Source: an uncultured Eubacteriales bacterium
GTDB lineage: Bacteria; Bacillota; Clostridia; Lachnospirales; Anaerotignaceae
Direction: 5' to 3'
Assembly: GCA_949743655.1 (NCBI GenBank)
Contig: CATJUP010000112.1
Coordinates: 1 to 42,597, forward strand
Length of the DNA stretch: 42,597 bases
Shown here: positions 1 to 42,597 of the stretch, one piece after another
Position numbering within the stretch: the stretch's first letter is position 1
Layout of the letters: every line of letters begins with the position of its first letter
Made by a program: the position numbers and the translations under genes
Notes under the pieces: model-generated
What the model was told of the DNA's origin: nothing
Seen by the model: only the letters and a program-made list of their open reading frames with translations
Databases searched by the model: none

Positions 1-43
1 CGCCTAAATATAGGCGTGGCAGGAGAAAATCTATGCTCCTGCC
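1..43. terminator. Two adjacent hairpins at the window edge (CGCCTA-AATA-TAGGCG and GGCAGGAG-N10-CTCCTGCC)
   Basis: Inverted repeats read directly; upstream gene lies outside the window, so role as terminator is inferred. Confidence 0.4.
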
Positions 44-156
44 GATACATATCTATTTTTATCCCTATCTGGTTTAACCCATTGTCTATTTTAAACTATA
101 AGTTATAATATATGTTGTTGGTTATATTTGTTTTTAAATTATAAAGGAGTAATGGA

Positions 157-753
157 ATGAAAAAAACAGTTTTATTTGTAATTTTACAGCAATATGCCGA
201 TTGGGAGGCAGCTTATATATCGTCAGCTATAAATATGTTATGTCATGAACAATACCAAATAAAAACAGTATCACTTAAAAAGGAATATATTCAGTCAATA
301 GGCGGTTTTAATGTTATGCCGGATTATGATTTGAATTGCATTCCAAATGATTATGAGGCAATTATATTAATTGGCGGAATGACTTGGAGAAATGATAATA
401 CAAAGGCTTTAAACACTATAGTAAGTGAATGTTATAAAAAAGGTAAAATATTAGCTGGTATTTGTGATGCGTCCGCTTTTTTGGGAACAACGGGTGTTTT
501 AAATAATGTTTATCACACAAGCAACGATTTGAACTCTCTAAAACAATGGGCTGGAGCAGAATATACAGGAGAGTCAAAATATATAGCCAAACAGGCGGTA
601 AGAGACAAAAATGTTATAACAGCAAACGGTACTGCTGCTATGGAATTTGCCAAAGAGATTTTGAATGCTTTAAATATTGAAAATAATAAAATATATGATT
701 GGTATAATTTTCATAAATTAGGTTTTTACACAGCGCCAATGCCTAAAATGTAA
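157..753 (+). CDS. DJ-1/PfpI family (type 1 glutamine amidotransferase-like) protein
   Basis: 198 aa; 'AIILIGGMTW' and nucleophile-elbow-like 'AGICDASAFLG' typical of DJ-1/PfpI fold. Confidence 0.85.
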   Translation: MKKTVLFVILQQYADWEAAYISSAINMLCHEQYQIKTVSLKKEYIQSIGGFNVMPDYDLNCIPNDYEAIILIGGMTWRNDNTKALNTIVSECYKKGKILAGICDASAFLGTTGVLNNVYHTSNDLNSLKQWAGAEYTGESKYIAKQAVRDKNVITANGTAAMEFAKEILNALNIENNKIYDWYNFHKLGFYTAPMPKM

Positions 754-756
754 TAA

Positions 757-1635
757 TCAAAATGAGCTATAAAATATAAATATAACAACTAAAATAAATA
801 AAGGCAAATTAAATATTTTGTCACTTTGAGTAACATGGTTTCTGTTTTCTTTTGGGTTATGTTGAGCAAAAATTATAAATAAAAATATAAGCGGTATTAT
901 GCTAATAAGAGCAAAATTTAAAAACGGAACTAAATCGCTAAAAACAACATTTTTGGCTTGTTCATTAGCTGCTTGAACAGAAACAGTTTTGAGCATTAAA
1001 GCCGATAGTATTGTTTGTATGCCGTTTATAACAAAATGCGAAAGCATTGATGAGAATACAGAACCTGTTTTATACACAAAATAGCAAAATATAATACCCA
1101 TAATTGCGGCATATGTGAACTGCTGAAAATTGAGATGAGCCATTCCAAATATAATTCCGCCTAAAATGCACGCTTTTAATGGGCTTGTGTTTTTGAAATT
1201 TGATAATACAAGCCCTCTAAAATACATTTCTTCAAAAAACGCCGGCATAAGAGATGTTATTATAAGCGTTGAGAGCGCTGGCATATTTGACATTGAATAT
1301 AAAAAATCTGACGCCGCATTAGGAAAAAATAATGACGATACAGCTGATACAGCCATTAACGCAGGCTGGATTATTATTGATATTAATGTTATTAAAATTA
1401 TGTTAGACGGACTTATATAACTTATATAAAATGTTTCTTTAATTCCGCTGTTTTGAGTAATTAAAAAGTATATTAAAACAGGAGGAACAAACGCTATAAC
1501 CTCGTTTAATATATTAATCAATACTATATTTTGTGGGAATAAAGCTAATATTGGTCCGGCGTACATTCCCAATAAAATCATATTTGATACTAAAATTAAA
1601 GCCGCTAAGCAGCCCAAAAACACATTATTTCTCAT
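757..1635 (-). CDS. CPBP (CAAX/ABI) family intramembrane metalloprotease
   Basis: Multi-TM protein with 'FFEEMYFRGLVLSNF', 'GIIFGMAHLNFQQF' and 'SHFVINGI' motifs. Confidence 0.88.
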   Translation of the reverse strand: MRNNVFLGCLAALILVSNMILLGMYAGPILALFPQNIVLINILNEVIAFVPPVLIYFLITQNSGIKETFYISYISPSNIILITLISIIIQPALMAVSAVSSLFFPNAASDFLYSMSNMPALSTLIITSLMPAFFEEMYFRGLVLSNFKNTSPLKACILGGIIFGMAHLNFQQFTYAAIMGIIFCYFVYKTGSVFSSMLSHFVINGIQTILSALMLKTVSVQAANEQAKNVVFSDLVPFLNFALISIIPLIFLFIIFAQHNPKENRNHVTQSDKIFNLPLFILVVIFIFYSSF

Positions 1636-1868
1636 TGTATATTCTCCATTGTTTTTATTTTATATATTATAATAGTATTATATCAATTAAATGTCAAACA
1701 ATATACATTATTAATAAAGAGATAAATAAGAGTTAATTAACAGCTTTTTAAGCTATTGTTACAGATATATTGCTCATTTGACAAGCGCCTTATTTACACA
1801 TATCTTTACTATAACTTATTTGTGTGATAAAATAATTAACTGTAAAAAATAGTGTTAGGAGAATATAT

Positions 1869-2696
1869 ATGAATGTTGGATATTTAGGACCAGAAGGAAC
1901 GTTTTCACAATTAGCCGCCGAAAAATATATTAAAACAATATATAATGAGTATTGTTCACTTGTGCCTTTTGCTAAAATACAAGATGTGCTAAAGGCTGTT
2001 GCTAATGGGGAAATTGACGAGGGAGTAGTGCCTTTTGAAAACTCAATAGAGGGTACTGTAAATTACACTATAGATTCACTTATATTTGATGTTGACTTAT
2101 TTATTAAAAATGAGATTATAATACCTATTTGCCATAATATTATGACGCGTAAAGAATGTGTTGGAAAACGCCCAAAAAAAATATTCTCACACCCACAATC
2201 TTTAGCGCAGTGCAGAAAATATATAGAAAAAAATTATCCGGATGTTGAGACAATACAGGTTTTATCTAATTCGGAAGCGGCTAAAATAGTAAAAGAAAGT
2301 ACAGACGAGTATTTTGCTATATCCACAAACGCCGCCGCCAAAATATATTCTCTTGATATTATTGAAAGTGAAATACAGGACAGAAGCCATAATGAAACGC
2401 GATTTTTTACAGTTACTAAAAAAGACACAAGAAATATTGATGGCGCTAAAACAAGCCTTGTTTTCTCAACATTAAACAAACCAGGTGAGCTTTACAGAGC
2501 TTTGGATATTTTATCAATTTGGGATATAAACCTCACTAAAATTGAGTCAAGACCACTTAAAGACCATTTGGGAACATATATATTTTATATTGACCTTGAG
2601 TGCGATAACGTTTATGATAGGCTTGATGCACTTAAAATGCTTGAGAGAAAAACAAACTTTTTTAAACATTTGGGTACATACGATATATTAAAATAA
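1869..2696 (+). CDS. pheA: Prephenate dehydratase with C-terminal ACT domain
   Basis: 'YLGPEGTFSQLAAEKY', 'VVPFENSIEGTVNYTIDSL', 'HNETRFFTV', ACT 'KPGELYRALDILSIWDINLTKIESRP'. Confidence 0.95.
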   Translation: MNVGYLGPEGTFSQLAAEKYIKTIYNEYCSLVPFAKIQDVLKAVANGEIDEGVVPFENSIEGTVNYTIDSLIFDVDLFIKNEIIIPICHNIMTRKECVGKRPKKIFSHPQSLAQCRKYIEKNYPDVETIQVLSNSEAAKIVKESTDEYFAISTNAAAKIYSLDIIESEIQDRSHNETRFFTVTKKDTRNIDGAKTSLVFSTLNKPGELYRALDILSIWDINLTKIESRPLKDHLGTYIFYIDLECDNVYDRLDALKMLERKTNFFKHLGTYDILK

Positions 2697-2717
2697 TACA
2701 CTTTGAGGTAAAACATT

Positions 2718-3872
2718 TTGAAACAAAAATATGTTGTTTTAAAGTATTTCACTTTGGCGGCAGCCGTTTGTTTTGTAACTATAAGCGCTGTTTTATCGCC
2801 AAATATAATAATTTTTGTTATGTGCTCTTTAATAACAGCGGTTTTAATATCTGTGGTTTTTATAAGTGTTTTTGATGAAAAAACAGATGAGTATATGACT
2901 AAAAAAATATTAAATGATATAAAACATTTTGAAAATGTATATTTAATGGGTCATAAAAGAGCCGATTTTGATAGTTTTGGCGCTTGTATTGGCATGTATG
3001 CACTTTGCAGACAGTATGATAAAAGAGCTAATATAATATTGGGTGAAGATATATTGGCTGTTAAAGAAATATATAATAAATTTTTGTGTTGTAATAATTA
3101 CAAAAATGTATTTATAACGTCAGCCGAGGCTAATAAAAAGATAAATAATAACACTTTAGTTATTTTATGCGACACACATACTTTAAGCATTGTTGATAAT
3201 GTTGAAATATTAAATAAAGCTAAAAAAGTTATTGTTATTGACCACCATAAAGAAAGTGAGTGCCATATTAAAAATGAGGAAGATATTTTTATAAAGCCAA
3301 ATTTTTCATCAACATGTGAGATTGTAGCTTTAATGCTTAAACAAAGTGCGTCAAAAATTTATGCTCTTGAGGCGGAGGCACTTTTGGCGGGGATTGTAGT
3401 TGATACAAAAAATTTTGCTTTTAATTCGGGAGAAAGTGTGTTTTTAACAGCGGCTTATTTATGTAAAAACGGCGCTCAAATAAATAACATAAGACTGCTT
3501 TTTAAAAACTCAATTAATATTGAAAAAGCTAAGGCTAATGCTGTTGAAAACTCAAAAATGTATAAAAATGGTATAATATTCTCTTTTTGTAACTTAAAAA
3601 GTAAAGATGTGTATGTAGCTTGTGCTATAGCAGCGGACGAGTTGTTGGATATACGCGGTGTTGAAGCCTCTATAGTTATGTGCGAATATGAGAATGTTGT
3701 TTTTGTAAGTGCAAGAAGCGGTGAAAACATTGATGTTGAGAGTATACTTAAAAAAGTAGGCGGCGGTGGACACTGTACAATGGCAGGGGCACAAATTAAT
3801 AATACTGATATTAATAAAGTTTATGAAATGTTAAAAAATGCTGTTGATGAATATTTAGCGGAGGTAAAATAA
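2718..3872 (+). CDS. Short GdpP-like DHH/DHHA1 phosphodiesterase (membrane-anchored, no PAS/GGDEF region)
   Basis: TTG start; N-terminal hydrophobic segments, '[13 protein letters not shown]', '[10 protein letters not shown]', 'VIDHHKES', '[12 protein letters not shown]'; directly upstream of rplI-dnaB. Confidence 0.88.
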
Positions 3873-3874
3873 TT

Positions 3875-4321
3875 ATGAAAGTAATACTTATTGAAGATGT
3901 TAAAGGTACAGGAAAAAAAGGACAAATTGTAAACGCTAGCGATGGTTATGCTAATAACTTTTTGTTCCCTAAAAAATTAGCTTTGGCGGCTACAAACGAG
4001 AATATGAACAATCTTAAACAAAAACAAAAAGCCGAAGAAAGAAGAAAAGCAGAAGAATTGGCGGCGGCTAAAGAAATAGCCGAGCAACTTTTAAAACACG
4101 AAATAAAAATATCAGTAAAAACAGGTGAGAATGGAAAACTGTTTGGCTCGGTAACAAACAAAGAAATCGCGGCAGCCATTGAGGAGCAAACAGGTATTGT
4201 AATTGACAAAAAGAAAATATCAAACGACCAAATTAAAACAGTTGGAGAAAAACAGGTAAGTGTTAAACTTCACACCGAGGTTACAGCTAATATAAAAGTT
4301 ATAATATCCCAAACAGAGTAA
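3875..4321 (+). CDS. rplI: 50S ribosomal protein L9
   Basis: '[36 protein letters not shown]'. Confidence 0.97.
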
Positions 4322-4338
4322 AATGGAGATAAGTCTGT

Positions 4339-5679
4339 ATGGAAAATGATAACTTGTATTTTCAAAAAGTGCCGCCACACGATACCGAGGCGGAACAGGC
4401 TGTTATAAGCTGTATGTTTATTGACAAAGAGGCTGTTTTTGACGCTGTGGAGGTACTTAAAGCCGATGATTTTTACCGTCCCGAAAACCGTGTTATATTT
4501 GAGTCCGCGTCAGAGCTGTTTTCTAAAGGAGAGCCTATAGATGTTATAACAATAAAAAACAAACTTGAAGAAAAAGGTGTTTTTGAACAAGTAGGCGGTT
4601 TGGCTTATATAGGTCAGGTGGCATCGTCTGTAGGAAGCTCGGTAAATGTAAAAACTTACGTCCAAATTGTAAAAGACAAATCTGTTTTAAGAGAGCTTAT
4701 AAAAGTAACAGGCGAAATATCACAGCGATGTTTTGACGGAAAAGAGAGCATAAACAATATAATTGACTCGGCAGAGCAAGGTATATTTAATATAACTCAA
4801 GGCAAAGACTCTAATGGTATTTTTCATATTAAAGATGTGGCTATACCAGCTTTTGACAGAATTGAGGACATATATATAAACAAAGGCAAACTGACAGGTG
4901 TATCAACGGGATTTCCAGATTTTGATTTAAAAACAGCAGGGCTTCAGCCGTCAGATTTAATATTAATCGCCGCAAGACCATCTATGGGAAAAACAGCTTT
5001 TGCGCTTAATATAGCTCAAAATGCCGCTATAAGAAATAATGTGTCAGTAGCTATATTCTCGCTTGAGATGTCTAAAGAACAGCTTGTAAACCGTATGCTG
5101 TGTTCGGAGGCTATGATAGATGCCCAAAAACTGAGAACAGGAGATTTTACCGAAAACGATTGGCCAGAGCTTATACAGGCTATAGGACCTTTATCAAAAG
5201 CGAGCATTTATATTGATGACACGCCAGGGCTTTCACCTATGGACATAAGGGCAAAATGCAGAAAGTTGAAACTTGAAAAGGGTATAGGTCTTATAGTCAT
5301 AGATTATTTACAGCTTATGAGCTCTGATTCAAAGAGTGACTCGCGACAACAGGAAATATCACAAATATCAAGGGCACTTAAAGCTATAGCCCGTGAAATG
5401 AATGCCCCTGTTATAGCGCTTTCACAGCTAAGCCGTGCCTGTGAGACAAGAACAGACCATAGACCTATGCTTTCGGATTTAAGAGAGTCTGGTGCTATAG
5501 AGCAGGATGCTGATGTTGTTGCGTTTTTGTACAGGGATGAGTATTATTTTCCTGATACCGAAAAAAAGAATTTAGCCGAGCTTATTATAGCTAAACAAAG
5601 AAACGGTCCAACAGGTACTGTGGAACTTACATGGCTTGGTCAGTACACAAAATTTGGAAGCACAATGAGAAATTATTAA
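4339..5679 (+). CDS. dnaB: Replicative DNA helicase DnaB
   Basis: 'PPHDTEAEQAVISCMFID', Walker A 'ARPSMGKTAFALN', 'VIDYLQLM', 'SQLSRACE'. Confidence 0.97.
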   Translation: MENDNLYFQKVPPHDTEAEQAVISCMFIDKEAVFDAVEVLKADDFYRPENRVIFESASELFSKGEPIDVITIKNKLEEKGVFEQVGGLAYIGQVASSVGSSVNVKTYVQIVKDKSVLRELIKVTGEISQRCFDGKESINNIIDSAEQGIFNITQGKDSNGIFHIKDVAIPAFDRIEDIYINKGKLTGVSTGFPDFDLKTAGLQPSDLILIAARPSMGKTAFALNIAQNAAIRNNVSVAIFSLEMSKEQLVNRMLCSEAMIDAQKLRTGDFTENDWPELIQAIGPLSKASIYIDDTPGLSPMDIRAKCRKLKLEKGIGLIVIDYLQLMSSDSKSDSRQQEISQISRALKAIAREMNAPVIALSQLSRACETRTDHRPMLSDLRESGAIEQDADVVAFLYRDEYYFPDTEKKNLAELIIAKQRNGPTGTVELTWLGQYTKFGSTMRNY

Positions 5680-5684
5680 CCATT

Positions 5685-5719
5685 CCTTCCTTTCTTGAAA
5701 GAAAGCGAAAGAACTTTAA
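5685..5719. repeat. Dispersed hairpin repeat, copy 1 (CTTTCTTGAAAGAAAG...GCGAAAGAACTTTAA)
   Basis: Near-identical to 42540-42577 and related to 35131-35165; starts 6 nt after the dnaB stop. Confidence 0.8.
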
Positions 5720-5817
5720 TTAGAATATGCAAAATTTAATAGCAAAAAAATTAAAAAGAGACATAAGTGTGCTTACAATAATTACAGTTGAAGTAACAAA
5801 TAGAGTTCACAAAAACT

Positions 5818-5841
5818 AAACCGCGCAAGTGCGCGGTTTTT
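5818..5841. terminator. Rho-independent terminator-like hairpin AAACCGCGCA-AG-TGCGCGGTTTTT
   Basis: 10-bp stem with T-run, in convergent dnaB/SH3-protein intergenic region. Confidence 0.8.
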
Positions 5842-5883
5842 ACCAATTATTTTTAAAAATTTTTTAGATAAACATCACAAGAT

Positions 5884-6900
5884 TTACTTCAATAATTTAA
5901 TAAATTTAGACTCAACATATCCCCTCTTGCCGTCATAATCAATTTGGTACCACGAGTTTAAAGGCTTTGTTATTGTAACAATTTCACCTTCTTTTATGTA
6001 TGCAAAAGGCGTATAGCTTGTGTTATTTAAACTTCTTACAGGCAATTTGTCTATATTTATAACAATTCCCGTTACACTGTCAAAAGTTTTTAATTTTGAT
6101 ATAGAATATGTATTTTCAAATGAAAGAGCGTTACTGTTTATCCAACCGTATATTGTTTTACACCAAATTTCGTCATTGCCATTTAAAGTAACCGCGGTAA
6201 CTTTCTCGCTAAATTGAGATATATTGAGGCGATATAAATAATTTGAACCGCTATGAGGCAGTTCGTAAGATTTAGTATTACTTTTTAAAATATACATATC
6301 AATATCAACAGTTATAACCTCAGCGCCGTTATAAGAACCACAATTACAATACATATCTTTGTTAAATTGATGTATATGGTTTAATTGGTCATATGTATTA
6401 CTATGATAAACAGTGTATGTCCCGCCGTTAAATCTTCCGTCCATAAATGAGGAGGTTTTATTTTTATCGTTGTTATTGTCATATGAATATCTTTTTTCGG
6501 ATACTGTAAATTTGTTTATGTTCCAATATACCTCATAAACATCCATTCCGGTTTTATCACAGTCTTTAATTATGCAGTCGTATGTGTCATTACCCTTTTT
6601 TAAAACTATGAGGTCACCTTTTTTAGCATTTAAACGTATTTTATTTATACTGTTTATTGGATATGATTTTATATCTGAACCTTTATTATAATCGTGACCA
6701 AAAATTTCTTTAAACATAAATTGAGCAAATGTTATGTCTGTATACTCAAATGCTGTGTTTTCCCATGCTGAGTAAAAATTTTCTATATTGTTGTGGAGAA
6801 CGGATTTTTCATTGTTTTGTGCTCCATATACAAAATTGAAATTTGACAATACTACAAAACAAAAAAACATTGTTAAAACAACTGTTTTAATTTTTTTCAA
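5884..6900 (-). CDS. Secreted protein with C-terminal SH3b-like domain
   Basis: N-terminal signal peptide 'MKKIKTVVLTMFFCFVVLSNFNFVYG'; C-term 'LPVRSLNNTSYTPFAYIKEGEIVTITKPLNSWYQIDYDGKRGYVESKFIKLL'. Confidence 0.75.
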   Translation of the reverse strand: MKKIKTVVLTMFFCFVVLSNFNFVYGAQNNEKSVLHNNIENFYSAWENTAFEYTDITFAQFMFKEIFGHDYNKGSDIKSYPINSINKIRLNAKKGDLIVLKKGNDTYDCIIKDCDKTGMDVYEVYWNINKFTVSEKRYSYDNNNDKNKTSSFMDGRFNGGTYTVYHSNTYDQLNHIHQFNKDMYCNCGSYNGAEVITVDIDMYILKSNTKSYELPHSGSNYLYRLNISQFSEKVTAVTLNGNDEIWCKTIYGWINSNALSFENTYSISKLKTFDSVTGIVINIDKLPVRSLNNTSYTPFAYIKEGEIVTITKPLNSWYQIDYDGKRGYVESKFIKLLK

Positions 6901-7083
6901 TATAAATCCTCCTTATGGTATATTATATATACAGCTTACAATAATAACTGTTATTATGTCAATATATGTCAACAAATGAAACATTACAATATTCTTACAA
7001 TATTACTATATTTGAGTCCGTTTTGATGATATAATTAAAAGTAACGAATTAATATTTATTAGTATTTTTGATTGGAGAATGAA

Positions 7084-7521
7084 ATGCGGGAAAAAGTAAA
7101 CGGCTATACTTATTGGAAACGACCATGGCATAAATGGGTTATGCTGACGGGAGCGATTTTACAGTTAATATGTTTGTGCATTAACATTAGCGAGTATAAA
7201 AATATTTACACGGCTGGAATTTTAAACGCCAATGAATGGGTGGTATACGCCGCACAAAAAAATTTTCAATGCGCTATTAATGGGCTTATCGCGGTTTGTT
7301 TTTTAGGGAGTTTTATAATTGGGATTTTTACTCGAAGCAAAAAAATGACTTATATTGTTGAGTGTGTGTTTTTAATAATATTATCGTTTTTGTGGATAAC
7401 ACTTGGTATTTTGCTTGGTATGTTTTTACCAGACTTTAAAGGAGTGTTTTGGGTGTTTATTGTGTTTTTGGAGCTCGGCGGTGCGTGCTATAGTTTTTTG
7501 CAGTACAAAAAAATTGTATAG
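7084..7521 (+). CDS. Small multi-pass membrane protein of unknown function
   Basis: Hydrophobic TM segments; ATG at 7084 preceded by GGAG (the ORF track's TTG start at 7072 is less likely). Confidence 0.6.
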   Translation: MREKVNGYTYWKRPWHKWVMLTGAILQLICLCINISEYKNIYTAGILNANEWVVYAAQKNFQCAINGLIAVCFLGSFIIGIFTRSKKMTYIVECVFLIILSFLWITLGILLGMFLPDFKGVFWVFIVFLELGGACYSFLQYKKIV

Positions 7522-7566
7522 TGTCAAGTTTACAAAAATATTTTTATATGTTTAAAATGGATTTAC

Positions 7567-7594
7567 TTGAGTTTATTATAATATGTGCTATACT
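7567..7594 (+). promoter_or_regulatory. Candidate sigma-A promoter for proBAC (TTGAGT-16 nt-TATACT, TG extended -10)
   Basis: Sequence match; spacing 16; 34 nt upstream of proB ATG. Confidence 0.5.
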
Positions 7595-7627
7595 AATAAA
7601 AAACTATTTTGGAGGACATAATGTAAT

Positions 7628-8404
7628 ATGAGAATAGTTGTTAAAGTAGGAACATCAACGCTTACACACTCTACAGGAAATTTGAATATAAGGCGTGTTG
7701 AGACATTATGCAAAGTAATAAGTGATATAAAAAATGCTGGAAACGAAATGCTTATTGTAACATCCGGCGCCACAGGTATGGGCGTGGGTAAAATAGGACT
7801 TTCTAAACGCCCTGACGATATAACAACAAAACAAGCTGCGGCGGCTATAGGTCAGTGCGAACTTATGTATACATATGATAAACTGTTTTTAGAATATAAC
7901 CACTGTGTAGCACAGGTACTTGTTACAAAAGCCGACATAAATAATGACGAGCATAGAACAAATCTTTGTAACACCCTTACAAGGCTTATTGAACTTAATA
8001 CAATACCTATTATAAACGAGAATGACTCTGTTGCTAACGAGGAATTTTATATAGGTGAAAATGACACATTAGCGGCGCTTGTATCGGCTAACATAAATGC
8101 TGATTTGGTTATACTTCTTTCTGACATAGATGGGCTTTTTACATCTGACCCGCACAAAAATAAAGACGCCAAACTTATAAGCGAGGTAGTAGAGATAACG
8201 CCAGATATAATGGCGCTGGCTGGAGGAAGCGCCTCTAATTTTGGAACAGGTGGTATGGCTACAAAATTAAATGCCGCTAAATTGGTTATGGAGGCTGGAT
8301 GTGACATGATTATAGCTAACGGACTTCACCCTGAAATACTTTATGATATTGTTGAGGGAAAAAGTATAGGAACAAGATTTAAGGCAAGGAGTAAAAAAAT
8401 ATGA
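7628..8404 (+). CDS. proB: Glutamate 5-kinase (short form, no PUA domain)
   Basis: 'RIVVKVGTSTLT', 'IVTSGATGMGVGK', 'PIINENDSVANEE', 'FGTGGMATKLNAAKL'; ends at 258 aa. Confidence 0.95.
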   Translation: MRIVVKVGTSTLTHSTGNLNIRRVETLCKVISDIKNAGNEMLIVTSGATGMGVGKIGLSKRPDDITTKQAAAAIGQCELMYTYDKLFLEYNHCVAQVLVTKADINNDEHRTNLCNTLTRLIELNTIPIINENDSVANEEFYIGENDTLAALVSANINADLVILLSDIDGLFTSDPHKNKDAKLISEVVEITPDIMALAGGSASNFGTGGMATKLNAAKLVMEAGCDMIIANGLHPEILYDIVEGKSIGTRFKARSKKI

Positions 8405-9660
8405 CAACAATCGATATTATTAAAAGAGCTAAAAAACTATCGCCTAAACTTTTAATGGCTTCTTCTAAAGACAAAAATAAAGCGCTTAATATTATGGCTG
8501 ATATGCTTATAGAAAGCACAAATGATATATTAGAGGCAAATAAAATTGATTTAAAAAACGCCGAGGGAAGAATATCAACTGTTATGCTTGACAGGCTTAT
8601 GCTTAACGAGCAAAGAATAAGTGAAATGGCTAAGGGAATGCGTGATGTAGCTATACTTAACGACCCTGTAGGCTCTAAACTAAAAACAATTAAACGTGAT
8701 GATGGGCTTTTGATAGAAAAAGTGTCTGTTCCAATGGGTGTTGTGGCTATAATATACGAAAGCCGCCCAAATGTTACATCTGACGCAGCGGCACTTTGTT
8801 TAAAAAGCGGAAACGCATGTATATTAAGAACGGGAAAGGACGCTTTTAACTCGGCTAACGCCATTACAAAAGCTATGCAGAAAGGACTGCAAAAAGCAGG
8901 ACTTGATGAAGGGCTTGTACAGCTTATTCAGGACACAAGTCACAAAAGTGCTCAAGAGCTTATGACTGCCGTTGGTTATGTTGACCTTCTTATACCACGC
9001 GGCGGAGCGGGGCTTATAAAAGCATGTGTTGACAATGCTACTGTAAACTGTATACAAACTGGTACAGGCATATGCCATGTGTATGTTGATAAATATGCCG
9101 ACATTCAAAAGGCTTTAAATATAGTTGAAAATGCTAAAACAAGTCGCCCTTCGGTATGTAATGCCGAGGAAGTTTGTATTGTTCACTCGGATATATCATC
9201 AAAGTTTATTAATGAACTTAAAAAACGCCTTGTTGACAAAAGAATTGAAAATGGTGAGATACCTGTGGAATTTAGAACAGATAAGAGAGCGCATGATATA
9301 ATACCGTCATCAGTTTTGGCAGGAGAAAATGATTTTGACACAGAGTTTTTGGACTATATACTTTCTATAAAAATAGTAGACTCTATTGACGAGGCTTTAG
9401 AACATATATCAGCACACTCAACATCTCATTCAGATGCTATAGTGACAGAAGACAAAAATACAGCGGATATATTCACAATGTCTGTCGACTCGGCGGCGGT
9501 ATATGTAAATGCCTCAACACGTTTTACAGATGGGGGAGAATTTGGGCTTGGCTGTGAAATGGGAATTTCCACTCAAAAACTCCATGCAAGGGGTCCTATG
9601 GGGCTTGAGGAGCTTAACACATACAAATATGTAATACACGGCAATGGTAACACGAGGTGA
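8401..9660 (+). CDS. proA: Glutamate-5-semialdehyde dehydrogenase (gamma-glutamyl phosphate reductase)
   Basis: 'VPMGVVAIIYESRPNVTSDAAALCLKSGNACILR', 'NASTRFTDGGEFGLGCEMGISTQKLHARGPMGLEEL'. Confidence 0.97.
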   Translation: MTTIDIIKRAKKLSPKLLMASSKDKNKALNIMADMLIESTNDILEANKIDLKNAEGRISTVMLDRLMLNEQRISEMAKGMRDVAILNDPVGSKLKTIKRDDGLLIEKVSVPMGVVAIIYESRPNVTSDAAALCLKSGNACILRTGKDAFNSANAITKAMQKGLQKAGLDEGLVQLIQDTSHKSAQELMTAVGYVDLLIPRGGAGLIKACVDNATVNCIQTGTGICHVYVDKYADIQKALNIVENAKTSRPSVCNAEEVCIVHSDISSKFINELKKRLVDKRIENGEIPVEFRTDKRAHDIIPSSVLAGENDFDTEFLDYILSIKIVDSIDEALEHISAHSTSHSDAIVTEDKNTADIFTMSVDSAAVYVNASTRFTDGGEFGLGCEMGISTQKLHARGPMGLEELNTYKYVIHGNGNTR

Positions 9661-9664
9661 TAAA

Positions 9665-10456
9665 GTGAAATATACAGCAGGATTTATAGGCACGGGCAAT
9701 ATGGGCGGGGCTTTAGCGCAATGTGTGGCTAAAGCCGTAAACGCTGAAAAAATAATATTGTCTAATAGAACAGAGGAAAAAGCTAAAATATTATCTAAAA
9801 GTATAGGCTGTGATTTTGGCACAAACAAAGACGTGGCGAAAAACAGTGAGTTTATATTTATAGGTGTTAAACCTAATTTAATACCAGAACTGGCGGAATA
9901 CATAAAAAGTGATTTATTAGAAAGAAATGATAGTTTTGTTATTGTGTCAATGGCGGCGGGTGTGAGCTTGAATGACTTGTCTAATATTTTTGGGGCTCTT
10001 CCTATTATACGTATAATGCCAAACACGCCTGTGTCAATAGGTAAGGGAGTAACTGTATGCGCGGCGAGTAAAAACGTAAGCAATGAGAAAATAGAGAAGT
10101 TTAAAAATATTATGTCGTTTTCGGGCAAAGTGGATTTTATAGATGAAAAATTTATTAATGCTTCAAGTGCTCTTTCTGGCTGTGGACCGGCTTTTGTTTA
10201 TATGTTTATAGAAGCACTATCTGACGGAGCTGTTGAGTGTGGTTTAACAAGAAAAATGTCTATTGAATATGCCTGTCAAACGCTTATAGGCGCGGCATCA
10301 CTTGTTTTGGAAAGTGGTAAACATCCAGGTGAACTAAAAGATGCCGTATGCTCGCCAGGAGGTACTACAATAGCTGGTGTTCATGCTCTTGAGAAAAACG
10401 GATTTAGAAACGCTGCTATGGATTGTGTGAAAGCCGCTTTTGATAAAACGTTGTAA
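9665..10456 (+). CDS. proC: Pyrroline-5-carboxylate reductase
   Basis: 'GFIGTGNMGGALAQ', 'IRIMPNTPVSIGKGVT', 'SALSGCGPAFVYMFIEALSDGAV'; GTG start at 9665 preferred over ATG 9644, which would overlap proA. Confidence 0.95.
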   Translation: MKYTAGFIGTGNMGGALAQCVAKAVNAEKIILSNRTEEKAKILSKSIGCDFGTNKDVAKNSEFIFIGVKPNLIPELAEYIKSDLLERNDSFVIVSMAAGVSLNDLSNIFGALPIIRIMPNTPVSIGKGVTVCAASKNVSNEKIEKFKNIMSFSGKVDFIDEKFINASSALSGCGPAFVYMFIEALSDGAVECGLTRKMSIEYACQTLIGAASLVLESGKHPGELKDAVCSPGGTTIAGVHALEKNGFRNAAMDCVKAAFDKTL

Positions 10457-10462
10457 TTTATT

Positions 10463-10504
10463 TAAAACATATAAAACCATGCGCGCATGGTTTTATATGT
10501 TTTA
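10463..10504. terminator. Perfect 42-bp palindrome, probable bidirectional terminator
   Basis: TAAAACATATAAAACCATGCG/CGCATGGTTTTATATGTTTTA, no spacer, between convergent genes. Confidence 0.85.
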
Positions 10505-10525
10505 TCTGTATTTTAATAGATTTGT

Positions 10526-10966
10526 TTATACATGCGATATATCTTTTAAAAGACTTAAAGCCATTATAACACCTGTAAGCTGTGTGAATAATTGATTTTG
10601 GCTATAGTCGCTGTCGTTTTTTGATGCGCTTTGTATAATAGGTTTTTCAGGCATTACCATTTTGCTCTGTATATTTTTAATTGTATCTAAAACGGTGAGT
10701 GTATTTATTACATTGTCTATTCTATTAACCATATCGCTTGAGGCATAGTTTTTAAAAGCCCTAAGCATTACTATTTCTCGAGAGGGTTTTTTATTAACTA
10801 TTTCTCTTTCGTTTTTAGCGGCGTCATGTATTTTTTGCATATAATTGTTTTCAAAACTTTTTTTAACTGTTTCTCCCGCTTTGTTTAAATCCGACATTAT
10901 AGGGTTTACGGTGTTTAAAAACGCCAATACGTTTTTTAAGTCTGATGGCATTATTAACATCTCCAA
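10526..10966 (-). CDS. Hypothetical protein, predicted mostly alpha-helical
   Basis: 146-aa ORF with credible codon structure; alternative start MPSDLK at 10951; family not recognised. Confidence 0.65.
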   Translation of the reverse strand: MEMLIMPSDLKNVLAFLNTVNPIMSDLNKAGETVKKSFENNYMQKIHDAAKNEREIVNKKPSREIVMLRAFKNYASSDMVNRIDNVINTLTVLDTIKNIQSKMVMPEKPIIQSASKNDSDYSQNQLFTQLTGVIMALSLLKDISHV

Positions 10967-11043
10967 AGAGTTTTTAATAAATTATATTTTAAAATGCCGT
11001 ATTTTATAATTAGGTATTAGTATTTATTTTTAAAAGTGGTATT

Positions 11044-11910
11044 TTATTTAAACATACTTTCTATATTAAGTAAATTATTATTTTTTATAGCGGAAGATTT
11101 TATTATTTTTTTAATATCTTTAGGTGTGTAATGTGAGTTATAACTGTATAAAAGTGCCGCGGCGCCAGAAATCATGGGAGTTGCCATTGATGTGCCGCTC
11201 ATTGATATATAGTTTTTATCAACAGTTTTATCAATACTTCTGTTTGGTGAGTCAAATGAGAAGTTTTCACATTTACAGCTTATTATATTTTCCGAAGGCG
11301 CAAAAACATCTGGTTTAGTATAATATAGGTTCATATTTTTTAATTTGAATTGTTTTTTAGCTTCCATAGCGCCTGCCGTTATAACATAAGGACTTGTTCC
11401 AGGAGCTGATATTCTGTAAAAATTATCGTTTCCAGCAGCGGCTGCTACTGTTATACCAGCGTTATAAAGACTTTTAACAGCATTTAAAAGCGCTAATGAT
11501 ATAACGCTGTCATTTGTTCCTATTGACATGTTTACAACGCGTATATTGTATTTTTCATGATTTATATATATCCATTTTATAGCGTCTAAAGCCCACGAAG
11601 ATGTGCCATGACCAGCCTCGTCAAGTATTTTAAGAGATATTATATTACACTCAGGAGCTACGCCCTTGTATATACCATTTGATAATGTTCCATTTGATGC
11701 CACTATGCCTGATACGTGTGTACCATGACCATTGTCATCGTAAGGTATTTGTATGCCGTTTACAAAGTCTTTAAACGCCACAACACGGTTTTTAGGAAAA
11801 GTGAAATCTGACATAAGACTTATACCTGTATCAAGAATGGCTATACCAACACCTGTGCCGGTTATTCCGTTAGGTGGGTATGCTCTTATTATGTCTTTTA
11901 CCCTATTCAT
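11044..11910 (-). CDS. S8 family (subtilisin-like) serine peptidase, intracellular type
   Basis: Triad motifs 'GVGIAILDTGIS', 'DDNGHGTHVSGIVA', 'MSGTSMATPMISGAAALL'; start MNRVKDI at 11910 preferred over longer ORF start at 12039. Confidence 0.92.
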   Translation of the reverse strand: MNRVKDIIRAYPPNGITGTGVGIAILDTGISLMSDFTFPKNRVVAFKDFVNGIQIPYDDNGHGTHVSGIVASNGTLSNGIYKGVAPECNIISLKILDEAGHGTSSWALDAIKWIYINHEKYNIRVVNMSIGTNDSVISLALLNAVKSLYNAGITVAAAAGNDNFYRISAPGTSPYVITAGAMEAKKQFKLKNMNLYYTKPDVFAPSENIISCKCENFSFDSPNRSIDKTVDKNYISMSGTSMATPMISGAAALLYSYNSHYTPKDIKKIIKSSAIKNNNLLNIESMFK

Positions 11911-12091
11911 AATATTGCTCCATGTTCTATTTTGTCTATAATATTTTATGATATATATGGTTTTTGGTGAGGCGTGTACACGTGTAGAAATAATATTTTT
12001 TAAAATTATATAAAATAAATAGTAAAAAGGTACAGGCAAGCGGCATATATTTAGTTTTGTAAAAAGATTAATTAGCGGAGGAAGTTAAATT

Positions 12092-12289
12092 ATGAATGGT
12101 TTTGGAGGAAACAGCTTTTTGTGGATTATTATTCTTATAGTTCTTTTAGGAGGAAATGGCTGCTGCTGCAATAATGTAGGCGGTGCTAATACCGAAAATG
12201 AGTGCTCATGGATAATAATACTTATTCTTTTGCTTTTCTGTTGTGGAAACAACAATGTAGGTAATGGCTGCAACATGTGTGAGGCTTAA
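12092..12289 (+). CDS. Gly/Cys/Asn-rich microprotein with two hydrophobic WIIILI(V/L)LL repeats
   Basis: RBS GGAGG upstream; 65 aa, 8 Cys; terminator immediately after stop. Confidence 0.8.
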   Translation: MNGFGGNSFLWIIILIVLLGGNGCCCNNVGGANTENECSWIIILILLLFCCGNNNVGNGCNMCEA

Positions 12290-12294
12290 TAATC

Positions 12295-12320
12295 AAAACC
12301 ACCCTTTTAAGGGTGGTTTT
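12295..12320. terminator. Terminator hairpin AAAACCACCCTT-TT-AAGGGTGGTTTT
   Basis: 12-bp perfect stem; between convergent genes. Confidence 0.88.
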
Positions 12321-12343
12321 CATTTTTTTATTTTGATATTTTA

Positions 12344-13441
12344 TTATTTTATAATTAGTATTGTGGATGTTTCGTTTATATGACCCAAAAATGCCTCGCC
12401 GCCGGTAGAAAAACCAATACTGTTATATCTGCCAAATAAGTTGCAATATGGCTCTACTAAATTTTCATTTATTATTTCTAATGTACGATATAAGCAGTTA
12501 AAATTAATTACGCCCGCTGGCTGATATGTAATTATATCATCTAACACTTTTTGAGTATCCGAAACAATATTGCCTATTTTTAAAACATTAACTTCAGAGC
12601 CTTCTGGCAATCCACAGTGAAGTGTGATGCCGCCGTCTTTTATTTGGTCGAATGTTCTTACAAAAATTTCTTCTCCAGCTACAACACCTAAAGGATTTGA
12701 CACAAAATAGTTTTGTATTTGGTCAGTTGGAACACCTAAAACCTCGGCATATACTTCGTTGCAAGGACGATTATCAAACTCATAAAGAATTCTGTTATGT
12801 AAATCGGATTTTGTTACTAAAAGTTTACGCTCCGAGAAAATATGCGCACTTTGTGTTTTAAATACATCATAACCGTTTACTGTTTTTAACATAGCCAAAA
12901 CAGCCGCTTTAGTATAACTTTTACCGCCAGCATAAACTTGTGACACACCGCTTTCTGCCGCAGAAGATGAACCGCCAACAAATAAAATATCTGTGGTTGT
13001 ACCTAAACGGTCCATAAACATTTCTTCAGCTTTAGCGCTGGACTCAAAAAGAACAATACCAACATAGTAATCAAAATTTTGAAAAAGTTCTGCCTCGCCG
13101 CCAAAATAATCTTGCATTTCGTTTATTGTTTCACGTATATTTGGCTCATTATCTATGTTTTCAACTACTTTTAAACAAACGTCTTCAACACTATTTTTAT
13201 CTATAGCCATAACGCTTATAGAATCGCTTTGATATTCAGAGCCACAGTATTCGCTATGAGAAGTTGAACCTATTATTTCACTATTAGGAAAAACTTTTTC
13301 AAATTCTGCCGCTGGAGATGTATATTTACTTGACGCGAAAAAAATTAAGAGCTTTGGGTCAAAGCCTTTTAAAGCCTCACTAACTTTAGAAGCTGCTTCT
13401 TGACTATTTGTAGCTTTAATTGAAATTGTTTTTATTGCCAA
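12344..13441 (-). CDS. FIST-domain (FIST_N + FIST_C) sensor-like protein
   Basis: 'KLLIFFASSKYTSPAAEFEKVFPNSEIIGSTSHSEY', C-terminal 'PAGVINFNCLYRTLEI...NSIGFSTGGEAFLGHINETSTILII'. Confidence 0.85.
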   Translation of the reverse strand: MAIKTISIKATNSQEAASKVSEALKGFDPKLLIFFASSKYTSPAAEFEKVFPNSEIIGSTSHSEYCGSEYQSDSISVMAIDKNSVEDVCLKVVENIDNEPNIRETINEMQDYFGGEAELFQNFDYYVGIVLFESSAKAEEMFMDRLGTTTDILFVGGSSSAAESGVSQVYAGGKSYTKAAVLAMLKTVNGYDVFKTQSAHIFSERKLLVTKSDLHNRILYEFDNRPCNEVYAEVLGVPTDQIQNYFVSNPLGVVAGEEIFVRTFDQIKDGGITLHCGLPEGSEVNVLKIGNIVSDTQKVLDDIITYQPAGVINFNCLYRTLEIINENLVEPYCNLFGRYNSIGFSTGGEAFLGHINETSTILIIK

Positions 13442-13468
13442 TGGTTATCCCGCCTTTACTTTAAAGTT

Positions 13469-13672
13469 TTAAAATACATTTACCCCAAATTCTTGAGCCA
13501 CAGCATGCAATTTTTGTATGATTGCAACATCATCTGGAGATGAGGGTGTGTATTTGTCTACAGCAATACCTTTTAAATACATTTTTGTTTTTATGTTATT
13601 AGCAATTATTGAATTACCCTTAGATTTTTGTGTGACAATACTTTGAATTATATTATAGATTTGTCCTGCCAA
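13469..13672 (-). CDS. Small protein of unknown function, probably co-transcribed with the FIST gene
   Basis: TTG start at 13672 with GGGTGG 5 nt upstream gives 67 aa 'MAGQIYNIIQSIVTQKSKGNSIIANNIKTKMYLKGIAVDKYTPSSPDDVAIIQKLHAVAQEFGVNVF'; 27 nt from FIST start. Confidence 0.7.
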   Translation of the reverse strand: MAGQIYNIIQSIVTQKSKGNSIIANNIKTKMYLKGIAVDKYTPSSPDDVAIIQKLHAVAQEFGVNVF

Positions 13673-13953
13673 TAAAACCACCCTTTTAATAATATTTTTA
13701 TTTAATATGTTTTTACAAGGAAAATATACCAAATAAAAGTAATCATGTCAATATTTAACTAATAACATATAAGTTTTTTATTTTATGTGTTAATATAGTT
13801 ATAAATTTAATTTTATTAAATCACTTGAAACTGACTTTTTGGTATAGTAAAATAAAATTGTATTTTGTGGTATTACAAAGTATATTATAATTAATAATTT
13901 AAACATGTTGATTTTTGTTATGTCAATATAAAATATTGAAAGGATGAGTTTAA

Positions 13954-14991
13954 ATGAAAAAGGTCGTTCTTGGAAAAACCGGAATAAGCGTAAATAAAAA
14001 TGGTTTTGGAGCTTTGCCTATACAAAGAGTAGATTTTAACGAGGCTGAAAATATACTTAAAAAAGCCTATGACAATGGCATTGACTTTTATGATACAGCA
14101 AGATTTTATACAGATAGTGAAGAAAAGTTAGGACGCACATTTAGTTCTTTAAGAGATAAAATAGTAATAGCATCAAAAACAATGGCTAAAAATGTTGAAG
14201 ATTTTAATAAAGATTTAGCTACCTCACTTAAAATGCTTAAAACAGATTGTATTGATATTTATCAGTTTCATGACGCTAGAGTATGCTATAAACCGGATGA
14301 TGGCACAGGTCTTTACGAGGCTATGGAAAAAGCTAAAAAAGACGGTTACATAAAACACATAGGCATAACAACCCATAGAATGGGCGTAGCCGAAGAGGCT
14401 ATAGAGAGTGGACTTTTTGAGACTATACAATATCCTTTTAATTATTTAGCATCAGAAGGTGATGTTAATATTTACAACATGGCATATAAAAGCAATATGG
14501 GCTTTATATGTATGAAAGCAATGTCAGGCGGACTTATATCAAGCTCTAAAGCGGCTTATGCTTTTTTGGAGCAATATGATGGGCTTGTGCCTATATGGGG
14601 AATACAGAAAGAAAGTGAACTTGATGAGTTTTTAGAGTATGCAAAAAAAGAAATAAAAATTGATGACACTCTTAAACAGATAATAGAAAAAGACAAAAAA
14701 GAGCTTTCAGGTAACTTTTGCCGTGGATGTGGATATTGTATGAGTTCTTGTCCAGCAGAAATAAAAATAGACGACTGTGCCAGAATGTCGCTTATGATTA
14801 GACGCGCGCCTTCGGCTAGATTACTTTCGATAGAGTCACAGGAAAGAATGAAAAAAATTGAAAATTGTGTTCATTGCGGAAACTGTGCGGCAAAATGTCC
14901 TTATGGTTTAGATACGCCTAAACTTCTTGAAGAAAATTACAAAGATTATAAAAATATTTTGGCTACTGGAAAAATAGAAGCGCTTAAATAA
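13954..14991 (+). CDS. Aldo/keto reductase with C-terminal 4Fe-4S ferredoxin motifs
   Basis: 'VVLGKTGISVNKNGFGALPIQR', 'FYDTARFY', 'CRGCGYCMSSCP' and 'CVHCGNCAAKCP'. Confidence 0.93.
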   Translation: MKKVVLGKTGISVNKNGFGALPIQRVDFNEAENILKKAYDNGIDFYDTARFYTDSEEKLGRTFSSLRDKIVIASKTMAKNVEDFNKDLATSLKMLKTDCIDIYQFHDARVCYKPDDGTGLYEAMEKAKKDGYIKHIGITTHRMGVAEEAIESGLFETIQYPFNYLASEGDVNIYNMAYKSNMGFICMKAMSGGLISSSKAAYAFLEQYDGLVPIWGIQKESELDEFLEYAKKEIKIDDTLKQIIEKDKKELSGNFCRGCGYCMSSCPAEIKIDDCARMSLMIRRAPSARLLSIESQERMKKIENCVHCGNCAAKCPYGLDTPKLLEENYKDYKNILATGKIEALK

Positions 14992-15006
14992 TGTAATATA
15001 TACTAA

Positions 15007-15039
15007 AAATCAGCATAGTTTAAATGACTATGCTGATTT
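15007..15039. terminator. Terminator hairpin AAATCAGCATAGT-N7-ACTATGCTGATTT
   Basis: 13-bp perfect stem between aldo/keto reductase and methyltransferase. Confidence 0.8.
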
Positions 15040-15060
15040 ATAATGAGGAATAAATATTTT

Positions 15061-16185
15061 ATGGATAAAACTTTAATCAAATGGCCGGGTGGAAAATCTA
15101 AAGAGATTAAATATATTGAAAATTTAATTCCAAAATTTGAAAGATACATTGAGCCTTTTTTTGGTGGTGGCGCTATGTATTTTTATTTGAGACCAAAAAA
15201 TGCTGTCATAAATGATATTTCAGAAAATTTGATGAGTTTTTACTCGTTAGCAAAATATAGAGATGAGAATTTATACAAATATTTAATTGAATATAATACA
15301 TTATTGAAAAATTTAATTTTTATGTGTGATGAACATTATAGTGCTATTTTAGATATATACTCTGCTCTAAAGAATAATTTTATTTTAAAAAAGCATGTTA
15401 AATCTAAAATTGAGGAGTTTATTTTTAACATTAAATTTGGTTTATATATTGACTGTGTTAGTATTATTTTAAATAAAATTGAGTTTGAATACCAAATTAT
15501 TAAAATGGTTGAAGATAAAATGATACGTACAGTAAAAAATGAACAAAAAAATGAATTTAATGATTTAGATTTAAAAGAGAATTTAATAACTGGTTTTGTA
15601 AGTGGGTTTTATATGTATTTTAGAAAGGTTTATAACGATATTTTACTTAAAAGAGAAACAAATGTAAGTAAAGCGTATATAATTGCTAATTTTTATTTTA
15701 TTCGTGAATATTGCTATGGTTCTATGTTTAGATACAATAGCAAAGGAGAATTTAATATTCCTTATGGAGGAATGTCTTACAACAGAAAAGATTTAAAAAC
15801 AAAAATTGACAATATTTTTTCACAAAAAAATTTCAGTCTTTTTGAAAACACTCAAATACATTGTTCTGATTTTGAGGATTTTCTAAATAAAATTAATATA
15901 TGTGAAAGTGATTTTATGTTTTTAGACCCTCCATATGATACTGACTTTTCAGATTATGAGGGAAATAAGTTTACTAAATATGACCAACAAAGATTAGCAA
16001 ATGAATTAAAGAAAACTAAAGCTAAATTTATATTAATTATTAAAAACACAGATTTTATTTATTCGTTATATAAGGATTATTTTAATATATTGTGTTTTGA
16101 CAAAAAATACACTTATAATGTTAGAAGTAGAAACGAGAGAAACACAGAACATCTTATTATTACAAATATATCCATTCCACAGTAA
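15061..16185 (+). CDS. D12-class (Dam-family) adenine-N6 DNA methyltransferase, type II R-M
   Basis: 'IKWPGGKSKEIKYIENLIP', 'YIEPFFGGGAMYF', 'GSMFRYNSKGEFNIPYGG', 'FMFLDPPYDTDF'; ATG 15061 has GAGGA upstream. Confidence 0.92.
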   Translation: MDKTLIKWPGGKSKEIKYIENLIPKFERYIEPFFGGGAMYFYLRPKNAVINDISENLMSFYSLAKYRDENLYKYLIEYNTLLKNLIFMCDEHYSAILDIYSALKNNFILKKHVKSKIEEFIFNIKFGLYIDCVSIILNKIEFEYQIIKMVEDKMIRTVKNEQKNEFNDLDLKENLITGFVSGFYMYFRKVYNDILLKRETNVSKAYIIANFYFIREYCYGSMFRYNSKGEFNIPYGGMSYNRKDLKTKIDNIFSQKNFSLFENTQIHCSDFEDFLNKINICESDFMFLDPPYDTDFSDYEGNKFTKYDQQRLANELKKTKAKFILIIKNTDFIYSLYKDYFNILCFDKKYTYNVRSRNERNTEHLIITNISIPQ

Positions 16186-16187
16186 CT

Positions 16188-16213
16188 AAAAATGCCCTTA
16201 AATGGGCATTTTT
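16188..16213. terminator. Bidirectional terminator AAAAATGCCC-N6-GGGCATTTTT
   Basis: 10-bp stem between convergent methyltransferase and nuclease genes. Confidence 0.88.
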
Positions 16214-17102
16214 AATTGCTAATACATGAATTTATCGTATTGTTAATATGTTTATTTAAGTCAATTTCAACTAACGCTTCTTGGTATATATTAATAAAAT
16301 CGTTAAAAGTTACACAAAACGGTAAGATTTTAAACCAAAAATCACCTCCAATTAAAAACATAGATGGATAGTTAATATGTTTTTTAATAGCTCCTGTCCA
16401 ATTATTTCCTTCTCCGTCTTTGTTGTATAGTGTGGCAAAATAAGCATTGCAGTTTTCAATCCCCATACCAACATAAATTGTTAAAAGTTTTTCAACATTT
16501 GCTGGAGCGTTTGAGCTATCAAGGTTTCCACCAGCCTTTAACTCAATAATATTCCAATTTCTACCATCAAAAAACGCTAAATCAACAGGTTTTATGTGAA
16601 TTTGGGTAGTTTTATATTTTGATGATAAAGGAAGTAAAAATTTTTTAATTGTTCCATTTGTAACACGACTTTCAATTCTGTTTTTACCATTTCCATAAGC
16701 TGTGTTGTTTGCTCTAAAAGCTGATATTTCTCCTCTTAGATTTCCATTATCCGTATCAACATCGGTTATAATAATTTGACCATTGATTTTATTTGGATTT
16801 ATGTTATGTACTAAATTTCTTGGATTGACTATATTTGGAACATTTTGAGCGCCGAAGGTTAGTCTTGCGATTCTTTTAGCACATGTTTCTATAGCAAAAC
16901 CGATTTTTGATTCAAAACTGCTTACAAAAACCATATTAGCTACAGTACATTTGTCCATTTGGTTTAATAAAAAATTATTAGCTTTCTGAGTGTAGTTATA
17001 AGCAAAATCAGACTCAATTAAATATATAACTTTTGTAAATTCTTCAACTATTATTTTTTTAATTTCTTCTTTAAATAAATTTTCTGTTTTATTAATTTTC
17101 AT
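16212..17102 (-). CDS. Putative type II restriction endonuclease (PD-(D/E)XK-like)
   Basis: Context with methyltransferase and controller; candidate catalytic 'VDLAFFDGRNWNIIELKAGG' (D-x12-E-x-K); exact family not established. Confidence 0.75.
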   Translation of the reverse strand: MKINKTENLFKEEIKKIIVEEFTKVIYLIESDFAYNYTQKANNFLLNQMDKCTVANMVFVSSFESKIGFAIETCAKRIARLTFGAQNVPNIVNPRNLVHNINPNKINGQIIITDVDTDNGNLRGEISAFRANNTAYGNGKNRIESRVTNGTIKKFLLPLSSKYKTTQIHIKPVDLAFFDGRNWNIIELKAGGNLDSSNAPANVEKLLTIYVGMGIENCNAYFATLYNKDGEGNNWTGAIKKHINYPSMFLIGGDFWFKILPFCVTFNDFINIYQEALVEIDLNKHINNTINSCISN

Positions 17103-17317
17103 TGACTGTTCTCCTCAATAAACATTTTATATGTATCCACACCAAGAGCGTCAGATATTTTTTGAATATTATATAAAGATATACTTCTTTGAAATCTTTC
17201 AATATCACTTATATATGTACGGTGAAGACCGCACATCTCGGCGAATTTTTCTTGAGATACGCCGAGCTCTCTTCTATATTTTTTTAGATTAGTTCCAAAA
17301 ATTTTTACAATATCCAT
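17099..17317 (-). CDS. XRE-family HTH regulator, probable R-M controller (C) protein
   Basis: 'FGTNLKKYRRELGVSQEKFAEMCGLHRTYISDIERFQRSISLYNIQKISDALGV'; ATG 17317 with GGAGG; 4-nt overlap with nuclease gene. Confidence 0.88.
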   Translation of the reverse strand: MDIVKIFGTNLKKYRRELGVSQEKFAEMCGLHRTYISDIERFQRSISLYNIQKISDALGVDTYKMFIEENSQ

Positions 17318-17492
17318 ATATTTGTACCTCCAGATTGATATAAATGATTTTATATATAATTCAGACAAAAAATCTACATACAATAAGTTTACAAATTGAT
17401 TTTAAAAACTATGGTTTTTCTATTGAATATTTTTATTTTTTCTATTAAAATATAATTAATAAATTACTAATTGCTTAGGAGAAATTAGTTTT

Positions 17493-17756
17493 ATGAGAAA
17501 ACCACAGAATAATAACGCTTTTACACTTTGCTTAACTCTTGCTTTGGGTATTATTATAGGCGGTTTTGCGGGGGACTTTTTTGTGTCAGTGTTTCCTTAT
17601 TTTAAATGGCTAGGATATGGCAAGCAATTTGGTCTTACATCGCCTTTGGTTATTGATTTGGGTGTTATTATGTTTCAGTTTGCGTTTAGTGTAAAAATGA
17701 CTGTGGCGGGGCTTATAGGGCTTTTTATATCAGCTTTAATATATAAATTTTTATAA
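17493..17756 (+). CDS. DUF4321 family small membrane protein
   Basis: 87 aa; 'GLTSPLVIDLGVIMFQFAFSVKMTVAGLIGLFI'; located before maf as commonly seen in Clostridia. Confidence 0.8.
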   Translation: MRKPQNNNAFTLCLTLALGIIIGGFAGDFFVSVFPYFKWLGYGKQFGLTSPLVIDLGVIMFQFAFSVKMTVAGLIGLFISALIYKFL

Positions 17757-17788
17757 CCTCTATATAAATAAATAAGGAGACGGTATTT

Positions 17789-18385
17789 ATGCGTAAAATA
17801 ATTCTTGCTTCACAATCACCAAGAAGGCGAGAAATTCTCGAAAGGTTAAAATTGCCTTTTGAAGTAATTCCAAGTGACGCGTCAGAAGATATTGAGATTG
17901 AACAGTCACCATATGAATGGGTAAAAACGCTTTCACACAGAAAAGCGCTTGCTGTTTTAGATAAAGTTGAATGTCAGGCTGTTATAATAGGGGCAGATAC
18001 AGTTGTTACATATTTGGGGAAAATATTAAATAAACCTAAAACTTATGATGAGGCGGCATCAATGCTACGTGTTTTAAGCGGAAAAAGTCATACAGTTTAT
18101 ACTGGTATAACATTGTTGTTTGTTGAAGAAAATGGTGAGACAAGCTGCGAGACATATGTTGACGCTACTGAGGTTTGTTTTAATCCAATATCTACAGATG
18201 AAATCGAAAAATATTTGAGTACAGGAGAATATTCTGATAAAGCCGGAGGATATGCTATTCAAGGTTTTGCGTCAATATTTATAGACTATATAAAAGGAAG
18301 ACATGATACAGTTATAGGACTTCCAGTATCAATACTTTATAAGGCATTAAAAAATCATGGCATAGACATAAAAGATTTTTGGTAA
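17789..18385 (+). CDS. maf: Maf family nucleotide pyrophosphatase
   Basis: 'ILASQSPRRREILERL', 'IIGADTVV', 'LSGKSHTVYTG', 'KAGGYAIQG'. Confidence 0.95.
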   Translation: MRKIILASQSPRRREILERLKLPFEVIPSDASEDIEIEQSPYEWVKTLSHRKALAVLDKVECQAVIIGADTVVTYLGKILNKPKTYDEAASMLRVLSGKSHTVYTGITLLFVEENGETSCETYVDATEVCFNPISTDEIEKYLSTGEYSDKAGGYAIQGFASIFIDYIKGRHDTVIGLPVSILYKALKNHGIDIKDFW

Positions 18386-18412
18386 TAAATTTAAGACATA
18401 AATATGAGACAT

Positions 18413-18443
18413 AAGCACGGAAAACCTAAAATTTTTCGTGCTT
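18413..18443. terminator. Terminator hairpin AAGCACG...CGTGCTTTTA
   Basis: Inverted repeat plus T-rich tail after maf. Confidence 0.75.
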
Positions 18444-18915
18444 TTATTATTGTTTGTATAATTAAATTTTTCTCTTTTTATTTTTACTCCAACATAAAAT
18501 GGCTTAAATATACAGTACATTTCAAATTTTATTCATTATGAATACTTTACCAAAAATAAATTTAGTTTTTTAATATCAAATATAAAAATAGCTTAATAAT
18601 GAGTTTTTATTAATGTTTTTTGTGTTTTTGGGGAAAATAAGAAAACATATTCAAGTGCATAAATGGTTTAATATGTTATGGTAAGTTTAGGCATATGCAG
18701 AAGAGCAAATGTTTTGTAAATTTTAATAAAGTTTTAAATATTTTAACAGTTAATGTACAAAATATTAATTTACATTTAATCTTTTGTTTCATAATGTTAT
18801 GGCTATTGAAAAATAATATTTTAGGAGTTATTATATTAACATATGATATTTTGGAATATTTATGAATTTATCACCGTATTAATGTTAGTTTTGCGGTTTA
18901 CAGGAGGAATATATA

Positions 18916-19944
18916 ATGTTTTCACGTGATATGGGAATAGATTTGGGTACGGCTAATACGCTTGTTTATGTAAAAGGTAAAGGAATAGTTGTAAATGAGC
19001 CGTCAGTTGTAGCTATAAATACATCTACAAAAGAGGTATTGGCGGTAGGCAATGAGGCTAAAGAAATGATAGGTCGTACACCGGGAAATATTGTGGCTAT
19101 ACGTCCTATGAGAGATGGTGTTATAGCTGATTTTGATATTACACAAGCTATGCTTAGGTATTTTATAGAAAAGGCATACACTCGCTCTGTTTTGGGTCCT
19201 AAACCGAGAGTTATAATATGTGTACCTTCAGGGGTGACAGAAGTAGAAAAAAGAGCTGTTCTTGAGGCATCAGTAGCGGCTGGAGCCAAAAGCAACGACA
19301 CATATCTTATAGAAGAACCTATGTCGGCATCTATAGGTGCTGGTTTGCCTGTTGAGGAGCCAACAGGCAGTATGGTTGTGGATATTGGCGGCGGAACAAG
19401 CGAGGTAGCTGTAATATCACTTGGCGGTATAGTTACAAGCAATTCTTTGCGTGTTGCCGGCGATGAGATAGACTCTTATATAATAGCTTATATAAAAAGA
19501 GAGTATAGTTTGGCTATAGGTGAAAGAACAGCCGAGGAGATAAAAATAAAAATAGGCTGTGCTTTTCCTAAGCCTAAAGAGGAGTCGATGGAAATAAGAG
19601 GACGCGACCTTGTAAGTGGTTTGCCTAAAACAATAACTATTACGTCTAATGAGGTACTTACAGCTATATCAGAGCCTATAACGGCTATAGTAGACTGTAT
19701 AAAGCAAACACTTGAGGCAACTCCTCCAGAACTTGCCGCCGATGTTATGGAATTTGGTATTACTCTTACTGGAGGGGGCGCGCTTTTGTCGGGTTTTGAT
19801 AAACTTATAAGCAATGAGACAGGAATGCCTGTTAATATAGCAAATGAACCTTTAAATTGTGTTGTTATTGGTACAGGTACTGTTTTAGAGCATATAGACA
19901 CACTGCGCAAAGTTCTTGTTTCGCCAAAAAAACTTAGAATGTGA
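18916..19944 (+). CDS. mreB: Rod shape-determining protein MreB
   Basis: '[30 protein letters not shown]', '[17 protein letters not shown]', 'LTGGGALL'. Confidence 0.97.
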
Positions 19945-19960
19945 CAAGGAGAGCTGAACA

Positions 19961-20821
19961 TTGAAGTTTTTTAATACTTATAAAAAACAAATACTTCGTT
20001 TAGTAATAATTTTTCTTGTTCTTCTTATACTTTTTACAGCAGGCAGAAAAAAAAGAGCAACACCTATTGATAATGCTCTCAGTTTTGTTGTAGCTCCAGC
20101 ACAAGATATATCCACAACTATAAGCTCATGGGTTTTAAATAAGGTATCAGCTTTAAAAGATGATACAGATTTGGCGGCTGAAAACAGTGAACTTAAAGCT
20201 AAAATTGAAATTTTAGAGGCTGAAAACAAGCGTCTTTCAATGTATGAGGAAGAGAATAAACGCCTTTCAGCACTTCTTGATGTATCACAAAAATATCCTG
20301 ATTATGAAACGACAGGCGTTGATATTATAGCTAAAGACCCTGGTAATTGGTATTTAACATTTACAATAAATAAAGGTACAAGACAAGGGCTAAAACCAGA
20401 CATGGCGCTTACAGACGCTGGTGGTCTTGTAGGCAGAATAACTGAGTGTGGATATTTATACTCAAAAGTTGAGTCTATATTAGACAGCAGAAGTTCGGTG
20501 TCGGCAATGAGCCTTAGGACAGGCGATTTAGGTGTTGTTAAAGGTGATTATACACTTATGAATGACGGATTATGCAAAATGGAGTATATAGACTCCGAAA
20601 GTGAGATAATGAAAGGTGACGAAATTGTAACTTCTTATTTAAGCGGTATATATCCCTCGGGAATAACAGTGGGGTATGTAAAAGAGGTTGTGACGGATGA
20701 GAATGGTCTTACAAAGTATGCTGTAATAGAGCCTGCTGTTGACTTTAAGCATATATCAACACTGCTTGTTATAACAGACGGATTTTCTGACGCAAAAAGT
20801 GGGGAGGAAAATGAGAATTGA
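19961..20821 (+). CDS. mreC: Rod shape-determining protein MreC
   Basis: N-terminal TM, coiled coil, 'GTRQGLKPDMALTDAGGLVGRI'; context. Confidence 0.95.
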   Translation: MKFFNTYKKQILRLVIIFLVLLILFTAGRKKRATPIDNALSFVVAPAQDISTTISSWVLNKVSALKDDTDLAAENSELKAKIEILEAENKRLSMYEEENKRLSALLDVSQKYPDYETTGVDIIAKDPGNWYLTFTINKGTRQGLKPDMALTDAGGLVGRITECGYLYSKVESILDSRSSVSAMSLRTGDLGVVKGDYTLMNDGLCKMEYIDSESEIMKGDEIVTSYLSGIYPSGITVGYVKEVVTDENGLTKYAVIEPAVDFKHISTLLVITDGFSDAKSGEENEN

Positions 20822-21342
20822 AAAGAAAAATAGTGATGTTTATAATACTTATTATAAATATAGTACTTCAAAGCACTGTTTTTCAGTTTATAAGAGTAAA
20901 TTATATAATACCTAACACAGCTATAGTTATAACTGTGTCAATGGCGCTTTTAAGGGGAAGGGCAGAAGGCTGTTTAATAGGATTTACTGCTGGTTTTTTA
21001 CAAGATATATTTTTTGGTTTTTCATTAGGGTATTATGCTCTTTTAGGTACAATTATGGGGTATTTTGTTGGGCGGTTTAACCATAATTATTATAGAGAGA
21101 ATTATGCTTTGCCTTTGTTTTTGTGTTTTTTAGGTACTATTATATACGAAAGCGCCGTGTTTTTTACTGGTCCATTTTTTGCGGGATACCTTAACTACAT
21201 GTATTTTTTCGCTAAAATAATATTTCCAGAGGCAGTATATACGGCGGCTGTGTCAATAATAATATACAGAATACTTTTTTCGGTAAACGAGCGTATAGAG
21301 AGTTCTGAAAAATATAAACGCAAACTGTTTAGCATAAAATGA
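20818..21342 (+). CDS. mreD: Rod shape-determining protein MreD
   Basis: Hydrophobic, 'EGCLIGFTAGFLQDIFFGFSLGYYALLG'; overlaps mreC end. Confidence 0.9.
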   Translation: MKRKIVMFIILIINIVLQSTVFQFIRVNYIIPNTAIVITVSMALLRGRAEGCLIGFTAGFLQDIFFGFSLGYYALLGTIMGYFVGRFNHNYYRENYALPLFLCFLGTIIYESAVFFTGPFFAGYLNYMYFFAKIIFPEAVYTAAVSIIIYRILFSVNERIESSEKYKRKLFSIK

Positions 21343-21363
21343 GAAATTATATGGAGATAAGAT

Positions 21364-24153
21364 ATGAAAAGTTTTTTTGAGAGAGTAAAAGACGTTGTTA
21401 CAAGCCGTATATTTATTATGTCAACAGGTGTGTTTATATTGTTTGCTGCTATATCAGTAAGACTTTTTTCATTGCAAATTGTAAAGGGCGAGACATATCA
21501 ACAAGAGCTTAAAACAAGCATAATGCAAAAAATATCAATACCAGCGTCAAGGGGAATGATATATGACAGATATGGAAGACCTTTAGCTATAAATGAAGCC
21601 GCTTTCTCTATAAAATATGATGACAGTGTTACAGCGCCATTATCAAATAGAACACAAACAGCGCTTGATTTTGTTTACTCAAGAGGACAAGACATATATG
21701 ATAATTTACTTATAACTGACTCGATGCCAAAAAAATTTAAATTTTCATGGTCTGATGACGAGAAGAGATGGAAACAAAGTATAGGTCTTAGGTCTAAACA
21801 GCTTAAATATTCTGCTGATGAGACATATGATTATTTAATTGAAAAATATAATATACCTATGGGACTTAGCAAAGAGGATGAGAGAAAACTTATAAACATT
21901 TTAATAAACTGCTCGGACAAAAACTTAATGATACTTTCGTTAATAGATATACTTGACAAAAATGGTGAAACAATAATTGATGATATTCCAATATCTCAAA
22001 CACAGCCTTATGAGTTTTTGTTTGACGGAAGTGACACTAAAGAGTTTGAATGGAAAAAAAGCGTTGGAATGAAAGAAGAGCAATATGAACTTAACGCTGA
22101 AGAGACATTAAAATACTTAGTTGAATTTTTTGATGTGCCAGATAATATATCAGACGAATTAAAAAGAAAAGTTGTGGCTATACGCTACTCACTTTATTTA
22201 ATGCGTTACAGAAAGTATCAGCCTATAACAGTGGCTATAAACATAAAAGACGAGACAGTGGCAGCAGTAGAGGAGAGCAATAATAAATTTCCTGGGGTTA
22301 CTATATATACCGACTCGCTTAGGGATTACCCTGACGGCAAGTATTTTTCAAATATAATAGGATATATAGGCAGAATAACAGACACAGAATATGAAAATTA
22401 TGCTGAACATGGTTATTCACAAAATGACATAATAGGTAAAAATGGTATTGAGTCTATATATGAACTGGAGCTTAGAGGAGCTGATGGACAAAGTCTTGTG
22501 GAAGTTGATGCGTCTGGAAGGCGAATAAATACAATAGAAACGCAAGCGCCTGTTTCAGGAAGTAACATATTTCTTACTATAGACAAAAAATTGCAAAAAG
22601 CAGCTTATGATTATTTGGAAGCCGCTTTAGCTGATACAATTATAAGTAAACTTACATCAAAAGACCCAAAGGACTTGCCTATAACACAAAAAGAGCTTTT
22701 CTCATCAATGATAAACTGTAACTCAATATCGGTTAAAAAAATATTTAATACAAACAAAGAAATATCGCAATATATAAAAAATATTGTGCTCGAAAATTAT
22801 CCTAATTTAGATTTAGCCGAAAAAGACGCTTTGGATAAAGCTAAATTTATAATAACATCGGCTATAGAAGATGGTACTATTACAAATAGGGATATGGTGT
22901 TATTACTTATTGAGCAGGAAATAATAACGGCTGATGATGAGTATAAAGAAAAAATAGAGTCAGGTCGTGTAACACCTCTTTCTGTAATAATAGAAAAACT
23001 TAGAAGCTGCGAGCTTCATCCATATCAAACAAATCTTGACCCATGTACTGGCTCGGTTGTAGTGTCAAATGTAAATACAGGAGAGGTATTGGCACTTGTA
23101 ACATATCCTTCTTACGATAACAGCAGACTTGTTAATAATTTTGACTCAGAATATTACAATCAGCTTATAAACGACCCTACATCGCCGCTTGTAAACAGAC
23201 CTTTGAAGCAAAAAAAGGCGCCAGGCTCAACTTTTAAAATGGTTACATCAATAGCAGGTCTTGAGACAGGCGTTATAAAACCGTCTACAATTATAAGAGA
23301 TTTAGGACAGTACACAAAAGCGGGAAGTCCTTATCCTAAGTGCTGGATATATCCTGGCGGTACTCATAGAGACATTAATGTGTCTCATGCGCTTGAGGTT
23401 TCATGTAATTACTTTTTTTATGAAACATCTTTTAGATTGGGTAATAGTCAAGAAAATTCGACATTAGAGGGAATAGAGACACTTAAAAAATATATGAGAG
23501 CGTTTGGTCTTGACAGTGTTACAGGTATAGAGCTTGGTGAAGCAGAGCCAAATATAGCCTCGCCTGAATATAAAGAGGCATCTATAAAATGGCAAAATCC
23601 AGATGCTACAACAAGCCAAACAGCGTGGAATGACGGCGACACAATAAGAGCCGCTATAGGTCAATCTGTAAACAACTATACAGCGGCTGTATTAGCTAAA
23701 TATATATCAACATTGGCTAATGGGGGTACAAGATACACATTTCATGTTATAGACAAAGTTGAAAGTGCTAATGGCAAGGTTATTGAGAAAAAACTTCCTG
23801 TTGTTGAGGAAAAATTAGATATAGCGCAAGAAAACTTAGACGCTGTTTATGAGGGTATGTTGCTTGTTACAAGCGGTGAGAGAGGCTCGTTAAGGCGGGT
23901 TTTTAAAGATTTTCCTGTTAAAGTGGCGGCTAAGTCTGGTACGGCGGAAGAAAATAAGTCAAGAAGCTCTCACTCAAATTTTGTGTGTTTTGCACCTTAC
24001 GACCAGCCGCAAATAGCTATAGCTATAATGATACCTTTCGGTGAGTCATCAACATCGGCGGCGGCTGTTGTAGGAAGAAATATTGTTGGGGAGTACATGG
24101 GGCTTAATTATGAGCCTGAAAACAGCTATATGAATATTGAGTTGGCAGAGTAG
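21364..24153 (+). CDS. Penicillin-binding protein 2 (class B transpeptidase, elongasome)
   Basis: 'KKAPGSTFKMVTSIAGLE', 'VSCNYFFYE', 'AAKSGTAEE' (SxxK, SxN, KSGT); between mreD and minC. Confidence 0.95.
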   Translation: MKSFFERVKDVVTSRIFIMSTGVFILFAAISVRLFSLQIVKGETYQQELKTSIMQKISIPASRGMIYDRYGRPLAINEAAFSIKYDDSVTAPLSNRTQTALDFVYSRGQDIYDNLLITDSMPKKFKFSWSDDEKRWKQSIGLRSKQLKYSADETYDYLIEKYNIPMGLSKEDERKLINILINCSDKNLMILSLIDILDKNGETIIDDIPISQTQPYEFLFDGSDTKEFEWKKSVGMKEEQYELNAEETLKYLVEFFDVPDNISDELKRKVVAIRYSLYLMRYRKYQPITVAINIKDETVAAVEESNNKFPGVTIYTDSLRDYPDGKYFSNIIGYIGRITDTEYENYAEHGYSQNDIIGKNGIESIYELELRGADGQSLVEVDASGRRINTIETQAPVSGSNIFLTIDKKLQKAAYDYLEAALADTIISKLTSKDPKDLPITQKELFSSMINCNSISVKKIFNTNKEISQYIKNIVLENYPNLDLAEKDALDKAKFIITSAIEDGTITNRDMVLLLIEQEIITADDEYKEKIESGRVTPLSVIIEKLRSCELHPYQTNLDPCTGSVVVSNVNTGEVLALVTYPSYDNSRLVNNFDSEYYNQLINDPTSPLVNRPLKQKKAPGSTFKMVTSIAGLETGVIKPSTIIRDLGQYTKAGSPYPKCWIYPGGTHRDINVSHALEVSCNYFFYETSFRLGNSQENSTLEGIETLKKYMRAFGLDSVTGIELGEAEPNIASPEYKEASIKWQNPDATTSQTAWNDGDTIRAAIGQSVNNYTAAVLAKYISTLANGGTRYTFHVIDKVESANGKVIEKKLPVVEEKLDIAQENLDAVYEGMLLVTSGERGSLRRVFKDFPVKVAAKSGTAEENKSRSSHSNFVCFAPYDQPQIAIAIMIPFGESSTSAAAVVGRNIVGEYMGLNYEPENSYMNIELAE

Positions 24154-24243
24154 AATTATGTGCTAATGCCCAAACGTGGCAAAAGCTATTATGTTTGGAC
24201 AAAGCCCAGTGTTTAAACATTTTTATTTAATGGAGGAGCTTAA

Positions 24244-24786
24244 ATGATTACATTTGTAACCGGAAATGAAAAACCAAAAGCAAACGATATTAATGCTGAC
24301 GATGAAATAGACGAGATTGGATTGAGTCAAAAAGGTCAGCCAGTTGAAAAAATTATTGAACAGGCAGAAGCTGAGGCAGAGTTAAAAGCAGATACATCTA
24401 AAAAAGAAGTAGAAAGTAAAATAGAAAATATTGTTGAAAACAGTTTTTCTATAGATAGGCACACAACAAAATTTCATAAAGGAAATTTAAGAAATGGTAT
24501 GTCAATAGAATTTGACGGAAGTATAGTTATATTAGGTGATGTAAACCCAGGAGCTGAAGTAAGAGCTACTGGCAATATACTTATATTAGGTGCTCTTAAA
24601 GGTGTAGTTCACGCAGGATGTAAAGGAGACAGCAACGCTTTTGTTTTTGCACTTAGCCTTGTGCCTGTTCAACTTAGAATAGGTGGAATAATAACCCGTT
24701 TCCCTGATGGCGATTCAAAAACAAACCGAAAACCAGAATATGCTTATGTTGAGGACGGAAAAATATATGTATCCGAGTTTCAATAA
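24244..24786 (+). CDS. minC: Septum site-determining protein MinC, C-terminal beta-helix domain only
   Basis: 'HKGNLRNGMSIEFDGSIVILGDVNPGAEVRATGNILILGALKGVVHAG'; N-terminal ~70 aa acidic linker. Confidence 0.88.
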   Translation: MITFVTGNEKPKANDINADDEIDEIGLSQKGQPVEKIIEQAEAEAELKADTSKKEVESKIENIVENSFSIDRHTTKFHKGNLRNGMSIEFDGSIVILGDVNPGAEVRATGNILILGALKGVVHAGCKGDSNAFVFALSLVPVQLRIGGIITRFPDGDSKTNRKPEYAYVEDGKIYVSEFQ

Positions 24787-24928
24787 TTTGCGTTATAAGC
24801 GCTGTTAATGTATTTTATGACGCTATTTTGTGGCATGTTATGAATAATGCTGTAAAATTATAAGGTATTTTGAAAATTAATTTTAAAATTTGCTAAAAAA
24901 AACTAATGCAAAATATCTACATTTTTGT

Positions 24929-24953
24929 TAATATATACTTAAAGTATATATTA
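24929..24953. promoter_or_regulatory. 25-bp palindrome TAATATATACTT-A-AAGTATATATTA in the minC-minD spacer
   Basis: Perfect 12-bp inverted repeat with 1-nt centre. Confidence 0.5.
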
Positions 24954-25130
24954 TATTAAGTTTGTGAGGTATTATTCCAATTTTAATTAATTTAAGTAAG
25001 CAACATTTTAGCGAAATATATTTACTATCGCGATTAGGTTTTTAGTTTAACACAAAAGTGTGTAAAAGCGCTAAAACGTAGCATTTAACAAAAAAGTTTA
25101 TAATAGCCATAAGTTTAGGGAGGATAAAAA

Positions 25131-25928
25131 ATGGGAGAAGTAATAGTTATAACAAGCGGTAAAGGCGGCGTTGGCAAAACAACAACCACCGCTAATTTAG
25201 GCTGTGGTCTTGCGATTTCCGGTAAAAAAGTAGCTCTTGTGGATGCTGATATTGGTCTTAGAAATCTTGATGTTGTTATGGGACTTGAAAATAGAATAGT
25301 ATATGACCTTGTTGATGTTGTTGAAGGGAAATGCAGACTTAAACAAGCGCTTATAAAAGATAAACGCTATGCTGGACTTTATCTTCTTCCGGCTGCCCAA
25401 ACAAGAGATAAAGACGCGGTATCGCCTGAACAAATGCGTAAACTGTGTGATAATCTTAAAGAGGATGAGTTTGATTACATAATAATAGATTGTCCGGCGG
25501 GAATAGAACAAGGGTTTAAAAATGCCATAGCGGGAGCTGACCGCGCGCTTGTGGTTACTACACCAGAAGTGTCAGCGGTGAGAGACGCTGACAGAATAAT
25601 TGGTTTGCTTGAGGCAAATGAGCTTATAAATCCATCACTTATACTTAACCGTGTAAGACCAGATATGGTTGACAGAGGCGACATGATGAGTATGGATGAT
25701 GTAAATGAGATATTGGCAGTGGATATAATAGGTGTTGTGCCTGATGATGAATCAATAGTTATACAAACAAATAAAGGTGAACCGGCGGTTACTGTAGAAA
25801 GCTCTAAAGCTGGACAGGCTTACCGTAATATTACGCAAAGAATATTGGGTAATGATGTACCTTTAATGGTATTTGAGGCGGAAAACTCGTTTATAGATAA
25901 ACTTAAAAAATTATTCCGCAAGGGCTGA
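25131..25928 (+). CDS. minD: Septum site-determining ATPase MinD
   Basis: 'VITSGKGGVGKTTTTANLG', 'LVDADIGLRNLDVVMGLE', amphipathic C-term 'FIDKLKKLFRKG'. Confidence 0.97.
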   Translation: MGEVIVITSGKGGVGKTTTTANLGCGLAISGKKVALVDADIGLRNLDVVMGLENRIVYDLVDVVEGKCRLKQALIKDKRYAGLYLLPAAQTRDKDAVSPEQMRKLCDNLKEDEFDYIIIDCPAGIEQGFKNAIAGADRALVVTTPEVSAVRDADRIIGLLEANELINPSLILNRVRPDMVDRGDMMSMDDVNEILAVDIIGVVPDDESIVIQTNKGEPAVTVESSKAGQAYRNITQRILGNDVPLMVFEAENSFIDKLKKLFRKG

Positions 25929-25976
25929 TGTAACTGTATTAAAAATTTTAGTAGTCTTTGACAGGAGTGATAAATA

Positions 25977-26261
25977 ATGTTTGATTTTTTAGGTTTTTTT
26001 AAAGGCAAAGAGCCTACTTCGGGTTCTGTAGCAAAAGACAGACTTAAACTTGTGCTTGTTCATGACCGTGTAAATTGCTCGTCACAGGTTTTGGAGATGC
26101 TTAAAGATGATATAATAAAAGTTATATCAAACTATATGGAAATAGATAGAGCCGAGCTTGATATTAATATAACTCAAACACAGGCTGAGGATAATTCGGG
26201 AACAGTACCGGTATTGTACGCTAACATACCTATAAAAAGTATGCGCCGAAACTCAAACTAA
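25977..26261 (+). CDS. minE: Cell division topological specificity factor MinE
   Basis: 'AKDRLKLVLVHDRVNCSSQVLEMLKDDIIKVISNYMEID'. Confidence 0.95.
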   Translation: MFDFLGFFKGKEPTSGSVAKDRLKLVLVHDRVNCSSQVLEMLKDDIIKVISNYMEIDRAELDINITQTQAEDNSGTVPVLYANIPIKSMRRNSN

Positions 26262-26270
26262 CAAAAATTT

Positions 26271-26298
26271 GGCAGTCTGATTAAATTTTCAGACTGTC
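26271..26298. terminator. Terminator-like hairpin GGCAGTCTGA-N8-TCAGACTGTC + T-run
   Basis: 10-bp stem with one G-U pair, between minE and rodA. Confidence 0.7.
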
Positions 26299-26329
26299 TT
26301 TTAATTCTGTTTAATAATTGGAGAGAAAA

Positions 26330-27469
26330 ATGAATTTAAAAAAATTAAAAAATATTGATTGGTGGCTTGTGTGTGCCGCTATAATACTTTCGGTATTTGG
26401 TATAATATGTATAGGTTCTGCAACGCATATAAATTTGGGTGAAAGCCGCTCAATGTACTACTCTCAAATGGTATGGGTAAGTATTGGAGTAGTTATAATG
26501 CTTGTTGTGGTATATGTAAATATCGATTTTTTTGCTAATTTTTATAAATATATATATTTTTTTAATATAGCGCTGCTTTTAGCCGTACTTTTAATAGGAC
26601 GCTCTGTAAACGGCGCTAAAAGGTGGATATATTTTGGACCTATTGGAATACAGCCTTCTGAGTTTTCAAAAATTATAATGCTCTTTTGCTTGGCAAAAGT
26701 TATTGACAAAAACAGGCAAAGGATTAATAATAAAAGTGTATTGATTAAAATTTGCCTCTATACGCTTATACCTATACTGCTTATACAAAGACAGCCGTCT
26801 TTGTCTGCAAGTCTTGTTATTTTAGCTATATTAGCGTGTGAATTGTTTGTGGCTAAAATTGATTATAAATATATAATGGGATTAATAATAATATCACTTC
26901 CTATTGTGTTATTTATCGCTTGGGATGTATTGCGTGAAGACCCTATTATAATTGATAAAATACTAAGACCACATCAAATAACGCGAATAATAACATTTTT
27001 AAAACCAGACGCGAGCTCTGATAATTATTATCAGACACTTAAATCAATAAGTGCTATAGGCTCTGGTCAGCTTATGGGCAAAGGGCTTTATGAGGGAACT
27101 TTAAATCAATTAAGCTATTTACCTGAACCATATAATGATTTTATATTTTCGGTAATAGGCGAGGAATTTGGTTTTATAGGATGTGTGGGTGTTTTAGCAT
27201 TACAGTTTTTTATAGTTTTTAGATGTATGTTGATAGCCATGAATTGCCGCGACAGTTTTCTTCAATTAGCGGCAACGGGAGTAGCTGGTATGATAGCGTT
27301 TCAGACATTTGTAAACACAGGCGTAGCTACAGGTATACTGCCTAATACAGGTATGTCTTTGCCTTTTGTAAGCTATGGCGGAAGTTCTATGTGGGCTAAT
27401 ATGGCGTCTATAGGACTTGTGCTTAATATAGGTCTTAAACGCACAAAATCTTTATTTGAGGAGGTTTGA
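26330..27469 (+). CDS. rodA: RodA/FtsW family SEDS glycosyltransferase
   Basis: 'KRWIYFGPIGIQPSEFSKI', 'YLPEPYNDFIFSVIGEEFGFIG', 'LPFVSYGGSSM'; ATG 26330 preferred by RBS spacing. Confidence 0.93.
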   Translation: MNLKKLKNIDWWLVCAAIILSVFGIICIGSATHINLGESRSMYYSQMVWVSIGVVIMLVVVYVNIDFFANFYKYIYFFNIALLLAVLLIGRSVNGAKRWIYFGPIGIQPSEFSKIIMLFCLAKVIDKNRQRINNKSVLIKICLYTLIPILLIQRQPSLSASLVILAILACELFVAKIDYKYIMGLIIISLPIVLFIAWDVLREDPIIIDKILRPHQITRIITFLKPDASSDNYYQTLKSISAIGSGQLMGKGLYEGTLNQLSYLPEPYNDFIFSVIGEEFGFIGCVGVLALQFFIVFRCMLIAMNCRDSFLQLAATGVAGMIAFQTFVNTGVATGILPNTGMSLPFVSYGGSSMWANMASIGLVLNIGLKRTKSLFEEV

Positions 27470-27474
27470 AATAA

Positions 27475-27870
27475 GTGAATATAGCATTGATAGCTCACGA
27501 CAACAAAAAAAAACTCATGGAAAATCTCTGTATCGCGTACAGACATATACTCTCAAAACATACTTTGTACGCTACAGGCACAACAGGACGCCTTGTTGAG
27601 GAAGCCGCCAATTTATCAGTACACAAATATCTTGCCGGACCTTTAGGCGGAGAACAGCAGTTAGGAAGTCAAGTTGCAAGTAATGATATAGACCTTGTTA
27701 TATTTTTAAGAGACCCTGTATCACAAAAAAGTTACGAGCCAAGTATAAATGGTATATTAAGGCTTTGTGATTTACACAATATACCTTTAGCAAGTAATTT
27801 GGCTACAGCCGAGATACTGCTTTTAGCTCTTGAACGAGGAGACCTTGACTGGAGAAATGTGATTAAATGA
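27475..27870 (+). CDS. mgsA: Methylglyoxal synthase
   Basis: 'IALIAHDNKK', 'ATGTTGRLVEE', 'GPLGGEQQLGSQVAS', 'VIFLRDP'. Confidence 0.96.
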   Translation: MNIALIAHDNKKKLMENLCIAYRHILSKHTLYATGTTGRLVEEAANLSVHKYLAGPLGGEQQLGSQVASNDIDLVIFLRDPVSQKSYEPSINGILRLCDLHNIPLASNLATAEILLLALERGDLDWRNVIK

Positions 27871-28220
27871 TTGATGAGTTTTTGGTTTTAAATGATTTGG
27901 GATTTTTGCCAAATAGCAATAACGATTTTATGGTTGTAGTTATGTTTACAAATAATGGATTAAAAGCGGTGTTAGCATATTATATTTTTATAAATGTATT
28001 GCTTTTTGTGCTTATGGGTATTGATAAGCTAAAAGCTAAAAAAAGAAAATGGCGTATACCAGAGTCGGCGCTTTTTACTATAGCTATATTGGGTGGGGCT
28101 ATAGGCGGTTTTGCTGGAATGTTTGTGTTTAGGCACAAAAGCCGAAAACTAAGTTTTAAAGTTATATACGCCATTTCTTTATTTTTACATATACTGCTTT
28201 TGTTTTTTATTTTTAATTAG
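27867..28220 (+). CDS. DUF1294 family membrane protein
   Basis: 'MGIDKLKAKKRKWRIPESALFTIAILGGAIGGFAGMFVFRHKSRKLSFK'; ATGA overlap with mgsA, internal starts possible. Confidence 0.85.
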   Translation: MIDEFLVLNDLGFLPNSNNDFMVVVMFTNNGLKAVLAYYIFINVLLFVLMGIDKLKAKKRKWRIPESALFTIAILGGAIGGFAGMFVFRHKSRKLSFKVIYAISLFLHILLLFFIFN

Positions 28221-28231
28221 TGTTGTTAATG

Positions 28232-28253
28232 CCGTGAGGATAAGACTTCACGG
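28232..28253. terminator. Weak terminator-like hairpin CCGTGA-N10-TCACGG
   Basis: 6-bp stem, T-rich tail; convergent with rpoN. Confidence 0.5.
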
Positions 28254-28345
28254 TTTATTATTTTTAAATTTATTATAAACATTTTAGTGCCATAAATAAA
28301 CATTAAAAAAGCTAATATGTTATTAACAAAGTGAAATTAAAAATT

Positions 28346-29704
28346 TTATTCTCTCCGTCCGCTTATTCCTTTTATGCCAAGTATTCCGCGGTATTTGGCA
28401 ACGGTTCGTCTTGAAATATCTATGCCATGTTTTGATAGTAGTTCTTCAGCTATTTTTCTGTCGCTTAGGGGCGCGGATTTATCCTCTTTATCAATTACAT
28501 TTGTTATAAATGTTTGTATTTTTTCTTGAGTAATGCCCTCACCAAACTTTTCGGTAACAGCTTGTCTAAAAAAGTAGCTTAAAGGGTAAACACCATATTT
28601 ACATTGTATATATTTTCCTTTTATTGTGCGGCTTACTGTGGATTCATGTATTTTAACATAACTTGCCACATCGCTTAAAAGTAAAGGAGATATATGACCT
28701 TTGCCATTTTGAAAAAAATCGTACTGTTTTTCGGTAACAGCTTTTATTATTTTATATAGTGTTTCTTTTCTTTTTAAAATGCACTTGCTTATCCATTCAG
28801 CTTGACGTATTTTAGAATATACAAATTCTTTAGCGTCATCAGTGTAATAGTCATATTTGAGTATGTTCATATAAAAATCGCTTATATTAATTTCTGCCGA
28901 AAAGAAATCATTTATGTTTATTTCACATATTCCGTTTTTTATATCAATTATCGCATCTGGAATTACATAATCAATTTCATGTTCGGATAAAAAACCATTT
29001 CCAGGTTTTGGATTTAAATTTTTAATTATATCAACTGCTGAGTTTACATCAGCTATTTTAGCACCTGTTTTTTTTGCTATAAGTCTAATCTGGTTTTTGC
29101 CCAAAAGCTCTATATAATTTTTAATTATTGTTTTTAATAAGGTATTATCTATTTTAAGTTTGTTTATTTGTATTAAAAGACACTCAGACAAATTATGAGC
29201 ACATACACCATTTGGCTCCAAAGACTGAATAATATTTATAGCCTTTTTTACTAAATTGATGTCAGTATTGAGCATATCAGCTATTTGAGAGTCGCTTAAA
29301 TATATATATCCAGCGTTATTTATACAGCCGGCTATAAATATACAAACAGACAATTCATTTTTTGATATTTTAAGCGACATTATTTGTTCTAAAAGAAAAT
29401 CAAAAAGAGTTTTTTCGGTACTCTGTTTAAATTTCCAGTCGCTGTTATCGTTTTCTTCATCTTTTTCTTCTTTATAATATATACGGTTTTGTTCATCATA
29501 AGTATTTACATAATCTGACTTTTTTTTAGTATCTTTGTAGTAATCAAAGTAATAGTCGTTTTTAACTTCAAGAACAGGATTTTCTTCGCTAATGTGATTT
29601 ACATACTCAAATAGCTCGGCTGTACTCATCTGCAAAATCATTGTTGATTGAATAAGTTTTTGATTTATAAGCATTTTTTGAGAAGTATTAAGCTCAAGTT
29701 TCAT
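28346..29704 (-). CDS. rpoN: RNA polymerase sigma-54 factor
   Basis: N-term Gln-rich 'QKMLINQKLIQSTMILQMSTAELFEYV', 'HESTVSRTIKGKYIQCKYG', RpoN box 'ISRRTVAKYRGILGI'. Confidence 0.96.
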   Translation of the reverse strand: MKLELNTSQKMLINQKLIQSTMILQMSTAELFEYVNHISEENPVLEVKNDYYFDYYKDTKKKSDYVNTYDEQNRIYYKEEKDEENDNSDWKFKQSTEKTLFDFLLEQIMSLKISKNELSVCIFIAGCINNAGYIYLSDSQIADMLNTDINLVKKAINIIQSLEPNGVCAHNLSECLLIQINKLKIDNTLLKTIIKNYIELLGKNQIRLIAKKTGAKIADVNSAVDIIKNLNPKPGNGFLSEHEIDYVIPDAIIDIKNGICEININDFFSAEINISDFYMNILKYDYYTDDAKEFVYSKIRQAEWISKCILKRKETLYKIIKAVTEKQYDFFQNGKGHISPLLLSDVASYVKIHESTVSRTIKGKYIQCKYGVYPLSYFFRQAVTEKFGEGITQEKIQTFITNVIDKEDKSAPLSDRKIAEELLSKHGIDISRRTVAKYRGILGIKGISGRRE

Positions 29705-30030
29705 ATTAAATCACATCCTTAGGAATATATTAAAGTATATTATACTACTTAAAAACGTTTATAGCCATATTTTTTGTTTCTGTTTGGCTAAAGCAAAATT
29801 TTATTATTAAAATTTGCCTAACACATAAATTTACATTTACATAACACAAAAAAAATAGTAAACTCTTATTTATAATAGTGAACAAATTAAAAAGTTAAAA
29901 AAAAATATAAAAATGTGTTGTTGGCTATGTATTTTTGTATTAAAATAGAAATGTTGATTATAAACTGGTGAGGTTTTGTTGGACGTACCTTTTTGACCGG
30001 TTTATGCAGTTATGTTTAACTTTAATATTA

Positions 30031-30050
30031 TTTACACTTAAAAGTGTAAA
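30031..30050. promoter_or_regulatory. Palindrome TTTACACTT-AA-AAGTGTAAA upstream of rnfC
   Basis: 9-bp perfect inverted repeat ending 25 nt before rnfC ATG. Confidence 0.5.
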
Positions 30051-30075
30051 AATAAGAAGAGCAGAGGGGGATAAT

Positions 30076-31437
30076 ATGCAAACTTTAACGTTCAAACGTG
30101 GAGTACACCCGCCTGACGAAAAGGCCCTTACAATGGATAAACCCATAAAGGTGATACTTCCAAAGGAAAATTCCGAATTGTTTTTCCCAATGTCACAGCA
30201 CATAGGCGCACCTTGTGAGCCTTGTGTACAAAAAGGCGACTACGTAAAAGTAGGTCAAAAATTAGGGGAGGCTAAAGGTTTTGTAAGCTCGCCTATATTC
30301 TCGAGCGTTTCGGGAGAGGTAGTGGATATAAGACCTGTGCTTGTGCCTTTAGGTGTAAAAAGCCTTGCTGTTGTAGTTAAAAACGATGGCAAAATGGAAG
30401 AGTACGAGGGAATTAAACCACGTGATTACACACAAATGTCTAACGAAGAAATACTTGCCGCTGTAAAAGAAGGCGGAGTTGTAGGTATGGGAGGCGCTGG
30501 TTTCCCTACACATGTAAAATTAGCACCACCACCAGGTACTAATATTGACTATGTTTTAGTAAATGCGGCGGAATGTGAGCCTTATCTTACATGTGACTAC
30601 CGCCTTATGCTTGAACAGCCAGAAAAACTTATTAAAGGTCTTCAGATTGTGCTTAAACTTCATCCTAATGCTAAAGGCGTTATAGGTATAGAGGATAATA
30701 AACCTGAAGCTATAAAACTTTTAAGCGATATGGTAAAAGACATACCTAATATAGAGGTAGCGTCATTGCTTAAAAAGTTCCCTCAAGGTTCTGAGAAACA
30801 TCTTATATATGCTATAACCCAAAGAGAAGTACCTTCGGGCGCTCTCCCTTCGGCTGTGGGCTGTATAGTGGATAACGTTGATACTATAATAAGTGTTTAC
30901 AATGCTGTTTGTGAGGGAAAACCGGTAATGAGAAAAATCGTTACTGTTTCAGGTGGCGCTCCAGCAAACCCTGGCAACTATCAAATACGTGTTGGAATGA
31001 CTTATAAAGACCTTATGGAGCAAATAGGCGGATTTAAAGTGGAGCCTGCTAAAATGGTAGCTGGTGGACCTATGATGGGTATAGCTATGTTTACTCTTGA
31101 TGTGGCTACAACAAAAACATCATCAGCACTTCTTTGCTTTACTCCAGCCGAGGCTTTTATACCTCCAGAAAGGAACTGTATAAGATGTGCTAAATGTGTA
31201 GAGCATTGTCCTATGGGACTTCAGCCATTTATGCTTAATCAGTTATCTTTAAGAGGTGACGGGGAAGGTTTTGTGGCTAATCATGGTCTTGACTGTATAG
31301 AGTGTGGTAGCTGTTCTTATGAATGTCCAGCTAAGAGACAGTTGGCTCAATCAATAAAAGCTACTAAAAAGATTGAAATGGGTAAAGCAAGAGCAAAGGC
31401 TGACGCTGAAAAGAAAGCGGCAGAGTCTAAAAAATAA
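30076..31437 (+). CDS. rnfC: Rnf electron transport complex subunit C
   Basis: 'FKRGVHPPDEKALT', 'GMGGAGFPTHVKL', 'CIRCAKCVEHCPMGLQP', 'CIECGSCSYECP'; ATG 30076 with RBS 'GAGGGGG'. Confidence 0.96.
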   Translation: MQTLTFKRGVHPPDEKALTMDKPIKVILPKENSELFFPMSQHIGAPCEPCVQKGDYVKVGQKLGEAKGFVSSPIFSSVSGEVVDIRPVLVPLGVKSLAVVVKNDGKMEEYEGIKPRDYTQMSNEEILAAVKEGGVVGMGGAGFPTHVKLAPPPGTNIDYVLVNAAECEPYLTCDYRLMLEQPEKLIKGLQIVLKLHPNAKGVIGIEDNKPEAIKLLSDMVKDIPNIEVASLLKKFPQGSEKHLIYAITQREVPSGALPSAVGCIVDNVDTIISVYNAVCEGKPVMRKIVTVSGGAPANPGNYQIRVGMTYKDLMEQIGGFKVEPAKMVAGGPMMGIAMFTLDVATTKTSSALLCFTPAEAFIPPERNCIRCAKCVEHCPMGLQPFMLNQLSLRGDGEGFVANHGLDCIECGSCSYECPAKRQLAQSIKATKKIEMGKARAKADAEKKAAESKK

Positions 31438-31456
31438 TTAGGGGGGAGAAAAAATA

Positions 31457-32425
31457 ATGGATAATATAGTAGTATCATCAACCCCTCATGTCCGTTCGGG
31501 TGAAAGTGTACAAAGCATTATGCGCGATGTTATTATAGCTCTTATTCCCGCTACGGTGATGGGTATTGTGTTTTTTGGCATTAAGGCGCTCCTTCTTATA
31601 GCTATTTCGGTGGCGTCAAGCGTTTTATTTGAGTATTTATATCAAAAAATAATGAAAAAAACAGTTACAATAGACGATTTAAGCGCTGTTGTTACTGGTC
31701 TTTTATTGGCGCTTAACATACCTGTTGGCGCAAGCTGGTGGATGCCTATAGTAGGAAGTGCGTTTGCTATAATAGTGGCTAAACAATTCTTTGGTGGTAT
31801 AGGTCAAAACTTTGTAAACCCTGCTCTTATAGCAAGAGCGTTCCTTTTGGCGTCATATCCTACAGCTATGACAACATGGACTGTAAACGGTGTTACTTCA
31901 GCTACGCCATTAGCGACTTTAAAAACATTAAAAGACGGCGCGGCATTGGCTGATTTACAAATACCAAGCCTTATGCAGGTTATTACAGGAAATGGTATTG
32001 GTGGATGTATAGGTGAGACTTGCGCTATAGCTTTGATTATTGGTTTTGCTTATCTTTTATACAAAAGGATAATTTCGTGGAGAATACCTGTTATATATGT
32101 GGCTGTTGTGTTTGTTCTTATGGGCGTGTTTGGAAGATATGGCGTAAGAATGCCTGTTTACGAGATTTTTATAGGCGGACTTTTCTTAGGTGCTGTATTT
32201 ATGGCTACAGATTACACAACATCGCCTATGACAGCTAAAGGACAAATAATATACGCTTGTATCTGCGGACTTATTACATATCTTATAAGAGTATACGGCG
32301 GTTATCCGGAGGGTGTTTCTTACTCAATACTTATAGCAAACTTGGCTGTACCTCTTATTGATAGATTTACTGTGGGCAAAATTTTTGGCGAGTTACCAAA
32401 AACAAAGGAGGCGAAGAAAGCATGA
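31457..32425 (+). CDS. rnfD: Rnf electron transport complex subunit D
   Basis: 'SSTPHVRSGESVQSIMRDVIIALIPA', 'GGIGQNFVNPALIARAFLLASYP', 'ATDYTTSPMTAKGQ'. Confidence 0.96.
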   Translation: MDNIVVSSTPHVRSGESVQSIMRDVIIALIPATVMGIVFFGIKALLLIAISVASSVLFEYLYQKIMKKTVTIDDLSAVVTGLLLALNIPVGASWWMPIVGSAFAIIVAKQFFGGIGQNFVNPALIARAFLLASYPTAMTTWTVNGVTSATPLATLKTLKDGAALADLQIPSLMQVITGNGIGGCIGETCAIALIIGFAYLLYKRIISWRIPVIYVAVVFVLMGVFGRYGVRMPVYEIFIGGLFLGAVFMATDYTTSPMTAKGQIIYACICGLITYLIRVYGGYPEGVSYSILIANLAVPLIDRFTVGKIFGELPKTKEAKKA

Positions 32426-32958
32426 AACATATAACAGTACCAGCATTAAGATTATTTATAATTTGTTTTGTGTGCGCTCTTTGTCTTGGTCTTTGTTCCG
32501 AAATAACAAAAGCGCCTATTGCGGCACAGGCTAAAGCCACACAAGATGCCGCTATGCAGGCTGTTTTGCCTGACGCTAATTTTGAAGAAATATCTGATGC
32601 GGCTTTAAGCGGTACAGTAACAGCAGTAACAGCAGGTAAAGACGCAAGCGGAAACATAAAGGGATATGTTGTAAGCTGTACAACAAGTAGTTTTGGCGGA
32701 CCTTTACAAATGATGGTTGGTGTTGACACAAGCGGAACTGTTACAGGCGTAAGAATTTTATCTCACGCTGATACACCTGGTCTTGGCGCTCTTGCCGCAA
32801 GCCCTGACTTTTATGAGCAGTATACAGGTATGAGCGGTACTCTTGCTGTTGATAAAGACGGTGGTCAGGTTGTAGCTATTACAAGTGCTACAATAACATC
32901 AAGAGCTGTTACAGTGGGCGTAAATGACGCTATAGCTTGGGTAGCGGCAAATAAATAA
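32422..32958 (+). CDS. rnfG: Rnf electron transport complex subunit G (FMN-binding)
   Basis: FMN-binding 'ITSATITSRAVTVGVNDA', 'ILSHADTPGLGA'. Confidence 0.95.
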   Translation: MKHITVPALRLFIICFVCALCLGLCSEITKAPIAAQAKATQDAAMQAVLPDANFEEISDAALSGTVTAVTAGKDASGNIKGYVVSCTTSSFGGPLQMMVGVDTSGTVTGVRILSHADTPGLGALAASPDFYEQYTGMSGTLAVDKDGGQVVAITSATITSRAVTVGVNDAIAWVAANK

Positions 32959-32974
32959 GGAGGGTTAGAATAAT

Positions 32975-33586
32975 ATGAATAAAAATCTTACTGTATTAAG
33001 AGACGGTATATTGTTCGATAACCCTGTACTTATACAGGTTGTCGGTATGTGTGCTACTCTTGCTACATCAACAAGTATAATAAATGGTGCCGGCATGGGA
33101 TTTTCAACAATGGCGGTGCTCGTAGGCTCCAACGTAGTTATATCTCTTTTACGTAAATTTATACCAGACACAGTACGTATACCGTGCTTTATAGTAGTAA
33201 TAGCATCGTTTGTTACAATAGTTCAGCTTATTTTACAGGCTTACTTGCCAGCTATTAACGACGCACTTGGTCTTTTTATACCTCTTATAGTTGTAAACTG
33301 TATTATTCTTGCAAGAGCTGAAGGTTTTGCTTCTAAAAACAACTGGATAGCGTCATTATTTGATGGTTTGGGAAATGGTCTTGGCTTTACTGCAGTTCTT
33401 GTTATAATGGGTGCTGTTCGTGAGCTTCTTGGCTCGGGTACTATACTTGGCATGACTATTATGCCTGAGGCGTTTCCTAAAACATTGCTTTTAATAATGG
33501 CGCCTGGAGCGTTCTTTACACTTGGTATTTTTATGGCTATATTTAAAAAATTAGCTAAAAAACCTGTAAGTGAAGATGAAGAATAA
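32975..33586 (+). CDS. rnfE: Rnf electron transport complex subunit E
   Basis: 'LRDGILFDNPVLIQVVGMCATLATSTSIINGAGMG', 'LFIPLIVVNCIILARAEGFASKN'. Confidence 0.96.
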   Translation: MNKNLTVLRDGILFDNPVLIQVVGMCATLATSTSIINGAGMGFSTMAVLVGSNVVISLLRKFIPDTVRIPCFIVVIASFVTIVQLILQAYLPAINDALGLFIPLIVVNCIILARAEGFASKNNWIASLFDGLGNGLGFTAVLVIMGAVRELLGSGTILGMTIMPEAFPKTLLLIMAPGAFFTLGIFMAIFKKLAKKPVSEDEE

Positions 33587-33601
33587 TAGGGAGGGGAAAA
33601 A

Positions 33602-34180
33602 ATGCGTTTAATATTATTATTGTTAGCTGGAATATTTGTAAATAACTATATATTCTCACAGTTTTTAGGCATCTGTCCTTTCCTTGGAGTTTCCAAAAAG
33701 GTTGAGACGGCTGCTGGTATGGGTGTGGCGGTTATATTTGTTATAGTGCTTGCTTGTGCTGCTACATATTTTGTTTATAATCTTGTACTTGTTCGTTTTG
33801 GAATTGAGTATTTGTATACTATAGCGTTTATACTTGTTATAGCTGCGCTTGTTCAGTTTGTTGAGATGTTTATTAAAAAGAGTTCGCCTTCGCTTTATCA
33901 GGCACTGGGCGTTTATTTGCCTCTTATAACAACAAACTGTGCCGTTTTAGGTGTTGCTGTAACAAATATGCAAAATGGTTATAATTTTATTGAATCTATA
34001 GTAAATGGTATAGGCGGTGCTGGCGGATTTACACTTGCAATAGTTCTTTTTGCTGGTATACGTGAGAGAATTGAATTTAATGATATTCCTAAGTCGTTTG
34101 AAGGTTTCCCTATTGCGCTTATAGGCGCTGGAATTATGTCGGTTTCCTTCCTCGGCTTCTCAGGATTAATAAAACTTTAA
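33602..34180 (+). CDS. rnfA: Rnf electron transport complex subunit A
   Basis: 'FVNNYIFSQFLGICPFLGVSKKVETAAGMG', 'GVYLPLITTNCAVLGVA'. Confidence 0.96.
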   Translation: MRLILLLLAGIFVNNYIFSQFLGICPFLGVSKKVETAAGMGVAVIFVIVLACAATYFVYNLVLVRFGIEYLYTIAFILVIAALVQFVEMFIKKSSPSLYQALGVYLPLITTNCAVLGVAVTNMQNGYNFIESIVNGIGGAGGFTLAIVLFAGIRERIEFNDIPKSFEGFPIALIGAGIMSVSFLGFSGLIKL

Positions 34181-34198
34181 TCAAGGAGGGCTAAAACA

Positions 34199-35098
34199 AT
34201 GGAAATAGGTTATATAATAGCTGCTGTAGCAAGTATTTCTGGTTTGGGTGTTATATTCGGCGGTTTCCTTGGTTATGCTTCCAAAATATTTGCCGTTGAG
34301 GAAGACCCAAAGGTTGGGGAAATACAAGCAGTACTTCCTGGCGCTAACTGCGGCGGCTGTGGATACCCTGGCTGTTCCGGATGTGCTACAGCTATTGCCG
34401 AAGGAAAGGCACCTGTAAATGCCTGCCCTGTAGGCGGTGCTAAAACTGCGGCTAAAATAGCTGCTATAATGGGCGTTGAGGCTGGAAACAGTGAGCCTCA
34501 AGTAGCTTTTATAAAATGTAATGGTACTTGTAACAATGCTAAATCAAAATACGCTTATGAGGGAATATCAGACTGTGTATTTGCATCACAGTTGGCTAAC
34601 GGTGGCGCTAAGAGCTGTGCTTATGGCTGCCTTGGGCTTGGAACATGTGTTAGTGTATGTGATTTTGGCGCGCTTTCTATAGTTGACGGTATTGCTGTTG
34701 TTGATGAGGAAAAATGCGTTGCTTGTGGAAAATGTACTAAGGCATGTCCTAAATCTCTTATAGAGTTTAAACCTAAGAGCAAAAAAACTGCTGTAAGGTG
34801 TAACTCAAAAGATATGGGTAAAGAAGTTATAGCTAACTGCTCTACAGGCTGTATAGGCTGTAAAATATGCGAAAAGAACTGTAAATTTGACGCTATACAT
34901 GTTGAAAATAATGTGGCTGTTATTGACTACTCAAAATGTAAAGACTGTGGTCTTTGCGCTATGAAGTGTCCTAAACATGCTATACATAACGAAAGAGTAG
35001 AGGCTAACATGGCAAAAAAAGCTGCTGAGGAAGCCGCTAAAAAATCTGAAGAGCAGACAGAAAAAGCTGAAGAAAAAGAAACAGTTAAAACTGAGTAA
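34199..35098 (+). CDS. rnfB: Rnf electron transport complex subunit B (multi-cluster Fe-S)
   Basis: 'VEEDPKVGEIQAVLPGANCGGCGYPGCSGCA', ferredoxin motifs 'CVACGKCTKACP', 'CIGCKICEKNC', 'CKDCGLCAMKCP'. Confidence 0.96.
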   Translation: MEIGYIIAAVASISGLGVIFGGFLGYASKIFAVEEDPKVGEIQAVLPGANCGGCGYPGCSGCATAIAEGKAPVNACPVGGAKTAAKIAAIMGVEAGNSEPQVAFIKCNGTCNNAKSKYAYEGISDCVFASQLANGGAKSCAYGCLGLGTCVSVCDFGALSIVDGIAVVDEEKCVACGKCTKACPKSLIEFKPKSKKTAVRCNSKDMGKEVIANCSTGCIGCKICEKNCKFDAIHVENNVAVIDYSKCKDCGLCAMKCPKHAIHNERVEANMAKKAAEEAAKKSEEQTEKAEEKETVKTE

Positions 35099-35106
35099 TT
35101 AAAACC

Positions 35107-35165
35107 GTGGGCGCTGCCCACACCCCATCCGCTTTCTTAAAAGAAAGCAGAGCAAAGAACTTTAA
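35107..35165. repeat. Dispersed hairpin repeat, copy 2 (GTGGGC-GCT-GCCCAC + GCTTTCTT-AA-AAGAAAGC + GCAAAGAACTTTAA)
   Basis: Related to 5685-5719 and 42540-42577; starts 8 nt after the rnfB stop. Confidence 0.75.
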
Positions 35166-35169
35166 ACAT

Positions 35170-35193
35170 AAAACCGCGCATTTGCGCGGTTTT
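35170..35193. terminator. Terminator hairpin AAAACCGCGCA-TT-TGCGCGGTTTT
   Basis: 11-bp stem; same stem sequence as 5818-5841. Confidence 0.85.
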
Positions 35194-35205
35194 ATTAATT
35201 AAATT

Positions 35206-35350
35206 CAGCCTCAAGCATCTTGCTTGAGGCTGTGTTAAAGTTTTTTGTCAAACTTTTTTTCAAAAAAGTTTGCAGGAGTTTGAGGGCGAAAAAGAGCCGG
35301 TGGCTCTTTGTTCTGAGCCGACCGAAACGGAGTGTAGACAGCGCCCTCAA
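35206..35350. repeat. Composite palindromic intergenic element (three small stems plus outer TTGAGGGCG/CGCCCTCAA stem)
   Basis: CAGCCTCAAGCA/TGCTTGAGGCTG (35206-35232); CAAACTTTTTT/AAAAAAGTTTG (35249-35272); AAAGAGCC/GGCTCTTT (35291-35309); TTGAGGGCG/CGCCCTCAA (35280-35288/35342-35350). Confidence 0.65.
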
Positions 35351-35359
35351 GGTTTTGCT

Positions 35360-36388
35360 TTACACCATTTCAGCGACATCAAGTATAAGCCTTTCGGTTT
35401 TTTCCCAGCCTAAACAAGGGTCTGTAATTGATTTGCCATATACACCTTCGCCTATTTTTTGGCAGCCGTCCTCAATATAACTTTCTATCATAAAGCCTTT
35501 TACCATTCTTTTTACATCGTCAGAATATTTACAGCTATGAAGAACCTCTTTTGTAATTCTTATTTGTTCAATATATTTTTTTGACGAGTTGGAATGATTT
35601 GTGTCTATTATAACAGATGGGTTGTCTAAATCTCTTTGTGCATACATTTCGTAAAGTCTTATTAAATCTTCATAATGGTAGTTAGGTATGTTTTGACCAT
35701 GTCTGTCTACAGCGCCTCTTAATACGGCATGAGTAAACTCATTTCCCTGTGTGGTTACTTCCCAGCCCCTGTAAAGAAATGTGTGTCCACATTGTGCCGC
35801 TTCTATTGAGTTGAGCATGACTGAAAGGTCGCCGCTTGTTGGGTTTTTCATTCCGCATGGTATTCCTATACCACTTGCCGTAAGTCTGTGCTGCTGGTCC
35901 TCAGCAGAGCGGGCGCCTACTGCCACATACGAAAGTAAGTCTGACAAATATCTATGGTTTTCGGGATATAACATTTCGTCAGCACATGTAAGACCTGTTT
36001 CCTCAACAGCTCTTTTATGAAGTTTTCTTATTGCCATAAGCCCCTCAAGCATATCAGGTTTTTTTTCGGGATCTGGCTGGAGTGCCATGCCTTTATATCC
36101 TTTACCAGTGGTACGAGGTTTGTTTGTATATATTCTTGGTATTATTATAAGTTTTTCTTTAACTTTGTCATTTATTTTGGCTAAACGATGAATATAATCT
36201 ATTACAGGTTCTTCTCTGTCGGCGGAGCATGGACCTATAACAAGTATAAGTTTGTTACTTTCGCCTTTAAATACTTTTTGGATTTCCTCATCTCGTTGTT
36301 TTTTTATTTCATCAACATTTTTTGATACAGGCATTATTTCTTTTATTTCAGATGGAACAGGAAGTTTTCGTTTAAATTCCATTTGCAT
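35360..36388 (-). CDS. 3-deoxy-7-phosphoheptulonate (DAHP) synthase, AroF/G/H type
   Basis: 'LILVIGPCSADREEPVIDY', 'PRTTGKGYKGMALQPDP', 'GARSAEDQQHRLTASGIGIPCGMKNPTSGD', 'IIDTNHSNSSKKY'. Confidence 0.96.
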   Translation of the reverse strand: MQMEFKRKLPVPSEIKEIMPVSKNVDEIKKQRDEEIQKVFKGESNKLILVIGPCSADREEPVIDYIHRLAKINDKVKEKLIIIPRIYTNKPRTTGKGYKGMALQPDPEKKPDMLEGLMAIRKLHKRAVEETGLTCADEMLYPENHRYLSDLLSYVAVGARSAEDQQHRLTASGIGIPCGMKNPTSGDLSVMLNSIEAAQCGHTFLYRGWEVTTQGNEFTHAVLRGAVDRHGQNIPNYHYEDLIRLYEMYAQRDLDNPSVIIDTNHSNSSKKYIEQIRITKEVLHSCKYSDDVKRMVKGFMIESYIEDGCQKIGEGVYGKSITDPCLGWEKTERLILDVAEMV

Positions 36389-36639
36389 ATTGACTACCTC
36401 TTTTCTAAAATTTTAATTTTTACATTTACACTTTAAAGTATTATAGCATATATTAGCCATAAGTCAAAATATAAATTGTTGTTTTTAGCAATTTTGTGGA
36501 AAAAGCCTACATTAAATATAAAAAATTTTTAAAAATTTAAAAATAAAATACCATAATGTGACTAAATATGTTATATTTATATTATACTAAAAATTAATAA
36601 TAAAATATAAACTATAATTTAAACCTTGGGAGGTTGATT

Positions 36640-37410
36640 ATGAAGTTTAATAAAGTTTTAGCTTTATATTTTTCACCTACTGGAAATAGTCGTAAATGTG
36701 CTGTAAGCACAGCGGCAAAATTAGGTAGAAAAGTTGAGGAAATTGATTTTACAAAAATTTCTTCAGTAAATACAGAAATAGAATTTAATGTAAACGATTG
36801 TGTTGTTTTTGCTGCGCCTGTATATGGAGGAAGGCTATATAAAGAATTTGCTGATAAGATTAGAAAACTTAATGGCAATTTAGCAAAATGTATTGTTATT
36901 GTTACTTATGGAAACAGAGATTATGAAGATGCTCTGCTTGAGTTTAAAAACTTACTTATAGAAAGGCACTTTATACCATTGTCTTTAGCGGCTATTGTGG
37001 GTAAACATACTTATGGCGACATACAAGTAGAAAGACCTGATAAAAATGATATTGATAAATGCTATATTTTAGCTAAAGAGTTTTTAAACAAAATAGAGTC
37101 TGGTAAATTTAGTATACCTAATGTTAAAGGTGAGTTTCCATATAAAGACGGAGGAAATGGAGGCAGTTTTTATCCAAGTACAAGCAGTAAATGCAAAAAA
37201 TGTGGACTTTGTGTAATCCAATGCCCTAAAGGCGCTATATCCGAAAAAGATTTTTCTACAATAGATACTCAAAAGTGTATATCTTGTTTTAGATGTATAA
37301 GTGTTTGCCAGTATGATGCTAAAATTATGGCTACAAAAGAGTACAGAGAGTTCGCGGATATGTTTTCGGCTAAACTTAAAGAGCCTAAAGAAGATGATAT
37401 ATTTGTTTAA
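36640..37410 (+). CDS. EFR1-type ferredoxin: flavodoxin-like domain plus two 4Fe-4S motifs
   Basis: 'LYFSPTGNSRKCA', 'CVVFAAPVYGGR', 'CKKCGLCVIQCPKGAI', 'CISCFRCISVCQYDA'. Confidence 0.88.
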   Translation: MKFNKVLALYFSPTGNSRKCAVSTAAKLGRKVEEIDFTKISSVNTEIEFNVNDCVVFAAPVYGGRLYKEFADKIRKLNGNLAKCIVIVTYGNRDYEDALLEFKNLLIERHFIPLSLAAIVGKHTYGDIQVERPDKNDIDKCYILAKEFLNKIESGKFSIPNVKGEFPYKDGGNGGSFYPSTSSKCKKCGLCVIQCPKGAISEKDFSTIDTQKCISCFRCISVCQYDAKIMATKEYREFADMFSAKLKEPKEDDIFV

Positions 37411-37465
37411 TTAAATAATAAGTAATATAGATTATTTATTATATTAAACAAAATAAAACAATTTT

Positions 37466-37503
37466 AGGCATAAAAATCGCATTTATACACAGTTTTTATG
37501 CCT
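37466..37503. terminator. Bidirectional terminator AGGCATAAAAA-N16-TTTTTATGCCT
   Basis: 11-bp stem between convergent genes. Confidence 0.8.
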
Positions 37504-37966
37504 ATTTGAATATATCACTGTTTTTGCTATGTTTAAAAAAGAATACTTTAGGAGGCAGAAGATATATAATTATAAAAGATAACATTATAAGACCAGCAAA
37601 TTTAATGCCTTTTACTGCTTGCGTGAATGTATAGTACATATTGTTTTGTAATAATCCTCTCATTATGTTATACATTTGAGAGCCTGGAACAAGAGGTATT
37701 ACTGACGGAACAAAAAATAAAGTAAAAGGCATATCAAATTTATGAGAACATACGCGTGAAAATGCCGAAACAAACAAAGACGCTGTAAATATGCCAAGAG
37801 ACTCTATACTAGTTTGCGAAAACAGCCATATATATATAATCCAAGCCATGCCGCCGCAAAAAGCGCAATATGGTATTTTTTTGCGTGGAGCGTTAAAAAG
37901 TACAGCAAACGAAAGAGATGATAAAGCGGCAAATATAAAATCGGTAAATATATTGTTAAGAACCAT
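37502..37966 (-). CDS. Threonine/serine exporter, small subunit (ThrE C-terminal half-like)
   Basis: 'ALSSLSFAVLFNAPRKKIPYCAFCGGMAW', 'FFVPSVIPLVPGSQMYNIMRGLL'. Confidence 0.88.
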   Translation of the reverse strand: MVLNNIFTDFIFAALSSLSFAVLFNAPRKKIPYCAFCGGMAWIIYIWLFSQTSIESLGIFTASLFVSAFSRVCSHKFDMPFTLFFVPSVIPLVPGSQMYNIMRGLLQNNMYYTFTQAVKGIKFAGLIMLSFIIIYLLPPKVFFFKHSKNSDIFK

Positions 37967-37968
37967 TT

Positions 37969-38736
37969 TTACACCCCAGTTAAAATTTTAAACAGCCATG
38001 ATATTGTTATAATACCTGTTGTTATACCTATAGACATAATTATAGCCTCTGTAAGACGTGTACCGCCCGCTACATAGTCGCCATATAATAAATCTCTTGC
38101 TACATTTGTAACGGCAAAACCTGGTACAAGCGGCATTATTGAACCAAGTATTATTGTGTTGTAATTAGTGGTTATGCCTAAGTGGTAAAAAGTATAAGCC
38201 ATAAAAGCCACTAAAGCGCTGGCAAAAACATTACTTAAAAAGCCAGATAAATTGTATTTAGAAAATATCTCAATGGCTATGCCCTGAAATGTTCCTACAA
38301 CAAACGCTATAATACCGTCTTTTACAGTAGCCCTAAAAAGTATTGTAAACGCCATACATATAATGCTGTAAGATAAAACCCTTATGTATGGTTTAAAATC
38401 TGTAAGTGAGTCTATATAATCAAGGGTCTCCATACATTCATGTATTGATTTTTTGTGGGTTATATAGTCAAGAGCTAACGTATCACAGGCTATAACTTTT
38501 TCAAGATTTATACGCCTTGTATAAGGTCTTTTAAGTTCTGTAAAAACCTCGCCTGTGTTGTTGTAAAGTGTTACTATTACGCTTGTAGGCTGTGTAAAAA
38601 CCTCGGCACTGTGTATACCATCAGCGGCAGCTATTCTAAGCATTGTTTTTTCTGTACGCTGGATTTCGGCGCCGTTTTTAATCATCATGCAGCCAATACT
38701 GGCAATAAATTTAAGAAGTTCATAGTCAGATTTCAT
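37969..38736 (-). CDS. Threonine/serine exporter, large subunit (ThrE N-terminal half-like, DUF1212)
   Basis: 'IGCMMIKNGAEIQRTEKTMLRIAAADGI', 'FVVGTFQGIAIEIFSKYNLSGFLSNVFASALVA', 'IMPLVPGFAVTNVARDLLYGDYVAGGTRLTEA'. Confidence 0.9.
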   Translation of the reverse strand: MKSDYELLKFIASIGCMMIKNGAEIQRTEKTMLRIAAADGIHSAEVFTQPTSVIVTLYNNTGEVFTELKRPYTRRINLEKVIACDTLALDYITHKKSIHECMETLDYIDSLTDFKPYIRVLSYSIICMAFTILFRATVKDGIIAFVVGTFQGIAIEIFSKYNLSGFLSNVFASALVAFMAYTFYHLGITTNYNTIILGSIMPLVPGFAVTNVARDLLYGDYVAGGTRLTEAIIMSIGITTGIITISWLFKILTGV

Positions 38737-38925
38737 TTTTTATTCCCCACAATTTTATACTCTAAAAAATTATAATATACAAAATTATTTAGCGCAACTG
38801 TTTGTTTTACAGAGAAATCAATTTTTGTAAAGTTTATTGTGTTTGTGGGTTATTTCAATTTATGCACCATTTTTTAAAAAGGGCGGCAAAAGAATTTGTT
38901 GGAAAAATTAACGTTTTTTAAAACG

Positions 38926-38957
38926 AAACAGCCTAAAGCTACGCTTTAGACTGTTTT
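38926..38957 (-). terminator. Terminator hairpin downstream of ilvD (AAACAG-C-CTAAAGC / GCTTTAG-A-CTGTTT)
   Basis: 13-bp stem with one internal mismatch; A-rich 5' side = T-tail on minus strand. Confidence 0.75.
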
Positions 38958-39001
38958 AAATTTATTTGAATTAATGTGTTAAATATTGTGTATGTCGGTA
39001 T

Positions 39002-40666
39002 TTACCTTTTGAACACTGCTCCAGACATAGCTGATGATACCATTTTTGAGTATCTGTCAAGATAACTTCCTGGTTTTACAGGTGGTTTATGAGGCTGCCA
39101 GCCTTCTTTTCTCTTAGCTATTTCCTCTTCAGGAACATTAAGTGTAACAACACCACCCTCAATATCTATTGATATGCTGTCACCATCTTTAACAAACGCT
39201 ATGAGTCCGCCCTCAGCCGCCTCTGGCGAAACATGTCCTATAGCCGCACCTCTTGTAGCGCCCGAGAAACGTCCGTCAGTAATAAGCGCCACAGACGAGC
39301 CAAGACCCATGCCTATAATAGCCGATGTAGGTGTAAGCATTTCTCTCATTCCAGGTCCGCCTTTAGGTCCCTCATAACGTATAACAACAACGTCACCAGG
39401 TTTAATTTCACCGTCATAAATAGCTTTAACAGCCGGCTCTTCTTGGTCAAATACTCTTGCTGGACCAGTGTGTTTAAGCATTTCAGGCACAACACCAGCT
39501 TTTTTACAAACAGCGCCCTCTTCAGCAAGATTGCCGTAAAGTATTTTAAGTCCTCCTGTAAGACTGTAAGCGGTTTCTTTAGTACGTACAACATCATCGT
39601 CTTTAACAGTGTGACCTTCTATATTCTCAAATACGTTTTTACCTGTAACAGTTAAATTGTCTTTAATAAGACCATATTCTTTTAATCTTGCCATAAGTGC
39701 CGTTACTCCGCCAGCATCGTCAAAATCTGCCGGATAATGAGGACCAGATGGTTTAAGTTTTACAAGATGAGGTGTAATAGAAGCAATTCTTTCTACCTCG
39801 TCAAAGCTGAATTTTATTCCTGCCTCGTTGCATATAGCGGCAAAATGAAGCATTGTATTTGAGGAACCGCCAATAGCCATATCAACAACAAGCGCATTGT
39901 GAACAGCGTTTTCTGTAATAATACTTTTAGCTGTAATACCTTTTTCAAGGAGTTCCATAATTTTCATGCCTGTTCTTTTAGCTATAGCCAATTTCTTTCC
40001 GCTCATGGCTGGAAGTGTAGCGCCAGGAAGGCAAAGACCAAGCGCCTCTGTAAGGAAGTTCATTGAATTAGCTGTACCTAAAAGGTTACAAGCGCCGCAG
40101 CCTGGAAGAGCGCATTGCTCAAGCTCGTCCAACCACTCTTGAGATTTAAGACCTCTTTGAACAAGACCAGATGCCTCCATAAGGTCTGTGTAACCCACTT
40201 TTTCGCCGTCCATTCTTCCTGTTGCCATAACTCCACCAGAACAAATAATTGTAGGCACATCAAGTCTTGCTGCTGCTATAATCATACCAGGTGTTATTTT
40301 ATCACAGTCAGGTATCATAACCATAGCATCAAAACTATGTCCGTTCATCATACATTCAACCGAGTCAGCTATAAGCTCACGGCTTGCCAAAGGATAGTGC
40401 ATACCATAGTTTCCTTGTGCTATGCCATCGCATATACCTATAGTAGGAAACTCAATAGGCGTTCCTCCAGCGGCTATAATTCCTTCTTTAACAGCTCTTG
40501 CTATAATATCAAGATGCCTATGACCAGGCATTGTCTCGTTTTGAGCGTTTACAACACCTATTATTGGTTTTTCAAGGTCTTCTGGAAGAAGTCCCATAGA
40601 ATAATAAAGAGCTCTATGAGTAGCTCTTTCAAGACCCTTTGTAGTAATATCACTTTTTTTAGACAT
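39002..40666 (-). CDS. ilvD: Dihydroxy-acid dehydratase
   Basis: '[30 protein letters not shown]', '[17 protein letters not shown]', '[23 protein letters not shown]', '[22 protein letters not shown]'. Confidence 0.97.
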
Positions 40667-40699
40667 TTTTATCCCCCTTTAATTTTTATAAATTAAAGC

Positions 40700-40719
40700 A
40701 CAATTTACACGTAAATTGT
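40700..40719. promoter_or_regulatory. Palindrome ACAATTTAC-AC-GTAAATTGT upstream of ilvD
   Basis: 9-bp perfect inverted repeat 34-53 bp upstream of ilvD start. Confidence 0.5.
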
Positions 40720-40855
40720 ATCACAAAGCATTAGTATTTACAATACAAAGGGTTATTTTTGTTAATTTTTTCTCACATATAAAAATTTGTTTTGTTGAAT
40801 TAATACAACTTATTTAGTATAATTTTTTTACATATTTAAAAGGAGTGATATAATA

Positions 40856-42526
40856 TTGTTATTTTCAGATGTATACTCAAAGCATTATAATAAAAAAATT
40901 ATTGACTCTATACCAATTAAACATGTATTTAATGAAATAGATTTAATTGATTTTTATATAACAATGAGAGACGGTGTAAAACTGTTTTGTAAAGCGGCTT
41001 TTCCAAAAAACGCTAAAGAGCTTCCTATAATATTAACACGCACACCATATGGCATGCAGAGTTTAAGATTTTTTCACGAAATGGCTTTTTATGGATATAT
41101 ATGTATAGCGCAAAATTGCCGAGGCTGCTTTGAAAGTGAAGGCGAGTGGGTTCCCGCTAAAAACGAGAGAAATGATGGTATAGACACAATAAATTATATA
41201 AAGTCACAACCATACTGTAATGGCAATATAGCAATGACAGGTGCATCTTACATTACAATGAACCAATTTATGATATGCGATATACTTCCTCCTGAGGTAA
41301 AAACGCTTAATTTTGAAGTTTATAACCCTTACCGCCACGACATACTTTATACAAATGGAATGTTTCATTTAGAGGCTTATGCTGGTTGGTTAGCTTATAA
41401 CTCTGGTATAACCGAATTAAAGCCTAATGAGGAAACATATAAAAAAATGATTAATTTCACGCCTCAAATGTATGCTGACGAAAATGTTTTGGGTAAAAAA
41501 TTGGATTGGTACAGGCAATGGCTTAAAAGTGATAATAAAAACGCTCCTCTTTATAATTATGGCGCTTATGGAATTTTAAAAGATTTGCCTTCAAAAATCA
41601 AAGTACCAATAATAGCTCATGCCAGTTGGTACGACCCGCATTTTGCTGGAATGTTAAAAGCATTTGAGAATATGCCAAAACAAACAAGAGACAAAAGCAC
41701 TATAATAATTACACCAACAAATCACAAACAAGCCCTTTGTTCTGATAATGACACGCCAAACGCATTTAAAGCTGTTGGAACACGTTTTATACGTTCAAAA
41801 CTAAACTGGTTTGGTCATCATTTAAAAGGAGAACCATATTTTGACCCAACTCCTGAAGGCAATATAAAAGCATATGTATATAACAAAAACGATTATATTG
41901 TATTTAAAAACTTTAATTTGCAAGCCAAAAACAATTTATTTATAAATACTAATAATATGACTTTATGCCATTCAAAGCCAACTATGTCAGTCAAAGAATA
42001 TATTTATGACCCTCTTAACCCTGCGCCTACTTGCGGAAGTGAAGCGCTTATGACCGATTATATGTATCACAAAAACAAAAAGACTGTTGAGGGAAGAAGA
42101 ATTATACCGCCTGTTGGCTATCGTAACGACATAATCAGTTTTGTTTCGGAATATTTTGAAAAAGATATTTTAATAAATAACGATATTAATGTGTATATTT
42201 ATGTCTCTTCTTCAGCACCTGACACGTGCTTTTATACAAGATTATCAGTTATAGAAAATGGTAAAGATGCCTTTTATTTAAGAAGTGGAATAACAACTCT
42301 CAAAAACTGCATAACCAATTACAAACCAAACTCAACTGTAAATATTAAAATACAAATGGCAAAAATATCTGCACTTATTAAAAGTGGCATGCGTTTAAGA
42401 CTTGACATAACTAGTTCTGATTTCCCAGCATTTAACGCGCACCCAAACACATTAAAACTGTGGGCTGAGGAAACAAATGCTGTAAAAGCCGTTCAAAAAA
42501 TATACGGCGGCAGAATTGAGTTTTAA
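40856..42526 (+). CDS. CocE/NonD family alpha/beta hydrolase (X-Pro dipeptidyl-peptidase-like)
   Basis: 'MRDGVKLFCKAAFPKNAKELPIILTRTPYG', 'QNCRGCFESEGEW', nucleophile 'MTGASYITMNQ'; TTG start. Confidence 0.9.
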   Translation: MLFSDVYSKHYNKKIIDSIPIKHVFNEIDLIDFYITMRDGVKLFCKAAFPKNAKELPIILTRTPYGMQSLRFFHEMAFYGYICIAQNCRGCFESEGEWVPAKNERNDGIDTINYIKSQPYCNGNIAMTGASYITMNQFMICDILPPEVKTLNFEVYNPYRHDILYTNGMFHLEAYAGWLAYNSGITELKPNEETYKKMINFTPQMYADENVLGKKLDWYRQWLKSDNKNAPLYNYGAYGILKDLPSKIKVPIIAHASWYDPHFAGMLKAFENMPKQTRDKSTIIITPTNHKQALCSDNDTPNAFKAVGTRFIRSKLNWFGHHLKGEPYFDPTPEGNIKAYVYNKNDYIVFKNFNLQAKNNLFINTNNMTLCHSKPTMSVKEYIYDPLNPAPTCGSEALMTDYMYHKNKKTVEGRRIIPPVGYRNDIISFVSEYFEKDILINNDINVYIYVSSSAPDTCFYTRLSVIENGKDAFYLRSGITTLKNCITNYKPNSTVNIKIQMAKISALIKSGMRLRLDITSSDFPAFNAHPNTLKLWAEETNAVKAVQKIYGGRIEF

Positions 42527-42539
42527 AATACACACTTTT

Positions 42540-42577
42540 CTTCCTTTCTTGAAAGAAAGGAAGCGAAAGAACTTTAA
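42540..42577. repeat. Dispersed hairpin repeat, copy 3 (CTTCCTTTCTT-GA-AAGAAAGGAAG + CGAAAGAACTTTAA)
   Basis: 11-bp inverted repeat, near-identical to copy 1; starts 14 nt after the hydrolase stop. Confidence 0.8.
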
Positions 42578-42597
42578 CTTTTAACTATTATGTGCAA

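Follow-up and report, generated by a model that had tools for sequence, protein, structure and literature searches.

How does a bacterium place its division septum when the only MinC it encodes lacks the domain that attacks FtsZ? In well-studied systems both MinC domains inhibit FtsZ, the C-terminal one (MinC_C) inhibiting division only together with MinD (PMC6803595, PMC4117426); in the MinC/MinD complex MinC_C binds the FtsZ tail, after which the N-terminal domain (MinC_N) attacks the filament (PMC4117426, PMC6803595). MinD binds at the RSGQ site of MinC_C, and the two likely make up the FtsZ-tail site together (PMC6803595). The window analysed here, a 42,597-nucleotide stretch from an uncultured Eubacteriales bacterium, contains a mreBCD-pbp2-minCDE-rodA operon (Table 1) whose minC was originally predicted, from the letters alone, to encode MinC_C without MinC_N, with MinD and MinE intact.

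Table 1. Coordinates of the minC gene, its parts and its neighbours in the window
Feature	Position	Strand	Remarks
PBP2 (mrdA), upstream neighbour	21364..24153	+	
minC, C-domain-only form, 180 aa	24244..24786	+	MinC_C E 8.9e-32; MinC_N not detected
M-I-T-F-V-T-x-N, residues 1-8	24244..24267	+	conserved; possible remnant of last MinC_N strand
Conserved motif EIGLSQKGQPVEKIIEQAEAE, residues 25-45	24316..24378	+	in each of the 15 short MinCs and in no other family protein
Charged linker of variable sequence, residues 46-67, helix predicted	24379..24444	+	identity between rows, dN/dS counts, AF2 helix 34-67
MinC_C beta-helix, residues 78-176	24475..24771	+	Pfam, AF2, structure matches
RSGQ site (MinD and FtsZ tail), here RNGM, residues 83-86	24490..24501	+	Q replaced in short MinCs
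minD, intact	25131..25928	+	VRDADR (D154-equivalent) kept
minE, intact	25977..26261	+	
rodA, downstream neighbour	26318..27469	+	

The open reading frame (ORF) begins with an ATG behind a good to strong Shine-Dalgarno sequence, TTTAATGGAGGAGC, and an in-frame TAA (24241-24243) lies directly upstream of it. The PBP2 stop is at 24153, bearing out the 90-nt gap that the original prediction had taken to leave no room for a lost N-terminus. MinC_C is the sole Pfam domain of the product, and the ORF is thus a MinC that retains only the C-terminal beta-helix domain. It scores 101.8 bits with the TIGR01222 minC model (cut-off 95.25), the best stretch beginning at model position 82; because the cut-off is passed despite this late start, automatic annotation assigns the MinC name and conceals the domain loss. 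An identity as FapA, a beta-solenoid protein, was rejected (29.2 bits against a cut-off of 31, over 32 residues only).

The prediction would have been undermined by a MinC_N fold in residues 1-75. The AlphaFold2 model shows no such fold there; residues 1-28 are disordered, residues 34-67 form a helix, and a confident beta-helix starts at about residue 75. Foldseek searches with this model retrieved, as the nearest solved structures, the MinC C domains in 4v02, 6riq, 5xdm and 1hf2, the beta-helix resembling A. aeolicus MinC of the MinC:MinD complex (4v02, TMt 0.83) and, again over the C domain only, the P. aeruginosa MinCD filament (6riq). Nor is MinC_N encoded elsewhere, as far as profile searches reach: across the whole source genome PF05209 (MinC_N) gave no match at E<=10, and a MinC_N profile built from relatives gave none at E<=1, while the latter recovered MinC_N in 15 of 15 searched long-MinC genomes of the same family at E<=1.5e-35. 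Used on 13 other short-MinC genomes, this profile matched nothing apart from one chance hit. That hit, a candidate stand-alone MinC_N in genome G017 (E 0.029), was discarded, as it sits in an unrelated 97-aa ORF. No second protein with MinC_N or MinC_C exceeds the cut-off in the source genome, which makes the short protein its sole MinC; in some genomes long ORFs, probably of the FapA type, give weak MinC_C matches below the cut-off.

A survey of 58 Anaerotignaceae-like genomes recovered a MinC_C protein above the cut-off in 51. In 15 of the genomes, belonging to genera g1, g4, g5, g10, g13 and g15 (G000-G005, G008, G009, G014, G017, G019, G023, G027, G031 and G081), the sole MinC is a short one of 167-217 aa, with starts chosen by Shine-Dalgarno sequence; several of these genomes are 97-100% complete. 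They are relatives of Anaerotignum; Candidatus Neoanaerotignum tabaqchaliae, Ca. N. galli and Lachnospiraceae bacterium NSJ-143 are among the named records with matching contigs. Where MinC was read in members of the other genera, the protein has about 210-220 aa and a typical MinC_N at its start (e.g. MNQENYVIFKGTKDG). A tree of the FtsZ globular domain, the linker left out, unites the short-MinC genomes in a single clade (100/100) with a full-MinC sister group, g9+g14 (97/90). Since this clade is nested among full-MinC relatives, MinC_N was lost once, in its common ancestor. The clade-wide loss of MinC_N from a sole MinC, with a conserved peptide in its place, is real.

The same pattern, a MinC match without the N-terminal part of the model in a short ORF, was sought among 196 genomes of the order with completeness of at least 90%, and was found in this clade and in genome G037, whereas some other partial matches lie in ORFs whose length would accommodate an N domain that has diverged. 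The G037 protein (L143:1941-2525, 195 aa) has an internal deletion in MinC_N that fuses the first strand to the second half of the domain, and is an independent erosion of MinC_N. Among the papers searched, none describes a natural MinC without MinC_N.

The region in front of the beta-helix had been described as a charged linker of about 75 residues. This holds for approximately residues 46-67, which alone behave as a free linker; residues 1-45 carry a conserved motif that the original prediction did not notice, just as it missed the substituted Q at the RSGQ site and the FtsZ change considered below. The short MinCs share the pattern M-I-T-F ... E-I-G-L-T-Q-x-G-x-P-V-x-x-I-I-E-x-A-E, in which M1, I2, F4, G31, I37 and A41 never vary and E39 and E42 are almost as constant. 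(One alignment, A2, has a single wrong residue, N to K, in one of its ten rows, too small an error to affect the matches; another, A3, is a smaller set read straight from DNA.) A profile of residues 1-45, run on the 58 family genomes, recovered every one of the 15 short MinCs, at E 4.7e-25 to 8.5e-10, but no other family protein below E 0.06. Pairwise counts over few codons gave, for L002/L003, a dN of 0 against a dS of 0.77 in the motif and 0.17 against 0.23 in the linker, and for L008/L011, 0.04 against 0.62 and 0.15 against 0.29, respectively. With dN far below dS, the N-terminal motif is under purifying selection, whereas in the linker dN is near dS in close pairs and identity between rows is 0.24. 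Flexibly tethered as it is, this conserved peptide has the look of a docking motif. The start of the protein, MITFVTDNE, finds its best counterpart in the final MinC_N strand of the relatives (ITFVKTENNE), and 6 of 120 shuffles did as well; derivation of the MITF start from that strand is suggestive only.

When compared with MinC of E. coli, B. subtilis and T. maritima (TIGR01222; PF05209 plus PF03775), the clade protein has in common the MinC_C beta-helix, the operon with minD and minE, the R-x-G of the RSGQ site, and MinD and MinE as partners; it differs in the absence of MinC_N, the replacement of the RSGQ-site Q, and the addition of the conserved N-terminal motif and variable linker. This Q is present in 16 of 16 full-length relatives and in none of 14 short MinCs, which have M, V, T, R or F there. 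Such a change need not abolish binding, because P. aeruginosa MinC, with RGGM at this site, nevertheless forms MinCD filaments (6riq). MinD and MinE are intact, as predicted (TIGR01968, 411.8 bits; PF03776, E=2e-26), and MinD is nearly identical between the short- and full-MinC groups, with the helix-7 Asp of VRDADR kept in both. In the source operon minC is genetically linked to minD and minE, and the order mreBCD-pbp2-minCDE-rodA is conserved in the named loci of the clade (locus L032 stops after minD).

Two other features of the operon may be recorded. The 344-nt gap between minC and minD (24787-25130) contains, in the stretch scanned, 11 promoter-like matches where 4.4 would be expected, as well as a perfect AT palindrome (TAATATATACTT/AAGTATATATTA); promoter and repeat scans of the gap yielded only these consensus matches and the palindrome, and minDE may have a promoter of their own there. 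PBP2 has 929 aa, the pbp2 ORFs of several related operons spanning about 830-980 aa, and its PBP_dimer match covers residues 59-391 for a model of 180 positions, as if the dimerisation domain had taken up insertions.

We then consider FtsZ. Every clade genome in which FtsZ was found, the source genome included, retains its C-terminal tail, EGEIHIPSFLRKK, in the form I-P-x-F-[LI] (IPSFL or IPSFI, for example). In addition, a peptide at the start of the C-terminal linker, right after the globular domain (KGLPPKSLRSAFDF; KGLPPKSLRxxF, in general form [KRN]-G-L-P-P-x-x-[LMI]-[RK] or slightly drifted), occurs in 14 of 15 short-MinC genomes, a count that takes in drifted forms (the source genome, GLPS in G019 and a last-place M in G017), as against 0 of 40 FtsZs from other genera; the FtsZ of the fifteenth, G023, has an eroded remnant. 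The loci compared include L115-L129, L144, L149, L152 and L153. This motif co-occurs with the short MinC, and the MinC and FtsZ changes fall on one branch, so that they amount to a single co-occurrence rather than many. A phylogeny-corrected distance test detected no covariation between the MinC and FtsZ motifs (partial r -0.15 to 0.03); the source-genome FtsZ has drifted to KAMAPKGLK while its MinC motif has hardly changed, and in a low-confidence AlphaFold2 model of FtsZ the linker motif is not docked. A relaxed MinC_N footprint on FtsZ was also looked for, with no sign of one: of the positions known for resistance to MinC_N, most have not changed or vary as much in one group as in the other (T111, I245, D287 and V310 are identical), and the clade-specific substitutions are scattered. 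The numbering is that of B. subtilis FtsZ, in a sequence that agrees with the 2vam alignment.

Related Min systems place this case in context. Desulfotomaculales (e.g. L064, L077, L101) likewise have a MinC_C-only MinC in a mreBCD-pbp2-minCDE-rodA operon, but they also encode a full MinC elsewhere, keep RSGQ, and have neither the N-terminal motif nor the FtsZ linker motif. A MinC_N gene exceeded the cut-off in 15 of 15 genomes tested, and in the six loci fetched (L203-L208) the full MinC lies beside a NUDIX hydrolase gene, with galT in four of them. Their short MinC was therefore rejected as an instance of the same case: a C-domain-only operonic MinC arose elsewhere too, though not as the sole MinC, and a division of labour between the two MinCs is possible. 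Isolated E. coli MinC_C with MinD has the same domain composition as the clade protein but is an engineered fragment without a replacement motif; it inhibits division via the FtsZ tail, according to the work of Shiomi and Margolin (2007) and of Shen and Lutkenhaus (2009) as cited in PMC6803595 and PMC4117426. Min systems without MinC, among them MinDE waves (PMC9262947, PMC6158289) and the natural MinC-less operons described next, would, if functional, likewise do without MinC_N; the short-MinC clade differs in keeping minC, under selection. In the order survey MinC was found in 152 of the 196 genomes, MinE in 168, and MinE without MinC in 28, counts from profile searches in which TIGR01222 may miss divergent MinCs. 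Inspected loci (L141, L142, L209-L216) lack minC between pbp2 and minD and keep minDE in G010, G021, G032, G045, G155, G159, G183, G204, G216 and G222; the sequences indicate that minC has been lost repeatedly with MinDE retained.

The reading that we tentatively prefer, though we would stop somewhat short of calling it probable, is that a C-domain-only MinC recruited by MinD acts on the FtsZ tail, with the short motif as a replacement prong. In the clade ancestor the operonic, single-copy minC lost MinC_N, perhaps via a deletion that left the translation start near the last MinC_N strand. MinC_C with MinD would bind the conserved C-terminal peptide of FtsZ, displace membrane anchors and lateral contacts, and thereby antagonise polar Z rings, while the N-terminal short linear motif on its flexible linker would stand in for the lost second prong by docking on a division partner, the new FtsZ linker motif being the first candidate. 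We infer MinD binding, FtsZ-tail binding and division inhibition by the short MinC, as well as the partner of the motif; with MinC_N gone, tail binding is the step of the established mechanism for which the necessary pieces are still present. In favour of this reading are the match of the beta-helix to MinCD structures, the near-constant MinD, the FtsZ tail kept throughout, the selection on the N-terminal motif, the FtsZ linker motif, and the published action of MinC_C with MinD. The possible rewiring of the Min system that the original prediction raised would fit both the conserved peptide at the N-terminus and the linker motif gained by FtsZ. Against action on the tail, the Q replacement could mean weaker binding of MinD or of the tail, overproduced E. 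coli MinC_C makes cells only slightly longer (PMC5548801), and the association with the FtsZ motif is a single-branch one, without covariation and with a drifted motif in the source genome. That the MinC motif itself binds KGLPPKSLRxxF at the base of the FtsZ linker, replacing a folded FtsZ-binding domain, appears unlikely; if true, a domain-domain contact in the core division-site machinery would have given way to a peptide-peptide one.

The docking-like peptide also speaks for a rival view, in which MinC has become a MinD-driven cargo adaptor without direct action on FtsZ and the motif recruits some other protein, be it a different division inhibitor, a protein that anchors FtsZ, or a cell-wall factor from the linked mre/rodA operon. 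That minC always sits inside the mre-pbp2...rodA operon at the named loci of the clade, and that its motif does not covary with that of FtsZ, is further evidence for this view, but the clade FtsZ gained a conserved linker motif and retained its tail, and no candidate partner emerged; we consider it a serious alternative, if rather an unlikely one. A course towards loss, with MinDE alone positioning FtsZ or other membrane proteins, is suggested by at least ten genomes of the order with minDE and a clean absence of minC, including same-family g3 and g6, by the 28 genomes noted above, and by MinDE waves that pattern FtsA-FtsZ in vitro without MinC (PMC9262947). Strong purifying selection on the C domain and the N-terminal motif across six genera, and maintenance of the short form since the clade ancestor, make such degeneration distinctly improbable. 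The prediction had also offered that MinC might act mainly as a MinD copolymer. The nearest structures are indeed MinCD complexes and filaments, but studies cited in PMC6803595 and PMC5548801 question the need for copolymers and nothing specific to the clade points to them. Of its interpretation, the domain loss with MinD and MinE retained stands, while a scaffold role is not favoured and strikes us as very improbable. Finally, the source genome is 90.8% complete and in 192 contigs, and a truncated gene model, a frameshift or a missing contig might conceal MinC_N. The in-frame stop ahead of the ATG and the mere 90 nt to pbp2 oppose this, and the comparative data refute it: relatives outside the clade do have a full MinC, but all 15 genomes of the clade, several of them 97-100% complete, have the same short structure and no MinC_N. 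We give such an artefact almost no credence.

The breaking of FtsZ filaments by MinC is attributed to MinC_N. A sole MinC without this domain, with MinDE intact and the remainder of the protein under selection, is a natural test of the share that the C domain and the FtsZ tail have in Min function. One order offers the full series of full MinC, C-domain MinC and no MinC, which allows an in vivo test of whether MinDE can position division without the classical inhibitor. In the short-MinC gut bacteria related to Anaerotignum, division-site placement probably differs from the textbook scheme.
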